DNA from: Arthrobacter sp. Leaf234
GTDB taxonomy: Bacteria > Actinomycetota > Actinomycetes > Actinomycetales > Micrococcaceae
Assembly: GCF_001422665.1 (NCBI RefSeq)
Contig: NZ_LMLU01000001.1
Coordinates: 850,797 to 914,796 of the forward strand
Length of the DNA: 64,000 bases
Direction: 5' to 3'
The notes below the pieces were generated by a model that was not told the DNA's origin, made no database searches, and saw nothing but the letters and a program-made list of their open reading frames with translations. The number at the start of each line of letters is the position of its first letter. Position 1 is the stretch's first letter. The translations under genes and the position numbers were made by a program. Positions 1 to 64,000 of the stretch are shown here, piece by piece.

Positions 1-209
1 TGGTCTCGCTGACGCCCGGCGCCCTGGAGGTGTTCGCCCACCGGCTCGGCGTGGCAGCGCTCGCGATCGTCGGCGTCGAAGGAGACCGTGTGATCGCCGC
101 CTACTACAAGCAGCTGCACAATCCGCCGTATCCCACGCGTTTCTTCCCGACGGCCGCAGAGGCGCGTGCGTGGTTGGCCCGCGGAGCGAGCCCTGCGCGG
201 GGGGATTGA
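1..209 (+). CDS. C-terminal fragment of a small SpoIIAA/STAS-like protein
   Basis: The reading frame is open from base 3 and stops with TGA at 207-209, so only the last 68 residues are present and the start lies outside the window. The fragment has a short hydrophobic strand (ALAIVGV), a helix-strand segment, and ends in a pattern NPPYPTRFFPTAAEARAWL. This resembles the tail of SpoIIAA-like/STAS-fold proteins, in which a PTRAF-type motif precedes a helix of the form EEAxAWL. That match is by eye only, so the family call is tentative. Nothing can be said about its partners upstream. Confidence 0.55.
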   Translation, partial: VSLTPGALEVFAHRLGVAALAIVGVEGDRVIAAYYKQLHNPPYPTRFFPTAAEARAWLARGASPARGD

Positions 210-310
210 CCACGATCCGTGCCGGTCGGGGACCGTGCCGGCCCGATCTCCTACCCGGGTCCTGTCCGTGCAGGTACCAGCAGGGCCTCCCACACCGGTC
301 CGATCCCGCC

Positions 311-316
311 TACCGT
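311..316 (+). promoter_or_regulatory. Leaderless -10 element (TACCGT) for the XRE regulator
   Basis: TACCGT fits TANNNT and ends seven bases before the GTG at 323, so transcription would start at or next to the start codon. No convincing -35 is visible. Confidence 0.4.
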
Positions 317-322
317 GGAGGG

Positions 323-1309
323 GTGAGCACCCAGAGCGACATCCAGGACTTCCTGACGTCGAGGCGCGCTCGCATCACACCGGGCCAGGCCGGCCTGGCC
401 GCGTTCGGTACCAACCGCCGTGTGCCCGGCCTCCGCCGCGAGGAGGTGGCGATGCTCGCCGGCGTCAGCGTCGACTACTACGTCCGCCTCGAGCGCGGCA
501 ACCTGTCCGGAGTGTCCGACGGCGTCCTCGAGTCCCTCTGTGCCGCACTGCAGCTCGACGACACGGAACGTACCCACCTCTACCATCTCGCCCGTTCCGG
601 CACCACGGAGGTGCGCGCACGCCGGCAGCCGGCGTCGCGCCGGGTCCGCCCGAGCGTGCAGCGGTTGCTGGACACGATGGTGGGCGCTCCGGCGGTGGTG
701 CAGAACGGCAGGCTGGACCTCCTCGCCGCGAATCACCTGGGCCGCGCGCTCTACGCGCCGCTGTCCGACGGCGCCCGGGGCCCCGCCAACTACGCCCGCG
801 CCACCTTCCTCGACCCGCGGTCCAGGGACTTCCTCGGCAACTGGGAGCGGGCGGCCGACGACTGCGTCGCCCTGCTCCGGCTCGAAGCCGGACGCAACCC
901 GCAGGACCGCGAACTGACGACCCTGATCGGCGAGCTGGCCACGCGCAGCGACACCTTCCGCGTACGCTGGGCCGCGCACAACGTCCATCTCCACACCACG
1001 GGGTCGAAGACCTTCCGGCACCCGGTGGTGGGTGAGCTCACCCTCACCTTCGAGGGCCTGCAGCTCGCCGCGGACCCGCACCTCACCCTCTTCGCCTACA
1101 CGGCCGAACCCGGCTCTCCGTCGTCGGACGCCCTGGCGCTCCTCGCCAGCTGGAGCGCGCACGAGCGTCCCGGCACCGTCCCGGTCGGTGACAGCTCCGG
1201 CGGCCCGGCGGAGGTGCTGCCCGGCGACGGCGCACGCACCGACGGGTCGCGGTCCGTGCCTGGCGCCGTCCGGCTTCCTCCGGGCCGTTCCGTCGAGGAC
1301 GACGGCTAG
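323..1309 (+). CDS. XRE-family regulator with MmyB-like ligand-binding domain
   Basis: This 328-residue protein is a probable DNA-binding regulator. Residues about 15-75 form a helix-turn-helix with the family signature [15 protein letters not shown] followed by YYVRLERG. Residues about 105-270 match the MmyB-like domain typical of these actinobacterial regulators ([53 protein letters not shown]). The GTG at 323 was chosen because the text before it does not look like protein and because a TACCGT hexamer sits seven bases upstream. Members of this family often control a neighbouring oxidoreductase, and the next gene, 103 bases downstream on the same strand, is an alcohol dehydrogenase. That target is inferred. 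The C-terminal 50 residues are low-complexity and not conserved. Confidence 0.88.
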
Positions 1310-1412
1310 ACCGAGCGGTTCCCTTCCCGTGTCCCGGGTCGGGCAGCCCGCACCCCCGAGATCCACGGCAGGCGGTCCCGCCTGCCGTTCCGACATCCTC
1401 CAGGAGGAACCC

Positions 1413-2465
1413 ATGACCACAGTCCACGCCTACGCAGCGCCGTCCGCCACGGATCCGCTCGTCCCCACCACCATCGAACGCCGCGAGGTCGGCGCACGCG
1501 ACGTCCTCATCAAGATCGCCTACGCCGGGATCTGCCACTCGGACATCCATACCGTGCGGGGGGAGTGGGGGCCGCAGCAGTACCCGTTGACCGTCGGCCA
1601 CGAGATCGTCGGTGTGGTCGAGGAGGTCGGCTCCGAGGTCACGCGCCACCAGGTCGGCGACCGCGTCGGTGTCGGCTGCATGGTGAACTCCTGCGGCGAG
1701 TGCGCCAATTGCGCCGAGGGTGAGGAGCAGTACTGCCTCAAGGGAAACGTCGGCACCTACGGCGCGAAGGACCGCGACGGCACCATCACGCAGGGCGGCT
1801 ACTCCACGCACGTCGTGGTCGTCGAGAACTTCGTCCTCTCGGTCCCCGAGAGCATCCCCTACGAGGCTGCGGCTCCGCTCCTGTGCGCCGGCATCACCAC
1901 CTACTCGCCGCTGAACCACTGGAACGCCGGTCCCGGCAAGAAGGTTGCCGTCGTCGGACTCGGTGGCCTCGGCCACATGGCCGTGAAGATCGCCCACGCC
2001 ATGGGCGCCGAGGTGACCGTCCTGTCGCAGAGCCTCAGCAAGCAGGAGGACGGCAAGCGCTTCGGAGCCACCGACTACTTCGCGACGAGCGACCCGGAGA
2101 CCTTCGAGAAGCTGGCCATGAGCTTCGACCTCATCATCAACACGGTGAGCGCGAAGATCGACCTCGACGCCTACCTCTCACTCCTGCGGCTCAACGGCAC
2201 CATGGTCAACGTCGGGGCTCCGGCTGATGCGCTGCCCCTGCACGTGTTCACGCTGTTCAACCAGCGTCGCTCCTTCGCCGGTTCCGGGATCGGCGGCATC
2301 CGCGAGACCCAGGAGATGCTGGACTTCTGCGCGGAGCACGGCATCGCCCCCGAGGTCGAGGTGATCTCGGCCGAGGCCATCAACGAGGCCTACGAGCGCG
2401 TCCTGTCCTCGGACGTCCGCTACCGCTTCGTCATCGACACGGCGACGCTGGGCCAGGCGGGCTAG
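1413..2465 (+). CDS. Zinc-dependent NAD(P) alcohol dehydrogenase (YahK/cinnamyl type)
   Basis: This 350-residue medium-chain dehydrogenase should interconvert aldehydes and alcohols with NAD(P)H in the cytosol. Catalytic zinc ligands are visible at C41 (GICHSDIH), H63-E64 (VGHE) and C158 (LLCAGIT). The structural zinc cysteines are C94, C97, C100 and C108. The Rossmann motif GLGGLG spans about 182-187. The pattern GYSTHVVV and a C158 followed by AGITTYSPL place it in the cinnamyl-alcohol/YahK subgroup, whose members usually prefer NADPH and reduce many aldehydes. The start is fixed by a strong AGGAGG ribosome binding site at 1402-1407. It lies just downstream of the XRE regulator on the same strand, which may control it. 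Confidence 0.93.
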
Positions 2466-2500
2466 GGACCCGGATCGGGGCAGGCGCCGGCCGCCCTGCC

Positions 2501-2538
2501 GGACAGCGCGAGCCATCGACCGATGGCTCGCGCTGTCC
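2501..2538. terminator. Perfect 18-bp inverted repeat, likely terminator
   Basis: Bases 2501-2518 are the exact reverse complement of 2521-2538, leaving two bases between the arms (effectively a 17-bp stem with a tetraloop). It lies 35 bases after the dehydrogenase stop codon. There is no U-tract, so it may be an intrinsic terminator of the U-less actinobacterial kind or a protein-binding palindrome. The rest of the 2466-2755 gap holds nothing recognisable. Confidence 0.6.
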
Positions 2539-2755
2539 GCGTTCGGTCCGCTGTGGACGGCGCCGGTCCCCACCCGTCCCGGAGCTGTCCCCGAGCTGTC
2601 CCGGACCACCCTGCGGCCCCTCGCCGTACGCCGTGCGGCCCTCGCGCCGCAGAGGACCCCACGGCGGACACCGGCCGGGACGGCCAACCAGTAAGCTGAG
2701 GTCCACGGCGGCCCTGCTCAGAGGGCGGACGGCAATTCTTCGGACGGGTAGTGGG

Positions 2756-4825
2756 ATGGGCGAGGGGCGGATGCACGGGGTCGCGGGACGGCTGGCAGCG
2801 CTGTCGCCGACGACCCTGCATCTCCTGTTCGGTCTGGTGCTGGCCGCAGCCGCAGCCTTCGGCCGCAGCACGAACCTCGAGTCCTCGGGCCTCGCCCTGG
2901 TCTGGCCCGCGGCCGGTATCGCGTTCCTGTGGAGCCTCTGGGGATCGCGGTCCAGGGTGGACCTCACCGTCTCCCTGGTCGCCGCCTTCCCGATCCTCGC
3001 CTCGGTCAATCTCCTCACAGGTCTCAGCCCGTCCCTCGGCTTCGCCGTGGCCCTCGGCAGCATCGCCCAGACGGCCGCCGCCGTGGTCCTGTTCCGCCGA
3101 TTCATCCCCGGACTCGAGATCCGGACGGTGGGGGACTACCTCCGCCTCGGATCCATCGCGATCGCGGCCTGCTCCGTCGGCGCCCTCGCGATCGTCGTGG
3201 GCAGCGCGATCGACGGATCCGCCGATCCCCTGTCCGCTTTCGTCCCGTGGCTGGTCCGCCACGGCGTCTCGCTCACCGGGATCGGATCGCTCGGCGTCGT
3301 GATCGCCTCGAGCATCAGGGCCAGGGCTGCGGGCCAGACACCTCCCTCGCTCCCGTCCGCCCGCCGTGCCGAGTACGCGATGCTCGCCGTCGTCTCCGTG
3401 GTCCTCTACGTCGCGACCTTCGGGGCCGGTACGGCGCTGCCCATCGCCTACACCACCATCCCGGCGCACATGTGGGCCGGACTCCGCCTCCGTTCGGGCT
3501 GGGCGATGCTCCATGGCCTGGTCAGCGGTGCCTTCCTCGTCTTCTTCACCCTCGAGCGCCGGGGGCCCTTCCAGGACCTGGACCCCGGCATCGCCGCGTA
3601 CGTCGCGCAGTCCTTCATGTTCATCGCCTTCTCCCTCTCCGCCGTGCTGGCACTGAGCATGGATGAGCGGCGCCGCCTCATCTCCCGTCTCTACCGGGCC
3701 AACGCCGAGGCGAAGGCCGCCGCCGATCTGCGCGACCTCGTGATCGGCCGGATGAACGACGGCGTCCTGGTGGCCGGCGCGGACAAGCGCCTGATCTTCC
3801 AGAACGCGACGAGCGAGCGGTGGCTCGGCGGCGGAACCGCGCGTCCGGGCGAGGTGTGGCGGCGCGACTACACGGTCACGACGCCGGACGGGCAGCAGCT
3901 CCACGACGACGCCAACCCGCTGACCCTGGCACTCCAGGGCGTCGTGACCGAGCGGATGGACCTCGACCTCACGCACTGCTCGGGTGAGGTCATGCACCTG
4001 TCCGTCGACGCGATGCCGCTGCCGGGCGAGGGCGGCGCCGTCGTCGTGCTGCGCAACGTCACGCACGAGCGCCTGTACGAGCGGGATCTGGGGCGGTTCG
4101 CGTCCGTGGTGGCGCACGATCTCCTCACGCCGCTGACCGTGTTCGACGGCTGGCTGGAACTCCTCGAGGATCCGGACCTTCCCGCGGACGAACGCCGGGC
4201 CAGCATCGAGCGGCTGCAGCAGGCGAGCCTGCGCATGCGGACGCTCATCCGGAACCTGCTCGCCTACAGCCTCGCGAAGGAGGAGCGGCTCACCGCCTCA
4301 CGGATCGACGTGGGCCGGATGGTGGAGGGGATCATCGACCTCCGGACGGCGCTGCCGGGCACACAGCTCCCCGAGGTGTCCTTCCACGTCGACGCACCGC
4401 ACGCGGTCTACGCCGACGAGCGGCTGTTCCTCCAGCTCATGGAGAACCTGGTGGGCAACGCGATGAAGTACGGCCGGACCGACGGGACGGGCGAGGTGAC
4501 GGTGACCACGACGTCCGAAGCGACGTCCGGCCGCACCCTCGTGCGCGTGCGGGACAACGGCATCGGTGTCCCGGACGCCGACCTCGACCGCGTGTTCGAG
4601 GAGTTCCACCGGTCCGAGAACGGGCTCAGCCAGGCGTCGGGGACGGGGCTGGGGCTCGCGATCTGCCGACGTATCGCGGAGAGCCACGGCGGATCGATCG
4701 TCGTCCGGAACGTCGAGGAGGGCGGCGCGGAGTTCACCGTCAGCCTGCCGGGTACGGCCGCGCAGCTACCCGAGGGCATCCCCTTCGTCGAGGCGGAGGG
4801 CTCGCCGCGGGTCTCCGCTTCCTGA
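2756..4825 (+). CDS. MASE1-PAS sensor histidine kinase
   Basis: This 689-residue membrane sensor kinase starts with about eight hydrophobic segments (residues roughly 15-300) with the MASE1 feel (SSGLALVWPAAGIAFLW, TYTTIPAHMWAGLRLRSGWAM). A PAS-like domain follows at about 330-440 (LRDLVIGRMNDGVLVAGADKR). The dimerisation/phosphoacceptor domain has H454 in VVAHDLLTPL. The catalytic ATPase domain shows an N-box near 563 (LMENLVGNAMKYG), a G1 box (VRDNGIGVPD) and a G2 box near 629 (GTGLGLAIC). No response regulator is adjacent, so it is an orphan kinase here. The ATG at 2756 is used; an ATG at 2771, preceded by GAGGGGCGG, is an equally good start. The sensed signal is unknown. Confidence 0.9.
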   Translation: MGEGRMHGVAGRLAALSPTTLHLLFGLVLAAAAAFGRSTNLESSGLALVWPAAGIAFLWSLWGSRSRVDLTVSLVAAFPILASVNLLTGLSPSLGFAVALGSIAQTAAAVVLFRRFIPGLEIRTVGDYLRLGSIAIAACSVGALAIVVGSAIDGSADPLSAFVPWLVRHGVSLTGIGSLGVVIASSIRARAAGQTPPSLPSARRAEYAMLAVVSVVLYVATFGAGTALPIAYTTIPAHMWAGLRLRSGWAMLHGLVSGAFLVFFTLERRGPFQDLDPGIAAYVAQSFMFIAFSLSAVLALSMDERRRLISRLYRANAEAKAAADLRDLVIGRMNDGVLVAGADKRLIFQNATSERWLGGGTARPGEVWRRDYTVTTPDGQQLHDDANPLTLALQGVVTERMDLDLTHCSGEVMHLSVDAMPLPGEGGAVVVLRNVTHERLYERDLGRFASVVAHDLLTPLTVFDGWLELLEDPDLPADERRASIERLQQASLRMRTLIRNLLAYSLAKEERLTASRIDVGRMVEGIIDLRTALPGTQLPEVSFHVDAPHAVYADERLFLQLMENLVGNAMKYGRTDGTGEVTVTTTSEATSGRTLVRVRDNGIGVPDADLDRVFEEFHRSENGLSQASGTGLGLAICRRIAESHGGSIVVRNVEEGGAEFTVSLPGTAAQLPEGIPFVEAEGSPRVSAS

Positions 4826-4876
4826 CCGGACCAGGGGCCCGGAGGCTCCTGCCCGGAGTCGCCCCGCGCCGGGACC

Positions 4877-5959
4877 TCAGGCCGCGGACCGCGGGTACAG
4901 CTTGGGGGACGCACCGCGGCCCCACCCTCCCCGCAGCCCGGCCAGCACCTCAGCCATGGCCTCGCGAGAGGAGCGCCGCGCTTCCCAGCCGAGCACGGAG
5001 CGTGCCCGCGAGGTGTCCATGACGGGGCACTGGGAGGCCATGTCGATCCACCCCGGGTCGGTGCGCTGGACACCCAGCCCCCACGACGCCCCGACGATCC
5101 ACCGGAGCACCCGTACGGGGAACCCGGTCACGCGGCGTGCGCCGAGGAGGTCGGCGACCCGCTCCGGCGTCAACTCGGGCTCCGCTGCGATGTTGAAGGC
5201 ACCTGACGCCCGCCGGGCCACGACGCGCCAGTAGGCGTCGGCGACGTCGTCGGCATGGACCGCCTGGAACACGAAGGCCCGGGGAATCGGCAGGAGGGGG
5301 AGGGGGATCCGGCCGAGGACGATCTTCGGCACGAGCGGACCGAGGAAGTAGCGGCCGATCTCGCTGCCCGCCGCCCCCTGGAAGATGAGCCCCGGCCGCA
5401 GCCGGGCCACAGGGATCTCCGGGTACTCCGCCTCGAAGGAATCGAGCAGCCGTTCCTGCTCGGCCTTGTAGCGGCTGTAGTGGGACGTCCCGATACCATC
5501 CGTGGGCCATGACTCGTCCCTGCGGGTCTCCTTGTCCGACGGCGAATACGCCCCGACGGAGGACGCGCACACCACGTGCCGGACTCCTGCGGCGCCCGCC
5601 GCGGCCAGTACGTTCGCCGTGCCGGTGACGTTGGTGCGGTGCATGAACGCCTCGTCGCGGTTGGGCTGGATGGCCCAGGCCAGATGCACGACGGCGTCGA
5701 CCCCGTCGAGCGCCCGCGTCAGGGCCTCCCGGCCCTCGTCCGTGCCGATGTCGATGGCGTGCCAGTCGATGCCGTCGTACGGTGCCCCGCCGGTATCGGG
5801 GATGGTCCGGGCAACGGCCGTGAGCGAGATGCCGCCCGTGTCCTCGGCGGTGTCGTACCCTGAACGCTGAATGGCCTCGCGGTCCCGGGCGGCGCCCTGC
5901 AGCCGGGTGAGCAGGGCCGTGCCGACGTTTCCGGTGGCGCCGATGACTGCTATGCGCAT
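4877..5959 (-). CDS. NAD-dependent epimerase/dehydratase family protein
   Basis: This 360-residue extended short-chain dehydrogenase begins directly with the dinucleotide-binding strand and loop (MRIAVIGATGNVGTALL, glycines at 7, 10 and 13). The substrate-side pattern VVHLAWAIQPNRDEAFMHRTNVTGTANVL and the active-site serine region (VCASSVGAYSP) are typical. A catalytic YxxxK is present in SHYSRYKAEQE. Such proteins act on nucleotide sugars or small carbonyl compounds, and the substrate cannot be told from sequence. The start is supported by an AGGAG ribosome binding site. It stands alone, transcribed toward the histidine kinase gene and divergent from the YihY gene. Confidence 0.88.
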   Translation of the reverse strand: MRIAVIGATGNVGTALLTRLQGAARDREAIQRSGYDTAEDTGGISLTAVARTIPDTGGAPYDGIDWHAIDIGTDEGREALTRALDGVDAVVHLAWAIQPNRDEAFMHRTNVTGTANVLAAAGAAGVRHVVCASSVGAYSPSDKETRRDESWPTDGIGTSHYSRYKAEQERLLDSFEAEYPEIPVARLRPGLIFQGAAGSEIGRYFLGPLVPKIVLGRIPLPLLPIPRAFVFQAVHADDVADAYWRVVARRASGAFNIAAEPELTPERVADLLGARRVTGFPVRVLRWIVGASWGLGVQRTDPGWIDMASQCPVMDTSRARSVLGWEARRSSREAMAEVLAGLRGGWGRGASPKLYPRSAA

Positions 5960-6106
5960 GGGTGGCTCCTGTGCCTCGAGGTGTCACGGGCGCGGGGTGC
6001 GCCCCTGGGGACTGGACTACTAAGTAAGCTTATGGTGCAGTTGAAGCAGACGTACAGCCGTAAGCACGCCCCGCTCCGATTCCGGGGCCGAGACCTGGAG
6101 GATTCC

Positions 6107-7198
6107 GTGAGCAGCAACAGCAGGGTGAGCAGCGCGTCGCGCAGTGACGCGGCCGAGAAGGCGCGGACCGCGCCGGATCCCAACGATCCCCGCAAGCCGG
6201 ACGATCCGAAGGACGTCAGGAAGCCGGCGTGGAAGTACGTGTTCAAGCGGTCCCTGAACGAGTTCGGCAAGGACCAGTGCACCGATCTGGCAGCGGCGCT
6301 CACCTACTACGCCGTCCTCGCCATCTTCCCCGGCATCCTGGCGCTCCTGTCCCTCCTCGGTCTGTTCGGGCAGGCCCAGAGCACCACGAACCAGGTGCTG
6401 GAGATCGTCGGTCAGTTCGCGCCCCGCGATACGCTCGAGACGATCCGGCCGACGATCGAGGGCCTCGCCTCCAACCAGGCCGCCGGTCTCACGTTCGTCA
6501 TCGGACTCGCGGGTGCCATCTGGTCGGCATCGGGCTACGTCAATGCCTTCTCCCGCGCCATGAACCGGGTCTACGAGGTCGAGGAAGGTCGCGGGTTCCT
6601 CAAACTGCGCCCGCAGATGCTCCTCGTGACGATCGTCGTCCTCGTCCTGATCGTGATCATGGGCCTCATGCTCGTCCTGTCCGGTCCCGTGGCGGAGGCC
6701 GTCGGCAACACGATCGGTCTCGGCAGTACCGCCGTGACCATCTGGAATATCGCCAAATGGCCCGTCATGGTGCTCTTCGCGGTGCTCATGATCGCGGTGC
6801 TGTACTACGGGTCCCCGAACATCAAGCAGCCCAAGTTCCGCTGGATGAGCCTCGGCGGCCTGATCGCCCTGCTGGTGCTCGCCATCACCACCGCGGCGTT
6901 CTCCCTCTACGTGGCGAACTTCGGCAGCTATGACAAGACCTACGGCGCCATCGCCGGGGTCATCGTGCTGCTGCTGTGGATCTGGCTGGCCAACCTGTCC
7001 CTGCTGTTCGGTGTCGAGTTCGATGCCGAGATGGAGCGCGGACGCCAGTTGCAGGGCGGTATCGAGGCCGAGGAGACCATCCAGCTTCCCCCGCGGGATT
7101 CCAAGGCTGCGGAGAAGAAGCAGGAGAAGCACCTCAAGCTCGTCCGTGAGGGACGCGAACTGCGTGAGAAGTACGGACGGGATCACAGCAGGCAGTAG
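6107..7198 (+). CDS. YihY/BrkB-family inner membrane protein
   Basis: This 363-residue integral membrane protein has a charged, proline-rich N-terminal tail (about residues 1-45), then the conserved family start FKRSLNEFGKDQCTDLAAALTYYAVLAIFP. Roughly six membrane segments follow, including the stretch LLWIWLANLSLLFGVEFDAEMER that is diagnostic for YihY/BrkB. The C-terminus is a charged cytoplasmic tail rich in Lys/Glu. The family was once called ribonuclease BN, which is not supported; its function is unsettled. The GTG at 6107 is preferred because GGAG lies six bases upstream. Earlier in-frame starts would add a tail without ribosome binding site support. Confidence 0.88.
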   Translation: MSSNSRVSSASRSDAAEKARTAPDPNDPRKPDDPKDVRKPAWKYVFKRSLNEFGKDQCTDLAAALTYYAVLAIFPGILALLSLLGLFGQAQSTTNQVLEIVGQFAPRDTLETIRPTIEGLASNQAAGLTFVIGLAGAIWSASGYVNAFSRAMNRVYEVEEGRGFLKLRPQMLLVTIVVLVLIVIMGLMLVLSGPVAEAVGNTIGLGSTAVTIWNIAKWPVMVLFAVLMIAVLYYGSPNIKQPKFRWMSLGGLIALLVLAITTAAFSLYVANFGSYDKTYGAIAGVIVLLLWIWLANLSLLFGVEFDAEMERGRQLQGGIEAEETIQLPPRDSKAAEKKQEKHLKLVREGRELREKYGRDHSRQ

Positions 7199-7230
7199 CG
7201 GCTCCCGCCCCGCTTCGGCATCCGTTCCAC

Positions 7231-7266
7231 CAGGAGGCCCGGTCGTCACCGCGACCGGGCCTCCTG
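7231..7266 (+). terminator. Terminator hairpin after the YihY gene
   Basis: A perfect 15-bp GC-rich stem (7231-7245 with 7252-7266) closes a six-base loop. It lies between the YihY stop and the next promoter. No U-run follows. Confidence 0.75.
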
Positions 7267-7280
7267 TCCGTCAGCACACC

Positions 7281-7286
7281 TAGACT
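7281..7286 (+). promoter_or_regulatory. Leaderless -10 element (TAGACT)
   Basis: TAGACT ends seven bases before the ATG at 7293, placing the transcription start at the start codon. No ribosome binding site is present. Confidence 0.55.
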
Positions 7287-7292
7287 GGCGGC

Positions 7293-8318
7293 ATGACCGA
7301 CACGCAGCAGTCCGAGCAGCAGTCCGAGCAGCAGTCCGAGCACAGCACCAAGGGGTCCTACGTCACCGGTGGCAAGGAGTTCACGCGGGACACGCAGTAC
7401 ATCGAGACGAGGATCACGAGGGACGGCGCCGACGGCTACCCCGTCGAAGCGGGTCGCTACCGCCTCATCGCCGCACGGGCCTGCCCCTGGGCCAACCGCA
7501 CGATCATCGTCCGCCGTCTCCTCGGACTGGAGGACGCGATCTCCCTCGGCACCCCGGGACCCACCCATGACAGCAGGTCCTGGACCTTCGACCTGGACCC
7601 GGACGGCAAGGATCCCGTCCTCGGCATCGAGCGCCTGCAGGAAGCATTCTTCAAGCGGGACCCCGACTACTCGCGCGGCATCACCGTGCCGGCCGTCGTG
7701 GACACGACCACCGGCGCCGTGGTCACCAACAACTTCCCGCAGATCACCCTCGACTTCTCCGGCGAGTGGAAGGACTTCCACCGTGAGGGCGCTCCCGACC
7801 TCTACCCGGAAGCACTCCGGGAAGAGATCGACACGGTCAACAAGCGGGTCTTCACGGAGGTGAACAACGGCGTCTACCGATGTGGGTTCGCCGGGTCGCA
7901 GGAGGCCTACGACGCCGCCTACGACCGCCTCTTCACCGCACTGGACTGGCTGGAGGAACGTCTCACGAACCAGCGCTTCCTCGTCGGGGACACCATCACG
8001 GAGGCCGACGTCCGTCTGTTCACCACCCTCGTGCGGTTCGATCCGGTCTACCACGGCCACTTCAAGTGCAACCGGAACAAGCTGACGGAGATGCCGGCCC
8101 TCTGGGGCTATGCCCGCGACCTCTTCCAGACGCCCGGCTTCGGCGACACGATCGACTTCGAGCAGATCAAGCAGCACTACTACATCGTCCACGAGGACAT
8201 CAACCCCACGGGGATCGTGCCGAAGGGCCCCGACCTCGACGGGTGGACCACGCCGCACGGGCGCGAATCCCTCGGTGGCAGGCCCTTCGGGGACGGCACC
8301 CCGCCGGCTGCGGTGTAG
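7293..8318 (+). CDS. Glutathionyl-hydroquinone reductase-like (xi-class GST, YqjG/ECM4 type)
   Basis: This 341-residue protein has the xi-class glutathione transferase layout. The N-terminal thioredoxin-fold half carries the catalytic cysteine C64 in ARACPWANR. The C-terminal all-alpha half carries RFLVGDTITEADVRLFTTLVRFDPVYHGHFKCN, a family hallmark. These enzymes reduce S-glutathionyl-quinones. Actinobacteria usually lack glutathione, so mycothiol conjugates are a more likely substrate here (inference). The N-terminus holds a short repetitive stretch (SEQQSEQQSE) encoded by near-identical 9-base units. It is flanked by terminators and has its own leaderless promoter, so it is monocistronic. 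Confidence 0.9.
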   Translation: MTDTQQSEQQSEQQSEHSTKGSYVTGGKEFTRDTQYIETRITRDGADGYPVEAGRYRLIAARACPWANRTIIVRRLLGLEDAISLGTPGPTHDSRSWTFDLDPDGKDPVLGIERLQEAFFKRDPDYSRGITVPAVVDTTTGAVVTNNFPQITLDFSGEWKDFHREGAPDLYPEALREEIDTVNKRVFTEVNNGVYRCGFAGSQEAYDAAYDRLFTALDWLEERLTNQRFLVGDTITEADVRLFTTLVRFDPVYHGHFKCNRNKLTEMPALWGYARDLFQTPGFGDTIDFEQIKQHYYIVHEDINPTGIVPKGPDLDGWTTPHGRESLGGRPFGDGTPPAAV

Positions 8319-8320
8319 CT

Positions 8321-8362
8321 CGCGGAGGGGTTGCGGACAAGGTGCCCCCGCAGCCCCTCGCG
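8321..8362 (+). terminator. Terminator-like hairpin after the GST gene
   Basis: 8321-8336 pairs with 8348-8362 with one bulged G and a G-U pair. It starts three bases after the stop codon and separates this gene from the iron operon. Confidence 0.6.
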
Positions 8363-8404
8363 CCCCGGATTAGGGAACAAACTCGTTTCTTAATTGTCCG
8401 GAGC

Positions 8405-8423
8405 CTAGGCTAGCCTTACTTCA
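8405..8423 (+). promoter_or_regulatory. IdeR/DtxR-like iron box
   Basis: The 19 bases CTAGGCTAGCCTTACTTCA match the DtxR/IdeR consensus (TTAGGTTAGSCTAACCTWA) at 14 of 19 positions, including the central TAGSCT. A possible -35 (TTGTCC, 8394-8399) lies immediately upstream, so iron-loaded regulator bound here would block the promoter of the siderophore uptake operon starting at 8452. Confidence 0.7.
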
Positions 8424-8451
8424 GACCGATCGTCCGTCCGAGGGAGGCACC

Positions 8452-9525
8452 ATGGCAGTCCAGGCCTCCGCCGTGCGCCCCGCTCCCTCCACCGGCCCCC
8501 GGCCGGCCACGGCCCTCCGCCGTCGGTCCTCGACGCCGCGGAACCTCGTCCGGATGGGTGTCGCGGCGCTCGTTCTGCTCGCCGTCAGCATCGCCTCGCT
8601 CACCATCGGGGCGCGATCGGTCGGCATCGGCACCATGATCGACGCCGTCACGGCCTTCGATCCCTCGAACGGCGAGCACGCCGTCGTCCTCTCCCGCGTC
8701 CCGCGCACCATCGTCGGGCTCCTCGTCGGAGCAGCGCTCGCCACGGCGGGCGCGGCGCTGCAGGGCGTCGCCCGCAATCCGCTGGCCGACCCGGGCATCC
8801 TCGGGATCAATGCCGGGGCCTCGCTCGCCGTCGTCATCGGGATCTACGTGTTCGGGCTCAGCAGCGCCTCCGGCTACATCTGGTTCGCCTTCGCCGGGGC
8901 GGGTGCGGCGGCCCTCACCGTCTACGCCGTGGCCAGTCTCGGCCGTGAGGGCGCGACGCCGGTCAAGCTCGCCCTCGCCGGCGCGGCCCTCGCAGCCGGC
9001 CTCGGCAGCCTCACCAATGCCGTCCTCGTGTCCAGCCAGGAGACCCTCGACGCCTTCCGCTTCTGGCAGGTGGGCACCCTCTCTGGCAGGGGGTGGGACG
9101 TCATCGGCGCGGTCACGCCCTTCCTCCTCGGCGGGCTCGTGCTGACCCTCGCCACGGGCAAGGCGCTCAACAGCCTGGCGCTCGGCGACGACGTGGCCCG
9201 CGGCCTCGGCCAGAACGTCGGCCTCGCGCGCGGGATCACGGCGCTCGGCGTCGTCATCCTCTGCGGCGCGGCGACGGCGGCAGCCGGGCCCATCGCCTTC
9301 GTGGGGCTCGTCATCCCGCACATGGTGCGGCTCGTGGCGGGCCCCGACTACCGCTGGATCCTCCCCTTCTCCGCCCTGCTCGGGCCGGTTCTGCTGCTCG
9401 GCGCGGACATCATCGGACGCGTGATCCTCCCGCCGGGCGAGGTCCAGGTGGGCATCATGACCGCCGTCGTCGGCGCACCCGTCTTCGTCTGGCTCGTGCG
9501 GCGCCGCCGGATGGCCCAGCTGTGA
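8452..9525 (+). CDS. FecCD-family iron-siderophore ABC permease (first subunit)
   Basis: This 357-residue polytopic membrane protein is the first permease of a ferric-siderophore importer. FecCD hallmarks include RVPRTIVGLLVGAALATAG, LQGVARNPLADPGILGINAGAS, and the ATPase-contact loop LALGDDVARGLGQNVG followed by AGPIAFVGLVIPHMVR. About nine to ten membrane helices follow a 30-residue charged leader. It sits 29 bases downstream of an IdeR-like box and has an AGGGAGG ribosome binding site. The next permease gene overlaps its stop by four bases, so the two are probably translationally coupled. No substrate-binding lipoprotein gene is in this operon and it must be encoded elsewhere. Confidence 0.93.
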   Translation: MAVQASAVRPAPSTGPRPATALRRRSSTPRNLVRMGVAALVLLAVSIASLTIGARSVGIGTMIDAVTAFDPSNGEHAVVLSRVPRTIVGLLVGAALATAGAALQGVARNPLADPGILGINAGASLAVVIGIYVFGLSSASGYIWFAFAGAGAAALTVYAVASLGREGATPVKLALAGAALAAGLGSLTNAVLVSSQETLDAFRFWQVGTLSGRGWDVIGAVTPFLLGGLVLTLATGKALNSLALGDDVARGLGQNVGLARGITALGVVILCGAATAAAGPIAFVGLVIPHMVRLVAGPDYRWILPFSALLGPVLLLGADIIGRVILPPGEVQVGIMTAVVGAPVFVWLVRRRRMAQL

Positions 9526-10598
9526 GCGCCCTCCAGCAGGCTCCCGCGCCCGCCGGGCAGGGTCCCGCCGGGGTCCGCAGCTCCTCGCCGGTTGGCGCCC
9601 GGGTGCAGCGCCGGCGGAGCACGGCCCGCCGCGTGGCAGCGGCAGCGTTCGCCGTCACCGTCCTGTTCGCCGTGAACGTGCTGCTCGGGACCTACACCGT
9701 GACCATCCCCGACTTCCTCCGCATCCTCGGCGGGGCGGACATCCCCGGAGCCAGCTTCATCGTGCTGGAGAACAAGCTTCCCCGCGCGGTCATCGGCCTC
9801 CTCATCGGCGTCGCGTTCGGCGTCTCGGGCGCCGTGTTCCAGACCATGCTGCGGAATCCGCTCGCAAGCCCCGACATCATCGGGATCAGCTACGGTGCGA
9901 GCGCCTCGGCCGTGGCGGCGATCGTCCTCTTCGGTGCTGCAGGTGCCGCGGTCTCGCTCTCGGCGCTGGTCGGGGCGATGGTGGTGGCCGCGGCGATCTA
10001 CCTCATCTCCCGACGTGGCGGCGTGGCGGGGTACCGGCTCATCCTGGTGGGCATCGGGTTCGCCGCCGTCATGCACGCGCTCGTCAGTTTCCTCATCACC
10101 CGCACGGATCTCCGTACCGCCTCCGAGGCCGTGCTCTGGCTCAACGGATCGCTGAACTCGAGCACCTGGGACCGCGTCGCGGTGCTCGTCGCCTCCCTCC
10201 TGGTCCTGCTGCCGGCCGCAGTCGTCCTGTCGCGCAGCCTGCAGGGTCTCGAACTGGGCGACGACGCCGCGGCGGGCCTCGGTGTCCGCGTCGAGGCATC
10301 GAGGCTCGGACTGATGTCCACCGCCGTCGCCCTCGCCGCGGTCGCGACCGCGGCTGCCGGCCCGGTGGCGTCCATCGCGTTCCTATCCGGCCCGATCGCG
10401 CGCCGGCTGCTCGGCAACCGACCATCGCTCGCGATGGCGGGACTCGTGGGCGCGGTGATCGTCCTCGCCGCGGACTTCGTCGCGGCGAACCTGATCGACG
10501 GCACCTCGCTTCCCGTCGGTGTCGTCACCGGCGTGCTGGGAGCGCCGTTCCTGCTGTGGCTGCTCGCCACGGCCAACCGCAGAGGCCAGGGAGGCTGA
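9522..10598 (+). CDS. FecCD-family iron-siderophore ABC permease (second subunit)
   Basis: This 358-residue membrane protein is the partner permease. It shares the same marks: LPRAVIGLLIGVAFGVSGAVFQ, RNPLASPDIIGISYGAS, LELGDDAAAGLGVRVEA and AGPVASIAFLSGPIARRL, whose last part replaces the usual GLVIPHxxR of subunit one. The GTG at 9522 overlaps the upstream stop codon (GTGA), a standard coupling arrangement, and the text before it does not look like protein. About nine to ten transmembrane helices follow a 30-residue cytosolic leader. Together with the first permease it would form the heterodimeric channel energised by the ATPase encoded next. Confidence 0.92.
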   Translation: MSALQQAPAPAGQGPAGVRSSSPVGARVQRRRSTARRVAAAAFAVTVLFAVNVLLGTYTVTIPDFLRILGGADIPGASFIVLENKLPRAVIGLLIGVAFGVSGAVFQTMLRNPLASPDIIGISYGASASAVAAIVLFGAAGAAVSLSALVGAMVVAAAIYLISRRGGVAGYRLILVGIGFAAVMHALVSFLITRTDLRTASEAVLWLNGSLNSSTWDRVAVLVASLLVLLPAAVVLSRSLQGLELGDDAAAGLGVRVEASRLGLMSTAVALAAVATAAAGPVASIAFLSGPIARRLLGNRPSLAMAGLVGAVIVLAADFVAANLIDGTSLPVGVVTGVLGAPFLLWLLATANRRGQGG

Positions 10599-10599
10599 G

Positions 10600-11558
<959 letters not shown>

Positions 11559-11562
<4 letters not shown>

Positions 11563-12611
11563 CCGACGTGACCGAGCGGACCGCGAGGCGGACCGCTTCC
11601 GACACCGAACCGATGGTCCTGGCCTTCGACGTCGTCGTCACCGCCGTGCAGGACCTGACGGCGTCCTTCCGCCGGATCACCTTCGGCGGTGCGTGCCTGA
11701 CCTCCTTCGGGGTCGCGGGGGACACCCTCGACCTCCGCATCAAGATCGTCATCCCGTCCGAGGGCCGCGACTGCCCGGACATCGCCGGCATGATGGCCGG
11801 TGGGTCGGCGTCGAGCTGGTACCAGACCTGGCTCGGCCTGGACGCCGGGGAGCGGGGTTCCATGCGGACCTACACCGTGCGCGCAGCACGCTGCGGCGGC
11901 GAGCGGCCGGAGATCGACGTCGACTTCGTCCTGCACCTCGACGCCGACGGGCGTGGCGGGCCCGCCGCCGAATGGGCGGCCGCGGCACAGCCGGGCGACC
12001 GCGTCTGCGTCATCGGCCCGAATTCGTCCGCGGCGCAGTGCGCGACGGCGGGGGCCTACGGTGGGATCGAGTGGAGTCCGGGCCTCGCGCAGCACGTCCT
12101 GCTGGCGGGGGACGAAACCGCCGTCCCGGCGATCAGCGCGATCCTCGAGTCGCTGCCGGAGGACATCACCGGCCACGCCTTCCTCGAGGTCCCCGACGCG
12201 CGGGACATCCAGGACATCCGCACCCGCTCCTCGGTCTCCATCACCTGGCTCACCCGTGACGGGTCGTCCCACGGCGAAGCGCTCGATGCAGCGGTCCGTG
12301 ACGCCGTCAGGGTCCCCGGCTGGGTCTCGCTCTCCGGATCGGGTGCAGTGAGCGGTGGCAGCGAGCCCGAGGAGGTGGACATCGATCGGACGATCCTGTG
12401 GGAGACACCGCAGCTCCTGGAAGCGGCCATCGTGAAGTCGACGGTCAATCCCGAGAGGTTCCCCGGCACGCAGCCGTTCTATGCCTGGATCGCCGGCGAG
12501 GCTGCTGTCGTCCGTGGCCTGCGCCGCTACCTCGTGCGGGACGTCGGCGTGGACCGGAAGCAGGTCGCGTTCATGGGCTACTGGCGCAAGGGTCGCGCGG
12601 AGCTGTCCTGA
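11559..12611 (+). CDS. Siderophore-interacting protein (FAD/NAD(P)H ferric-siderophore reductase)
   Basis: This 350-residue flavoprotein should release iron from imported ferric siderophores by reduction in the cytosol. The FAD-binding motif RTYTVR (about 104-109) and the following acidic strand (IDVDFVLH) mark the N-terminal barrel of the SIP/ViuB family. The C-terminal NAD(P)H half shows LLAGDETAVPAISAIL, WIAGEAAVVRGLRRYL and the family ending GYWRKGRA. A Gly/Ser/Glu-rich insert lies near 265-275. It closes the iron operon, with its ATG overlapping the ATPase stop and a GGAG ribosome binding site. Confidence 0.93.
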
Positions 12612-12703
12612 CCCGGATCGGAGCCTCCGACCGCAGGTTTCGCCGGGCTTTTCCGCAGGAATCCGGAGCCGAACCGGAGTATCACAGATGATCCACAGGC
12701 GGG

Positions 12704-12719
12704 GTAACGGAATTGTAAC
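12704..12719 (+). promoter_or_regulatory. GTAAC-N6-GTAAC direct repeat, possible MtrA-type site
   Basis: Two GTAAC pentamers (12704-12708 and 12715-12719) are spaced 11 bases centre to centre, one helical turn. They sit on and just upstream of the -35 element. Direct repeats of this kind are reported for the actinobacterial response regulator MtrA, which controls cell-wall hydrolase genes. The downstream gene is a peptidoglycan endopeptidase, so the fit is plausible but inferred. Confidence 0.45.
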
Positions 12720-12741
12720 TTCGCCCGTGGTGCCCTAGGGT
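12713..12741 (+). promoter_or_regulatory. Sigma-A-type promoter for the M23 peptidase gene
   Basis: TTGTAA (12713-12718) and TAGGGT (12736-12741) are separated by 17 bases. Transcription would start near 12748, giving a leader of about 245 bases before the start codon. Confidence 0.65.
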
Positions 12742-12798
12742 TTGAGCAGCCACAGCAGCTTTCTCCCCCAGGTCCGCACGCCCGACCCTGTCAGCGGA

Positions 12799-12978
12799 CC
12801 GCTGAACACCCTGTGACAGGGGCGGAGGAGCCACGGACCGGCGGCAGATGCCGCACCATCCGTGTCCCCCTCGCGGTCCAGTCGGCGCACGCCCTCCGCG
12901 GCTTTTCGCGGTGCTGCCGTGCCGACGAGCCGGATCGAGTCCTGCTCCGATCCGCCAACCGACGTCGCGGGCGTCCTG
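12799..12978 (+). promoter_or_regulatory. Structured leader, candidate (possibly degenerate) c-di-AMP (ydaO) riboswitch
   Basis: This part of the long leader has features resembling the ydaO/yuaA class. CGCTGAA is followed by a CCCTG-TGA-CAGGG hairpin (12809-12821) and then GCGGAGGAGCCAC. Near the 3' end is CTCCGATCCGCCAACC with a closing GTCGCGGGCG. The central GGGGTGAAT-like block of the class was not found, so the match is partial. A wider stem (12786-12793 with 12814-12821) could compete with it. Actinobacterial cell-wall hydrolase genes are the usual targets of this class. A covariance-model score is needed to decide. Confidence 0.35.
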
Positions 12979-12992
12979 AAAGAGGTCAGTCG

Positions 12993-14051
12993 TTGAGCCA
13001 GACGGTCATGCCCGGTCGCCGCCGTGCGTCCGAGGGGCGCGCGCACCAGCAGGACACCCATCGGCGTCGCGCCGACCAGCACCCCGCCGATCCTTCCCAG
13101 ACCGCCCGACGGATGACCCCCGTCCTCCCCACCCCTGCGGCCCGGGCGTCCGAGGTGCCCGCCCCCGCGCGGATCCCCGCTCAGACGTCCGAACGTCCTC
13201 CCACGACCCTCCCGTCCCGTCGGGCCCTCCGCGCGGCCCGGTCCGCGGACACGGCCGCGCCGCCGATCCTGCCCTCCCGTCGATACCTGCGTGAGGCCGC
13301 ATCGGCCCCGGCGGGCGGACGTGCCACGGCGCCGCGGACCGCCGGAGGGCACCGCGCGGGCGGCCGCACCACGCGGCTGGAGCGGCTGCGGGGCAACGCG
13401 GCCACGGCCGGGATCGTCCTTGCCTCGGCAGGCCTGGTGATGGGTGCTGTCGCGCCGGCCGCCCAGGGCACCGCCCCCCAGGTCGCCACGGACGCCCCTG
13501 CGATCCCGGCGCCCCGGGTCTCCCCGGCCGTCACCGCTCCCGCCGATGCGGCGGTGACCTTCGGCCTCGTCGCAGCAGGTCCGGCAGCGGACGGCATCGC
13601 TCCGAGCATCGTCACGGCGCGCGCCCTCTCGGCGTCGCTCACACCGGCAGCGAAGGAGCGCAAGGCCTTCAGCGTTCCCGTGGACAACCCTGTCGTCGCC
13701 TCGACCTTCGGCTACCGCATCAACCCGCTGGGCGGATCGGGCGAGGAACTCCACACCGGCCAGGACTATGCGAGCGCCTGCGGGGCGGCCGTCAAGGCCG
13801 CCGACGCCGGCACGGTCGTGGACTCCGGCTGGCACGCGTACGGCGGCGGGCAGCGCATCGTGATCGACCACGGCGACGGCCTCAGCACCACCTACAACCA
13901 CCTGAGCGTCCTCGACGTTGCCGCGGGCGCACGGGTGCAACGCGGCGACCTCCTCGGCGCCGTGGGCAGCACCGGGAATTCGACCGGTTGCCACCTGCAC
14001 TTCGAGGTCATGGTCGACGACGAGAAGGTCGACCCCCAGCCCTGGCTCTGA
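12993..14051 (+). CDS. M23-family peptidoglycan endopeptidase (LytM domain)
   Basis: This protein of about 352 residues should cleave peptide cross-links of peptidoglycan outside the cell. Residues 1-145 are a long Arg/Pro-rich cytoplasmic region. One hydrophobic segment (TAGIVLASAGLVMGAVAPAA) serves as signal or anchor. The C-terminal 130 residues are the LytM domain, with zinc-site residues in GEELHTGQDYA and the HLHFEV motif, both intact. The TTG at 12993 is chosen because AGAGG lies six bases before it; an ATG at 13008 is the alternative. The long 5' region carries a promoter, a direct repeat and a folded leader, which suggests layered control. Downstream is the convergent lipid kinase gene. 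Confidence 0.87.
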   Translation: MSQTVMPGRRRASEGRAHQQDTHRRRADQHPADPSQTARRMTPVLPTPAARASEVPAPARIPAQTSERPPTTLPSRRALRAARSADTAAPPILPSRRYLREAASAPAGGRATAPRTAGGHRAGGRTTRLERLRGNAATAGIVLASAGLVMGAVAPAAQGTAPQVATDAPAIPAPRVSPAVTAPADAAVTFGLVAAGPAADGIAPSIVTARALSASLTPAAKERKAFSVPVDNPVVASTFGYRINPLGGSGEELHTGQDYASACGAAVKAADAGTVVDSGWHAYGGGQRIVIDHGDGLSTTYNHLSVLDVAAGARVQRGDLLGAVGSTGNSTGCHLHFEVMVDDEKVDPQPWL

Positions 14052-14054
14052 TGC

Positions 14055-14116
14055 CGGAGCCCGTCCGGAGCCCGGAGCCGGCCCCAAAGCCCGGAGCCCG
14101 CCCGGAGCCCGGAGCC
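14055..14116. repeat. Short direct repeats of CGGAGCC between convergent genes
   Basis: Six copies of the heptamer CGGAGCC, most extended to CGGAGCCC, occupy the gap between the M23 gene and the convergent lipid kinase gene. They look like slippage products. No terminator hairpin is obvious here. Confidence 0.6.
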
Positions 14117-14141
14117 GAGGCGCGATGCGGCCCGGAACGGG

Positions 14142-15140
14142 CTAGGGAAGCGGTTCGCTGACGACCGCAGGGTCCTTGTACCCCAGGGGCATCCGGAGCC
14201 TGAGCGAATCGGGCTTCACCTCGAAGGCCATGTGCGTGGCCTGGCCGAGGGGATCGCCGTCGAGCTGCACTTCGAGGGGTTCGCGCAGGGTCACCTCCGC
14301 GGTACGGCACTGGAAGTACTCGAGGGAGGGGTCCTTGCCCTTGCCCCGGGCGAAGAGTTTGCCCGCCACCGCGAGCCAGCCGAGCGCGCCCTTCGGTGCC
14401 ACGGTCATGAGGTCCATGAGTCCGTCGTCGATCTTCGCGCCGGGGAAGATCTCGAGTCCGCCCATGATCTTCCCGCAGTTCCCGCCCATGACGCTGCGCA
14501 GCCTGCGCTCGAAGGGCTTGCCGCCGTCCACCGAGAGGGTGGTGCGCGTGGGCTTGCCCGGCAGGTTCCGCAGACCGGCATCGACGTAGGCGAGCCAGCC
14601 CACCTTGTCCTTCAGGTCGTCCCGGGTGTCGGACATGATCGCGGCGTCGTACCCGATCCCCGCCATGACGAGGAACACGTGTGCGTCCTGCGCCCGGTCG
14701 ACGGTCACGTGCACGACGTCGATGGTCCGCTCGGTCCCGCGGAACGCGGCCTCGACGGCGGCATCGGGATTATCGACGGCGATGTCCAGGTTCCGGGCCA
14801 GGAGGTTGCCGGTGCCGAGCGGGACCAGTGCCATCATGGTCCCCGTCTCCGCGAGCTCCTCCGCGACGCAGCGTACGGTGCCGTCGCCGCCGGCGGCGAT
14901 CACCAGGTCAACACCGGCGTCGAGCGCCTCGCGTGCCTGGCCGTGGCCCGGATCGTCCGCCGTGGTCTCGATCACGAGCGGCTCGTCCCAGCCGTCCTCC
15001 TCGGCGATACGCCGGACGGCGCCCACGACGTCGACGTCGGTGGCCTTGATCGGGTTGATGATCAGGGCCGCGCGCCGGCGGAAGGAGCTGCCGGCAGGCG
15101 TGGCGTCCGTACGAGCCTCGGGTGGTGCTTCGGTCGGCAT
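14142..15140 (-). CDS. Diacylglycerol kinase-family lipid kinase
   Basis: This 332-residue cytosolic or membrane-associated kinase should phosphorylate a lipid head group such as diacylglycerol. The catalytic domain begins at about residue 23 (RRAALIINPIKA), and the ATP-binding motif GGDGTV lies near residue 84 followed by ALVPLGTGNLLARNL. The C-terminal beta-sandwich domain includes MGGLEIFPGAKIDDGLMDL, which carries the acidic residues of this family, and VQLDGDPLG. The N-terminal 20 residues are variable. The start has an AAGGAC ribosome binding site. The gene is divergent from the SGNH hydrolase gene, with about 80 bases between them. Confidence 0.92.
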   Translation of the reverse strand: MPTEAPPEARTDATPAGSSFRRRAALIINPIKATDVDVVGAVRRIAEEDGWDEPLVIETTADDPGHGQAREALDAGVDLVIAAGGDGTVRCVAEELAETGTMMALVPLGTGNLLARNLDIAVDNPDAAVEAAFRGTERTIDVVHVTVDRAQDAHVFLVMAGIGYDAAIMSDTRDDLKDKVGWLAYVDAGLRNLPGKPTRTTLSVDGGKPFERRLRSVMGGNCGKIMGGLEIFPGAKIDDGLMDLMTVAPKGALGWLAVAGKLFARGKGKDPSLEYFQCRTAEVTLREPLEVQLDGDPLGQATHMAFEVKPDSLRLRMPLGYKDPAVVSEPLP

Positions 15141-15209
15141 GGTGTCCTTCGGCAGGGTGTCAACGGATGGCTCCGTCGAGCTTATCGCGGGGCACCCCGA
15201 CGTCGAAGG

Positions 15210-15215
15210 TAATCT
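15210..15215 (+). promoter_or_regulatory. Leaderless -10 element (TAATCT)
   Basis: TAATCT ends seven bases before the GTG at 15222, supporting that codon as a leaderless start over the TTG at 15216. Confidence 0.55.
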
Positions 15216-15221
15216 TTGGTC

Positions 15222-16004
15222 GTGACCAACACCTCGCGCTACGTGGCCCTCGGAGACTCCTTCACGGAAGGCGTGGGTGACTGGGACCCCGAATCGCCCA
15301 ACGGCGTCCGCGGCTGGGCGGACCGCGTCGCCGAGCAGCTGGTCCTGGCGGACCCGTCCTGGGAGTACGCCAACCTCGCCATCCGCGGCAAGAAGATGCG
15401 GCAGATCCTCGACGAGCAGATCGACGCGGCACTGGCCCTCGAGCCGACGCTCGTCACGGTGTACGCCGGCGCCAACGACATCCTCCGCCCGCGCATCGAC
15501 ATCGACCTTTTGATGTCGCGGTACGACGACGGCATCGCCCGCCTGCGCGCCTCGGGAGCCGACGTCGTGCTCTTCACGGGCTTCGACGCCTCCGGATCCG
15601 CCGTGTTCGGCAGGACCCGCGGACGCACCGCCGTCTACAACGAGTGGGTGCGGGAGATCGCGGACGGGCGTGGTGCGACCATCGTGGACTACTGGCGGCT
15701 ACGGGAGTTCCAGGACTGGGGCTACTGGGACGTGGATCGCATGCACATGTCGGCTGCGGGCCACACCCTCATGGCGGTGCGGGTGCTCGAGGCCATGAAG
15801 GCCTCCCACCGGATCGACCTCCCGGAGCTCGAGGCCCGGCCCGCACTCAAGCGCGCGGAGCAGCTCCGAGCGGACGCCCAGTGGGCCAGGGAGTACCTGA
15901 GCCCGTGGGTGGGGCGCCGGCTCCGTGGGGTGTCCTCGGGGGACGACCTGCAGCCCAAGTACCCGGTGCCAGGGCATCCGCTCCGGGCCTCCGTGACCGC
16001 TTGA
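15222..16004 (+). CDS. SGNH/GDSL-family hydrolase
   Basis: This 260-residue protein is an esterase or lipase of the SGNH fold. Block I carries the nucleophile Ser in ALGDSFTEG. Block II has the glycine in ANLAIRG, block III the asparagine in TVYAGANDIL, and block V the Asp and His in DRMHMSAAGH. All catalytic residues are present. No signal peptide is seen, so it is probably cytosolic. The C-terminal 60 residues (about 200-260) extend past the fold and end in a basic, flexible tail. The GTG at 15222 is preferred on the leaderless pattern; a TTG at 15216 would add two residues. The substrate is unknown. Confidence 0.9.
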   Translation: MTNTSRYVALGDSFTEGVGDWDPESPNGVRGWADRVAEQLVLADPSWEYANLAIRGKKMRQILDEQIDAALALEPTLVTVYAGANDILRPRIDIDLLMSRYDDGIARLRASGADVVLFTGFDASGSAVFGRTRGRTAVYNEWVREIADGRGATIVDYWRLREFQDWGYWDVDRMHMSAAGHTLMAVRVLEAMKASHRIDLPELEARPALKRAEQLRADAQWAREYLSPWVGRRLRGVSSGDDLQPKYPVPGHPLRASVTA

Positions 16005-16167
16005 GGGCCTCCTGCGCCGGGCACCGTCGCCGCTGGGAGCCGGTTCCCGCGGTGTCGCACCGCGCGGGACCGATGGCCTGCCGTCCGCCCAAAGGACCAC
16101 GCGGGCACCGCCCCCGCAACCCGGACGGGGCGGTCGCGGAGCCCGGTGGACACCGCCGGCCATGTGC

Positions 16168-16173
16168 CAGAAT
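16168..16173 (+). promoter_or_regulatory. Leaderless -10-like element (CAGAAT)
   Basis: CAGAAT ends seven bases before the ATG at 16180, the same spacing as other leaderless genes here. It is weaker because the first base is C. Confidence 0.4.
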
Positions 16174-16179
16174 GAGCGC

Positions 16180-16776
16180 ATGGCGGCGCATTGGCTCACA
16201 CCGGACGAGCGGCGGGCGTGGCTGGCATTGTACGCGCTGACGTCGCTCCTGCCGTCGACGCTCGACGCACACCTCTTCCGGGAAGCGCGCATCACCCTGT
16301 TCGACTACCACGTCCTCGCCATGCTCTCCGAGTCCGACAGCACCAGCCTCCCCATGAGCGACCTCGCGGCGCGATCGACGGCGTCGCTCTCGCGGCTCAG
16401 CCACGTGGTCAAGAAGCTCGAGTCCCGCGGCTGGGTCGCCCGGGTGCCGTCGTCCTCCGACGGCCGGGTGACGACGGCGTCGCTGACCCCGGACGGCCTC
16501 CGGATGCTGGAGGACCTCGCCGTCTCCCACGTCGCCCAGGTGCGGAGCACCGTGTTCGACGCCCTCGACGCGCAGGACGTCGCCGATCTCGAGCGGGTGG
16601 GCCGGAAGATCCTCCGGCGCCTGGACGGAACGCACTGGATCCTGGCGGAGATCGGGCCGGGCACGGATGGGGTCGAGCCGGATGCTCCCGCGGTGGAGGT
16701 CCGGGGCCACCACGCGGTACCCGACGCAGCCGCTGCGGCGTCGCTCCACCAGCAGGTTCACAGCAGCGGTCACTAG
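16180..16776 (+). CDS. MarR-family transcriptional regulator
   Basis: This 198-residue protein has the MarR winged-helix layout. Residues about 30-130 cover the DNA-binding core: LFDYHVLAMLSES, then LPMSDLAARSTASLSRLSHVVKKLESRGWVAR as recognition helix, and a wing VPSSSDGRVTTASLTPDG. The closing helices LERVGRKILRRLDG form the dimer part. About 50 residues after the domain look disordered. The ATG at 16180 is chosen because of the -10-like hexamer seven bases before it; an ATG at 16162 is possible. The GlgC-like gene follows 44 bases downstream on the same strand and could be co-transcribed. The 175 bases upstream hold nothing else recognisable. Confidence 0.88.
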   Translation: MAAHWLTPDERRAWLALYALTSLLPSTLDAHLFREARITLFDYHVLAMLSESDSTSLPMSDLAARSTASLSRLSHVVKKLESRGWVARVPSSSDGRVTTASLTPDGLRMLEDLAVSHVAQVRSTVFDALDAQDVADLERVGRKILRRLDGTHWILAEIGPGTDGVEPDAPAVEVRGHHAVPDAAAAASLHQQVHSSGH

Positions 16777-16820
16777 GCTGGCGGAGGCCGTTCACGGCCC
16801 TGACGAGGACAGGACGGCAG

Positions 16821-17963
16821 ATGGAACAGCATGGACAGTACCGGCACCAACCCCGGATCCTCGCGATCGTGCTGGCCGGGGGTGCGGGCGGCCGGCTGGG
16901 TGTGCTGACGGACCACCGGGCCAAGCCCGCCATGCCGCTCGGAGGGAGCTTCCGGCTCATCGACATCCCGCTGTCAAACCTTCACCACAGCGGGATCTCC
17001 GACGTGTGGATCATGGAGCAGTACCAGCCGAAGACCATCAACGACCACCTCCGGAACGGCAGGCCCTGGGACCTCGACCGGACGAGGGGCGGCCTGCTCG
17101 TCCTGCCCCCGTTCAGCGGACGCGAGGGGGAGGGGTTCGCCGAGGGGAACGCGGACGGGCTGCTCCGCCAGTCCGCCTTCATCCGGGACTTCGCGCCGGA
17201 CCTCGTCCTCGTCCTCAGCTCCGACCACCTGTACCGCCTCGACTACCGCGACGTCGTCGACACCCACCTGCGCGCGGGAGCGGCGCTCACCATGGTCACG
17301 GTCGACTTCGACGGCGACGCCTCACCGCACGGCGTCGTGACGGTCGACGACGACGGCCGCGTCACCGGGTTCGCGTACAAGCCGGAGGAACCGCAGTCGC
17401 GGATCGTCGCCGCGGAGGTCTTCCTTTACTCGGCGGAGGCACTGCTCGAGGCGCTGGACCGACTCGACGGACAGCAGGAGAACCTCGGCGACTACGGGCA
17501 CCACCTCGTTCCCCACCTGGTCGAGCAGCACGCCGTCGTCGAGCACCGACTCGAGGGCTACTGGCGAGACCTGGGCACGCCGGCCAACTACCTCCGCGCG
17601 CATCTCGACCTCCTCGCCGGCAGGGGACCGGACCTCGCCGATCCCGCCTGGCCCATCCTCACCGAGCCGCCCCACGTGGCACCGGCTTTCGTCGGTGAGG
17701 GCGCCGTGATCGCAGGGTCGCTGATCACTCCCGGCGCCCGGGTCCACGGGACCGTCCGGAGGAGCGTGATCGGTGCCGGGGCGGTCATCGAGCCCGGAGC
17801 CGTCGTCGAGGACTCGGTGGTGCTCAACCGGGTGCGGATCGGGACCGGGGTGTCGGTGCGCTGGGCGATCGTCGACTCGGACGCCGTCGTGTCCGCGGAC
17901 CGCATCGGCGGCGGCCCGGACGAGCCCGTGGTCGTCGGGCGGGACGGCGAGCCGGGCGACTGA
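16821..17963 (+). CDS. GlgC-like sugar-1-phosphate nucleotidyltransferase
   Basis: This 380-residue protein resembles ADP-glucose pyrophosphorylase, which makes ADP-glucose from glucose-1-phosphate and ATP for glycogen synthesis. The N-terminal nucleotide-binding loop is LAGGAGGRLGVLTDHRAKPAMPLGG, followed by FRLIDIPLSN. The catalytic Asp lies in LVLSSDHLYRLDY, and the substrate loop is EGYWRDLGTPANYLRAHLDLL. The C-terminal part is a left-handed beta helix (GSLITPGARVHGTVRRSVIGAGAVIEPGAVVEDSVV). It is about 30 residues shorter than typical GlgC, and the loop reads GGRLGVLT rather than the usual GSRLxPLT. It is not in a glycogen operon, so it may be a paralogue of altered specificity. Confidence 0.82.
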   Translation: MEQHGQYRHQPRILAIVLAGGAGGRLGVLTDHRAKPAMPLGGSFRLIDIPLSNLHHSGISDVWIMEQYQPKTINDHLRNGRPWDLDRTRGGLLVLPPFSGREGEGFAEGNADGLLRQSAFIRDFAPDLVLVLSSDHLYRLDYRDVVDTHLRAGAALTMVTVDFDGDASPHGVVTVDDDGRVTGFAYKPEEPQSRIVAAEVFLYSAEALLEALDRLDGQQENLGDYGHHLVPHLVEQHAVVEHRLEGYWRDLGTPANYLRAHLDLLAGRGPDLADPAWPILTEPPHVAPAFVGEGAVIAGSLITPGARVHGTVRRSVIGAGAVIEPGAVVEDSVVLNRVRIGTGVSVRWAIVDSDAVVSADRIGGGPDEPVVVGRDGEPGD

Positions 17964-17969
17964 CCCGTT

Positions 17970-17998
17970 TTGGTCAGGCCAGAACCTGTCGGTAGTAT
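17970..17998 (+). promoter_or_regulatory. Promoter upstream of rpmB-rpmG-rpsN
   Basis: TTGGTC (17970-17975) and TAGTAT (17993-17998) are separated by 17 bases. Transcription would begin near 18005, giving a 263-base leader before rpmB. Confidence 0.65.
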
Positions 17999-18004
17999 GG
18001 TAAG

Positions 18005-18267
18005 GCGTTTGGCTGTGGTGGAGGCCGCCCTGTTCCCAGGACAGGTCGGAATGCGCCCGGCTACCCGTGACTACTAGAATTCAGGGCTGGACCGGCCGCA
18101 AGGCCGCCCCGCCTGATCTTCACCGTCTTCCCCGCGGCGAGGCACTCTGGCAGGTTCTCACCCTGCCGGGTACACCTCCGGAAAGCTGCAGTAATAACGG
18201 TGTCATTACTGGTGGCGGGACGCTCGACAAGTGATTCCGTCACGTTCATCTAATCTGGAGGAGAGTT
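18005..18267 (+). promoter_or_regulatory. Long structured leader before the ribosomal protein operon
   Basis: No protein-coding content is visible in these 263 bases. Several small hairpins are: CCTGT/ACAGG near 18033-18049, CGGCC-GCAA-GGCCG with a GNRA tetraloop near 18092-18106, and GGCAGG/CCTGCC near 18149-18167. A palindrome at 18190-18210 lies close to the 3' end. The class is not recognised. It could be an autoregulatory ribosomal-protein leader or the remains of a second promoter region. Confidence 0.45.
18190..18210 (+). promoter_or_regulatory. Zur-like palindrome
   Basis: This 21-base imperfect inverted repeat has AGTAAT and ATTACT ends and matches its own reverse complement at 16 positions. 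It resembles actinobacterial Zur boxes (TGA-rich halves around an AACG-like centre) and lies 58 bases before rpmB, whose operon encodes only cysteine-free ribosomal proteins, the classic Zur targets. The assignment is inferred. Confidence 0.5.
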
Positions 18268-18504
18268 ATGGCAGCCCACTGCCAAGTGACCGGAGCCGAG
18301 CCCGGCTTTGGACACAGCATTTCGCACTCGCACCGCCGCAACAAGCGTCGGTTCGACCCCAACATTCAGAAGAAGCGCTACTACGTGCCTTCCCTTCGCC
18401 GTAACGTCACGCTGCAGGTCTCGGCCCGCGGCATCAAGACGATCGACGTGCGCGGTATCGATGCGGTCGTCGCATCGATCCTCGCGAGGGGAGTGAAGCT
18501 CTAG
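18268..18504 (+). CDS. rpmB: 50S ribosomal protein L28, zinc-independent paralogue
   Basis: This 78-residue protein is L28 of the large ribosomal subunit ([31 protein letters not shown]). Zinc-binding L28 proteins have two CxxC pairs. Here only one cysteine remains, at position 5, so this is the C-minus form that does not need zinc. Such paralogues replace zinc-containing ribosomal proteins under zinc limitation and are usually repressed by Zur. A strong GGAGGAG ribosome binding site precedes the ATG. It is first in an operon with rpmG and rpsN, both also lacking cysteines. Confidence 0.95.
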
Positions 18505-18671
18505 TGGCGAAGGACAAGGACGTACGTCCGATCATCAAGCTGAAGTCGACCGCCGGCACGGGCTACACGTACGTGACGCGGAAGAACCGTCGTAACGATC
18601 CGGACCGCATGGTCCTCATGAAGTACGACCCCAAGATCCGCAAGCACGTCGAATTCCGAGAGGAGCGCTAA
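18504..18671 (+). CDS. rpmG: 50S ribosomal protein L33, zinc-independent paralogue
   Basis: This 55-residue protein starts with GTG, sharing one base with the rpmB stop codon (TAGTG). The sequence [20 protein letters not shown], then [15 protein letters not shown], is a clear L33 match. The two CxxC pairs of zinc-binding L33 are replaced: the first region reads STAG and the second YDPKIRKH. There is no cysteine at all. It sits between rpmB and rpsN, with two bases before the rpsN start, so the three are surely co-transcribed and co-translated. Confidence 0.95.
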
Positions 18672-18673
18672 AC

Positions 18674-18979
18674 ATGGCCAAGAAGTCAAAGATTGCTCGC
18701 AACGAGCAGCGCAAGGTCATCGTCGAGCGCTACGCGGCCAAGCGCCTCGAGCTCAAGAAGACCCTCGTCGACGAGAACGCCACGGATGAAGCACGCGAAG
18801 CGGCACGCCTCGGCCTGCAGAAGCTCCCCCGCAACGCTTCGCCGGTGCGCCTGCGCAACCGCGACCAGATCGACGGGCGCCCCCGCGGAACGCTCCAGAA
18901 GTTCGGCATCTCGCGTGTCCGCTTCCGCGACATGGCCCACCGGGGCGAGCTGCCCGGTGTGACCAAGTCCAGCTGGTAG
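18674..18979 (+). CDS. rpsN: 30S ribosomal protein S14, zinc-independent paralogue
   Basis: This 101-residue protein is the long form of S14 ([24 protein letters not shown]). Short zinc-binding S14 proteins have about 61 residues and two CxxC motifs; here both motifs are absent and the protein carries the roughly 40-residue insertion of the zinc-free type. The conserved C-terminus reads [33 protein letters not shown]. It binds the head of the small subunit. As the last gene of the rpmB-rpmG-rpsN operon it is followed by a terminator at 19040-19070. Confidence 0.96.
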
Positions 18980-19039
18980 CAGTTCCCGGGACCCTGCGTC
19001 CCAGCAGCACCACCCGCCGCCTCCGGCGGTGACACCACG

Positions 19040-19070
19040 GAAGCCGGCAACCCCAGGGTTGCCGGCTTCT
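19040..19070 (+). terminator. Terminator after rpsN
   Basis: A 13-14-bp perfect stem (19040-19053 with 19056-19069) ends in TTCT. It lies about 60 bases after the rpsN stop. Confidence 0.8.
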
Positions 19071-19205
19071 GTCGTGTCGGCCCCCGAGAAGCGGCGCGCT
19101 AGGCCTACGACGGCCGGAAAGAGCCCCGGAAATGCCGTGATTATGCCGAAAAGCCCCGGAAACACGCGGGGCGCGGCGCCCAAGCTGATAGGTTTTCGGA
19201 CAGAG

Positions 19206-19228
19206 GCTTTTCGAATACCGCGAAAAGC
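19206..19228 (+). promoter_or_regulatory. Leader hairpin upstream of the HU gene
   Basis: GCTTTTCG (19206-19213) pairs with CGAAAAGC (19221-19228) around a seven-base loop. A -10-like TAGGTT lies at 19189-19194. The hairpin would be near the 5' end of the HU transcript. Two copies of GCCCCGGAAA lie further upstream (about 19121-19130 and 19153-19162). Confidence 0.4.
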
Positions 19229-19262
19229 TCGTTCCGAAGAGTGACGTCCAGGAGGACCTGAA

Positions 19263-19541
19263 GTGGCTAAAAACCGTAGTGAACTTGTTGCCGAGGTAGC
19301 AGCGAAGGCCGACACGAGCCAGGCCGCCGTCAACGGCGTCCTTGACGCCCTGTTCGACGTCTTCGCCGAGTCCGTCGCCAAGGACGAGAAGATCACCATC
19401 CCGGGTTGGCTCGCCGTCGAGCGCACCAGCCGCGCAGCGCGCACCGGCCGTAACCCCCAGACCGGCGAGACCATCCAGATCGCCGCGGGCCACAGCGTCA
19501 AGCTGACCGCAGGCTCGAAGCTGAAGGCTTCCGCCAAGTAG
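19263..19541 (+). CDS. hup: HU-family DNA-binding protein
   Basis: This 92-residue histone-like protein compacts and bends the nucleoid DNA. MAKNRSELVAEVAAKADTSQ is the first helical pair. The core follows with ALFDVFAESVAKDEKITIPGWLAVE. The flexible DNA-gripping arm contains ARTGRNPQTGETIQIAAG and ends in KLTAGSKLKASAK. It is a short HU without the Lys/Ala-rich tail of mycobacterial HupB, as is usual for a second HU copy in these organisms. The GTG start has an AGGAGGACC ribosome binding site. It is monocistronic, with a strong terminator at 19569-19601. Confidence 0.95.
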   Translation: MAKNRSELVAEVAAKADTSQAAVNGVLDALFDVFAESVAKDEKITIPGWLAVERTSRAARTGRNPQTGETIQIAAGHSVKLTAGSKLKASAK

Positions 19542-19568
19542 TCCGCGTCACCCGCTGACTGAACGACC

Positions 19569-19601
19569 GAGGGGCCGCTGCCATGACGGCAGCGGCCCCT
19601 C
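19569..19601 (+). terminator. Terminator after the HU gene
   Basis: A perfect 14-bp GC-rich stem (19569-19582 with 19588-19601) closes a five-base loop, 27 bases after the HU stop codon. Confidence 0.85.
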
Positions 19602-19671
19602 GTCGTCGGCACCCGTCCGCCCTCGGCGGCATCCCGCGGAAGATTCGCCCTATTTCTACTCCGGGTAGAGA

Positions 19672-21822
19672 ATGGTGTATGTGTCGACAACTGCGAAGCA
19701 ACCGCGCGAGACCCTCGCCGCAGCCTCCCCGGAGCGCGCTATCGGAACGGGCTGGCTGGTCCTCGCCGGCGTCGTCGTGCTCGTCTCGCTCGTGGTCGCG
19801 CTGTTCTACTCCGGTGCCGCCGCCGCCCGGCAACTCGGTGATCCGGGAGCGCTGACCCGCTGGGGCCTGCCCGTCGCCAAGGTCCTCAACAACACCGCCG
19901 CCGCGGCGACCATCGGTGCCCTCGTCTTCGCGGTGATCATGCTCCCGCGCAAGGTCGGGACGTCCGGGCGGAGGCCCAAGGACACCGCGGCCGAGCACCC
20001 GGCCTTCACCCGCGTCCTCATGCTGGCCGCCGTGTCCGCGGTCCTCTGGACCATCGGGGCGCTCGGCGTCATGGTGTTCACCTACTCCGACGCCGCCGGC
20101 CTGCCCCTGAGCACCGACCCGGCGTACACCCAGGGCCTCGCCGCGTTCCTGACGGACTTCTCCACCGGGCGCGCGTGGCTCGTGACCTCGATCGTCTCGG
20201 CGGTCCTCGCCACGCTCCTGTTCGGTGTCCGTTCGCAGACCGGTCTCGCCCTCACCCTGGTGCTCGCCCTGCTCAACCTGCTGCCCATGGCCCTGATCGG
20301 GCACTCGGCGAGCGGCGACGACCACAACGCCGCGGTCAACTCGATCGCCCTCCACCTCGTGGGTGTCTGCCTGTGGGTGGGCGGGATCATCTCCCTCGCC
20401 GTGGTGAGCGGCAAGCTCGGCGACCAGGCCCTCCCGGTCCTCAAGCGTTTCTCGGCCCTCGCCGGCTTCGCGTTCATCCTGGTCGTGGCCTCGGGCGTGG
20501 TGAACGCCAGCCTCCGCATCACCGACCTCGCGCAGCTCAGCTCCGAATGGGGCCTGCTCGTCACCTTCAAGACCATCGCCACGCTGCTGCTCGGCGGCAT
20601 CGGCTGGATGCACCGGCAGTGGATCATCCCGCAGCTCGGCGCGTCGGGCGGCACCGCGCAGTCGCGGCTCTCCGCGCGCCGGGTCCTGTGGCAGCTCATC
20701 GCCGTCGAGCTCGTCATCATGGGTGCGGTCTCCGGCGTGGCGGGGGCACTCGGGCGCACGGCGCCGCCCCGTTCCGAGGTGCTGCCCACCGAGGCCGGCC
20801 CCGCCCGCATCCTGACCGGGTACGACCTCCCGCCGGAGCCGACCCTGAGCCGCTGGCTCACCGAGTGGCGGCCGGACTGGCTGTGGATCACCGTGGCCTT
20901 GACCTTCGGCGTCGCCTACGTGCTCGGGATGGTCAAGCTGCACCGCCGCGGGGACTCGTGGTCCGTGGCCAAGCTCATCAGCTGCCTCCTCGGCCTCGCC
21001 CTCCTGACCTACTTCACCTCGGGCGCGCCCGCCGTCTACGGGATGGTGCTGTTCAGCGCGCACATGGTGGACCACATGGCGCTCACCATGGTGGTGCCGC
21101 TCTTCCTGGTCCTCGGCGCACCCGTGACCCTGGCCCTGAAGGCCCTGACCGCGCGCCGCGACGGCTCGCGCGGGCTGCGGGAATGGATCCTGGTGATCGT
21201 GCACTCGTGGCCGTCACGGATCATCACGCACCCGCTGTTCGCTGCCGGCAACTTCGTCGCGTCGATCATCATCTTCTACTACTCGCCCCTCTTCGGGTTC
21301 GCCCTGCGCGAGCACGTCGGACACGAGCTGATGATCACGCACTTCCTCATCACCGGCTACATCTTCGTGCTGTCGATGATCGGTTCGGATCCCGTGCCGT
21401 TCCGCGCGCCCTACCCGATGCGCATCCTGCTCCTCTTCGCGACCATGGCCTTCCATGCCTTCTTCGGCGTCACCCTGATGGGCTCGACCTCGCTGCTCGA
21501 GGCCTCCTGGTTCGGCAACATGGGACGCGACTGGGGCGCATCGGCCCTGGCGGACCAGCAGGTGGGCGGAGCGGTCACCTGGGGCGTCGGCGAGATCCCG
21601 ACGCTCCTGCTCGCCATCGGCGTCGCCGTCGTGTGGTCGCGCTCCGACGCGCGGGAGACCAAACGCAAGGATCGTGCCGCGGACCGGAATAACGACGCCG
21701 ACCTGACGGCTTACAACAGCATGTTCGCCGACCTCGCCGCACGCGATGCCGGGAACCGCCGCCCCGCCCAGCAGCCGACCGCGCGCGCCACAGCCGGAGA
21801 CACCGCAGGAGACAACGAATGA
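19672..21822 (+). CDS. CopD-CtaG fusion: copper import/cytochrome oxidase assembly membrane protein
   Basis: This 716-residue polytopic protein joins two copper-related membrane domains. Residues about 25-340 form a CopD-like domain (LNNTAAAATIGALVFAVIMLP, LHLVGVCLWVGGIISLAVV, RFSALAGFAFILVVASGVV). Residues about 390-660 form a CtaG/caa3-type domain (VYGMVLFSAHMVDHMALTMVVPLFLVLGAP, MITHFLITGYIFVLSMIGSDPVP), with His and Met residues likely to bind copper. Such fusions deliver copper to the respiratory oxidase or cuproenzymes. ATG 19672 is used, but GTG codons at 19675 and 19681 are possible, and no strong ribosome binding site is seen. The next gene overlaps its stop by four bases. Confidence 0.88.
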   Translation: MVYVSTTAKQPRETLAAASPERAIGTGWLVLAGVVVLVSLVVALFYSGAAAARQLGDPGALTRWGLPVAKVLNNTAAAATIGALVFAVIMLPRKVGTSGRRPKDTAAEHPAFTRVLMLAAVSAVLWTIGALGVMVFTYSDAAGLPLSTDPAYTQGLAAFLTDFSTGRAWLVTSIVSAVLATLLFGVRSQTGLALTLVLALLNLLPMALIGHSASGDDHNAAVNSIALHLVGVCLWVGGIISLAVVSGKLGDQALPVLKRFSALAGFAFILVVASGVVNASLRITDLAQLSSEWGLLVTFKTIATLLLGGIGWMHRQWIIPQLGASGGTAQSRLSARRVLWQLIAVELVIMGAVSGVAGALGRTAPPRSEVLPTEAGPARILTGYDLPPEPTLSRWLTEWRPDWLWITVALTFGVAYVLGMVKLHRRGDSWSVAKLISCLLGLALLTYFTSGAPAVYGMVLFSAHMVDHMALTMVVPLFLVLGAPVTLALKALTARRDGSRGLREWILVIVHSWPSRIITHPLFAAGNFVASIIIFYYSPLFGFALREHVGHELMITHFLITGYIFVLSMIGSDPVPFRAPYPMRILLLFATMAFHAFFGVTLMGSTSLLEASWFGNMGRDWGASALADQQVGGAVTWGVGEIPTLLLAIGVAVVWSRSDARETKRKDRAADRNNDADLTAYNSMFADLAARDAGNRRPAQQPTARATAGDTAGDNE

Positions 21823-23801
21823 CCGAGACCACCGTCCGCACCGGCTACCGGGTGCGCGGCTCCGCGCTGACCGGCCGCAACTGGCTGAACACCGGCGGCA
21901 GGCAGCTGCAGCTCGAGGACCTGCGCGGCAAGATCGTGATCCTCGACTTCTGGACCTTCTGCTGCATCAACTGCCTCCACGTCCTCGACGAGCTGCGGCC
22001 CCTCGAGGAGCAGTACTCGGACGTCCTCGTGACGGTCGGCGTGCACTCGCCGAAGTTCGAGCACGAGGCCGATCCGGTGGCCCTCGCCGCCGCCGTCGAG
22101 CGCTACGACATCCACCACCCCGTCCTCGACGACCCGGAGCTCACCACTTGGCAGGCCTACACGGCCCGGGCCTGGCCCACTCTCGTGGTCATCGACCCCG
22201 AGGGCTACATCGTGGCGCACCTCTCCGGGGAGGGGCACGCCGCCGGGCTCACATCGCTCGTGGAGGAACTCGTCGCCGAGCACGAGGCGAAGGGCACGCT
22301 GCACCGCGGCGACGGCCCGTACGTGCCGGCGGAGAGCACCGCGGGTGACCTCAAGTTCCCGGGCAAGCTCCTCGCGCTGCCGGCCACCGGCACCTTCCTC
22401 GTCGGCGACACCGGCCACCACCGCCTCGTCGAACTCGAGGCGGATCTCGTCACGGTGCGCCGCACCATCGGTTCGGGCAGCAAGGGTTTCCACGATGGCA
22501 GCGCCTCCGACGCCCAGTTCAACGAGCCCCAGGGCCTCGCGCTCCTGCCAACCGCGCTCGCGGCGGAGGTCGGGTACGACGTCGTCGTCGCCGACTCCGT
22601 GAACCACCGCCTGCGCGGTGTCACCCTGGCCACGGGCGAGGTGCGCACCCTCGTGGGGAACGGCACGCAGCGCCTGCTCGATGCCGGTAACCACACCAAG
22701 ACGGGCCGGCAGGAGAACGCACACGAGGTCGGCGCGGAGAGCGAGACGCCGCGCCTCACCGAGACCCAGCTCGGCACGGATGCCCTGAAGGTCTCGCTGT
22801 CCTCGCCGTGGGACGTGCTGTACTCGTCGGTGCTGGACCGCGTGGTCGTCGCGATGGCGGGGACGCACCAGATCTTCGCCTACGATCCCCGCAGCAACGC
22901 CGTCGAGGTCCTGGCCGGCACGGGACTCGAGGGCCTGCTCGACGGCGATGCCTCCGCGGCGTGGTTCGCGCAGTCCTCCGGGCTCGCCGAGGACGCCAAC
23001 GGCACCATCTGGATCGCGGACTCCGAGACGTCCGCCGTCCGGCAGCTGTCCTTCGTCGAGGTCAACGGCCGCCGGCGCGTCCAGGTCCAGACCGCGATAG
23101 GGACGGGACTGTTCGACTTCGGCTTCCGCGACGGCGATGCCGACCAGGCGCGCCTCCAGCACCCGCTCGGCGTCACCGCCCTGCCCGACGGGTCCGTCGC
23201 GATCGCCGACACCTACAACGGCGCGGTCCGCAGGTACGATCCGGTGACCCGCCAGGTCTCCACGCTGCTCCGTGGGCTGTCCGAGCCCTCCGATGTGCTG
23301 GTCGACCTCACGCCCGTCGCCGAGGGCGGCGACCCGCTGCTCATCGTCGTGGAGACGAACCGGCACCAACTCGTCCGCGTACCGTTACCCAAGGAGGCGC
23401 TCGCCGTCGACGAGGGCGCGTCGCAGACCCAGCGTCCGACGTCGCCCATGTCCGCCGGACCCGTGGCGCTGACGGTGCGCTTCACGGCGCCGAAGGGCCA
23501 GAAGCTCGACGACCGCTGGGGTGACCCGACGCAGCTGAAGATCAGCGCCTCGCCCGAGTCCCTGCTGGTCTCGGGCGGCGGAACGTCCACCGGACTGACG
23601 CGGGAGCTCGTGCTGGCCGCGGATGCCGGGGAGGGCGTACTGCACATCACGGCGCGGGCGGCGTCCTGCGACGGCGAGCCGGGCGGGGAGATCCCCGACC
23701 ATGCGGCGTGCCACCTGTACCAGCAGGACTGGGGCATCCCGGTGACGGTCACGGCCGACGGCGACACCGAGCTGACCCTCGACCTCCGCGGACTCGACTG
23801 A
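21819..23801 (+). CDS. Thioredoxin-like and NHL-repeat protein
   Basis: This 660-residue protein has a TlpA/thioredoxin-like N-terminal domain (about 20-155), with active site WTFCCINC whose CxxC is C49-C52. A beta-propeller of NHL repeats follows (about 165-520: DTGHHRLVELE, PQGLALLP, VADSVNHRL, IADSETSAVRQL, IADTYNGAVRRY). The last 120 residues form a beta-rich domain like the one at the end of human NHLRC2. The extra Cys before CxxC is typical of this family. No signal peptide is visible, so it is probably cytosolic, or at least not Sec-exported. Coupling to the CopD-CtaG gene by a four-base overlap suggests a role in thiol or copper handling (inference). Confidence 0.88.
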   Translation: MTETTVRTGYRVRGSALTGRNWLNTGGRQLQLEDLRGKIVILDFWTFCCINCLHVLDELRPLEEQYSDVLVTVGVHSPKFEHEADPVALAAAVERYDIHHPVLDDPELTTWQAYTARAWPTLVVIDPEGYIVAHLSGEGHAAGLTSLVEELVAEHEAKGTLHRGDGPYVPAESTAGDLKFPGKLLALPATGTFLVGDTGHHRLVELEADLVTVRRTIGSGSKGFHDGSASDAQFNEPQGLALLPTALAAEVGYDVVVADSVNHRLRGVTLATGEVRTLVGNGTQRLLDAGNHTKTGRQENAHEVGAESETPRLTETQLGTDALKVSLSSPWDVLYSSVLDRVVVAMAGTHQIFAYDPRSNAVEVLAGTGLEGLLDGDASAAWFAQSSGLAEDANGTIWIADSETSAVRQLSFVEVNGRRRVQVQTAIGTGLFDFGFRDGDADQARLQHPLGVTALPDGSVAIADTYNGAVRRYDPVTRQVSTLLRGLSEPSDVLVDLTPVAEGGDPLLIVVETNRHQLVRVPLPKEALAVDEGASQTQRPTSPMSAGPVALTVRFTAPKGQKLDDRWGDPTQLKISASPESLLVSGGGTSTGLTRELVLAADAGEGVLHITARAASCDGEPGGEIPDHAACHLYQQDWGIPVTVTADGDTELTLDLRGLD

Positions 23802-23864
23802 CCCCAGCGCTCCTCAGCCGGACCAAGGGCACCTGCTACGGCGGGTGCCCTTCGTGCAAGCCTG

Positions 23865-23913
23865 GGTGCTAGGTGCTAGGTGCTAGGTGCTAGGTGCTAG
23901 GTGCTGGGTGCTG
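23865..23913. repeat. Seven tandem copies of a 7-mer (GGTGCTA/G)
   Basis: Five exact GGTGCTA units are followed by two GGTGCTG units with no gaps (49 bases). Each unit contains the in-frame-shifting heptamer typical of replication slippage. Confidence 0.95.
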
Positions 23914-24015
23914 GGCAACAATTGGGCGGCTGGCACCCAGTGGTGCGTCCAGGCCGGGGCGCGAATCTGTCCGCCCAGCCGTCCGCGTGCCCGGCTTCGG
24001 GGGCGTTGCGACCTC

Positions 24016-24093
24016 CTTCGTCCCACTGACCGCCGTCAGTCAGTGGGAATATGCGCTCATTCCCACTGACCGGGTCCGGTGAGTGGGACGAAG
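24016..24093. repeat. REP/BIME-like palindromic element, copy 1
   Basis: CTTCGTCCCACT (24016-24027) and AGTGGGACGAAG (24082-24093) are perfect inverted ends. Inside them lie further TCCCACTGAC/GTCAGTGGGA arms, giving two nested or alternative hairpins around the core GGAATATGCGC. The element recurs about 270 bases downstream. Confidence 0.8.
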
Positions 24094-24290
24094 CGCACCC
24101 TGCAGGGGTGGTACACGACGCTACTGGCTCCGCGGTTCCCCTCTCGGAAGCGGCAGCCCCTGCGATTCCGGATGCAGACGTCATCGTTCTCTTGCAGGTG
24201 ATCCGCCCCGCGATCCTGGGCGCAGGCTTCATCCTTCACGTGCACTGCTTCCCCGGCCATCCCGGACGGGGTGAGCCTTCCCTCCCACTG

Positions 24291-24352
24291 ACTGCCGTCG
24301 GTCGGTGGGAATATGCGCACATTCCCACGAGCCGGGTCCGATGAGTGGGATG
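24291..24352. repeat. REP/BIME-like palindromic element, copy 2
   Basis: This is a diverged copy of the element at 24016-24093, with the same order of TCCCACTGAC arm, GGTGGGAATATGCGC core, ATTCCCAC arm, GCCGGGTCCG and final GAGTGGGA. Ends differ from copy 1, so the outer inverted repeat is weaker. Confidence 0.75.
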
Positions 24353-24457
24353 GAGCTCTGTGAGCTCGACGGAATATCGACCGCGCAGCGTGACTTGTCG
24401 CAGGGGAAGGGCAGACGCGCCCGCCTGGGTTGTCGCAATCAAGGAGGGGCGCTTGCC

Positions 24458-24659
24458 CGCACAGGACAACGTCCGCGTATGACAGCCCGCACTGGACAAC
24501 GTCCGCGCAGGACAGCCCGAACAGGACAGCCCGAACAGGACAGACCGAACAGGACAGACCGAACAGGACAGACCGAACAGGACAGTCCGCACTGGACAAC
24601 GTCCGCGCATGACAGCCCGCATGGGACAGCCAGAACAGGACGCCCCGCACCGGACAAGG
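24458..24659. repeat. Array of about 14 units of a 14-base repeat
   Basis: The unit is CGAACAGGACAGMC. Five near-identical units sit in the middle (about 24508-24587). Variants such as CGCACTGGACAACGTC (16 bases) and CGCGCATGACAGCC flank them on both sides in a partly symmetric order. It ends about 65 bases before the start of the PRISE reductase gene. Confidence 0.85.
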
Positions 24660-24724
24660 GCTGCACGGGACGATGCCGCACAGGATGAAGCCGCGCCGCT
24701 GGACGGCGCAGGAGGAGAGCACGC

Positions 24725-25819
24725 ATGACCATCGACACCGGAACGAACCAGCACGACGGACAGCGCACCGCACTCGTGGTGGGAGCCACGGGTATCGCGG
24801 GCTCCGCGCTCGTCGAGAAGCTCGCCGGGGACGGCTGGCCGGTCCTGGCCCTCTCCCGCAGGCCCGGCCAGGAGCGCGACGGCGTCCGCTGGCTGTCGGC
24901 GGACCTCACCTCGGCCGATTCCCTCGTCGAGGTGCTCGCGCCGGAGAGTCCCACACACGTCTTCTTCACCGCCTGGTCCCGACGCGACACGGAGGAGGAG
25001 AACATCCGCGTCAACGCGGGCATGCTGCGCGACCTGCTCACCGCACTGCACGGCAAGGAGGTGGCCCACGTGGCCCTCATGACCGGCATGAAGCACTATC
25101 TCGGGCCGTTCGAGTCGTACGGCTCCGGTGACATGGCGGACACACCGTTCCACGAGGAGGAGCCCCGCCTGCCCTCGCCCAACTTCTACTACGCGCAGGA
25201 GGACGAGCTGTTCGCTGCCGCCGCCGAGCAGGGTTTCACGTGGAGCGTGCACCGGGCGCACACCGTCCTCGGCTACGCCGTCGGCAACGCGATGAACATG
25301 GCGCTCACGCTCGCCACCCAGGCCACCCTGTGCAGGGAGGCGGGTGAGCCGTTCGTCTTCCCCGGGTCGGCGCAGCAGTGGAACGGCCTGGCGAACGTGA
25401 CGGATGCGAGCCTGCTCGCCGAGCACATGGTGTGGGCCTCCACCACCCCCGCGGGCGCCGACGAGGCCTACAACATCGTCAACGGAGACGTCTTCCGGTG
25501 GCGGTGGATGTGGCCCAGGCTGGCCGGCTACTTCGGCGTGGAGTGGGAGGGCTTCACGGACGCGCCGCGTCCGCTCGAAGAGGCCATGAGCGGGACGGAG
25601 GGTCAGTGGTCGGCGTTGGCCGAGCGGCACGGCCTCGCCGAGACCTCGCTGGACCGGTTGGCCTCCTGGTGGCACACGGACGGCGATCTCGGCATCGAGA
25701 TCGAGGTGATCGTGGACATGGGCAAGAGCCGTGACGCCGGCTTCACGGGCTACCGCAGGACGCTCGACGTCTTCACATCGCTGTTCGACCGCTACCGCGC
25801 CGAGAACCTGATCCCCTGA
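24725..25819 (+). CDS. PRISE-type short-chain dehydrogenase/reductase (progesterone 5-beta-reductase-like)
   Basis: This 364-residue NADPH-dependent reductase belongs to the extended, atypical SDR group called PRISE, which reduces activated C=C bonds of enones. The Rossmann loop is GATGIAGSAL (about 20-29), and NADPH selectivity is indicated by LSRRPG. The characteristic catalytic pair lies in TGMKHYLGPFE and PNFYYAQEDELF, replacing the usual YxxxK. The C-terminal region (NVTDASLLAEHMVWA, AYNIVNGDVFRWRWMWPRLA) matches the family. The ATG has a GGAGGAG ribosome binding site. Its upstream region is the repeat array, so any promoter must lie within or just after it. Confidence 0.9.
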   Translation: MTIDTGTNQHDGQRTALVVGATGIAGSALVEKLAGDGWPVLALSRRPGQERDGVRWLSADLTSADSLVEVLAPESPTHVFFTAWSRRDTEEENIRVNAGMLRDLLTALHGKEVAHVALMTGMKHYLGPFESYGSGDMADTPFHEEEPRLPSPNFYYAQEDELFAAAAEQGFTWSVHRAHTVLGYAVGNAMNMALTLATQATLCREAGEPFVFPGSAQQWNGLANVTDASLLAEHMVWASTTPAGADEAYNIVNGDVFRWRWMWPRLAGYFGVEWEGFTDAPRPLEEAMSGTEGQWSALAERHGLAETSLDRLASWWHTDGDLGIEIEVIVDMGKSRDAGFTGYRRTLDVFTSLFDRYRAENLIP

Positions 25820-25840
25820 CCGGAGGCAGTTCGTGCGTGG

Positions 25841-26824
25841 CTAGTACCTCACCACGGGCGTGACGGTGATGGCGTCCTCGGTGACGTTCAGGTCCGCCGT
25901 GAAGTCGAACGGCATGGCCTCGGAGACGTCGCTCACCTCACCGGAGAAGAAGTCCCGCAGCCGGGTGTCGATCCGTGCCCTCCCGCTGAGGGGGGCGAGC
26001 AGCCAGCTCCCCCCGCTCGGGGTGATCGACGCCCGGGGGTACTCCTCGATGGTCCAGGTGATGTCACCGGCGAGCCGCTTGTCGGTGGGAAAGGCGAACG
26101 GGCAGTTGCCGGGCTGGAAGACCGTCTGCTCCGCGCAGCCGTCGAGGAAGGCGTGCACCTGCTTCTCCACCGCACGTACCAGCTCGGGCGTCGGCTCCAG
26201 CGCGAGGGCGAGGGGTTGCGGGGCCTCGACGCCCGTCACGGTCGTCCGGCTTTCGGGAGCGGCGAAGTAGCGGCCCTGGTAGCGGGCGCTCACGGCACCC
26301 GGGTAGAACGTGGCCAGTGCGGCGCGGCCGCCCGGCAGGCCGACGTCGACCCCGTTCACCGCTGCCTCCACGCTGTTGAGGGCGGAGACCTCCACTGTCG
26401 GCAGGACGGTCGGCTCGAACTCCCAGACGGCGAAGAATCCCCATTCGGTGCCGGTCTGCCGGAGCGGGAACACGCTCGTCGTCTCGGCGCCGTCGAGCGT
26501 GTAGGTCACGGGTACCTCGACGCGGTCGCTGCCGCTTCCGCGTGCATCCCCCACCTCGATGTCCGTGAGGCCGGCTGTCGCTCGGCGCAGGGCGTCCCCG
26601 TCGAGCAGTGTCGGATCGGATCCCTCCGGTACCGAGGCGTGGAGGAGGCCGAGGGCCTCGCCGCCGTCGCCGTCGCGCAACGCGTCGAGGTACAGGCCCA
26701 CCTGGTGTTCGGGGCCGAAGAGCCTGCTGTTCAGGACCGCGACGGTCGTGACGAAGGCGGCACCGACGAGCATGAGACCCAGCAGCCAGGCTGCGAGCAC
26801 CTTCACGACCGGGGTTGTCTGCAC
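25841..26824 (-). CDS. Hypothetical membrane-anchored protein
   Basis: This 327-residue protein has one N-terminal membrane segment (VLAAWLLGLMLVGAAFVTTVAVL, about residues 7-30) and a large, presumably extracytoplasmic remainder. The region near 45-135 resembles the small alpha+beta modules found in actinobacterial exported proteins (DGDGGEALGLLHA, VPVTYTLDGAETTSVFPL). Two cysteines (CAEQTVFQPGNC) could form a disulfide. No enzymatic motif is visible and the family is not recognised. The GTG at 26824 is chosen because GTGGAGAG precedes it. It is convergent with the PRISE gene (21 bases apart) and follows the DUF3592-like gene closely, so the two may be co-transcribed. Confidence 0.8.
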   Translation of the reverse strand: MQTTPVVKVLAAWLLGLMLVGAAFVTTVAVLNSRLFGPEHQVGLYLDALRDGDGGEALGLLHASVPEGSDPTLLDGDALRRATAGLTDIEVGDARGSGSDRVEVPVTYTLDGAETTSVFPLRQTGTEWGFFAVWEFEPTVLPTVEVSALNSVEAAVNGVDVGLPGGRAALATFYPGAVSARYQGRYFAAPESRTTVTGVEAPQPLALALEPTPELVRAVEKQVHAFLDGCAEQTVFQPGNCPFAFPTDKRLAGDITWTIEEYPRASITPSGGSWLLAPLSGRARIDTRLRDFFSGEVSDVSEAMPFDFTADLNVTEDAITVTPVVRY

Positions 26825-26850
26825 CTCTCCACGGTACCGGGTGCGGTGAA

Positions 26851-27237
26851 TCAGGCGGGCAGGAAGCCGAGCAGGGTGCCGGTCACCGCGCACGCGAGCC
26901 CGACGACGGCGATCACCCGGGTGCCTCGGTAGGGTTCGCCGAGCGACCAGTGGGTGGGCTGTCGGACGTGGTAGTGGATGGTGACGTCCTCACCGGGCGG
27001 CGGTGCCGCGGGCATGGGCGCCTTCCGCCCGCGACCCGGGGAGCCACTGGACCAGAGCGCCTCGACGATGCGGTACCGGTGGTCGTGCCAGCGGAGGTAG
27101 GGATGCCCCTCGTACGTGAAGGTGATCGCCTGGGTCCTGGTCCAGGATCCGTAGACCAGCCGGATCACGAGGGCCGCGGCGAGCAGCCCCAGTCCCAGCG
27201 CCACCAGGCTGGAACTGACGATCTCCACCACGATCAT
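26851..27237 (-). CDS. Small two-helix membrane protein, DUF3592-like
   Basis: This 128-residue protein has a hydrophobic helix at each end (IVSSSLVALGLGLLAAALVI and VIAVVGLACAVTGTLLGFL). A soluble middle part between them holds ITFTYEGHPYLRWHDHRYRI and EDVTIHYHVRQPTHW. This two-helix arrangement with a beta-rich middle is that of the DUF3592 group, whose function is unknown. It is 26 bases upstream of the previous gene on the same strand and 40 bases downstream of the HerA-like ATPase gene, so a three-gene unit is possible. Confidence 0.72.
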   Translation of the reverse strand: MIVVEIVSSSLVALGLGLLAAALVIRLVYGSWTRTQAITFTYEGHPYLRWHDHRYRIVEALWSSGSPGRGRKAPMPAAPPPGEDVTIHYHVRQPTHWSLGEPYRGTRVIAVVGLACAVTGTLLGFLPA

Positions 27238-27277
27238 GGGCGCGCGCCCTGCACTGCGGGGATCCGGGACGCCGGCC

Positions 27278-29206
27278 TCAGTACCATTTCCGCTTGCGGT
27301 GCTTGGTGCCGAAGAGCCCGCGCGCGAGTTCCTTGCCGATCACTCCTGCGGCCTTCAGGGCGAGGTCCGCCATCTCGTTCCGGTCCGGCCCGTTGCTGCC
27401 GGAGGACCGTCCGGCGTCGTACCCGCCCGCACGGCTTCTGCTGTTGCCGCCGCGGTCCGTCCGCTCACGACCGGCACCCTGCGCACCCTCGCCCGCGTAC
27501 CCGCCGCCGTATCCACCCGCGTAGCCACCACCCGCGTAGCCGCCGCCTGCGCTGCCGCGCGCCCCGCGTCCGTCCTCGCGCGGCGAAGCGTCGTCGACGG
27601 GCCGGCGGTCCCGGTCCCGGTCGCGGGCGGGCCGGGACGGCATGCCGAGGATCTCCTCCTCGATGCGCCGCGCTTCCGCGTCCCGGTCCTCGCGGGCCGT
27701 GTCCCGCGTCGCGTCGGCGGCATCGCCCCGCGCGTTCTGCTGCTCGGATGCTCCAGGCTCACCCGGTTCTCCCGTGGTCGGTTCCGGCAAGGACGTCCCG
27801 ACCCCCGAGGAGGGGGCACCGGATGCGCCGTCCGCGCCACGGCCGGCGGGATCGGGCAGACCGCGGAGCTTCTCGTACGCGGAGTGGCTGTCGACGGACC
27901 GGCTGTAGCGGACGAGCAGCGGAGAGGCGGCGACGACGGCGGCCACCGTTCCCTCGGGTGCCCGGCCCATGACGGACTCGGGGGAGCGGAGCCGCGTCCA
28001 CGCGACGGGAGTCGGGGCGCCCCGCTCGTTCATCACCGTCACGACGGCCTCGCCGATGCCGGCGGACGTGAGGACCTCTTCGAGATCGTACGGGCTGGTG
28101 GGGAAGGTCGAGACCGTTGCGCGGAGCGCCTTCGCGTCGTCAGGTGTGAAGGCCCGCAGCGCATGCTGCACCCGGTTGGCCAGTTGTCCGAGGACCTCCG
28201 CGGGCACGTCCTTCGGCGTCTGCGTCACGAAGAAGATGCCGATCCCCTTGGACCTGATGAGCCGGACCGTGGCCTGGATCGACTCGCGGAACGCCTTCGA
28301 CGAGCCCGTGAACAGCAGGTGCGCCTCGTCGAGGAAGAACACGAGGCGTGGCTTGTCGAGATCGCCGACCTCGGGCAGCTCGGCGAACATGTCGGCGAGC
28401 AGCCACATCAGGAACGTGGAGAACAGGCGCGGCTTCTGCTGCACCGTCACAAGCTCCAGGGACGTGATGATGCCCCGCCCGTCGGTGTCCGTCCGCAGGA
28501 GGTCGGCGGTGTCGAACTCGGGTTCGCCGAAGAACGCGTCCATGCCTTGCGCCTCGAGCGTCACGAGTTCGCGGAGGATGACGCCGGCCGTCGCCTTCGA
28601 GAGGCCGCCGAGAGCCTCGAGCGCTTCCTTGCCCTCGTCCGAGGTGAGGAAACTGATCACGGCCCGGAGGTCCGCCAGGTTGTAGAGCTCCAGTCCGTTC
28701 TTGTCCGCGTAGTGGAACACGAGCTGCAGGCTGGACTCCTGCGTCTCGTTGAGGTCCATGACGCGGCTGAGCAGCAGCGGGCCGAAGGAGGAGATCGTGG
28801 CACGGACGGGAATGCCGCCACCGTCACCACCCAGGGAGAGGAATTCGACGGGGAAGCCCGTGGGCGTCCAGTCCTGCCCCACCCCGGCGGTCCGCTTCAT
28901 CAGCCGCTCCGTGGCCGTTCCCGGAGTGGTCAGTCCGGTGAGGTCGCCCTTGATGTCGGACAGGAAGACGGGCACGCCCTGCGCCGAGAGCTGTTCCGCC
29001 ATGACCTGCAGTGTGACCGTCTTGCCGGTGCCCGTGGCACCGGCGATCAACCCGTGTCGGTTCATCATGGCCAGCGGCAGGCGTACCTGCGCTCCGGCGT
29101 CGAGCACGCCGTCCACGAGGGCAGCGCCCAGGTGGAGGGTGGGCCCCTCGAAGACGTATCCGGCAGTGATGGCGGCGGACTGGGCGGCGCCGTCGTGTTC
29201 GACCAT
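27278..29206 (-). CDS. HerA-like ATPase, DUF853 family
   Basis: This 642-residue AAA+-like ATPase has Walker A GATGTGKT at 56-63 and Walker B LVFFLDEAHLLF near 270. Arginine-finger-type residues follow in LIRSKGIGIFFVTQTPKDVP. The core (residues 1-490) matches DUF853, a family of HerA/FtsK-related ATPases with nucleotide-hydrolysing activity but unclear role. Residues about 490-610 are a low-complexity linker of charged residues and Gly/Tyr repeats (GGGYAGGGYAGGYGGGYAGE). The C-terminus (MADLALKAAGVIGKELARGLFG) is conserved in the family. It starts from a leaderless promoter. Confidence 0.9.
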   Translation of the reverse strand: MVEHDGAAQSAAITAGYVFEGPTLHLGAALVDGVLDAGAQVRLPLAMMNRHGLIAGATGTGKTVTLQVMAEQLSAQGVPVFLSDIKGDLTGLTTPGTATERLMKRTAGVGQDWTPTGFPVEFLSLGGDGGGIPVRATISSFGPLLLSRVMDLNETQESSLQLVFHYADKNGLELYNLADLRAVISFLTSDEGKEALEALGGLSKATAGVILRELVTLEAQGMDAFFGEPEFDTADLLRTDTDGRGIITSLELVTVQQKPRLFSTFLMWLLADMFAELPEVGDLDKPRLVFFLDEAHLLFTGSSKAFRESIQATVRLIRSKGIGIFFVTQTPKDVPAEVLGQLANRVQHALRAFTPDDAKALRATVSTFPTSPYDLEEVLTSAGIGEAVVTVMNERGAPTPVAWTRLRSPESVMGRAPEGTVAAVVAASPLLVRYSRSVDSHSAYEKLRGLPDPAGRGADGASGAPSSGVGTSLPEPTTGEPGEPGASEQQNARGDAADATRDTAREDRDAEARRIEEEILGMPSRPARDRDRDRRPVDDASPREDGRGARGSAGGGYAGGGYAGGYGGGYAGEGAQGAGRERTDRGGNSRSRAGGYDAGRSSGSNGPDRNEMADLALKAAGVIGKELARGLFGTKHRKRKWY

Positions 29207-29212
29207 AGGGTC

Positions 29213-29218
29213 AGACTA
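29213..29218 (-). promoter_or_regulatory. Leaderless -10 element (TAGTCT on minus strand)
   Basis: TAGTCT ends seven bases before the ATG of the HerA-like gene (start at 29206). No ribosome binding site is present. Confidence 0.55.
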
Positions 29219-29221
29219 CAC

Positions 29222-29257
29222 AGCAGGACCGGCACCCCTGCGGGTGCCGGTCCTGCT
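29222..29257 (-). terminator. Terminator of the sugar ABC operon
   Basis: A 16-bp perfect stem (29222-29237 with 29242-29257) closes a four-base loop, 35 bases past the stop of the ATPase gene. Confidence 0.85.
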
Positions 29258-29292
29258 CACGGATGCTCGGGTGCGCGCCACCGCGCAGCCGG

Positions 29293-30663
29293 TCAGCCTG
29301 CGGAGTGCCTGCCCCCGGCGGCCGTGGCGCCGCCGGACCGGCCGGTACCGGCGTCGACGGGCGAGCCGCCCGCCTGCCCGGAGGGCCCACTGCCGAAGCC
29401 ACCACCGTGACCCTGGCCGTCTCCCGACTGCTGCGCGTTCGCGAGCTCCTCCGCACGCTCCTCCGAGGCCTCACGGGTGAGCTCGGCGCCCGCTTCGGCG
29501 TCGCGCGTCAGGTTCTCGCCCGTCTCGGCGTCGAACAGGTGGAGCTTACGGGTGTCGAGCCAGATCTCGGCCTCACGGCCTCCACGGATGCGGCTGGCGG
29601 CATCGAGCGTGACGACCACCTGCGGGCGCAGTTCGTCGGCGTCCATGTCCCGGGCGAGGCTGTTGAGCAGCTCCCGCATCTCGGGCGCCGGATCGAAGTT
29701 GATGTACCCGTACTGCTCGTTGCCGAGCCACTCCGTGTGCGTCAGGGTCGCGGTGAACGTGGAACCGTTGGACATCTTGTGGTCCTCGACGAGCTTCGCG
29801 TCCTCGAAGAACTCGGGACGCACGCCGACGAGCACCACCTTCTTGCCGGCTGCCTTCGCCGCCTTGTCCTCGGGGATCTGCAGGTCACCGATGGCGGTCT
29901 TCAGGGTGGTGCCCTCGAGCGTGGCCGGCAGGAAGTTCATCGACGGCGAGCCGATGAAACCCGCGACGAACAGGTTCACGGGCTGTTCGTAGAGCTCGCG
30001 GGGCGAGGCGATCTGCTGCAGTTCGCCCTTCTTGAGGACGGCCACGCGGTCGCCGAGGGTCATGGCCTCCGTCTGGTCGTGCGTCACGTAGACCGAGGTC
30101 ACCCCGAGCCGGCGCTGCATCTGCGAGATCTCCGAACGCATCTGGCCCCGGAGCTTTGCGTCCAGGTTGGAGAGTGGCTCGTCGAACAGGAACGCGTCCG
30201 CCTGCCGGACGATCGCGCGGCCCATCGCGACACGTTGCCGCTGCCCGCCCGAGAGATTCGCCGGCTTGCGCTGCAGGTGGTCGGTGAGCTCGAGTGTCGC
30301 GGCCGCCTCCGTGACCAGCTTGTCCACCTGGTCCTCGGAGTGCTTGCCCTTGGCGAGGCGCAGCGGGAAGGCGATGTTCTCGTACACGGTGAGGTGCGGG
30401 TACAGCGCGTAGTTCTGGAACACCATCGCCAGGTTGCGGTCGCGCGGCGCCTTGTCGTTGACGCGCTGCCCGTCGATCAGGAGGTCGCCGTCGGTGATGT
30501 CCTCGAGGCCCACGATCATGCGCAGCAGCGTCGACTTCCCGCAGCCCGACGGACCCACGAGGATGATGAACTCCCCGTCGGCGATGTCGATGCTCACGTC
30601 GTTGACGGCAGGGAACCCGTCGCCGTACTTCTTGACCAGGTGGTTGAGGGTGATTGAAGCCAT
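29293..30663 (-). CDS. Carbohydrate ABC transporter ATP-binding protein (MalK/UgpC/MsiK type)
   Basis: This 456-residue ATPase should power sugar uptake. Walker A is GPSGCGKST (37-45), the Q-loop MVFQNYALYPH, the signature LSGGQRQR, Walker B AFLFDEPLSNLD, and the H-loop VTHDQTEAMTL. The C-terminal MalK-type regulatory domain starts near 235 (FIGSPSMNFLPATLEG). It is about 80 residues longer than typical, with a Gly/Ser-rich tail after about 400. It lies 30 bases behind the permease genes. Such ATPases often serve several sugar transporters in actinobacteria (MsiK-like), which may apply here. Confidence 0.92.
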   Translation of the reverse strand: MASITLNHLVKKYGDGFPAVNDVSIDIADGEFIILVGPSGCGKSTLLRMIVGLEDITDGDLLIDGQRVNDKAPRDRNLAMVFQNYALYPHLTVYENIAFPLRLAKGKHSEDQVDKLVTEAAATLELTDHLQRKPANLSGGQRQRVAMGRAIVRQADAFLFDEPLSNLDAKLRGQMRSEISQMQRRLGVTSVYVTHDQTEAMTLGDRVAVLKKGELQQIASPRELYEQPVNLFVAGFIGSPSMNFLPATLEGTTLKTAIGDLQIPEDKAAKAAGKKVVLVGVRPEFFEDAKLVEDHKMSNGSTFTATLTHTEWLGNEQYGYINFDPAPEMRELLNSLARDMDADELRPQVVVTLDAASRIRGGREAEIWLDTRKLHLFDAETGENLTRDAEAGAELTREASEERAEELANAQQSGDGQGHGGGFGSGPSGQAGGSPVDAGTGRSGGATAAGGRHSAG

Positions 30664-30693
30664 GGTGCGAATCCTTTACTGAAACCGGGGGCG

Positions 30694-31542
30694 TTAGCCC
30701 TTGACGGCGCCGGAGGTCAGGCCTGAGACGATCTGGCGTTGGAAGAGCAGGACCAGGAGGACGATCGGGATGGTGACGATGATCGCCGCCGCCGAGATGG
30801 CCCCCGTCGGTGCCTCGAACTGGGAGGCTCCGGTGAAGAACGCGAGTGCCGCCGGGACCGGCCGCGCCGCCTCCGTCGACGTCAGCGAGATCCCGTACAC
30901 GAAGTCGTTCCAGGCGATGAAGAAGGCGATGATCGCCGTCGTGAACACGCCGGGTGCGGCCAGCGGGACGATGGCCTTGCGGAACGCCTGCCACGTCGTC
31001 GCGCCGTCCACCTGCGCCGCCTGCTCCAGCTCCCAAGGGATCTGCCGGAAGAACGCGGCGAGGGTCCAGATGGAGATGGGGAGCGTGAGTGACAGGTACG
31101 GGATGATGAGCCCGAGCCAGGTGTCGTAGAGGCCGATGGTCCGCCACAGGTTGAAGAGCGGCGTGACGATCGAGATGACCGGGAAGATCGAGACCGCCAG
31201 CGCGGTGGTCAGGACCAGCTTCTTGCCGGGGAAGTCCAGCCGGGCGATCGCGTAGGCGCAGAGGGTGGCGAGGACGACGGCGATGAACGTCGCGATCAGA
31301 GAGATGCCGATCGAGTTGCGGAGCGCCGAGAGGAACAGACCCTGGGCGTCGCCGACCAGGATCTGCTCGTAGTTGCTCGTGGTCGCGGCGCCCGACGACG
31401 GGAGGAACTTCCCGCTCGTCAGGTCACTGGGGCTCTTGAAGGACGTCGCCAGGATCGAGAGCACCGGGAAGAGTGCGTAGATCAGGACGAGGACGGTCAC
31501 GATGGCCCAGAGGACCTTGTTCTTCGTGCTGGAGTTCGTCAT
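30694..31542 (-). CDS. Carbohydrate ABC permease (MalG-type)
   Basis: This 282-residue inner-membrane subunit has six transmembrane helices. The ATPase-contact EAA loop reads [26 protein letters not shown]. Other family marks are the start ([27 protein letters not shown]) and the final [18 protein letters not shown]. The ATG at 31542 shares its last codon base with the stop of the upstream permease gene, and the GGAGG-like ribosome binding site lies inside that gene. It pairs with the MalF-type subunit. The substrate cannot be deduced from the permease. Confidence 0.92.
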
Positions 31543-32549
31543 CACTTTCCTCCCTGGGATCCGGCGAGATCCACCTTGAAGAGCTTGATCGCCACGAAGC
31601 AGATCAGCAGGACGCACAGGAAGAGGAGCACGGAGACCGCCGAACCGAGGCCGATCTCGAGCCGGCTGATGGATTGCCGGTAGGCGAGCAGGGAGAGCAC
31701 TTCCGTGCCGTACGCGCCGTTGGTCATGATGAACACGTTGTCGAAGATCCGGAAGGCATCCAGCGCCCGGAAGAGCACGGCGACCATGATCGCGGCCTTC
31801 ATGTTCGGGACGATGACCTTGCGCATCTGCTCCCACCATGTCGCACCGTCGACCTTCGCTGCCTCCGTGAGTTCGTCGGGGACCTGGGCGAGCCCCGCCA
31901 GCAGGAGCAGTGAGATGAACGGCGTGGTCTTCCAGATCTCCGAGGCCATGATGACGAACAGCGCGGTGCCGCCCTGGGCGAACCAGTTCAGGTTCTCGTC
32001 GATCCCGGGGAGCCAGGCGAACCAGGAATTGATGTAGCCGGAGTTGATGTCGAAGGCATAGAACCAGGCGAAGGCCGAGACGACGGTGATGATGCCGTAG
32101 GGAACGAGGATCGCCGTGCGCAGGAGCCCGCGGACCGATTTCAGCGCCTTGTGCATCACGAGGGCGAGCGCGAAGCCGAGGACCAGTTCGACGAGGACCG
32201 TCACCACCGTGATGAACACCGTGGTCCACAGGCCCGACCACCAGACGGGGTCGGACAGGATGACCGCGTAGTTGCCGAGGCCGATGAACTCGCGTTCACC
32301 GGGCGCCGTGAGCCGGAACTTGAAGAGACTCTCATAGATGGCCTGCAGGATCGGGTAGAGCGTCACCAGCAGCATGATGATGAACGCGGGACCGGCGAGG
32401 ATCCAGCCGAGCCGCCGTTCCGCGCGGACGCGGTCGCTGTACTGCTTCGGCGCCTTCCTGGTCTTCGTGCCCGTGTCGTCCCGGCTGAGCCGCGGGCCGG
32501 GTTCGGTCGACGACGCCGTCGTCGTCTTGGCGGGAATGGCGGAGGTCAC
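31542..32549 (-). CDS. Carbohydrate ABC permease (MalF-type)
   Basis: This 335-residue membrane subunit carries a roughly 35-residue Thr/Lys-rich cytosolic tail, then six helices starting with [30 protein letters not shown]. The EAA loop is [24 protein letters not shown]. The conserved stretch [22 protein letters not shown] places it in the maltose/trehalose-type group. The GTG at 32549 overlaps the stop of the substrate-binding gene (GTGA). It forms the heterodimeric channel with the MalG-type protein encoded next. Confidence 0.92.
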
Positions 32550-33865
32550 AGGAGTTGCTCCCCTCTGAGGACCGATGTGATGAAGTTGCTCGACGTCTCC
32601 GGGGTGTTCTCCGGATCGACGGCGGACGGCGGTGCCCAGGTCTGCTGGATGCCGGTGGAGACCTCGTTGTAGAACGGGGTCTGGGGACGGGGGGCTGCGA
32701 CCTGGAGGGAGTCCCTGATGGTCTCGGCCATCGGGAAGCTCTCCTCGATGCGGGGGTCCTCGTACGCCTCCGTGTTGGACGGCGGGTTGCCGTTGGTCAC
32801 GAAGTACTCGGACTGGTTCTCGACCGAGACGATGCACTGGACGGCTTCGTAGGCGAGCTCCGGGTTGTCGCTCTCCGCGCCGACGCCGAGATTGATGCCA
32901 CCGAGCGGGGGAGCGGCCTCCTGGTCCTCGGACATCCGGGGGAAGACGCCCCACCCGATGTCGTCCAGGACCGCCTGGTCCAGCGTCCCCGCCTCGACGG
33001 CCGCCGTGGTGGCCGGCCAGACGAAGGGGTAGTTGACCATGAAGGAACCGGAGTCGCCCTGGAAGGCGATGAGGGAACCGTTCTCGTCCTGGGTGGGCAG
33101 GCCTGCCCCGCCCAGTCCGTCCTTGCCGATGGTGGAGATGACGTCTGCCGCCGCCTTGCCCGCATCGGAGTCGAGCCCGAGCTCGATGGTGTCCGCGGTG
33201 GCTTCGGGATCCACGATGATGGACCCGCCCGCGGACTCGACGAGCGCGTTGACCCAGACCGTCATGGATTCCGCCTGGGCGCCCTGCACACCGAGCGACT
33301 TGTCCTGCGTCCGGGCCGCCTCCATGATCTGGTCCCAGGTGACCGGCTTGCTCATGTCGAGGCCCGCGGCCTCGGCCACGGACTTCCGGTACCACATGAT
33401 CTGGGTGTTGGCCCAGAACGGGACGGTGACGAGCTCGTCCTTCCAGGTGGCGCCGGCGAGGGCGCCCTCGACCACGTTCTCGGTGGTGCTCTGGGCGACG
33501 TCGTCCGGCACGGGGGCGAGGAAGCCCGGTTCGGCCAGTTCGGGGATGAAGGGGGGATCGAGACTCATGATGTCGAGCGAGCTGTCACCGGCGGCGAGGC
33601 GTCGTGCGAGCTGCTCGCGCTGGGAGGCGGCGTCACTCGGGAGGAGCGAGGTCTCGATGGTGTAGCGGCCGCCGGATTCTTCGCTGCACTTCTGCGCGAT
33701 GGCGGCCTGCCCGCCGGCGTCCGGGTTGATGTACCAGGTGAGCGCGTTGTCCGACTGCGCGGGCCCGCATCCGCTCATCACGAGCGTACCCATCACCATG
33801 CCCGCCACGACGGTCGCTGTGCGACGGCTGTTCACGGCACTGCGTGTTCTTCGACTTATCGGCAT
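32546..33865 (-). CDS. Sugar ABC transporter substrate-binding lipoprotein
   Basis: This 439-residue protein captures the sugar outside the cell. The N-terminus is a lipoprotein signal: RRTATVVAGMVMGTLVMSGC with the lipobox Cys near residue 33. The mature part has the cluster B binding-protein layout (SSLDIMSLDPPFIPELAEPGFLAPV, TVPFWANTQIMWYRKSVAEAAGL, PVTWDQIMEAART, SFMVNYPFVWP). The LTWYINPD start after the lipobox resembles trehalose/maltose-binding relatives (inference only). The ATG at 33865 is chosen because it places the signal peptide correctly. It is first of the four-gene sugar operon and is preceded by a palindrome at 33929-33942. Confidence 0.9.
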   Translation of the reverse strand: MPISRRTRSAVNSRRTATVVAGMVMGTLVMSGCGPAQSDNALTWYINPDAGGQAAIAQKCSEESGGRYTIETSLLPSDAASQREQLARRLAAGDSSLDIMSLDPPFIPELAEPGFLAPVPDDVAQSTTENVVEGALAGATWKDELVTVPFWANTQIMWYRKSVAEAAGLDMSKPVTWDQIMEAARTQDKSLGVQGAQAESMTVWVNALVESAGGSIIVDPEATADTIELGLDSDAGKAAADVISTIGKDGLGGAGLPTQDENGSLIAFQGDSGSFMVNYPFVWPATTAAVEAGTLDQAVLDDIGWGVFPRMSEDQEAAPPLGGINLGVGAESDNPELAYEAVQCIVSVENQSEYFVTNGNPPSNTEAYEDPRIEESFPMAETIRDSLQVAAPRPQTPFYNEVSTGIQQTWAPPSAVDPENTPETSSNFITSVLRGEQLL

Positions 33866-33928
33866 TCGTACCGAGCCTCCACATCCTCGTAGACAACCCG
33901 GCTGACGGTTCACGCGAATCGACAGCCT

Positions 33929-33942
33929 AAGCAAGCTTGCTT
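33929..33942 (-). promoter_or_regulatory. Perfect 14-bp palindrome, candidate sugar-repressor operator
   Basis: AAGCAAGCTTGCTT is self-complementary and touches a -10-like TAGGCT on the minus strand (33928-33923). It lies 64 bases before the substrate-binding gene start. Size, symmetry and position fit a LacI/GalR-type repressor site. No regulator gene is nearby. The surrounding 33866-34073 gap holds nothing else I can name. Confidence 0.5.
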
Positions 33943-34073
33943 TTTGACCCTAAGCCCTGCCGACACAAATCGCTAGGCGGGGGATCGATGATCGTGCAAC
34001 GGCTGGGGATGCCGGTGAGGCGGGATGCGCGTGCAGCGTCACCGGGAAGGCGGACGGAGGTGGTGCGCAGTCC

Positions 34074-34505
34074 TCAGGCGGGCTGTGCCGAGTTGTCGAG
34101 GGCGAAGGGGGGACGCTCCATGCCCGCGGTCACGGCTTCCGCGGGATCGGTGCCGAGGTCGACGATGGCGTTGTCCGCATCCACGTGCACCACGGTGGGC
34201 AGGAAGGAGCGCGCTTCCTCGGTGGTCATCTGCGCGTAGGTGATGAGGATGACGAGATCCCCGCGATGGACGAGGTGGGCGGCTGCACCGTTGATGCCCA
34301 GGACTCCGGAGCCGCGCTCGCCGGCGATGGTGTAGGTCTCCAATCGCGCACCGTTGGTGATGTCGACGATCGACACCAGTTCGCCGGGCAGGATGTCCGC
34401 GGCTTCCAGGAGATCGAGGTCCACGGTGACCGAGCCCACGTAGTGCAGGTCCGCGTGGGTGACGGTGGCGCGGTGGATCTTGGACTTGAACATGGTGCGA
34501 TTCAC
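34074..34505 (-). CDS. panD: Aspartate 1-decarboxylase precursor
   Basis: This 143-residue enzyme makes beta-alanine from L-aspartate for pantothenate and coenzyme A. The self-cleavage site Gly24-Ser25 lies in [10 protein letters not shown]; Ser25 becomes the pyruvoyl cofactor. Other conserved parts are the start [51 protein letters not shown]. Numbering from the first ATG puts the cleavage Ser at position 25 as in E. coli, which supports this start, and a TATCCT hexamer lies seven bases upstream. Length is normal. It is not next to other pantothenate genes. Confidence 0.96.
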
Positions 34506-34511
34506 CGCTCA

Positions 34512-34517
34512 AGGATA
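34512..34517 (-). promoter_or_regulatory. Leaderless -10 element (TATCCT on minus strand)
   Basis: TATCCT ends seven bases before the panD ATG, so the mRNA probably begins at the start codon. Confidence 0.55.
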
Positions 34518-34603
34518 CTGCCGATGCCGGGCCCGGGACGGGGCGGGAAGGGTGTCCTTGCGCACACGGTGCACGTCGACGGAAGGCGTCCGTGAAGGAC
34601 GAG

Positions 34604-34674
34604 AGCGGGCGACGGGAATCGAACCCGCGTATCGAGCTTGGGAAGCTAGCGCTCTACCATTGAGCTACGCCCGC
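34604..34674 (-). tRNA. tRNA-Gly (anticodon CCC)
   Basis: The minus strand folds as a 71-base tRNA without an encoded CCA. The acceptor stem is GCGGGCG/CGCCCGC with discriminator T. The D arm is GCTCAATGGTAGAGC. The anticodon loop TTCCCAA gives anticodon CCC (complement of plus bases 34640-34642). The T arm is GCGGG-TTCGATT-CCCGT. One T-C mismatch is present in the anticodon stem (pair 28-42), so the stem is slightly weak, but the remaining arms are perfect. It decodes GGG codons. Confidence 0.95.
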
Positions 34675-34711
34675 ACGGCAGTTGAAACCGCTCCATCACC
34701 TTACAACAGTC

Positions 34712-35119
34712 TCAGGGCGGGCCGTGACCGGCGCCGTCCGTCCCCTCCGCCCGTGCCCGCTCGATGAGTTCGCGCCAGGATTCGTCGATGCGCCCCTCGC
34801 CGATGGTGACCTCGGTGTAGCCGATGGAGATGCGGTAGGTGAAGCGGTCCCGCTGCTGGCCCGGCCCGCGCTCGGAGGGGTGCGGCATCGGCGCTGCTGC
34901 GTCGACGGAGTCCGCCCCCGACGCGGCCTGCGCGCAGTCGACCAGCGGCCCGGCCCCGTCCGCGGATCCGCTGTCCGCGCGTCCGTGGTCCGTCGCCGTA
35001 CCGGCCTCCGCCTCGGCCAGGGGGAGCCAGCGTTGCTCCGCCTCCGTGCGGCTCACCTCGAGACTCCAGGTGCGCGTGAGGCCGCCGAATCCGCCGGAGC
35101 GCGTGATCTCGATCCTCAC
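34712..35119 (-). CDS. Emfourin-like protein (probable inhibitor of the adjacent M4 protease)
   Basis: This 135-residue protein begins MRIEITRSGGFGGLTRTWSLEV and ends with a conserved block YRISIGYTEVTIGEGRIDESWRELIERA. This is the pattern of emfourin, the small cytosolic inhibitor encoded with protealysin-like M4 proteases. The middle 60 residues are an Ala/Asp/Gly-rich insertion not conserved in the family. Its start codon overlaps the stop of the M4 protease gene by four bases (ATGA), so the two are coupled. No signal peptide is present, in keeping with an inhibitor acting inside the cell (family knowledge). Confidence 0.8.
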   Translation of the reverse strand: MRIEITRSGGFGGLTRTWSLEVSRTEAEQRWLPLAEAEAGTATDHGRADSGSADGAGPLVDCAQAASGADSVDAAAPMPHPSERGPGQQRDRFTYRISIGYTEVTIGEGRIDESWRELIERARAEGTDGAGHGPP

Positions 35120-36165
35120 CGCAGGACGCCGACCCGGGTCCAGGCGTCCGCGACGGCCCCGGCTCCGCGGCTGTCCGGGCCGAAGCGTCGGCCCGCGGCG
35201 TCCTGCGTGGCCTGCGCGAAGGTGGGGAAATCACAGTCCGGGGGGATGGTGCCGCTGAGTACGGCGTCGTACCAGATGCGCCCCACGCCCGTCCACGCCT
35301 CGCCGCCCAGCGCCGTGGCGGCGAGGTAGAACGCGTGGTTGGGGATGCCGGAGTTGATGTGCACTCCTCCGTTGTCCGACGTCGTCTCGACATAGTCCCC
35401 CATGGTGGCCGGCTGCGGGTCCTTGCCGAGGACGTCGTCGTCGTAGGCGGTGCCCGGTGCCTTCAGTGAGCGCAGCGCCTCGCCGCGCACCGAGGGGGTG
35501 AAGATGCCCGCCCCGACGAGCCAGGTCGCCGATGCGGCGTCCTGCCCGAGATCGCGCTGTTCCACGAGCACGCCGAAGACGTCGGAGAGTGATTCGTTGA
35601 GGGCGCCCGACTGGCCCTGGTACTCGAGGTTGGTGGAGTACTGGGTGAAGCCGTGCGTCAGTTCGTGGCTGATGACCGTGAGCGACGCCGTGAAGCGGCC
35701 GAAGATCTCGCCGTCGCCGTCACCGAAGACCATGCGTTCGCCGTCCCAGAACGCGTTGTCGTAGTTCGAGCCGTAGTGCACGGTGGCATCGAGGCGCTTC
35801 CCTGCTCCGTCGATCGAGGACCGCCCGTACTCCTCGCTGAACAGGCGGTAGGTGGACCCGAGCCCGTCGTAGGCCTCGTCCGCGGCGACATCACCGGTGG
35901 GGGGTGCTCCCTCCGCGCGGACGACCTCGCCCGGGAGCTCCTCCCGACCGCCGGCGTCGTGGATGCGTCGGGTGAGGCTACCGGCGATCGCCGACCCGCG
36001 ACGCACCGGGGCGCGCAGGGCCTCGGACCGCTCGCGGAGGACCGGGTCCAGTTCCAGGAGGGCGTGCCGCGCGGCGGTGGACGCCCCGGAGAGGCGGGGG
36101 TCCTGCAGGGCGGCGAGCCGGGTGAGCAGGTGTGGCGGGACGATGCCGCAGTGGATTCTCTGCAT
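35116..36165 (-). CDS. M4-family metalloprotease (protealysin-like)
   Basis: This 349-residue zinc protease has the thermolysin catalytic motif HELTH (H167, E168, H171) with the third ligand E191 in NESLSD. A later active-site His lies in GGVHINSGIPNHAF. The N-terminal 50 residues form the short propeptide typical of protealysin-like enzymes, including PPHLLTRLA. There is no signal peptide, also typical of the group. ATG 36165 follows a GAGGAGG ribosome binding site. The emfourin gene downstream is co-transcribed and likely encodes its inhibitor. The peptidase is complete and should be active. Confidence 0.93.
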   Translation of the reverse strand: MQRIHCGIVPPHLLTRLAALQDPRLSGASTAARHALLELDPVLRERSEALRAPVRRGSAIAGSLTRRIHDAGGREELPGEVVRAEGAPPTGDVAADEAYDGLGSTYRLFSEEYGRSSIDGAGKRLDATVHYGSNYDNAFWDGERMVFGDGDGEIFGRFTASLTVISHELTHGFTQYSTNLEYQGQSGALNESLSDVFGVLVEQRDLGQDAASATWLVGAGIFTPSVRGEALRSLKAPGTAYDDDVLGKDPQPATMGDYVETTSDNGGVHINSGIPNHAFYLAATALGGEAWTGVGRIWYDAVLSGTIPPDCDFPTFAQATQDAAGRRFGPDSRGAGAVADAWTRVGVLR

Positions 36166-36232
36166 GGGGGCCTCCTCGGATTGGTCCCACCGTAGACCCG
36201 TGGTCCGACATTCGGGCCCGCCCGGTGGCCCG

Positions 36233-36238
36233 TAGTCT
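36233..36238 (+). promoter_or_regulatory. Leaderless -10 element (TAGTCT)
   Basis: TAGTCT ends seven bases before the ATG of the tryptophan dioxygenase gene at 36245. Confidence 0.55.
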
Positions 36239-36244
36239 TTCCGG

Positions 36245-37099
36245 ATGAGCGTGCAGCGGAATACCCGTGACCTGGAGCAGGGGATCGAACGGGACTTCTC
36301 GGACAAGATGAGCTACGGCTCCTACCTGGAACTCGGGAAGCTGCTCGACGCGCAGCACCCCGTGAGCTCGCCCGAGCACCACGACGAGATGCTGTTCATC
36401 ATCCAGCACCAGACCTCCGAGCTGTGGCTGAAGCTGGTGCTGCACGAACTGCGGGCCGTGCGGCTGCACCTGCAGGCGGACGATCTCCGGGCGGCCATGA
36501 AGGGGATCGCCCGCATCAAGCACATCCAGCGCTCGCTGACGGAGCAGTGGTCCGTGCTGGCGACGCTGACGCCCTCCGAGTACGCCGAGTTCCGCGGGGA
36601 TCTCGGTGCGTCGAGTGGTTTCCAGTCCTACCAGTACCGCGCCGTCGAGTTCCTCCTCGGCAACAAGAACGCCGCCATGGTCGATGTGTTCGACGCCGAT
36701 CCTGCAGCGCAGGCCCTGCTGACGGAACTCCTGGGTCAGAGCAGCATCTACGACGAGTTCATCGCCCTGCTGGCCGGGCGCGGGTATCCGGTCCCGGATG
36801 CTCTCCTGCATCGCGACGTCCGTCTGGCCCACGAGTTCAGCCCGGACCTCGTCGCCGTGTACAAGCTGGTGTACGAGGACGCCGCCGCGCACTGGGACAT
36901 CTACGAGGCGTGCGAGGAGCTGGTGGACCTCGAGGACAACTTCCAGCTGTGGCGCTTCCGCCATCTGAAGACCGTGGCCCGGACCATCGGCTTCAAGACG
37001 GGTACGGGAGGATCCTCCGGCGTCGGCTTCCTCCAGCGTGCCCTGGAGCTCACGTTCTTCCCGGAGCTCTTCGCCGTGCGCACCGAGATCGGTCGCTGA
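36245..37099 (+). CDS. kynA: Tryptophan 2,3-dioxygenase
   Basis: This 284-residue haem enzyme opens the indole ring of L-tryptophan to give N-formylkynurenine. The family features are MSYGSYLELGKLLDAQHP, HDEMLFIIQHQTSELWLKLVLHEL (substrate and haem pocket), SGFQSYQYRAVEFLLGNKN, and the C-terminal block QLWRFRHLKTVARTIGFKTGTGGSSGVGFL that includes the haem-ligand His. Length is normal. It has a leaderless promoter and is not in an operon with kynureninase or formamidase, so the rest of the pathway is elsewhere. The M4 protease gene is divergent. Confidence 0.96.
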   Translation: MSVQRNTRDLEQGIERDFSDKMSYGSYLELGKLLDAQHPVSSPEHHDEMLFIIQHQTSELWLKLVLHELRAVRLHLQADDLRAAMKGIARIKHIQRSLTEQWSVLATLTPSEYAEFRGDLGASSGFQSYQYRAVEFLLGNKNAAMVDVFDADPAAQALLTELLGQSSIYDEFIALLAGRGYPVPDALLHRDVRLAHEFSPDLVAVYKLVYEDAAAHWDIYEACEELVDLEDNFQLWRFRHLKTVARTIGFKTGTGGSSGVGFLQRALELTFFPELFAVRTEIGR

Positions 37100-37175
37100 C
37101 GCCGCTGTCGGAGCCGTCGTCACCGCCCCGTCGACGCCCCGTCGCCGACGCACCGGGCACCCGTGGTGCGGCTGG

Positions 37176-37181
37176 TAGTTT
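37176..37181 (+). promoter_or_regulatory. Leaderless -10 element (TAGTTT)
   Basis: TAGTTT ends seven bases before the GTG of dcd at 37188. Confidence 0.55.
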
Positions 37182-37187
37182 TGGACG

Positions 37188-37763
37188 GTGCTGATCTCAG
37201 ACCGCGACATCCGAGCAGAAATCGCCGCCCACCGGATCGTCCTCGAACCGCACGATCCGCTCATGGTGCAGCCCTCCAGCGTCGACGTGCGCATCGACCG
37301 CTACTTCCGGCTCTTCGACAACCACAAGTACGCGCACATCGATCCGGCGGAGGACCAGCCGGACCTCACGCGCCTCGTCGAGGTGGCTCCTGACGAGCCG
37401 TTCATCCTGCACCCCGGCGAGTTCGTGCTCGGGTCGACCTACGAGACCGTGACCCTGCCGGACGACATCGCGGCCCGGCTCGAGGGCAAGTCGTCGCTCG
37501 GTCGCCTGGGGCTCCTGACCCACTCCACCGCCGGCTTCATCGATCCCGGGTTCTCCGGCCACGTGACCCTCGAACTGTCCAACATGGCGACGCTGCCGAT
37601 CAAGCTGTGGCCGGGCTCCAAGATCGGGCAGCTGTGCTTCTTCAAGCTGACCTCGCCCGCCGAGCACCCCTACGGCTCGGGTGAGTACGGCAACCGCTAC
37701 CAGGGGCAGCGGGGCCCGACGGCGTCGCGCAGCCACCTGAACTTCCACCGCACCGACATCTAG
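37188..37763 (+). CDS. dcd: dCTP deaminase (possibly bifunctional, dUMP-forming)
   Basis: This 191-residue trimeric enzyme converts dCTP to dUTP or directly to dUMP for thymidylate synthesis. The start is [12 protein letters not shown], with GTG as start codon. The active-site block is [34 protein letters not shown], whose Ser, Arg and Glu side chains are catalytic. The C-terminal tail is [15 protein letters not shown]. Actinobacterial enzymes of this subfamily can be bifunctional (deaminase plus diphosphatase), and this one has the same overall motif set, but the distinction needs experiment. It has its own leaderless promoter. Confidence 0.95.
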
Positions 37764-37771
37764 GGCGGCCC

Positions 37772-37790
37772 GTCCCGGCCGCACCGGGAC
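37772..37790. terminator. Terminator-like hairpin between dcd and the convergent MFS gene
   Basis: GTCCCGG (37772-37778) pairs with CCGGGAC (37784-37790) around CCGCA. The stem is short, so support is moderate. Confidence 0.5.
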
Positions 37791-37795
37791 CGCGG

Positions 37796-39184
37796 CTACG
37801 CCTCGGGCACGACGGCGCGCGTCACCTGCGCGGGCGGCTTGACCGGGAGGAGCACGAGGAGTCCGGCGAGCAGGACCACGAGGATCCCGATCACGCCGTA
37901 GAGCTGGGACCCGAAAAGTCCGATGCAGAGGGCGAACAGGGTCGGTGCGAGGAAGCTCACGGCCCTGCCGGTGGTCGCATAGAGGCCGAACAGCTCACCC
38001 TCGTCCCCGACAGGGGCGAGCCGCGCGAGATAGGCACGCGACGAGGCCTGCGCCGGGCCCACGAAGAGCGTCAGCAGCAGTCCGAAGACCCAGAACGTGG
38101 TGTCGGAGGTCCACTGCATGCCGAAGAAGGAATACGTCTCGGTGCCGAGCAGGAGGATCGCCGAGCCGGCGACCAGCAGTCCCACCAGCGCTCCGATGAT
38201 GACGCGCTTGGGTCCGATGCGGTCGTCCAGGAAGCCGCCGACCACCGCTCCGATCGCGGCGATCACGTTCGCCGCGATGGCGAAGACGATCACCATGCTC
38301 GGCGAGAAGTCGAATGCGCCGGCCGCGAGGATGCCGCCGAAGGTGAAGACGGCCGCGAGCCCGTCGCGGAAGATGGCGCTCGCGAGCAGGAAGTAGATGG
38401 TGTGGGGACTCTCGCGGTAGATGGTCCGCACCCTGCGGACGAGCAGCCCGTAGGAGGCGAGGTAGCCGAGCTGCGCGGCCCTGGCCCGCCGTGGCACCTC
38501 CGGCACGGCGAACATCACGGGCAGCGCGAAGGCCGCGAACCACAGGGCGGAGAACACCGCCACGAGCCTGATGTTCAGCCCGTTCTCACTCGAGGCCCCG
38601 GCCCAGTCGACGACCGGCTGGATGAACACCACGAGCACCACGACGAGGGCCACGATCCCGCCGACGTACCCCATGGCCCAGCCGAACCCGCTCACGCGGC
38701 CCACGGTGGCGGGCGTGGAGATCTGCGTCAGCATCGCGTTGTAGTTGACGCCGGCGAACTCGAAGAAGATGTTGGCGGCGGCGATCAGCGCCACTCCGAG
38801 GATCAGCATGCCGGGGCTCGGGAGGACGAAGAAGCAGAGCGCCGTCAGGACGGCGACGATCAGGCTGTTCACGCCGAGCCACAGCTTGCGGCGGCCACCG
38901 GAGTCGGACCGCTGCCCGGTGACCGGGGCGAGCAGGGCGATCAGCAGGCCGGCGCCGGCAAGACCCCAGCCGAGGACCTGCGATGCGCGCTCCTCCCCGC
39001 CGAACGCCTCGGACGTGAGGTAGACGGTGAAGACGAAGGTCGTCATGACGGCGTTGAAGGCCGCGGACCCCCAGTCCCACGATGCCCAGGCGAGGACCGG
39101 CCTGCTGAAGATGCGACCGGTGCCTACGGACGGCTGGGGTTCGGGGGTGTCGGCAGGCTGAGGGGCCTGCTGGTAGGTGCTCAT
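37796..39184 (-). CDS. MFS transporter, UMF1/Atg22-like family
   Basis: This 462-residue transporter has 12 predicted membrane helices after a 25-residue Pro-rich tail. The start of the first helix, ASWDWGSAAFNAVMTTFVFTVYL, is the signature of the UMF1/Atg22 group, as is GVNYNAMLTQISTPATVGRVSGFGWAMGYVGG. The central loop between helices 6 and 7 is RARAAQLGYLASYGLLVRRVR. The family in yeast exports amino acids from the vacuole; bacterial substrates are unknown. It is convergent with dcd and divergent from mrpA. Confidence 0.85.
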   Translation of the reverse strand: MSTYQQAPQPADTPEPQPSVGTGRIFSRPVLAWASWDWGSAAFNAVMTTFVFTVYLTSEAFGGEERASQVLGWGLAGAGLLIALLAPVTGQRSDSGGRRKLWLGVNSLIVAVLTALCFFVLPSPGMLILGVALIAAANIFFEFAGVNYNAMLTQISTPATVGRVSGFGWAMGYVGGIVALVVVLVVFIQPVVDWAGASSENGLNIRLVAVFSALWFAAFALPVMFAVPEVPRRARAAQLGYLASYGLLVRRVRTIYRESPHTIYFLLASAIFRDGLAAVFTFGGILAAGAFDFSPSMVIVFAIAANVIAAIGAVVGGFLDDRIGPKRVIIGALVGLLVAGSAILLLGTETYSFFGMQWTSDTTFWVFGLLLTLFVGPAQASSRAYLARLAPVGDEGELFGLYATTGRAVSFLAPTLFALCIGLFGSQLYGVIGILVVLLAGLLVLLPVKPPAQVTRAVVPEA

Positions 39185-39324
39185 GAGCTGAATGCTAGCG
39201 CCGCATGACCTGTATCACAGGAGCGCCGCAGCAGGGGATGCCTCCGGGACAGTGGAAGCTTTGACCAATTCCAGTCGATAGACTGGGGGAGCCCGACCGA
39301 CCGCCACCGGAAGATCGAGACCCC

Positions 39325-42300
39325 ATGCTCACCGTGCTGATTGTGATGTTCGCCGGTGCGCTCGTGGCGCCCGCGCTCTTCGCCCGATTCGGCAGGTCCG
39401 CGTTCTTCGTCCTCGCCGCTGCTCCTGCGGGCGGCTTCGTCTGGCTCCTCGTGCAGCTGCCCGCCGTGCTGGGCTCCGACCAGGTGGCCCTCGACGGCGG
39501 GAGCGGCGCGCCGCCCTCGGTCACGGTGCCCTGGATCCCCAGCCTCCAGCTCGAGCTGGCCTTCCGGCTGGACGCGCTGGCGGCCGTGCTCTGCATCCTC
39601 ATTCTCGGCGTGGGCGCCCTCGTGCTGTTCTACTGTGCGCGCTACTTCAAGAGCGACGATCCCGACGTCGGGGCCTTCGGTGCCCAGCTGCTCGCGTTCG
39701 CCGCGTCGATGTTCGGGCTGGTCCTGGCCGACGACCTGATCCTCATGTTCATCTTCTGGGAACTGACGACGATCCTCTCCTACCTGCTGATCGGCTACTC
39801 CCGGCACAGGCTCTCAGCGCGCCGGTCCGCACTGCAGGCGCTCATCATCACCACCTTCGGCGGACTGGCGATGCTCGTGGGCCTCGTCATGATCGGCCAG
39901 ACGGCAGGGACCTACCGCATCTCGGAGATCCTCGCCTCGTCGGCGGACCTGGTGACGCGCGGGACCATCATCGACGTCGCCGTCGCGCTGGTCCTGGTCG
40001 GGGCCATCACGAAGTCGGCACTCGTCCCGTTCCACTTCTGGCTGCCGGGAGCCATGGCCGCGCCCACGCCGGTCAGCGCCTACCTGCACGCGGCCGCGAT
40101 GGTCAAGGCCGGGGTCTTCCTCGTCGCCCGCTTCGCCCCGGGCTTCGGCGAGACGGCCTTCTGGTACCCGGTCATCCTCGTGCTCGGGATGACCACCATG
40201 CTCCTCGGCGGGTGGCGGGCGCTCCGCCAGCACGACCTCAAGCTCGTGCTGGCCTACGGCACGGTGAGCCAGCTGGGCTTCCTCGTCATGGTCGTGGGGC
40301 TCGGCGGGCAGGACGGAGCCCTCGCGGGCCTCGGGCTGGTCCTCGCCCACGGCTTCTTCAAGGCGACCCTGTTCCTGGTGGTCGGCATCATCGACCACCA
40401 GTCCGGGACGCGTGACCTCCGGGTGCTGTCCGGCGTCGGGGCCACCTCACCGGCCCTGTTCGCCGTCGCGCTGGTCGCTGCCGGATCGATGGCCGGCGTG
40501 CCGCCGCTGCTCGGGTTCGTCGCCAAGGAATCTGTCTTCGAGGCCTTCGTGCACCGGGCCGGGGACGGCGTGGTCGGCACCCTCCTGCTGGGAGGGATCG
40601 TCCTCGGGTCCGTCCTCACCTTCGCCTACAGCGCCCGCTTCGTCTGGGGTGCCTTCGCCCTCAAGCACGGGGTACCGCGGACCGACTTCAAGCGCGTGCG
40701 CACCTCCTTCCTCCTGGCGCCCGCCGTCCTCGCGGTGGCCTCCGTGCTGTTCGGTGTGTGGCCGCTCCCGCTCGACGCCGTGATCCAGCCCTACGCCTCG
40801 CTCTTCCCCGTCGAGGGTGACACGGCGCACCTGGCGCTGTGGCACGGATTCAACCTCCCCCTCCTGCTCTCGGTGGTCACCATCGCTGCCGGTACCGCCC
40901 TGTACCTCCTGCGCGGTCCCTTCGAGCGACTGCAGGGGCGCCTGCCGTCCGCCCGTGACGCCGAGGTGGTGTACCGCTCCACCATCGGCGTGCTCGACGA
41001 CGTCGCGGTGGGCGTGACCGGGCGGACGCAGCGAGGCTCCCTCGCCTTCTATCTCTTCGTCATCCTCACCACGGCCGTCGTCACGCCGCTCACGGCCCTG
41101 ATCGTCTTCGACGCGCCGATGCCGGCAGACTTCCGCATCGCGGATTCGCCGGCCCAGGTCGCGGCGGCGGCCGCGATCCTGGTCGGCATCGTGGCCGCGC
41201 TCCGTGCCACCAAGCGCTTCATGGCGGTACTCATGGTGGGCATCACGGGCTACGGCATGGCGATCATCTATGCCCTCCACGGAGCTCCTGACCTGGCCCT
41301 GACGCAGATGCTCGTCGAGACGATCGTGCTGGTCGCCTTCGTCCTGGCACTGCGCTCGCTGCCGGCCCGCCTGTGGAACCGCGCGGAGAGCAGGCACCGC
41401 CTGCTGCGGGCGGGCCTCGGGATCGCCTTCGGCGGCATCATGGCGGTGATCGCGATGTCGGCAATGGCCTCCCGGAACTCCGCTCCCATCTCGATCGCCT
41501 ACCCGGGCATGGCCTACGACGAGGGCGGCGGCGCGAATGCCGTCAACGTGCTCCTGGTCGACATCCGGGCATGGGACACGCTCGGCGAGATCACCGTGCT
41601 CGCCATCGCGGCGACCGGTATCGCGAGCCTCATCTTCGTCCGCGGGCGGGGGGACAAGCGGCGCCGGGCCGACGGCGTCGAGGACGGCTCGGTGGACCGC
41701 GGGCAGGAACCGCTCGACGCCGGTGGGCGGGCCGGTGCCGCGCGTGCCCTGGCGATGAGGTTCGCGGACGTCAGCCGCGATCCGTGGCTCGTCGCCGGTC
41801 GTACCCTGGCCCCGGAGCGCCGCTCCATCATCTTCGAGGTCATCACGCGGCTGCTCTTCCACACGATCATCGTGCTCTCCGTCTACCTGCTGGTCGCCGG
41901 TCACAACCTGCCCGGCGGCGGCTTCGCCGGAGGCCTCACCGCGGGCCTCGCCCTGGCCATCCGATACCTGGCGGGCGGACGGTTCGAACTGGCGGAGGCC
42001 AGCCCGGTGAGCGCCGGAACCCTCCTCGGCGCCGGACTCGCGATCGTGACCCTGACGGCGATCGCGCCCCTGTTCCTCGGCGGGGCCGTCCTGGAGAGCT
42101 ACATCCTCGAGTTCTGGCTGCCCGTCTTCGGCGACGTGAAGTTCGTGACGTCCACCATCTTCGACATCGGCGTCTACATCATCGTCGTCGGCCTGGTCCT
42201 CGACGTCCTGCGGAGCCTCGGATCGGAGATCGACGAACGCGCGGAATCGGACGACCCTGTCGCCGAGGACACCGGGGCCGACGCCCTCGTCCCACCCGCC

Positions 42301-42327
42301 ACCGAGGCAGAGGGAGTACGGCCATGA
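39325..42327 (+). CDS. mrpA: Na+/H+ antiporter subunit A (with MrpB domain)
   Basis: This 1000-residue subunit is the largest part of the multisubunit Na+/H+ antiporter. Residues about 1-500 are NuoL-like, with the proton-channel residues in EFWELTTILSYLLIG-type and VPFHFWLPGAMAAPTPVSAYLHAAAMVKAGVFL stretches. Residues about 590-720 form the DUF4040-type module (ITGYGMAIIYALHGAPDLALTQMLVETIVLVAFVLALRSLP). The last 160 residues contain the MrpB domain (VSVYLLVAGHNLPGGGFAGGLTAGLALAIRYLAGG), so B is fused to A. A -10-like TAGACT (39279-39284) lies upstream. Overlaps join it to mrpC-G. Confidence 0.95.
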   Translation: MLTVLIVMFAGALVAPALFARFGRSAFFVLAAAPAGGFVWLLVQLPAVLGSDQVALDGGSGAPPSVTVPWIPSLQLELAFRLDALAAVLCILILGVGALVLFYCARYFKSDDPDVGAFGAQLLAFAASMFGLVLADDLILMFIFWELTTILSYLLIGYSRHRLSARRSALQALIITTFGGLAMLVGLVMIGQTAGTYRISEILASSADLVTRGTIIDVAVALVLVGAITKSALVPFHFWLPGAMAAPTPVSAYLHAAAMVKAGVFLVARFAPGFGETAFWYPVILVLGMTTMLLGGWRALRQHDLKLVLAYGTVSQLGFLVMVVGLGGQDGALAGLGLVLAHGFFKATLFLVVGIIDHQSGTRDLRVLSGVGATSPALFAVALVAAGSMAGVPPLLGFVAKESVFEAFVHRAGDGVVGTLLLGGIVLGSVLTFAYSARFVWGAFALKHGVPRTDFKRVRTSFLLAPAVLAVASVLFGVWPLPLDAVIQPYASLFPVEGDTAHLALWHGFNLPLLLSVVTIAAGTALYLLRGPFERLQGRLPSARDAEVVYRSTIGVLDDVAVGVTGRTQRGSLAFYLFVILTTAVVTPLTALIVFDAPMPADFRIADSPAQVAAAAAILVGIVAALRATKRFMAVLMVGITGYGMAIIYALHGAPDLALTQMLVETIVLVAFVLALRSLPARLWNRAESRHRLLRAGLGIAFGGIMAVIAMSAMASRNSAPISIAYPGMAYDEGGGANAVNVLLVDIRAWDTLGEITVLAIAATGIASLIFVRGRGDKRRRADGVEDGSVDRGQEPLDAGGRAGAARALAMRFADVSRDPWLVAGRTLAPERRSIIFEVITRLLFHTIIVLSVYLLVAGHNLPGGGFAGGLTAGLALAIRYLAGGRFELAEASPVSAGTLLGAGLAIVTLTAIAPLFLGGAVLESYILEFWLPVFGDVKFVTSTIFDIGVYIIVVGLVLDVLRSLGSEIDERAESDDPVAEDTGADALVPPATEAEGVRP

Positions 42328-42800
42328 CGGTCAACATCACGCTGATCGTCCTCATGGCGGCCTTCTTCGCCGCGGGCATCTACCTCCTGCTCGAGCGCAG
42401 CCTCACCCGGGTGCTCCTCGGCCTGATCCTGCTCGGCAACGGCGCGAACATCCTGATCCTGGCGACGAGCGGCCCGAGCGGGAGATCCCCGCTGTACACC
42501 GCGGGGACTCCCGCGGAGGAGTACACCGACAGCCTGCCGCAGGCCCTGATCCTGACGGCGATCGTGATCACCTTCGCCGTCACGGCGTTCATGCTCGGCA
42601 TCATCTACCGGTCCTGGGTGCTGGGCCGCGTGGACGACGTGCAGGACGATCCCGAGGACCGCAGGGTCGCCGACCAGGACAGCTACGACTACGAGGACGA
42701 CGCCGACATCATCGCCGACACCACCGAGTTCAGTGAGGCGGAGGATCCGTCCGCCGCTGCCGCCGCCGATCGCGCGGGCAGAACGGAAGGACCCCGATGA
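42324..42800 (+). CDS. mrpC: Na+/H+ antiporter subunit C
   Basis: This 158-residue subunit is NuoK-like with three helices (ITLIVLMAAFFAAGIYLLLERSLTRVLLGLILLGNGANILIL, ALILTAIVITFAVTAFML). The NuoK-type hallmark GNGANIL is present. The last 60 residues are an acidic, Asp/Glu-rich tail, longer than in Bacillus MrpC (about 113 residues). The ATG overlaps the mrpA stop by four bases and the stop overlaps mrpD by four bases, so translation is coupled. Because MrpB is fused to MrpA, C is the second gene of the operon. Confidence 0.94.
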   Translation: MTVNITLIVLMAAFFAAGIYLLLERSLTRVLLGLILLGNGANILILATSGPSGRSPLYTAGTPAEEYTDSLPQALILTAIVITFAVTAFMLGIIYRSWVLGRVDDVQDDPEDRRVADQDSYDYEDDADIIADTTEFSEAEDPSAAAAADRAGRTEGPR

Positions 42801-44407
42801 TCGCCGCGGACCTCGCCCCGCTCGCCGTCGTCCTGCCCTTCCTCGGGGCCGCGGTGACCTTCATCCTGATCCGCCACGCCCGGGCGCAGCGGGCGGTGAG
42901 CATCTCGACGCTCAGTGTGACGCTCCTGATCGAGGTGGTGATGCTCATCTCTGCCCCGTCCGCCGGCACGCACGCCGTGAAGCTCGGCGGCTGGGAGCCA
43001 CCCTTCGGGATCGTGCTCGTCGTCGACCAGTTCTCGGCGCTGATGCTCGTGGTGTCCTCCGCCGTCAGCCTCTCGGTGCTGATCTATGCCGCCGGCCAGG
43101 GGATGGCGGACGGCGACGAGGACGGGCCGGTCTCGATCTTCCACCCCACCTACCTGATCCTGGTGGCAGGGGTGTCCAACGCTTTCCTGACCGGGGACCT
43201 CTTCAACCTGTACGTCGGATTCGAGATCCTCCTCACCGCGAGCTACGTCCTCATGACGCTCGGCGGGACCGCCCCGCGCATCCGTGCGGGCGTGACCTAC
43301 GTCGTCGTGAGCGTGGTGTCGTCCATGCTGTTCCTCATCGCGATCGCGATGATCTACGGAGCCACGGGGACCATCAACATGGCGGATCTCGCCGTGAAGC
43401 TGGAGTCGGTGGACCCGGCGACACAACTGGTCCTCCATCTCATGCTGCTCGTGGCCTTCGGCATCAAGGCCGCGGTCTTCCCGCTCTCCTTCTGGCTCCC
43501 CGACTCCTACCCCACCGCACCGGCTCCCGTGACCGCGGTGTTCGCGGGTCTGCTGACGAAGGTGGGCGTGTACGCGATGGTGCGCGTGGAGACGCTGCTC
43601 TTCCCGGGTGACCGCATCAACTCCCTCCTCATGGTGGTCGCCCTGCTGACCATGGTGGTGGGCATCCTCGGCGCCCTGGCGCAGTCGGACATCAAGAGGC
43701 TGCTCTCCTTCACCCTCGTCAGCCATATCGGCTACATGGTGTTCGGGCTCGCGATCTCCACGCGGATCGGCCTCGGCGCGGCCGTCTACTACGTGGCCCA
43801 CCACATCATCGTGCAGACCAGCCTCTTCCTCGTGACGGGGCTGATCGAGCGCCGTGGTGGGACGGCGAACGTGGACCGGCTCGGCGGGCTCGCGAAGCTG
43901 TCGCCGCTGCTCGGGCTCCTGTTCTTCCTGCCGGCCATGAACCTCGCCGGGATCCCGCCGTTCTCCGGTTTCCTCGGCAAGCTCGGCCTGATCCAGGCGG
44001 GCGTGGAACTCGGCACACCCCTCGCCTACGTGCTGGTGGCCGGGGGAGTGGCGACCAGCCTGCTCACACTGCTCGTGATGGCCCGCGTATGGAACCGTGC
44101 GTTCTGGCGCAGCCCGGCCGATGCCGAGGACCCTGATCCCATCCTCCTCGCGAGCAAGGCCGACGGCTCGAGCGTCGGGACCTCCCGCCACGTGACCGGC
44201 GAGGACACCGGTCGGTTCGCCGGCAAGGACCCCGTGCGGCTGCTGCCGGCGAGCATGACCGGCCCCACGATCGGCCTCGTCGCCCTGGGGCTCGCGCTGA
44301 CCGTCCTCGCGGGGCCGCTGTTCACCCTGAGCGACGGCGCCGCGCAGGAGATGCTCGACCGCACGCCGTACATCGAGGCCGTCCTCGGAGCGGGGGCCGA
44401 CCGATGA
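42797..44407 (+). CDS. mrpD: Na+/H+ antiporter subunit D
   Basis: This 536-residue NuoM/NuoN-like membrane subunit has about 14 helices. Proton-path residues are visible in TGDLFNLYVGFEILLTASYVLMTLGG (Glu) and AFGIKAAVFPLSFWLPDSYPTAPAPVTAVFAGLLTKVGVYAM (Lys). The pattern QSDIKRLLSFTLVSHIGYMVFGLAI is also typical. It follows mrpC with a four-base overlap and precedes mrpE likewise. Together with MrpA it forms the ion-translocating core. Confidence 0.95.
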   Translation: MIAADLAPLAVVLPFLGAAVTFILIRHARAQRAVSISTLSVTLLIEVVMLISAPSAGTHAVKLGGWEPPFGIVLVVDQFSALMLVVSSAVSLSVLIYAAGQGMADGDEDGPVSIFHPTYLILVAGVSNAFLTGDLFNLYVGFEILLTASYVLMTLGGTAPRIRAGVTYVVVSVVSSMLFLIAIAMIYGATGTINMADLAVKLESVDPATQLVLHLMLLVAFGIKAAVFPLSFWLPDSYPTAPAPVTAVFAGLLTKVGVYAMVRVETLLFPGDRINSLLMVVALLTMVVGILGALAQSDIKRLLSFTLVSHIGYMVFGLAISTRIGLGAAVYYVAHHIIVQTSLFLVTGLIERRGGTANVDRLGGLAKLSPLLGLLFFLPAMNLAGIPPFSGFLGKLGLIQAGVELGTPLAYVLVAGGVATSLLTLLVMARVWNRAFWRSPADAEDPDPILLASKADGSSVGTSRHVTGEDTGRFAGKDPVRLLPASMTGPTIGLVALGLALTVLAGPLFTLSDGAAQEMLDRTPYIEAVLGAGADR

Positions 44408-44949
44408 GCCGGCAGCGGATCCCCCTGATCACGGAGCTTCCCCTCGTCATCTGGCTGGTCCTGGTGTGGGGCGCACTCTGGCAGGACTTCGGCGTCGGGA
44501 ACCTGGTGTTCGGGGCGATCATCGCCTATGGCGTCGTCAACTTCTTCTATCTTCCTCCGGTGGAGCTGACAGGGCGGTTCAACGTGTTCTGGCTGGTGCC
44601 GTTCATCGGGAGGTTCCTCGTCCAGCTCGTCACCGCCAGCGTGCAGGTGTTCTGGCTCGGCCTCACGCGGGGACCGGAGCTCCGGAACGCCGTGGTGGCG
44701 GTCGAACTGCGGAGCTCCTCCGACTTCCTCGTGACCGCCACCGGGCACGCCCTCTCGCTGATCCCGGGCTCGCTCGTGCTGGAGGTCGACCGCTCGACGT
44801 CGACGCTCTACCTGCACTGCCTCAACGTCCTGACGGACGAGGACGCCCAGGACATCCGCGAGGAGGTCCGCGCGACCGAGGCGTGGCTCATCCGCATCAT
44901 GGGGACCCGGACGGACCTCGATGCACTGCTGGCGGAGGAGCGGGCATGA
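44404..44949 (+). CDS. mrpE: Na+/H+ antiporter subunit E
   Basis: This 181-residue subunit has two or three N-terminal helices (ELPLVIWLVLVWGALWQDF, LVFGAIIAYGVVNFFYL), then a cytoplasmic domain with the conserved block ATGHALSLIPGSLVLEVDRSTSTLYLHCLNV. That block is the family's best-preserved part (SLTPGTLV-like). It overlaps mrpD and mrpF by four bases each. The subunit is required for complex assembly in other bacteria. Confidence 0.93.
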   Translation: MSRQRIPLITELPLVIWLVLVWGALWQDFGVGNLVFGAIIAYGVVNFFYLPPVELTGRFNVFWLVPFIGRFLVQLVTASVQVFWLGLTRGPELRNAVVAVELRSSSDFLVTATGHALSLIPGSLVLEVDRSTSTLYLHCLNVLTDEDAQDIREEVRATEAWLIRIMGTRTDLDALLAEERA

Positions 44950-45203
44950 ACGCCGTGATCTATGTCGTAGGGGGAATACTCGCGCTGGCCGCGGGTCTGG
45001 CCCTCTACCGTGCGGTCCTGGGACCGTCGATCCTGGACCGCGTCCTCGCGCTCGACGTCGTCCTCGCCGTCATCGGCGCGGCCCTCGTGCTGAACATGGT
45101 GGTGAACAGGCACCTCGACAACCTGATCCTGCTGGTCACGATCTCTCTGATCGGCTTCATCGGATCGGTCACGGTCGCCCGTTTCGTCACGGACAGGAAG
45201 TAG
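44946..45203 (+). CDS. mrpF: Na+/H+ antiporter subunit F
   Basis: This 85-residue subunit has three membrane helices (IYVVGGILALAAGLALYRAVLG, ALDVVLAVIGAALVLN, LILLVTISLIGFIGSVTVARFV). The sequence GPSILDRVLALDV is the MrpF/PhaF signature, and LVTISLIGFIGSVTVARF is the conserved end. It starts four bases before the mrpE stop and ends three bases before mrpG. Confidence 0.94.
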   Translation: MNAVIYVVGGILALAAGLALYRAVLGPSILDRVLALDVVLAVIGAALVLNMVVNRHLDNLILLVTISLIGFIGSVTVARFVTDRK

Positions 45204-45206
45204 CCC

Positions 45207-45725
45207 ATGGTCCAGGACGTCGTCGTCTCCGTCCTCCTCATCGGCGGTGCCCTCATGTCGCTCGCGGCCGGCGTGGGGCTCGTCCGCTTCCCCGACCTGC
45301 TCTCGCGCATGCACGCTGCCACGAAGCCGCAGGTGCTGGGACTGCTGCTCTTCCTGCTCGCCCTCGCGGTGGAGAACGGCAGCTGGCTGCTGGTGCCGAT
45401 CCTCGTGCTCTGCTGGGTCTTCCAGCTCCTCACCAGCCCCGTCTCTGCGCACATGGTGGGACGGGCCGGATACCGCACACGGCACCTGCGGCGGGACCTG
45501 CTGACCCTCGACGAGCTCGACGACGTCGTCACGCGGGCCGCGGCGGCGCCCGGCCACGAGCAGGAGCGTCCCGGATCTCCCGCCGGGGATGCCGAGGCCG
45601 GTGCACCGGGCGACGCTGCGACCACGGGGGAGGACACCGGGACGGGCGGTCCCGGTGCCGGTTCTCCCCGACGCGGTGCGCCGGGCGGCGCGACCACCCG
45701 GGGCGAGTCCGGCAGATCCTCCTGA
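45207..45725 (+). CDS. mrpG: Na+/H+ antiporter subunit G
   Basis: This 172-residue protein has three helices and the family signature GVGLVRFPDLLSRMHAATKPQVLGLLLFL. The region after residue about 105 is a Gly/Pro/Thr-rich tail not found in classical MrpG of about 110-120 residues. It is the last gene of the mrpA-G operon, which lacks a separate mrpB. The complex exports Na+ for protons and supports growth under alkaline or salt stress (family knowledge). No terminator hairpin is seen downstream. Confidence 0.92.
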   Translation: MVQDVVVSVLLIGGALMSLAAGVGLVRFPDLLSRMHAATKPQVLGLLLFLLALAVENGSWLLVPILVLCWVFQLLTSPVSAHMVGRAGYRTRHLRRDLLTLDELDDVVTRAAAAPGHEQERPGSPAGDAEAGAPGDAATTGEDTGTGGPGAGSPRRGAPGGATTRGESGRSS

Positions 45726-45835
45726 TCCGCCGCCCTGGCCAGGGAGCACCGACGGGTGACCGGGCAGCGGGGGGTATGGCGGCCGGGGACGGTAAGGTAA
45801 CTGCTGATCGGGGGGATCGGAACGATGGGGTGGCG

Positions 45836-46234
45836 ATGGGACGGAGCGAGGGCATGAACGGGCAGCGGCGGGAGGCCGTCGTGATCGAGGACGACGCCGA
45901 CATCCGCCAGCTGCTCGTGATCGTGCTGTCCTCCCGCGGGTTCTCGGTCCACGAGGCCATCACCGGGGCAGAGGGCCGGCGCCTCGTGGAGGAGACGGAC
46001 CCCCAGCTGATCACGCTCGACCTCAACCTGCCCGACATGGACGGGCTGACCCTGTGTCCCGTCCTGCGTGCCCTGTCCCACGCGCACATCCTGACCATCT
46101 CCGCGCGCCCGCCCCAGCTCACCGCCGAACAGTGCCTCGCCGCCGGCTCCGACCACTTCATGGGCAAGCCGTTCAGCCCACGCGTCCTCGGTGCGTATCT
46201 CGACGAGGTCCTACCCCGCGAGGGTGCCGCCTGA
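45836..46234 (+). CDS. Single-domain response regulator (receiver only)
   Basis: This 132-residue protein is a CheY-like receiver with no output domain. The acidic pocket is E19-D20, the phospho-acceptor D62 in LDLNLPDMDG, the switch residue is in ILTISARP, and the conserved Lys is K111 in FMGKPF. All residues needed for phosphotransfer are present. An ATG at 45854 would give the more usual short N-terminus. A protein resembling an Hpt domain is encoded 185 bases downstream, so the pair may be part of one signalling path. The sequence between mrpG and this gene shows only a possible -10 (TAAGGT). Confidence 0.87.
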   Translation: MGRSEGMNGQRREAVVIEDDADIRQLLVIVLSSRGFSVHEAITGAEGRRLVEETDPQLITLDLNLPDMDGLTLCPVLRALSHAHILTISARPPQLTAEQCLAAGSDHFMGKPFSPRVLGAYLDEVLPREGAA

Positions 46235-46419
46235 CCCGGGACCGGGCCGACGACTTCCAGGACCGGCACGACGCACGGTAGCGTGTCCGTCAGGTCAACA
46301 ACGGTTCTGCGGGGGCGCATGCCGGTGAAGAAGAACGTCCCCGCGCCGTCCCATCCTTCTCCTGCCTGGCTCAGCCCTACTGGTCTCAGTCCGCCCAGCG
46401 CTACCCAGGAGTCATCGGC

Positions 46420-46800
46420 ATGACCGTGCAGGGTCCCTACCCGTCGTATCCCATCGACAGCGCCGTCCTCGAGCGATTCGTCGCGGAGACGTCGCCGGAA
46501 GCAGTCACGTCCTTCGTGGCGTCCTTCGTCGAGCTCGCTCCGGAGCGTCTGCGGCGCATCAGGCGTGCGTGCACCGCACGGCAGACCGAGCAGGCCGTCA
46601 TCGCGCTGCTGAGCCTCCGGTCGAGCGCCGCCATGATCGGTGCCGACCGCCTCGTCGAGGCCACGTCGGTGCTCCTGCGTGGACTGCGCACCGTGCCGCG
46701 CCCGTGGGCCATGATCGACGACGCCGTGGACCACCAGCTGGGCGCCGCCGTCGACGAGGTGCTGCCGGCCCTGACGGGCCGCGCGGGGTGGACCGCATGA
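46420..46800 (+). CDS. Hpt-like protein lacking the phosphorylatable histidine
   Basis: This 126-residue all-helical protein resembles an Hpt phosphotransfer domain: a first helix SFVASFVELAPERLRRIRRACTARQ, then LLSLRSSAAMIGADRLVEATSVLLRGLR. In true Hpt domains the core is HxLKGSSxxxGAxRL. Here the His position is L64 (LSLRSSAAMIGADRL), although the Ser/Ala and Gly-Ala residues are kept. It therefore probably cannot carry phosphate and may act as a binding partner or be a diverged relic. It overlaps the downstream MarR gene by four bases and follows the receiver gene by 185 bases. The ATG has a CCAGGAG ribosome binding site. Confidence 0.75.
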   Translation: MTVQGPYPSYPIDSAVLERFVAETSPEAVTSFVASFVELAPERLRRIRRACTARQTEQAVIALLSLRSSAAMIGADRLVEATSVLLRGLRTVPRPWAMIDDAVDHQLGAAVDEVLPALTGRAGWTA

Positions 46801-47303
46801 CCCGCCCGCGCGCCGCCATCTCCCGCGCCATGGCAGTGTCCGTGTCGCGCGGCTCAGCCGAGGCCGGTGGATCGTCCGCTGACGAGGGGTGGTCGACCAG
46901 CCGCCTCCTCACGACGGCGGCGCGCCTGTGGGAGCAGGACGTCAACGAGCGGCTGCAGGGAGCGGGCCTCACCACTGCGGGGCTCGTGGCGCTGCAGGCC
47001 CTCCAGGCCGTCGAGCCCGCAACCCAGGCGTCGCTCGCCCGCATCCTGCATCTGCAGCCCCAGACCCTGCGCCGCACGCTGGCGTCGCTGGAAGGCCGGG
47101 GCTTCCTGACACGTGGGGCGTCCGCGCGCGCCGGCAGGGCGCTGACCGTCCGACTGACCGATGCGGGGCGGGAGACGCTGCACTGGGCCGCCGAGACGCT
47201 ACCGGTCGCCCACCGGTCCTTCGGCGCGGAGCCGGGACTGCGGACCAGCCTGGTGGTCCTGCTCGAGGGGTTGGGCGTGCAGCACGCTCCCGGGGCCCCG
47301 TAG
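46797..47303 (+). CDS. MarR-family regulator
   Basis: This 168-residue protein has a MarR-type winged helix after a 30-residue leader. TSRLLTTAARLWEQDVNERLQGAGLTTAGLVALQALQ is the dimer/first-helix part. The recognition region is QASLARILHLQPQTLRRTLASLEGRGFLTR, and the wing is GASARAGRALTVRLTDAG. It is unusual in being coupled by overlap to a pseudo-Hpt gene. The C-terminal 40 residues are not conserved. The target is unknown. The 94 bases downstream contain no obvious terminator. Confidence 0.85.
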   Translation: MTRPRAAISRAMAVSVSRGSAEAGGSSADEGWSTSRLLTTAARLWEQDVNERLQGAGLTTAGLVALQALQAVEPATQASLARILHLQPQTLRRTLASLEGRGFLTRGASARAGRALTVRLTDAGRETLHWAAETLPVAHRSFGAEPGLRTSLVVLLEGLGVQHAPGAP

Positions 47304-47397
47304 ACCGACGGCGCCACGCATCAGGACCTCGCTGTCGGACGGCTGTCACGGAGCAGGTCCACCGGCAGGCCCGGGGTGGCCGGTCCGGTCTGCGCCT

Positions 47398-47736
47398 TCA
47401 GTGGAGGTGTCGTCGCCAGTCGGTGGGGACACGACCGGCGGGCCCCGGCGCGGGCTGATCCAGAGGCCTGCTCGTGGGCTCCGCGAGCGCCGGACCGTCG
47501 ACGAACTGCTGCGCACGGTAGTCCCAGAACCAGTCCTCGCCCGGCTCGAAGGACATGGCCACGGCATGACCGGTCCCGGCGGCGTGGGCCGAGGCGTGCT
47601 GGGCGGGCGAGCTGTCGCAGCAGCCGACGTGCCCGCAGCCCGCACACCTCCTCAGGTGCACCCACCACCCGCCGGTGTCCTCGCACTCCGCGCACCCGGT
47701 GCCCGAGGGGCGTGCCCCGGTGTCGATGGTCGTCAT
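47398..47736 (-). CDS. UBP-type zinc finger protein
   Basis: This 112-residue protein has a ZnF-UBP domain: CAECEDTGGWWVHLRRCAGCGHVGCCDSSPAQHASAHAAGTGHAVAMSFEPGEDWFWDYRAQQF. Zinc ligands are the Cys pairs CxxC, CxxC, CC and the His residues after SPAQHASAHA. In eukaryotes this fold binds the ubiquitin C-terminus; the bacterial proteins have no known ligand, and ubiquitin is absent here. It overlaps the upstream monooxygenase gene by four bases, so the two are co-expressed. The last 25 residues are Pro-rich. Confidence 0.9.
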   Translation of the reverse strand: MTTIDTGARPSGTGCAECEDTGGWWVHLRRCAGCGHVGCCDSSPAQHASAHAAGTGHAVAMSFEPGEDWFWDYRAQQFVDGPALAEPTSRPLDQPAPGPAGRVPTDWRRHLH

Positions 47737-49295
47737 GATCGTCGTCCTTCCACGAGCAGATGGGGGGCCAGATCCTGCAGCGCCGCGCGGAAGACCCGCA
47801 CGGCGTCCGCGGGCGGAGCGGCCGAGGCGACGAAGCCGTCCGGCCGCACGAGGTAGAGGGTGCCGGCACGCAGCCCGGTGGCACCACCGGAGGTGAACGC
47901 GTGGAGCGCCAGACCGAGCTCCTCCGCGACGACGGCGGCCTCGGGAGCATCGGCTCCTGCGCCGTACGCGTGCACCTGCCAGGACGCAGCCCGCAGCGCG
48001 TCGAAGTTCCCGCCCGTCCACGGCAGGCGGCGGCCGACGACGGCGTGCCGTCCCCGCTGCCCCTCCCGAGCGCCGGGCATGCAGTACCGGATGCGGACCT
48101 GGCCGAGATAGCCCGCGAGCCGCCGCCCGAGGGGCAGGTGCGGCAGGACGGCGACGGCCGGCGGCAGCACGACCCGCGGCAGGTACCGGCGCACCAGCAG
48201 GGCGGGGCGCGAGCGTGAGGTGATGCCGCGGAAGACGGCATCCGTGGTGCGCAGCAGCCGCAGGGCGACCGGCCGGCGCTCGGCCTCGTAGCGGTCGAGG
48301 ATGCGCTCGGGGGCGGCTCGGAGGATCACGTCGGCGAGCGTGAACGCGAGATTGTGCGCGTCCTGCAGCCCGGTGTTCATGCCCTGTGCGCCGACGGGCG
48401 AGTGGACGTGGGCGGCATCTCCGGCGAGGAACACGGGCCCCGTCCGGAACCGCGCTGCGATGCGGTGGTGGACCCGGTAGGTGGAGAACCAGCGGGACCA
48501 CTCGTAGGTGACACCGAAGGACGCTGCGAGGCGGCTCCGCGCGACGTCCTCCGTGACGGCGGGGGCGTCGTCGTCGGAGGCGATCCCGATGAGGCGCTGC
48601 CCGCCCCGGCCCTCGCCGTCGGGCCGCATGGGGAAGGCGAGGAGGAACTCGGTGGCGCCCTGCCGGATGTTGACGGAGGCGGGAGCCAGCCCCTCCACTC
48701 CCACGGCGTCCACGAGGTAGAAGGTCCGGCGGCTGGTGGTCCCCTCGAAGGGGATGCCGAGGAGTGCCCGCACCGTCGACGATGCACCGTCGCACCCCAC
48801 CGCGTACCGCGCGCGGAGCGTCCAGGGGCCCGCCGGAGCGTCCCCGCGCGCGACGACACCGCCGTCGGCGAGGTCCAGGGCCACGAGGCGGTGCCGCCAG
48901 CGGACGGACCCGCCGAGCGCCAGGAGGTTCTCCGCGAGGATCCGCTCGTTGGCGCTCTGCTCGAGCACATACATGCCGGGGTAGGGGGTGATCCCGCGAC
49001 CGAGGGTGGTGAGCGGGATGGGCGCGAAGGCCGTCCGGCCGAATCCCTGCCGCATCGATACTGCGCGCACGGCCTGGTCCAGGACGCGCTCGACGACGCC
49101 GAGCTGGTCGTAGATCTCCATGGAGCGCGAGTGCACCCCGAGCGCCCGTGACTCCTCCGTCGGCCCGTCCTTCGCGTCGATGACGGCGACCAGGACGCCC
49201 AGCCTCACGAGCCAGTTGGCAAGCATCAGGCCGGTCGGCCCGGCACCGACCACCAGGACGTCGACGTCCTCCCCCCGGTCCTCGTGCCCGGTCAT
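47733..49295 (-). CDS. FAD-dependent aromatic monooxygenase (PheA/TfdB-like)
   Basis: This 520-residue flavoprotein hydroxylase should add one oxygen atom to an aromatic or polyketide-like ring with NAD(P)H. The FAD Rossmann motif VLVVGAGPTGLMLANWL holds GxGxxG at about 17-22. The NADPH/FAD motif DG appears in AVGCDGASSTVR. The second FAD motif is VFLAGDAAHVHSPVGAQGMNTGLQDAHNLAF. The C-terminal thioredoxin-like domain (about 400-520) is present but short. It is co-transcribed with the UBP finger gene. The substrate is not predictable. Confidence 0.9.
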   Translation of the reverse strand: MTGHEDRGEDVDVLVVGAGPTGLMLANWLVRLGVLVAVIDAKDGPTEESRALGVHSRSMEIYDQLGVVERVLDQAVRAVSMRQGFGRTAFAPIPLTTLGRGITPYPGMYVLEQSANERILAENLLALGGSVRWRHRLVALDLADGGVVARGDAPAGPWTLRARYAVGCDGASSTVRALLGIPFEGTTSRRTFYLVDAVGVEGLAPASVNIRQGATEFLLAFPMRPDGEGRGGQRLIGIASDDDAPAVTEDVARSRLAASFGVTYEWSRWFSTYRVHHRIAARFRTGPVFLAGDAAHVHSPVGAQGMNTGLQDAHNLAFTLADVILRAAPERILDRYEAERRPVALRLLRTTDAVFRGITSRSRPALLVRRYLPRVVLPPAVAVLPHLPLGRRLAGYLGQVRIRYCMPGAREGQRGRHAVVGRRLPWTGGNFDALRAASWQVHAYGAGADAPEAAVVAEELGLALHAFTSGGATGLRAGTLYLVRPDGFVASAAPPADAVRVFRAALQDLAPHLLVEGRRS

Positions 49296-49310
49296 GGCTG
49301 CCGGATCGCC

Positions 49311-49958
49311 TCAGCGTCCCAGGACGGTGCAGACGCAGGCGCGGTTGCCGTCGGTGTCCGCCAGGACCGTGAACGACGGCGCCCGCCCGTCGTCGACGAC
49401 CGTCCCACCGGCGGCGACGGCACCGGCGATCCGCGCCTCTGCGACGTCGTGCGGCAACCACACGTCGAGGTGGAAGCGCTGGCGCGGGATGTCGTGGGCA
49501 TCGGTGTGCTGGAACCACAGGAGCGGGACGCGTCCGGTCGGGTCGGTGACGTCGTCGCCGTCCAGCGCATCCGCATCACCCGTCAGCAGAGCGGCCCAGA
49601 ACGGGCCGATCCCCGCGACGTCCGCCGTGTCGAGGGCGAGCTCGACGACGGCGGGAGCAGCGGGATCGGCCAGGAGACCGCGACCGCCGGCGAGGTCGCT
49701 GATGCGGCGCGCGAGGTCGACGTCGCGTTCCGTCACGCCCGCGGCGTCGTGGCTCATGAGCAACACGTCCACGTGGGGATAGCTCAGCGTGACGTCGGGA
49801 TGGTGGTCCGCCTCCTCCGCGAGATCGCCGATGGCCGAGACGAGTGCCACCCCGGTGGCGAAGTCGTGCGTCAGGAAGCGGGCGTGCAGGGCCTCGGCGA
49901 GTTTTCGCCAGTCGTCCAGCCCGGCATCGAGGATCTGTTGCGTGCTGAGGATGCTCAT
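49311..49958 (-). CDS. Fusion of pterin-carbinolamine dehydratase-like and VOC domains
   Basis: This 215-residue protein joins two small domains. Residues about 1-95 resemble 4a-hydroxytetrahydrobiopterin dehydratase (PCD): WRKLAEALHARFLTHDFATGVALVSAIGDLAEEADHHPDVTLSYPHVDVLL, with the catalytic HHPD motif. Residues about 105-215 look like a VOC/glyoxalase domain (VELALDTADVAGIGPFWAALL, LLWFQHTDA, FHLDVWLPHDVAEARIAGAVAAGG). Such PCD-VOC fusions occur in actinobacteria but their substrate is unknown. ATG 49958 is chosen since upstream text is not protein-like. It is 15 bases upstream of the monooxygenase gene, so one operon with it is plausible. Confidence 0.83.
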   Translation of the reverse strand: MSILSTQQILDAGLDDWRKLAEALHARFLTHDFATGVALVSAIGDLAEEADHHPDVTLSYPHVDVLLMSHDAAGVTERDVDLARRISDLAGGRGLLADPAAPAVVELALDTADVAGIGPFWAALLTGDADALDGDDVTDPTGRVPLLWFQHTDAHDIPRQRFHLDVWLPHDVAEARIAGAVAAGGTVVDDGRAPSFTVLADTDGNRACVCTVLGR

Positions 49959-50061
49959 GCCGCCAGTATCGTCCGGCACGGCCCCTGGGGAAAGGGCGGG
50001 CTCCCTGTCCATGGAGACGATGCTGCCGCCCCGGCCCGGGCGGGACCCACCGCTCTGGTGC

Positions 50062-50067
50062 CATACT
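50062..50067 (+). promoter_or_regulatory. Leaderless -10-like element (CATACT)
   Basis: CATACT ends seven bases before the ATG at 50074. Confidence 0.45.
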
Positions 50068-50073
50068 GCGGGG

Positions 50074-51198
50074 ATGTCCCAGAACCGGATCCCCGGTCGC
50101 CGCCTCCGCGTCCCGCGCCTCGACCCCGCGCTGAAAAGCCGCATGCGAGCGGCGGCCGTCAACCCGCAACTCCTCCTCGCGGCGAAAGCGGCGCTCGCCG
50201 CCGCCCTCGCGTGGACCCTGGCCCTGGCCATCCCCGGGACGCCGTCGGAGTACCCCTACTACGCGCCGCTCGGCGCCCTCCTGGCCATGTACCCCACGGT
50301 CTCGGGTACCCTCAAGCTCGGCCTGCAGACCGTGGTGGGCCTGACCCTCGGGATCGTCCTCGCCTACGTCGCGGTCTGGGCGGGGGACCCGAACTGGATC
50401 ACCATCGGGTTCGTGGTCGGGGCCGGGGTGCTGCTGGGCGGATTCCTCAGGAGGACGGCCGGCGGCGGTTCGGGAATCGCCTCGGCCGGGCTCTTCGTCC
50501 TCGTGATCGGGAACGAGGACCTCGGGTACTCCCTGGGCTACCTCGTGCAGACCGTGGTCGGCGTGGGGGTGGGGCTGGCCGTCAGCGCCCTGATTTTCCC
50601 GCCGCTCCACCTCAACGACGCCGTCGGCCAGATGAGTCTGCTCCGACGGACCGCGGCCCGGGACCTGCAGCAGATGGGCCAGGCGCTGGAGGAGGACTGG
50701 GCGGAGGACGACGCACGGTGGGCGGAGGTGCGGGACGGCCTCTCGGCCTCGGCCCGCGACGCCCGCAGCGCACTCCAGTACGCGGACGAGAGCCGCAAGG
50801 GCAACGTGCGCCGACGCTTCCACCCCCGTGACGTCCGGGAGGACTACCGGCACGTCGAGGTCCTCGAAGTGGTTGCCTCGCACACCCTGAACATCACCAA
50901 CCTCCTGCAGGACGCCCTGCACGGGACATCCCGCGAACGGCCCCTGCCGGTGGCGGTCCGGCCGGCCCTGCAGTCCGCCTTCACGGCCGTCGGGGACGTG
51001 CTGGACCTCTGGACGGTGGAGGAGGACGATGCCGCGATGCTCGCCGCGGCGGAACGCGCGCTCCGCGACCTGGAAGCGGCGGCGTACGGGACGTCCTCGA
51101 GGGAGGTGCCGTTCGGCGCAGCCGCGGCGATCGGCATGAGCCTCCACCGCATCCTCCAGGCCGTCAGGCCCGACCTGCGACAGGCGGACGGCGAGTAG
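50074..51198 (+). CDS. FUSC-family membrane protein
   Basis: This 374-residue protein has six or so helices clustered in residues 30-175 (LLLAAKAALAAALAWTLALAIPG, YYAPLGALLAMYPTVSGTLKLGLQTVVGLTLGIVLAYVAV). This Pro-Tyr-x-x-x-Gly-rich first half is typical of FUSC/aromatic acid exporter-type proteins. A long helical cytosolic part follows (about 175-374). It may export an aromatic or small organic compound, but no substrate is suggested by its neighbours. It is probably leaderless and is followed by a bidirectional terminator. Confidence 0.85.
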   Translation: MSQNRIPGRRLRVPRLDPALKSRMRAAAVNPQLLLAAKAALAAALAWTLALAIPGTPSEYPYYAPLGALLAMYPTVSGTLKLGLQTVVGLTLGIVLAYVAVWAGDPNWITIGFVVGAGVLLGGFLRRTAGGGSGIASAGLFVLVIGNEDLGYSLGYLVQTVVGVGVGLAVSALIFPPLHLNDAVGQMSLLRRTAARDLQQMGQALEEDWAEDDARWAEVRDGLSASARDARSALQYADESRKGNVRRRFHPRDVREDYRHVEVLEVVASHTLNITNLLQDALHGTSRERPLPVAVRPALQSAFTAVGDVLDLWTVEEDDAAMLAAAERALRDLEAAAYGTSSREVPFGAAAAIGMSLHRILQAVRPDLRQADGE

Positions 51199-51228
51199 CG
51201 GGACAGGCGCCCGGACACCGCCCTGCGC

Positions 51229-51267
51229 GAGGACAGGACGGGCCCCTGGGGAGCCCGTCCTGTCCTC
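51229..51267. terminator. Bidirectional terminator
   Basis: A perfect 15-bp stem (51229-51243 with 51253-51267) lies between the convergent FUSC and DUF4235 genes. Confidence 0.85.
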
Positions 51268-51300
51268 CTGCTCCGCGGTGGTACCCGGAGCGCCCGTGGC

Positions 51301-51561
51301 TCAGGTCAGGTCGCGCGTCTTCGCGAACCTCTCGATCGCCTGCTGCGTGGAACGGTTGGTGAGCACCTGGATGGTGGTGCTGACCGCTCCGGAGACGATT
51401 GCGAAGACCAGGGCCGAGCGCAGCGTATTCTCCAGTCCGTCCTTGCTCTTCGGGGGCGCCTCGCCCGTGATCTTCTCCCACAGGAAGTCGACGAGCTTGG
51501 TGCCGACGAAGCCCGCACCCACACTCATTCCCACTCCGAGCAGCTTGAACACGACGTTCAT
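51301..51561 (-). CDS. DUF4235-domain small membrane protein
   Basis: This 86-residue protein has two membrane helices, VVFKLLGVGMSVGAGFVGTKLVDFLWEKITG and LRSALVFAIVSGAVSTTIQVLTNRSTQQAIE. The arrangement, with the motif WEKITGEAPPxxxD between helices, is that of DUF4235, a family of unknown function common in actinobacteria. The ATG has an AAGGAGA ribosome binding site, and a -10-like TAGGGT is upstream. It is convergent with the FUSC gene and divergent from the thiamine operon. Confidence 0.88.
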   Translation of the reverse strand: MNVVFKLLGVGMSVGAGFVGTKLVDFLWEKITGEAPPKSKDGLENTLRSALVFAIVSGAVSTTIQVLTNRSTQQAIERFAKTRDLT

Positions 51562-51730
51562 GGTTTCTCCTTCTCGTCCGGTGGTCCTGTACCTACCCTA
51601 GCCGCGCGACGAGGCGCTCGGCAGGGACGGGTCCGCCCTGGCCGCGGGACGGCCGCCGTGGTTCGTCCAGGCCGGTCGACCTGCCCGGGTGCACGCCCCT
51701 GCGGTGTAGGATCGGAACGCTCAACCATCA

Positions 51731-51840
51731 CACGACAGGGGAGCGCAGACCCGCAGCACGCTGCCGGGTCGGGCGCTGAGAGTGCGGACCGCCGCAGACC
51801 CTCGAACCTGATCCGGCTAGTACCGGCGAAGGGAGTCGAG
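51731..51840 (+). promoter_or_regulatory. TPP riboswitch (THI element)
   Basis: The conserved blocks are all present: GGGGAGC, GCTGAGAGTGCGG (51775-51787), CAGACCCTCGAACCTGAT, CCGGCTAGTACCGG and GAAGGGAG. Stem P1 pairs CGAC (51733-51736) with GTCG (51835-51838). It lies about 70 bases before the ykoE gene, so binding of thiamine pyrophosphate should lower expression of the transporter. The strength of the match makes this one of the safest RNA calls in the window. Confidence 0.95.
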
Positions 51841-51911
51841 TTCTCGGAGTGCACGGACACCGCCCCGGCGATACCGGCACTCCCCCCTCCTGTACCTCAG
51901 GAGGATCCACC

Positions 51912-52520
51912 ATGGCATCACCCACCGCCCTCAGGGGCGTCTCCCGGCACACCAACCAGTGGCGCGTCGTCGACATCGTCGTGGCCTCGGTCATCGCGGT
52001 CGCCGTCGGCGTCCTGTTCTTCGCGTGGTCCGCCGGCTATTCGGGCATCAGTCTGCTCACCGCCGGTTTCCCGCCGCTCGGCGGGCTGTACTCCGGGGGC
52101 TGGCTGATCGCCGGCGTCCTCGGCGGCCTGATCATCCGCAAACCCGGGGCGGCGATCTACTGCGAGGTCCTCGCAGCCGCCGTGTCCGCCCTCATCGGCA
52201 CGCAGTTCGGGATGGCCGTTCTGGTCTCCGGCGCCATCCAGGGTCTCGGCGCGGAACTCGTGTTCCTGCTGTTCCTCTACCGGAGATGGAACCTCCCCGT
52301 GGCACTGCTGGCCGGACTCGGTGCCGGACTGGCGCTCGGGATCAGCGAGAACATCCTGTACAACGCGCTGTGGACCATCGAGTTCAAGCTCCTCTACGTG
52401 CTGTTCGCGGCCATCTCCGGCGTCGTCATCGCCGGGCTGCTGTCCTGGCTCGCCACCCGGGGCCTGGCGCGGACGGGCGTGCTGTCCTCGTTCGCCGCCG
52501 GCCGCACGGCGGACGTGTGA
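51912..52520 (+). CDS. ykoE: ECF transporter S component (YkoE, thiamine or HMP)
   Basis: This 202-residue membrane protein is the substrate-specific part of an ECF transporter. It has about six helices, with WRVVDIVVASVIAVAVGVLFFAWS as first. The block GGWLIAGVLGGLIIRKPGAAIYCEVLAAAVSALIGTQFGMAVLVSGAIQGLGAELVFLL matches YkoE. A TPP riboswitch upstream says the substrate is thiamine or its hydroxymethylpyrimidine part. The stop overlaps the ATPase gene by four bases. ATG 51912 follows an AGGAGGATCC ribosome binding site. Confidence 0.92.
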   Translation: MASPTALRGVSRHTNQWRVVDIVVASVIAVAVGVLFFAWSAGYSGISLLTAGFPPLGGLYSGGWLIAGVLGGLIIRKPGAAIYCEVLAAAVSALIGTQFGMAVLVSGAIQGLGAELVFLLFLYRRWNLPVALLAGLGAGLALGISENILYNALWTIEFKLLYVLFAAISGVVIAGLLSWLATRGLARTGVLSSFAAGRTADV

Positions 52521-54010
52521 CACCACTCGGCGGGCCCCTCCCGCGCGCCGTGCAGGTCAGCGCGCGGGGGTGGGGCTGGCGTCATGCCGGGCGCAGGGCG
52601 TTCGCCGCCCGGCACCTCGACCTCGAGCTGACGCCCGGAGAGCGGGTGCTGCTGCTCGGTGCCTCCGGCGCGGGGAAGTCCACGGTGCTCCACGCGCTGG
52701 CCGGCGTGCTCGGCAGCAATGACGAGGGTGAGCAGGAGGGGGACCTCCTGCTCGACGGCGTCCCGCCCGCCGCGGCGCGGGGACGCGCGGGTCTGGTGCT
52801 GCAGGACCCGGAGTCCCAGGTGGTCCTCGCCCGCGTCGGCGACGAGGTGGCCTTCGCGGCCGAGAACCTCGCCATGCCGCGGGACGAGATCTGGCGACGC
52901 GTGCACCGGGCGCTCGACGACGTCGGCCTCGACCTCCCGCTCGACCACCCCACCACCGCTCTGTCCGGCGGGCAGAAGCAGCGCCTCGCACTCGCCTCCG
53001 TCCTCGCGATGGAGCCCGGACTGCTGCTGCTCGACGAACCCACGGCCAACCTCGACCCGGACGGCGTCCTCGAGGTCCGGGACGCCGTGATCCGGGTCCT
53101 CGATCGCACCCGGGCCACGCTCGTCGTCGTCGAGCACAGGGTCGCGGTGTGGGCCGATGTCGTCGACCGCCTGATCGTGCTGGATGCCGACGGCGGTGTC
53201 CTCGCCGACGGCGCACCCGGACAGGTCCTCGTGCAGGAGGCGACCCGCAGCCGTCTCGAACAGGCGGGTGTGTGGGTGCCCGGTCGACGGCCCGCCGTCG
53301 GCGGCGCCGTGCCGACGTCCGCCGGAGGGGAGGTGCTCCTCGCAGCCACCGGGCTCGACGTCGCGCGCACGAAGCGCGGTCCGGTCGCCGTCGCCGGGCT
53401 CGACCTCACCGTCCGTGCCGGCCAGGCCCTCGGCATCACGGGCCCCAACGGTGCCGGGAAGTCGACGGCGGCCCTGACCCTCGGCGGTCTGCTGCGCCCC
53501 CGGGCCGGCTCGGTCCGGGCCGTCCCGGCCCTCACGGGCACGGCCGGTGACGACCCCTTCCGGTGGCGGTCCACCGAGCTCGTCCAGCGCATCGGGACGG
53601 TGTTCCAGGAACCCGAGCACCAGTTCCTCACCGCGAGCGTGGGGGAGGAGCTCGCCGTCGGCCCGGCCAGGGTGGGCGGCGCGCAGGCTCCTGGACGCAT
53701 CGCTGAACTCGCCGAGCGCCTCCGCCTCACGCACCTCCTGCAGGCCAACCCCTTCACGCTCTCCGGTGGCGAGAAGCGCCGCCTGTCCGTGGCGACGATG
53801 CTCGCCACCGCGCCGCGGATCCTGATCCTCGACGAGCCGACCTTCGGACAGGACGCCCTGACCTGGGCCGAGCTCGTCACCCTGCTCCGCGAACTGGTCG
53901 ACGACGGTGTGGCCGTGCTCTCCGTCACCCACGACGCCGAGTTCATCGACGCACTGGGCGGAGCGACCCTGCACGTCTCCGGCGGTGCGGGGACCCTGGT
54001 GCACCGATGA
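52517..54010 (+). CDS. ykoD: ECF transporter duplicated ATPase (YkoD)
   Basis: This 497-residue protein holds two ABC ATPase domains in tandem. Domain 1 has Walker A GASGAGKST, LSGGQKQR and LLLLDEPTANLD. Domain 2 has Walker A GPNGAGKST, LSGGEKRR and ILILDEPTFGQD. Both are complete, so it would work as a single-chain ATPase pair. The domains are joined by an Ala/Gly-rich linker near residues 255-275. The GTG at 52517 overlaps the ykoE stop (GTGA). It energises the S component together with YkoC. Confidence 0.93.
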   Translation: MTPLGGPLPRAVQVSARGWGWRHAGRRAFAARHLDLELTPGERVLLLGASGAGKSTVLHALAGVLGSNDEGEQEGDLLLDGVPPAAARGRAGLVLQDPESQVVLARVGDEVAFAAENLAMPRDEIWRRVHRALDDVGLDLPLDHPTTALSGGQKQRLALASVLAMEPGLLLLDEPTANLDPDGVLEVRDAVIRVLDRTRATLVVVEHRVAVWADVVDRLIVLDADGGVLADGAPGQVLVQEATRSRLEQAGVWVPGRRPAVGGAVPTSAGGEVLLAATGLDVARTKRGPVAVAGLDLTVRAGQALGITGPNGAGKSTAALTLGGLLRPRAGSVRAVPALTGTAGDDPFRWRSTELVQRIGTVFQEPEHQFLTASVGEELAVGPARVGGAQAPGRIAELAERLRLTHLLQANPFTLSGGEKRRLSVATMLATAPRILILDEPTFGQDALTWAELVTLLRELVDDGVAVLSVTHDAEFIDALGGATLHVSGGAGTLVHR

Positions 54011-54804
54011 GCACCGACTACCTGACACCGGTCCTGACCGGGAAGACGCTCCTGCGGGCCAACCCGGTGTCCAAGCTGTTCGCTGCCACCGTCATCACGC
54101 TCGCCCTGATGGCGAGCATCGACTGGGTCAGCGCGGCTGTGGTCCTCACCTGCGAACTGGTGCTCATGCCCCTGCTCGGCATCAGCGTCCTGGCACTGGC
54201 ACGCCGGATCTGGCCGCTGCTGGTCGCCGCCCTGATCGGCGCCTACGGCACGGCACTGCTGGCCGACAAGACCGGTGGGGTGGTGCTCGACGTGGGGCCG
54301 TTCCTGTTCACCGAGGACTCCGTCGCGTCGGGGATCGCCGTCGGACTCCGCGGGCTCGCGCTCGCGCTGCCGGGGATCTTCGTCCTGCTCACCACCGACC
54401 CCACCGACCTCGCCGACGCCCTCGCGCAGAAGCTGCACCTGCCGCACCGCTTCGTGCTCGGCGGGCTCGCGTCGCTGCGGCTCGCGGGTCTGCTGGTGGA
54501 GCAGTGGGAGACGCTCGGGCTGGCCCGCCACGCGCGCGGTGTGGGATCGGGCGGGTCCGTCGGCGCGCGCACCCGCAACCTCCTCGGGCAGTCCTTCGGG
54601 CTGATCGTGCAGGCGATCCGGCGCGCCACCCGCCTCGCGACGGCCATGGAGGCCCGCGGCTTCGGTGGCGGGACACGCACCTGGGCCCGGGAGAGCTCGT
54701 TCTCGGCGCTCGACGCCGTCGTCGCGGCCGTCGGGCTCCTCATCGCGGCCGGTGCGGTCACCGCGGCCGTCCTCGCGGGGACCTGGAACTTCATCCTGTC
54801 CTGA
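54007..54804 (+). CDS. ykoC: ECF transporter T component (YkoC)
   Basis: This 265-residue membrane protein couples the ATPase to the S component. It has five or so helices and the T-component Arg motifs, seen here as LGLARHARGVG and TAMEARGFGGG (ARG motifs that contact the ATPase). It overlaps ykoD by four bases. With ykoE and ykoD it completes a thiamine-type ECF transporter under TPP riboswitch control. A strong bidirectional terminator follows at 54849-54880. Confidence 0.93.
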   Translation: MSTDYLTPVLTGKTLLRANPVSKLFAATVITLALMASIDWVSAAVVLTCELVLMPLLGISVLALARRIWPLLVAALIGAYGTALLADKTGGVVLDVGPFLFTEDSVASGIAVGLRGLALALPGIFVLLTTDPTDLADALAQKLHLPHRFVLGGLASLRLAGLLVEQWETLGLARHARGVGSGGSVGARTRNLLGQSFGLIVQAIRRATRLATAMEARGFGGGTRTWARESSFSALDAVVAAVGLLIAAGAVTAAVLAGTWNFILS

Positions 54805-54848
54805 CGCCGTCGGGAGGAACGCGCCGGGATGACGGCCGGGGCAGACGC

Positions 54849-54880
54849 CACAGGGGGCCCGCCGTGGCGGGCCCCCTGTG
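54849..54880. terminator. Bidirectional terminator between ykoC and the amino-acid ABC operon
   Basis: A perfect 15-bp GC-rich stem (54849-54863 with 54866-54880) leaves a two-base gap, effectively a 14-bp stem with a tetraloop. It separates convergent operons. Confidence 0.85.
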
Positions 54881-54907
54881 GGCGCATCGTCCGTGCCGGC
54901 GGTCCGG

Positions 54908-55641
<734 letters not shown>

Positions 55642-55645
<4 letters not shown>

Positions 55646-56403
55646 GCCCGTGCTCCTTCGCTCATGGTGGTGAGGTCCTCCAGCTCGGGCTTCTGCTTCC
55701 GCCCGACGCGCAGCCGGTGGTCGATGAAGTTCACCAGGTGCGTGAGCGGGATGGTCAGGCACAGGTACAGGACTCCGGCCGCGATGAGCGGCGACAGGTT
55801 GCCCGTGTTGCTCGCGGCATCGTTGCCCACCCGGAAGAGCTCCCGTTCACTGGCGACGAGGCCGATGAAGTAGATGAGCGAGGACTCCTTGATGAGCGCG
55901 ATGAACTGGTTCACCAGGGCGGGCAGCACGCGTCTGACGCCCTGGGGGATGACCACGAGCCGCATGGACGAGCCGTAGCTGAAGCCCAGCGCCCGGGTGG
56001 CCTCGAGCTGGCCCTTCTCCACGCTCTGGATGCCCGAGCGGAAGATCTCGCCGATGTACGCCGACGCGATCAGCGAGAGCGCGAGGATGCCCAGCGGATA
56101 GGGGCTCGTGCTGCCCGTGAGCTGCCGGAGGATCGGACCGAGTCCCAGGCCGATGAGCAGGATGATCACGACGGCGGGGAGGCCGCGGAAGATGTCCGTG
56201 TAGATGCGGGCGATCCACCGGAGCACGCGGTTGCGGGAGATCCCCATGATGGCGAGGAGCATGCCGACGATCGTGCCGATGACGCCCGAGGCCAGCGCGA
56301 GCAGGAGGGTGTTGGGCAGTCCGACGGTCAGGAGGTCCGGCAGGACGGCAGCCATCGCCTCCCAGTCGAAGAACGTCTTACCGAGTTGTTCGAAGGCATC
56401 CAT
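55642..56403 (-). CDS. Polar amino-acid ABC transporter permease
   Basis: This 253-residue membrane protein has five or so helices and the HisM/GlnP signature [24 protein letters not shown] plus [16 protein letters not shown]. The EAA-type loop is [48 protein letters not shown]. One permease gene is present, so the channel is probably a homodimer. It lies between the substrate-binding and ATPase genes. The last 20 residues are a charged tail. Confidence 0.92.
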
Positions 56404-56413
56404 GCAGGACCGG

Positions 56414-57328
56414 CTACTTCACGACCGCGGCTTTGCTGCCGGGCTTCCAGTCGGAGGGGAGCTCGCGGTCCGGGTACCACTCCTGGGTGAGCTCGGTCCA
56501 CGTGCCGTCGGCGATCACGGCGTCGAGGCCCGCGTTGAGCGCGTCGATCAGCGCCTTGTTGTCGCTGTTGACGGCGTACGCGGTGAAGTTCTCCGTGTTG
56601 ATGATGGTCTCGGCGATCGTCGTGCCGTCACCCTCCTTCACCTGGCCGGTGGCCTGCTGGGAGGGGGCGACCCAGGCGTCGACCTGACCGTTCTTCACGT
56701 TCGCGTAGACGGTGTTGTAGTCGGGGAAGCGGACCGGCTCGAGACCCAGGGTGTTGGAGACGTAGTCGTCCTGCACCGTACCCTGGACCACGCCGATGCG
56801 GGTGCTCTCCGAGAGGGAGTCGAAGCCCGTGACGGAGGAGCCGTCCTTCGTGACGACGGCCATGTAGCCGAAGTCGTAGCCGTTGGTGAAGCCGACGTTC
56901 TCGCGGCGGGCCGCCGTCGTCGAGATCGAGGAGGATCCGACGTCGAACTGCTTGTTCTGGACCTGCGCGAGGAGGGCGGAGAAGTCGGTGGACGCGAATT
57001 CGACCTCGAGGTCGAGCTTCTCGCCGATGGCACGCAACAGTTCGTTGTCGTAGCCGGTGAACACACCGTCCTCGAGGAAGATGTTCGGCGGTGCGTCCGA
57101 GAGCGTACCGACGCGCAGGGTGCCGTCGGTGATGAGGCCGAGCCCGGACGTGTCGATCTCGTCGATCGGCGTGGTGTCCTCGGTGGTGTACTGGTCGAGC
57201 GACTGCTGGTCGCTGCCGGCCAGCGCGTCGGTGCTCTCGGTGGGCTCGCTCGAGGAGCTGCCGCAGGAGACGGTGAGAGCGAGCAGGGGGACGGTGAGGG
57301 CCGCGAGGAGCTTGCGGGAGATTGTCAT
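56414..57328 (-). CDS. Polar amino-acid ABC transporter substrate-binding lipoprotein
   Basis: This 304-residue protein of the cluster-3 (GlnH/HisJ) family has a lipoprotein signal (MTISRKLLAALTVPLLALTVSCGSSSSEP). The mature part reads LRVGTLSDAPPNIFLEDGVFTGYDNELLRAIGEKLDLEVEFASTDFSALLAQVQNKQFDVGSSSIS, typical for amino-acid binding. It heads the three-gene operon and is preceded by a long leader with a SAM-IV-like riboswitch. The likely ligand is therefore methionine or a related sulfur compound rather than a generic polar amino acid (inference). ATG 57328 follows an AAGGA ribosome binding site and makes the signal peptide start correctly. Confidence 0.9.
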   Translation of the reverse strand: MTISRKLLAALTVPLLALTVSCGSSSSEPTESTDALAGSDQQSLDQYTTEDTTPIDEIDTSGLGLITDGTLRVGTLSDAPPNIFLEDGVFTGYDNELLRAIGEKLDLEVEFASTDFSALLAQVQNKQFDVGSSSISTTAARRENVGFTNGYDFGYMAVVTKDGSSVTGFDSLSESTRIGVVQGTVQDDYVSNTLGLEPVRFPDYNTVYANVKNGQVDAWVAPSQQATGQVKEGDGTTIAETIINTENFTAYAVNSDNKALIDALNAGLDAVIADGTWTELTQEWYPDRELPSDWKPGSKAAVVK

Positions 57329-57348
57329 GGGGGTCCTTCGTCGAAGAT

Positions 57349-57366
57349 GCGCCCGCTGGCGGGCGC
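57349..57366 (-). promoter_or_regulatory. Hairpin close to the ribosome binding site in the SAM-responsive leader
   Basis: GCGCCCGC (57349-57356) pairs with GCGGGCGC (57359-57366). It lies ten bases upstream of the AAGGA ribosome binding site (57334-57339) of the binding-protein gene and could be part of the expression platform. It does not directly cover the site. Confidence 0.4.
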
Positions 57367-57504
57367 GGAGGATGGAGTGTCGGGGACGCCGCGGGGCGGC
57401 AGGAGGAAGGGCTGCTTGCTGCTGGGTGACACGCTCGCTGTTCTGGGCTGTGCGCGCAGATGCGGAACGGGGGACCCGGGAATTTCCGGTGCTGGACCGC
57501 ACGA

Positions 57505-57622
57505 CGCCGTACTTGCCATCCGGGGGACTTATCCCGGCGGCCGAATCTTCACCTGGAGCACCCCACTACGGGAGAGGGTTGCTGTCCAGCCGGCCAGGGC
57601 CGTGGGCTGGAACTCTTGATTT
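57505..57622 (-). promoter_or_regulatory. SAM-IV-like riboswitch
   Basis: Read on the minus strand, the leader contains AATCAAGAGTTCCAGCC, then CGGCTGGACAGCAACCCTC, then GTAGTGGGGTGCTCC, then AGGTGAAGATT. These match the order and key bases of the SAM-IV class (GGUCAxGAGxxCCAGC, GCUGGCCGGCAACCCUCC, GGUGGGGUGCCCCGGGUGAxGACC). P1 is AATC paired with GATT. A downstream GCCGGGATAAGTCCC block may give the pseudoknot. SAM-IV riboswitches respond to S-adenosylmethionine, so this leader should switch the amino-acid ABC operon. The remaining 57329-57504 part of the leader has one hairpin near the ribosome binding site. Confidence 0.82.
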
Positions 57623-57678
57623 CAGGAAAACGCTAGGCCAGCAGGGAGGGCCGGGTCAAAACGCCGGCCGGTGAAAAG

Positions 57679-57721
57679 CCACGATCGACGTCGCATTCGG
57701 CCCTTTCGGGCCCGATTGTGG
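57679..57721 (-). terminator. Intrinsic terminator after pabC
   Basis: On the minus strand a composite hairpin (CCACAATCG with CGATCGTGG, one G-U pair, plus inner GGCCC/GGGCC) is followed directly by CTTTTC. It starts seven bases past the pabC stop and isolates the riboswitch-controlled operon. Confidence 0.75.
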
Positions 57722-57727
57722 CGAGGA

Positions 57728-58606
57728 TTACACGAATCGGTCGACGAGCTCGGCCAATTCGGCCGTCAGGGCCGTCGACGTCCGGAGGTCCTGGCCGTCG
57801 AGGGAGAGGACGGGCGCGAGGAGCCGGATGCTCGAGATGAGCCACACGGCGTCGGCCTCGAGCAGGTGGTGCGGCTCGAGCGGTCCGTAGCCCAGCTCCC
57901 AGCCCTGCTCCTTCGCCGCGGCGAAGAGCGCGCTCTGTGACGTGCCGGCCAGGATGCCGCTCTCGAGCTGCGGGGTGAGCAGGGTCTTCCGCCCGTCGCG
58001 GTCGTAGGCGAGCAGCACCGTGGACGTGGGGCCCTCGAGGACCTTGCCGTCGGAGGACGTGAAGATGACGTCGTCGGCACCGTGCGCCCTGGCATAGCGC
58101 ACGGCCGCCATGTTGACGGCATAGGAGAGCGTCTTGGCCCCCATGAGCAGCCAGGGCGCGCGCTGGGCGACGGTGCTGTCGTACCCGCGCTCGAGGAACA
58201 GCACCCGGAGCCCTGTCGCCCGCTGCGCCAGTGTCGACGCCGGGACGGGGGACACCTGCACCCAGGCGGTCGCGCTGCCCGCACCCTCGACGCCGCGCGT
58301 CGCGATCAGCTTCACGACGGCGTGCGTGCGGTCGGGCTCGGCCGCCGCGAACTCGCGGAGACCCGTGCGGATCGCGCGGCTCCAGGCGCCGGCCCCGGGC
58401 ACGGTCAGGTCCAGTGCGGCGGCCGACGCCGCCAACCGATCGAGATGGGCCTGTTCCTTGCGCGGTGTCCCGCCGACGGCCAGCATCGACTCGAAGATGC
58501 CGTCCCCCCGGGTGGCGCCGAGATCGGTGGCCATGAGCTGGGGACGGGAGGCGTCGGCCACGGTGCCGTCGTCGTGGGCCGGGTCGAGGAACACCAGAAC
58601 AGTCAT
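57728..58606 (-). CDS. pabC: Aminodeoxychorismate lyase (class IV aminotransferase fold)
   Basis: This 292-residue PLP enzyme should release 4-aminobenzoate and pyruvate from 4-amino-4-deoxychorismate for folate synthesis. The PLP-binding Lys lies in LLMGAKTLSYAVNM. Family features are TRGDGIFESMLAVGG near the start, VIFTSSDGKVLEGPTSTVLL, and TPQLESGILAGTSQSALF. A branched-chain aminotransferase-like or D-amino-acid transaminase function is possible since the fold is shared, but the nearby pabB fusion (61391-63472) supports the folate role. ATG 58606 is chosen; a -10-like TACGCT lies eight bases upstream. Confidence 0.87.
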   Translation of the reverse strand: MTVLVFLDPAHDDGTVADASRPQLMATDLGATRGDGIFESMLAVGGTPRKEQAHLDRLAASAAALDLTVPGAGAWSRAIRTGLREFAAAEPDRTHAVVKLIATRGVEGAGSATAWVQVSPVPASTLAQRATGLRVLFLERGYDSTVAQRAPWLLMGAKTLSYAVNMAAVRYARAHGADDVIFTSSDGKVLEGPTSTVLLAYDRDGRKTLLTPQLESGILAGTSQSALFAAAKEQGWELGYGPLEPHHLLEADAVWLISSIRLLAPVLSLDGQDLRTSTALTAELAELVDRFV

Positions 58607-58644
58607 GCCTGACAGCGTAGGCGACGAGGGCGTCCGGCCGGCCG

Positions 58645-59250
58645 TCAGGACGAGCGCCGACCCATCCTGAACAGGAGGCCGTCCCGCACCATCGGCCACT
58701 CGTGGGCGAGGATCGAGTAGACGACGGTGTCGCGCAGCTCGCCGTTCCGCGCACGGGTGTGGCTCCTGAGGACGCCGTCCTGCTTCGCGCCGAGGCGGGT
58801 GATGGCCTCACGGGACTGGCGGTTCAGCCAGTGGGTGCGGAACTCGACGGCGGGACACCCGAACACCTCGAAGGCGTGGCGCAGCAGGAGGTACTTGGAC
58901 TCGGTGTTGGTGCCCGTGCGGTGCGCCGAGGCGGCGTTCCAGGTGGAGCCGATCTCGACGCGGGGCGTGTCCCGATCGATGTTCATGTAGGTGGTCATCC
59001 CGATGATCCGGCCCGGCCCGTCCGTTTCGACGGTCCGCGCGGTGAACGGGATCATGGATCCGGAGTCTTGCAGGGTGAGGCGTCGCTCGATCTCCTGCCT
59101 CATGTCCTCGGGTTCGGGGACCGAGGTGTACCACAGCTCCCAGAGGCGTCCGTCCCGGGCGGCGTCGACCAGTCCGTCATGGTGGTCCGGAGCGAGGGGT
59201 TCGAGGATGACCCCGTTGCCGCGGAGGACGGTCGGCTGGAGGGCGTTCAT
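58645..59250 (-). CDS. GNAT-family N-acetyltransferase (RimJ-like)
   Basis: This 201-residue enzyme has the acetyl-CoA fold. Early residues VLRGNGVILEPLAPDHHDGLVDAARDG are typical of the RimJ/L group. The acetyl-CoA region contains RTGTNTESKYLLLRHAFEVFG, and the C-terminal strand NRQSREAITRLGAKQDGVLRSHTRARNGELRDTVVYSIL is diagnostic. It likely acetylates the N-terminus of a ribosomal protein or a small amine. It has a leaderless promoter and precedes pabC on the same strand by 38 bases, so pabC may also be read from it. Confidence 0.9.
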   Translation of the reverse strand: MNALQPTVLRGNGVILEPLAPDHHDGLVDAARDGRLWELWYTSVPEPEDMRQEIERRLTLQDSGSMIPFTARTVETDGPGRIIGMTTYMNIDRDTPRVEIGSTWNAASAHRTGTNTESKYLLLRHAFEVFGCPAVEFRTHWLNRQSREAITRLGAKQDGVLRSHTRARNGELRDTVVYSILAHEWPMVRDGLLFRMGRRSS

Positions 59251-59256
59251 GCATCG

Positions 59257-59262
59257 ACCCTA
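59257..59262 (-). promoter_or_regulatory. Leaderless -10 element (TAGGGT on minus strand)
   Basis: TAGGGT ends seven bases before the GNAT start codon at 59250. Confidence 0.5.
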
Positions 59263-59308
59263 GTCCCTGGCCGGCGGCACGGACCGGCGCCGGCCCGATC
59301 CGCAGCGG

Positions 59309-59542
59309 TCAGTGGGACCCGGGCTGCAGTGCGTCGACGGCGTCCAGGACCGCGAGCGAGGGGAGGTCCGCCATGGCGGCGACGACAGCCAGGGGCTCCC
59401 CGCTGCTGACGGCCGACGCCGCGGCCACCTGCAGCTCCGTCAGGGACAGGGCACCGGTGTCGGGGTGCAGGCCCTCGATGGTGGTGTGGGAGCGGCTGGA
59501 GCGTGCCGCAGCGACGACCCGTTCAAGGTGGCCCGAACTCAT
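59309..59542 (-). CDS. Small hypothetical protein
   Basis: This 77-residue frame starts at an ATG with GAGGGAG eight bases upstream. The sequence MSSGHLERVVAAARSSRSHT is followed by TIEGLHPDTGALSLTELQVAAASAVSSGEPLAVVAAMADLPSLAVLDAVDALQPG. It is mildly acidic, helix-rich and has no cysteines, membrane segment or known motif. Codon use fits the organism (GC-rich third positions), which favours a real gene. It is downstream of the EAL gene on the same strand, 297 bases away, and upstream of the GNAT gene. I do not recognise the family. The gap to the EAL gene (59543-59839) shows nothing I can name. Confidence 0.45.
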   Translation of the reverse strand: MSSGHLERVVAAARSSRSHTTIEGLHPDTGALSLTELQVAAASAVSSGEPLAVVAAMADLPSLAVLDAVDALQPGSH

Positions 59543-59839
59543 GATGTCTCCCTCGCGTCGTTGCCTTTCAGTCTCACCCTCGGCCATGAAGCTGGGAAGT
59601 TGCGCACCGCGGGCTGGAAGCGCTTGCGATCGGCGCCTCGATCAGGGCGCCTGTGCCGGAGGGTCGTCGAGATCGCCCCCTGGAAGCCTTCTTGACTCCC
59701 GGAGGGCGGAACCCCACGTCCGCGCACGCGCTTCGATGTAGTCAACGTCAGGACGCGGACAGGTCCAGGTCTTCGGTTGCGTCCTTCCACTCTGGCCGGG
59801 CAACCCGGTGCTCCTGCTCGCGTGCAGGTCTTTTTCCCC

Positions 59840-61020
59840 TCAAGGAGCCTCGCTGGGGACGGCGCATCCCCCGCTCGTCGACCCGTCGGCGACGGCCGGC
59901 TCGTCCGTGAGCGCGGTGATGAGCCGTTCCAGCCGGACGAGTCCCGCGAAGCGACCGGCGTCGTCGGTGGCCATGGCCGGGCCGAAGCGCGACGGCTCGT
60001 CGCGGGTGATACAGCGGGCGAGGGCCTCGCGGATGGGTGTGTGGATGTTCACGCACATCCCCGGCGGCACCGCCCCGGCCACGGTGTCCTCCCGGGTGAG
60101 GACGGACACCGGGCGTCCGGCGGCAAGGAGGACCACCTCCGTGAGCAGGGGCTGGGTGGCGAAGGCCGCCCCGCTTCCGTGAGGTCCCGCACCGTGAGGG
60201 CGGTCTCGGTGATCGCCCGGATGGCGGGAGCGCGGCCGGTGCCGGAGCGTGTCGCGAGGTGCCGCGCCATGCCCTCGTCGAGACCGACCCAGGGCAGGGC
60301 AGGGCGGCCGAGCAGATAGCCCTGCATGAGCGGGACGCCGAGGGACGCCAGCACGTCTAGTTCCTCCACCTGCTCCACGCCCTCGGCGATGATCCAGGCG
60401 TCGATCCTGTCGGCGAAGGATCCCAGCATGTCGACGAGGGCACGGCGCGCCTCGTCGTGGTGGATGTTGCTGATGAAGTCCCGGTCGATCTTGATGAAGG
60501 AGGGGCGGAGGGCGAGGAGGTGCTGCAGCCCCGCGTACCCGGAGCCGGCGTCGTCCACCGCGATCAGTGCGCCGCGTTCCTTCAGGAGGTCGAGGTCCGG
60601 CTCCAGTGCGGCGTAGGACTCGATGGCGGAGTGTTCCGTGAGCTCGACGATCAGCCCGGCGAGGTTCCCGCTCTCCTCCCAGACGGAGCGGATCGCAGGC
60701 GAGGAGAGGAGGTCCGGCGAGACATTGACCGTGAGGAAGGTGTTCCGGGGGAGTCCGGACCGGTGCGCGAGGGCGACCCGCAGTGCTGCTGCTTCGAGAT
60801 CTGCGGCGCGTCCGAGTTCGCGGGCCTTGGTGAACCACGCCGCGGGGTTCTTCTCGCCGTACCCGGGGAAGCGCAGCAGTGCCTCGAAGCCGGCGATCGT
60901 GGCGCGCGTCGTGTCCACGATCGGCTGGTACATCGACACGATGCCCTCACCCCGGCATGCCGACTCGAGGTCCCTGCTCCACTGGTCCTCCAGCAGGAGG
61001 ACCGTCCCGATGTCATGCAT
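59840..61020 (-). pseudogene. EAL-domain protein with a frameshift
   Basis: The N-terminal frame (61020 down to about 60170) encodes a c-di-GMP phosphodiesterase-type EAL domain: FEALLRF (E46), LTVNVSPDLL, IVELTEHS, VDDAGSGYAGL, FIKIDRDFI and IIAEGVEQVEEL. At a C4 run on the plus strand (60169-60172, G4 on the coding strand) the frame slips by one base. The protein-like sequence continues in another frame (GAAFATQPLLTEVVLLAAGRPVSVLTRED, then VPPGMCVN and the end GCAVPSEAP) to a stop at 59840-59842. Adding one G to the run would restore about 393 residues. It is either a real frameshift or a homopolymer sequencing error. The catalytic residues lie before the shift. Confidence 0.85.
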
Positions 61021-61058
61021 GGGCCACCACCGCCCCGGAGCTGTCGACGTGCCCGGGA

Positions 61059-61232
61059 TCAGGCGGTCGTCGTCCGCGCACGCACGGCGGCGACGACGGC
61101 GGGCGGCAGGTCCGTGAGCCCGTGGACCGCCGCAGCGTGGTCGCGGACGCCGGCCAGCAGCTCGTCCTCGGACTCGACCGTCCAGCGGGCGTCGCAGCCC
61201 GGAACCACGTCACCACACGCGAACGACTTCAT
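61059..61232 (-). CDS. DUF1059-family small protein
   Basis: This 57-residue protein begins MKSFACGDVVPGCDARWTVE and continues SEDELLAGVRDHAAAVHGL, the pattern of DUF1059. Two cysteines (C6 and C13) and the conserved His residues make metal binding possible, but no function is established. The ATG at 61232 is the family start; an ATG at 61259 would add nine residues. It is 38 bases upstream of the EAL gene on the same strand and could share its transcript. Confidence 0.85.
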   Translation of the reverse strand: MKSFACGDVVPGCDARWTVESEDELLAGVRDHAAAVHGLTDLPPAVVAAVRARTTTA

Positions 61233-61390
61233 TTCGGAAGAATCCCCCATCTGCGCCACGGCCCGTCCCAGGGTGACTCGCCCCGGAGCTGCGTCGCCGG
61301 TATCGGCGATCGGCCTAGAAGATCATCGTAGGGATACGGGTCACGGGGCACCAGACCTTTCTTCCCGTGCCCTGTCGACGTCGGCCGGGC

Positions 61391-63472
61391 TCAGCCCGTC
61401 GGTGCGTCGTGTTCCGGGAAGCGGGCCCCGAGCGCGGAGAGCACTCCGCGCGCCTTCGTCCGGATCTCGTCCCACTCGTCGTCCGGGACGGAGTCCGCGG
61501 TGATCGCTCCGCCCACGCCGAGGGTCAGCCGGGTGCCGCCGTCGTCCGGTCCGTCCTGCAGCACGAGGGTGCGGATGACCACGGCGAGGTCGGTGGCCCC
61601 GGTGAGGCTGAAGTACCCGGCGGCCCCCGAGTAGGGCCCGCGCGGCTCGCGCTCGAGCGCGTCGAGGACGGCCATGGTGCTGATCTTCGGGGCGCCGGTC
61701 ATGGACCCGGCCGGGAAGGCCGAGGCGACGACGCCGGCGCGGGGGCTGCCCGGGCGCAGGCGCGCGTCGATGGTGCTGACCATCTGGTGGACCGTGGCGT
61801 AGGTCTCGATCGCGCACAGCCGGCTGACGGTCACGGAGCCGGGGACGGCGTGGTGGGAGAGGTCGTTGCGCAGGAGGTCCACGATCATGATGTTCTCCGC
61901 GCGGTCCTTGGGCGAGGTCCGCAGGTCCTCCAGCAGGGCCGCGTCCTCGGCGGCGTCCGTGGAGCGGCCCCGCGTCCCCTTGATCGGTTCGGCACGCATG
62001 GCGCCGTCGGCGGTCACGCGGAGGAAGCGTTCGGGGGAGGAACTCGCGACCGCGAAGCCGGGGAAGCGGAGGAAGTGGGCGAAGGGCGCGGGGCTCACGG
62101 CGCGCAGGCGGAGGTAGGCCGCCAGGGCGTCGACACGCGGCACCTCGGCGGACAGCGACGTCGTGAGGCACACCTCGTAGGTGGTGCCCTCCGTGATCTC
62201 CGCCTGCGCCCGGTGGATCTTCGCAAGGTACTCGGCGCGCGTGTCACGGAGGGTGAAGGCGGGCACGGGCAACGGCCTCCCGGTGCCGGGAGGTGCGGCG
62301 GAGGCGACGGCACGCCGTGCCCGCGCCAACCACGCCTCCCGCTCGGGATCGGGCCGTCCGTCGGAGAGCGTGAGGAGGTGCACGGCTCGGTCCGCATGAT
62401 CGATCACGACGGCGCGCCCGGCGAAGACGAGCGCCGCATCCGGGAGGGCCTCGCCGGCGGGCGGACCGGAGGAACCCCCGGTCTCCCGCTTGAGCTCGTA
62501 GCCGAGGTACCCGAGCCAGCCGAGCCCGAAGTCGCAGGCGAGACCCTCGGGCGAGCGGACCGCCCGCCGGCCCCAGGCGTCGTCGAGCCAGCGGAAGAAC
62601 GGCTCCCGCACGCGCGCCGTCACGGCGCCCGCGCTGATCTCCGTGACCCCGTCCCGGTGGAAGGCCTGCTGCCCGAAGGCACCGCCGTCGTCGGCCAGGA
62701 TGCTGAAGCGGTTGCGCCCGCCCGGGGCCACGCCGTCCCCACCCGCACCTGCCGCATCCGAGCTGTCGAGCCACACCGCTGCGGCGGACTCCGCGTAGAG
62801 CGCCGAGAACAGCGCCGCAGGGTCGGGCCCGGCACCCCGAGCGGCGTCGATGCGCTCGGCGGCGAGGACCAGTCCGCGCCGCACGGCACGCTCCGGTGCG
62901 AGCAGCCCGGCACAGGCGGGCAGGGCGGTGAGGGCCAGGCGCACCGCCGGTGGCGTGGGTTCGCCGGTGTGCCCCCGCACGACGACGTCGGCCGCTCCGC
63001 TCGGATCGTCGACGGCGAGCCAGGCGGACTCCTGGTCGGCCCAGCGGTCCCAGAAGGGGGAGTAGGTCTCGCCGTCGCGGGCGATCGCCGAGCGGTGCCG
63101 CACCGCGGCGTCGGCCTCGACCCAGATCACGACGTCGAGATGCGCGCGTGCCGCCGCCGTCGCCGCCCCCACGCCCTCGAGCAGGACGATCTCCGCGGCG
63201 GCCGTCGTGCGCTCCGGCCCGTCCCGGCCGGCCGTCCAGTCCCAGGCGTTCCAGCGGGCGGTGCTGCCCGAGCGCAGCGGCACAAGGACGTGCTCCACGT
63301 AGCGTGCCACGCCGTCGTCGAGACCGTCCCAGCCCGGATAGATGTCCTCGAGGTGGAACACGGACACGGTGTGGTGCTCGCGGAGGAGGGCGGCGAGCTC
63401 GACGGCGAGGGTCGTCTTGCCCGCACCGGACCGGCCGTCGACGGCGATGAGGAGCGGGGTGTCGGCGGGCAC
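61391..63472 (-). CDS. pabB: P-loop kinase-like domain fused to aminodeoxychorismate synthase component I
   Basis: This 693-residue protein has two parts. Residues 1-200 are a P-loop domain resembling uridine kinase/AAA-type kinases: Walker A GRSGAGKT (13-20), DIYPGWDGLDDGV and EIVLLEGVGA. Residues about 225-693 are PabB, which with a glutaminase makes aminodeoxychorismate from chorismate. Its motifs are PIKGTRGR (about 497), DLLRNDLS, ETYATVHQM, AGSMTGAPK (about 590) and SGAAGYFSLTG. The start is GTG, three bases after the LysE stop. The fusion is also known from related genomes in my recollection, but the kinase role is unknown. PabA is not encoded here. Confidence 0.88.
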   Translation of the reverse strand: MPADTPLLIAVDGRSGAGKTTLAVELAALLREHHTVSVFHLEDIYPGWDGLDDGVARYVEHVLVPLRSGSTARWNAWDWTAGRDGPERTTAAAEIVLLEGVGAATAAARAHLDVVIWVEADAAVRHRSAIARDGETYSPFWDRWADQESAWLAVDDPSGAADVVVRGHTGEPTPPAVRLALTALPACAGLLAPERAVRRGLVLAAERIDAARGAGPDPAALFSALYAESAAAVWLDSSDAAGAGGDGVAPGGRNRFSILADDGGAFGQQAFHRDGVTEISAGAVTARVREPFFRWLDDAWGRRAVRSPEGLACDFGLGWLGYLGYELKRETGGSSGPPAGEALPDAALVFAGRAVVIDHADRAVHLLTLSDGRPDPEREAWLARARRAVASAAPPGTGRPLPVPAFTLRDTRAEYLAKIHRAQAEITEGTTYEVCLTTSLSAEVPRVDALAAYLRLRAVSPAPFAHFLRFPGFAVASSSPERFLRVTADGAMRAEPIKGTRGRSTDAAEDAALLEDLRTSPKDRAENIMIVDLLRNDLSHHAVPGSVTVSRLCAIETYATVHQMVSTIDARLRPGSPRAGVVASAFPAGSMTGAPKISTMAVLDALEREPRGPYSGAAGYFSLTGATDLAVVIRTLVLQDGPDDGGTRLTLGVGGAITADSVPDDEWDEIRTKARGVLSALGARFPEHDAPTG

Positions 63473-63475
63473 GGC

Positions 63476-64000
63476 TCAGGCCAGCGCGAGCAGCGCGCCG
63501 ACGCCCACGAAGAGCGAGCCGAAGGTCCGGTTGAGGATGGTCTGGCCGCGGTCGCCGCGCGTGAAGCGGCGGAACGAGCGGGCGGTCCCGGCGTAGAAGA
63601 ACCACATGACGAGGACGTCGATCACCACGACGGTCGCTGCCAGCACGCCGTACTGACGCAGGAGGGGCTCGTCCGGCCGGATGAACTGGGGGATCAGCGC
63701 GAGGAAGAACACGACGGCCTTGGGGTTGAGCAGGTTCACCCACACCCCGCGGCGGAACATCGTGAGCCGTCCCTCGGCACCGCGGAGGGCGTGGAGAGCA
63801 CCGTGGTCGGGCTTCTGCAGGAACTTCCTCACGCCGAGGTACACGAGGTAGGCCGCGCCCGTGTAGCGGATGAGGTCGAAGGCGAGGGGCGAGTTCGCCA
63901 CCAGGATCCCGACCCCGGCGGCCGCGATCCCGATGTGCACCAGCAGGGCGGCCTGCTGGCCCAGGATGCCCCAGATGGAGCGCCGGAACCCGACCGTGAG
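63476..64000 (-). CDS. LysE-family amino-acid exporter (5' end outside window)
   Basis: The last 174 residues are present; the frame is open to base 64000, so the N-terminus is missing. The visible part has about five hydrophobic helices and family marks: LIRYTGAAYLVYLGVRKFL, FRRGVWVNLLNPKAVVFFLALIPQFI and a C-terminal helix LNRTFGSLFVGVGALLAL. The sequence LTVGFRRSIWGILGQQAALLVHIGIAAAG precedes it to the window edge. It is most likely a RhtB/LysE-type exporter of amino acids such as lysine or threonine. The pabB fusion gene begins three bases after its stop, so the two are probably co-transcribed. Confidence 0.9.
   Translation of the reverse strand, partial: LTVGFRRSIWGILGQQAALLVHIGIAAAGVGILVANSPLAFDLIRYTGAAYLVYLGVRKFLQKPDHGALHALRGAEGRLTMFRRGVWVNLLNPKAVVFFLALIPQFIRPDEPLLRQYGVLAATVVVIDVLVMWFFYAGTARSFRRFTRGDRGQTILNRTFGSLFVGVGALLALA

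Follow-up and report, generated by a model that had tools for sequence, protein, structure and literature searches.

The window analysed in this study is a stretch of 64,000 nucleotides from the genome of Arthrobacter sp. Leaf234. On its minus strand, next to pabC, lies the three-gene operon that a preliminary description had placed behind a riboswitch-bearing leader, and domain searches recovered its genes as SBP_bac_3, BPD_transp_1 and ABC_tran members (Table 1). The gene set of a PAAT-family importer, namely an SBP_bac_3 protein, a HEQRo-type permease and an ABC ATPase, is thus present in one operon. SBP_bac_3 is the only Pfam match of the binding protein at E 0.001, and PF03180, the family of the MetNIQ binding protein MetQ, does not match it. 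None of the NCBIfam cystine models reaches its cut-off for this operon.

Table 1. Features of the operon, its leader and the adjacent pabC gene (positions in the window)
Feature	Position	Strand	Evidence
pabC (aminodeoxychorismate lyase), upstream neighbour	57728..58606	-	NCBIfam NF005887, 289.2 bits (cut-off 278)
Hairpin after pabC, weak terminator candidate	57670..57728	-	-22.1 kcal/mol, z -2.0, 11/200 shuffles as good
Probable promoter, TTGACC, 18 nt, TAGCGT	57630..57659	-	Inferred from sequence
SAM-IV riboswitch aptamer	57504..57621	-	RF00634, 87.9 bits, complete
Conserved 22-nt leader element	57425..57446	-	Little changed across the group's leaders
Shine-Dalgarno-like AAGGA before the binding-protein gene	57334..57338	-	Read from the sequence; inside a conserved GAAGGAC block
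Lipoprotein signal peptide to Cys22, MetQ-like in the group	57263..57328	-	59% amino acid identity to SAM-IV-linked MetQ of the group
Substrate-binding protein (SBP_bac_3), with Pro222 where an Asp is usual	56414..57328	-	Pfam, 104.8 bits
Permease, PAAT type	55642..56403	-	BPD_transp_1, 85.4 bits; TIGR01726, 73.2 bits (cut-off 42.2)
ATPase, GlnQ-like	54908..55645	-	ABC_tran, 131.9 bits; best NCBIfam match GlnQ, below its cut-off

Elsewhere in the window, a TPP riboswitch was detected on the plus strand at 51727-51851 (62.0 bits, cut-off 54.3). The genes after it look like an ECF-type vitamin transporter, whose T component (54007-54801) matches TIGR02454 below its cut-off.

The SAM-IV aptamer and its leader

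The SAM-IV covariance model (RF00634) matched the minus strand at 57621-57504 over its full length (model positions 1-116 of 116) with 87.9 bits and E 2.1e-14, against an Rfam gathering score of 38. Both the SAM-IV assignment and the matching P1 helix of the preliminary description were therefore confirmed, P1 (AAUC/GAUU) of the window's aptamer being fully paired. Among 24 SAM-IV copies, 91.0% of cells were paired in the structure including both pseudoknots, compared to 35-42% in slid-partner controls, and two-sided changes were seen in 22 of 38 pairs. Four of five pairing measures exceeded all 500 shuffles of these copies; the fifth, the number of further pair types, did not. PK-1 was paired in 100% of cells, PK-2 in 95.8% and P5 in only 65.9%, and the metX rows align poorly in P2a. 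The tested structure was drawn from the window's aptamer, the Rfam structure line and the published fold (PMC6890682), so that the test leans towards the window. P1, P2a/b, P3, P5, PK-1 and PK-2 can all form, in agreement with that fold. The riboswitch is an ordinary SAM-IV, and what sets it apart is that it precedes a PAAT operon.

The rest of the leader is less clear-cut. The good intrinsic terminator that had been described as isolating the operon from pabC did not stand: a terminator scan that included the window's leader reported no terminator-like site (0.4 expected by chance), the hairpin beside the pabC stop codon folds only slightly better than shuffles, and its sequence is not kept in 20 aligned leaders. 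By eye, some relatives in this alignment seem to have a different hairpin after pabC. A terminator between pabC and the operon is thus weak at best. The blocks of the probable promoter, TTTTGACC and TAGCG, recur in the 20-leader alignment, with few rows diverging, and a consensus promoter scan reported no promoter in the leader. The conserved 22-nt element (57446-57425) is the sole match of its sequence in the genome at up to three mismatches. An upstream reading frame through this element was discarded because the element lies in differing frames between genomes (by eye).

Two modes of regulation were also examined and rejected. Sequestration of the start codon by GUCGUGCGG, a conserved sequence 3' of the aptamer, was not supported, with a median control share of 0.27 over 20 leaders and ≤5% of control windows pairing equally well in only 6 of them. 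Intrinsic attenuation was discarded because none of the 20 leaders has a T run longer than 4 beyond the aptamer and no terminator was found in the window's leader. No expression platform was identified in the leader; it is C-rich, and Rho-dependent control is possible.

Distribution of the operon, its riboswitch and MetQ

Among the named sources of proteins closely related to the binding protein are Arthrobacter agilis, A. echini, A. ruber and A. cheniae. In the window's genus (38 genomes; 71 candidates scored in the SAM-IV survey), SAM-IV was found in all 38 genomes and the binding protein in 21. The 21st genome (G002) was excluded from the counts; its binding-protein gene is partial, interrupted by a 100-N gap in the assembly, and other sequence precedes it (L135), possibly a misjoin. 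All 20 full-length orthologues in the window's Arthrobacter group have SAM-IV directly upstream and the adjacent pabC beyond it, which, together with the covariance-model match, supports the proposed SAM-IV control of the operon. The record L249, whose title is Vibrio cholerae strain 35D, also encodes a 90% identical Arthrobacter-type binding protein; it is probably a mislabelled assembly.

Beyond the genus, the analysis covered 71 orthologues from elsewhere in the family, which are 61-77% identical. No riboswitch above the Rfam cut-off was found for any of them in upstream scans of about 1.5 kb (0.5 kb in L097), and none has pabC as a neighbour within the stretch read. At the six of these loci that were read, the operon has an exonuclease-like or hemL-like gene nearby, and its neighbours by eye look unrelated to sulfur. 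We counted the missing riboswitch and the non-sulfur neighbours against the reading of the operon as a methionine importer.

The distribution of MetQ points the other way. Among 120 family genomes, 31 had PAAT only, 85 had MetQ only, four had both (G004, G006, G063 and G098) and none had neither, giving PAAT in 35 and MetQ in 89 genomes. Presence was called at E ≤ 1e-50 for both PAAT and MetQ (PF03180), the latter cut-off being fixed after the group search (E 0.001) and before the wider family search. MetNIQ was searched through its binding protein MetQ only, and the counts cover strong matches, so that a weaker MetQ-like protein such as that linked to a monooxygenase gene in the window's genome (147 bits) falls outside them. 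Of the 31 MetQ-negative genomes, 20 are named individually; the remaining 11, like the composition of the sample, were deduced from handles and totals. Fisher's test on the 120 genomes gave p of about 1e-24, a value that ignores kinship and overstates independence because the genomes are related. Genera g1, g7, g10 and g27 each contain genomes of both states, which makes more than one switch likely. In a larger set of 295 family genomes (Micrococcaceae by names), the binding protein was found in 85; at most seven candidates were scored per genome, and some PAAT negatives may therefore be misses.

Within the group, strong MetQ (>170 bits) was present in 4/20 PAAT genomes versus 16/17 others, and the sole non-PAAT genome without it has 68% completeness. 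At the looser cut-off of E 0.001, some PF03180 protein was found in 8/20 PAAT genomes versus 16/17 others. The split within the group may represent a single event. Identity of pabC to that of the window is 77-97% in PAAT genomes and about 65-71% in metZ genomes of the group.

Likeness of the 5' region to that of MetQ genes

Besides its complementary distribution, the operon resembles MetNIQ, in the group, in its riboswitch, promoter blocks and signal peptide, while differing in its SBP_bac_3 binding protein, PAAT permease and GlnQ-like ATPase. The 20 PAAT aptamers have a mean identity of 90.6% (86.7-95.0) to two aptamers of group MetQ genes, taken from eight SAM-IV-linked copies, and promoter blocks like those of PAAT occur in most of the eight MetQ leaders, all of which were used in the leader alignment. 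Identity of the PAAT aptamers is 84.9% to the single copy before a flavin-reductase-like gene, 71.6% to monooxygenase copies, 69.5% to SfnB-like copies and 56.3% to metZ aptamers. Four of the eight group genomes with SAM-IV-linked MetQ also have PAAT (G003, G004, G006 and G022).

The likeness extends into the coding region. Across the 20 codons up to and including the lipobox Cys, the group's PAAT signal peptides are 59.1% identical to those of the eight SAM-IV-linked MetQ proteins of the group, compared to 18.4% to those of PAAT in other genera (70 of 71 usable) and 16-27% to those of control lipoproteins (one to three each, a small set). One of these controls, the signal peptide of the single SAM-IV-linked MetQ from another genus, is only 26.5% identical. 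Whole binding proteins reverse this pattern, with 61-77% identity to PAAT elsewhere.

These comparisons fit, without proving, MetQ as the donor of the 5' module, the direction from MetQ to PAAT being our inference. The aptamer of the flavin-reductase-like gene, at about 85% identity, is an alternative donor candidate, and the low signal-peptide identity of the MetQ from another genus likewise counts against MetQ as the sole possible donor. Of the MetQ loci fetched from outside the group (28, of which 20 were scanned), one had SAM-IV, that of G068, a genome of another genus. With a second aligner, identity of this aptamer was 85.1% to the PAAT copies, 85.5% to those of MetQ and 86.4% to the flavin-reductase copy.

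Two SAM-IV copies lie back to back and divergent in L149 (G017; 6419-6538 and 6685-6818), one facing what by eye is a flavin-reductase-like gene, the other a DppA-like operon.

Candidate substrate and origin of the riboswitch

The preliminary description had predicted methionine or another sulfur amino acid as the substrate. This prediction is favored by the complementarity with MetQ and by the likeness of leader and signal peptide to those of MetQ, and one feature of the pocket stands against it. PAAT binding proteins usually, though not universally, carry an Asp at the position of Pro222, which we take to hold the alpha-amino group of the ligand. AncQR, AncCDT-1 and SocA have the Asp at the position aligned with Pro222, and all 91 orthologues examined have Pro in its place. 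The change would speak against a standard alpha-amino-acid pocket, and methionine itself is not certain for this reason. In the AlphaFold2 model of the binding protein (pLDDT 84.3), the closest fold is the deoxyfructosyl-amino-acid binding protein SocA (5l9o, 5lom and 6hqh; 36-37% identity), which keeps the Asp. As the closest solved relative, with sugar-amino-acid conjugates as ligands, SocA was also counted against methionine. Sulfur amino-acid importers of the PAAT superfamily are known, such as TcyABC and TcyJKLMN; the present operon shares with them the superfamily and the proposed kind of substrate, and differs in having Pro222 for Asp and in reaching the cut-off of no NCBIfam cystine model. 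Taken together, the transporter is a strong candidate for the role of a methionine importer that is not orthologous to MetNIQ, with methionine or a close derivative as its probable substrate.

The window's genome contains five SAM-IV copies, and the four others precede methionine-synthesis or sulfur-acquisition-like genes, which supports the methionine-importer reading. One lies before metY-metX, one before an NtaA/DmoA-family monooxygenase gene followed by MetN-like and MetQ-like genes, one about 0.7 kb upstream of an SfnB-like gene, and one before a peptide/nickel-type binding-protein operon with NtaA/DmoA and SfnB-like genes. The SfnB, MetQ and binding-protein matches at these loci are below curated cut-offs. 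The monooxygenase and SfnB-like genes could also mark a sulfur-scavenging regulon, in which the operon would import some other organosulfur compound, such as cystine, S-alkylcysteine, or a derivative or conjugate of methionine. The Pro at the usual Asp position and the binding of conjugated amino acids by SocA would suit such a substrate; however, the distribution complementary to MetQ and the match of leader and signal peptide to the group's MetQ do not, and we regard this explanation as rather unlikely.

At loci L139 (385-8970) and L137 (418-4859), SAM-IV precedes organosulfur-type operons with NtaA/DmoA-family genes, SfnB-like genes and transporters, which look like a SAM-controlled sulfur-scavenging regulon.

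It is also conceivable, albeit improbable, that the riboswitch came with the position beside pabC, in which case SAM control would say little about the substrate. In hand-picked group genomes, six that lack PAAT have the order pabC, SAM-IV, rhodanese-like gene and metZ; another (G030) has pabC, SAM-IV and rhodanese as far as the contig end, and in G018 the stretch read contains SAM-IV, rhodanese and metZ but no pabC. A close metZ (>800 bits) was found in 8 of the 38 genus genomes, none of them with PAAT. Of the pabC loci from other genera (26), three continue with rhodanese or metZ (G097, G061 and G065), and SAM-IV was present in two of the 20 scanned: G097 has the full order, and G061 has pabC, SAM-IV and rhodanese more widely spaced. 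The absence of the riboswitch from orthologues outside the group also agrees with this explanation. However, the PAAT aptamers are 56% identical to metZ aptamers against 91% to the two MetQ aptamers, so the PAAT aptamer is not simply the resident switch, and a retained metZ riboswitch was ruled out. Moreover, SAM-IV is kept in 20/20 genomes, and the MetQ complementarity holds where the riboswitch is absent as well. PAAT thus appears to occupy a slot in which relatives keep another SAM-IV operon, with an aptamer of its own that is of the MetQ type.

On balance, we consider it probable that the operon encodes a PAAT-family importer replacing MetNIQ, equipped in the Arthrobacter agilis/echini group with a promoter, riboswitch and signal-peptide module of the MetQ type. 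The importer would do the job of MetNIQ. When SAM is scarce, the SAM-IV aptamer would be empty and the operon on; when SAM is plentiful, the aptamer would be filled and expression lowered, an OFF direction suggested by the regulon. In the agilis/echini group the operon lies behind pabC with a 5' module (promoter, SAM-IV, leader and lipoprotein signal peptide) of the MetQ-gene kind, and both the relocation of the operon and the transfer of the module from MetQ to PAAT would have to be assumed. More tentatively, in roughly three of every ten sampled family genomes a PAAT with a non-canonical pocket might be the methionine importer, having displaced MetNIQ more than once, and one Arthrobacter group might then have acquired the MetQ promoter, SAM-IV and signal peptide as one 5' cassette. 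By such a takeover of the MetQ 5' region, control and export signal would both be inherited from the replaced gene.

Among the literature titles and abstract openings surveyed, none concerned SAM-IV before a PAAT operon or the replacement of MetNIQ by PAAT; the gene list of the original SAM-IV paper lies outside this coverage, so absence from print is unproved. A transporter named only "polar amino acid" in databases for many soil actinobacteria gains a concrete and testable candidate substrate, and the operon is a candidate for the replacement of MetNIQ by a non-orthologous system. It also suggests that a riboswitch, a promoter and a signal peptide can pass together, as a single cassette, from one importer gene to another.
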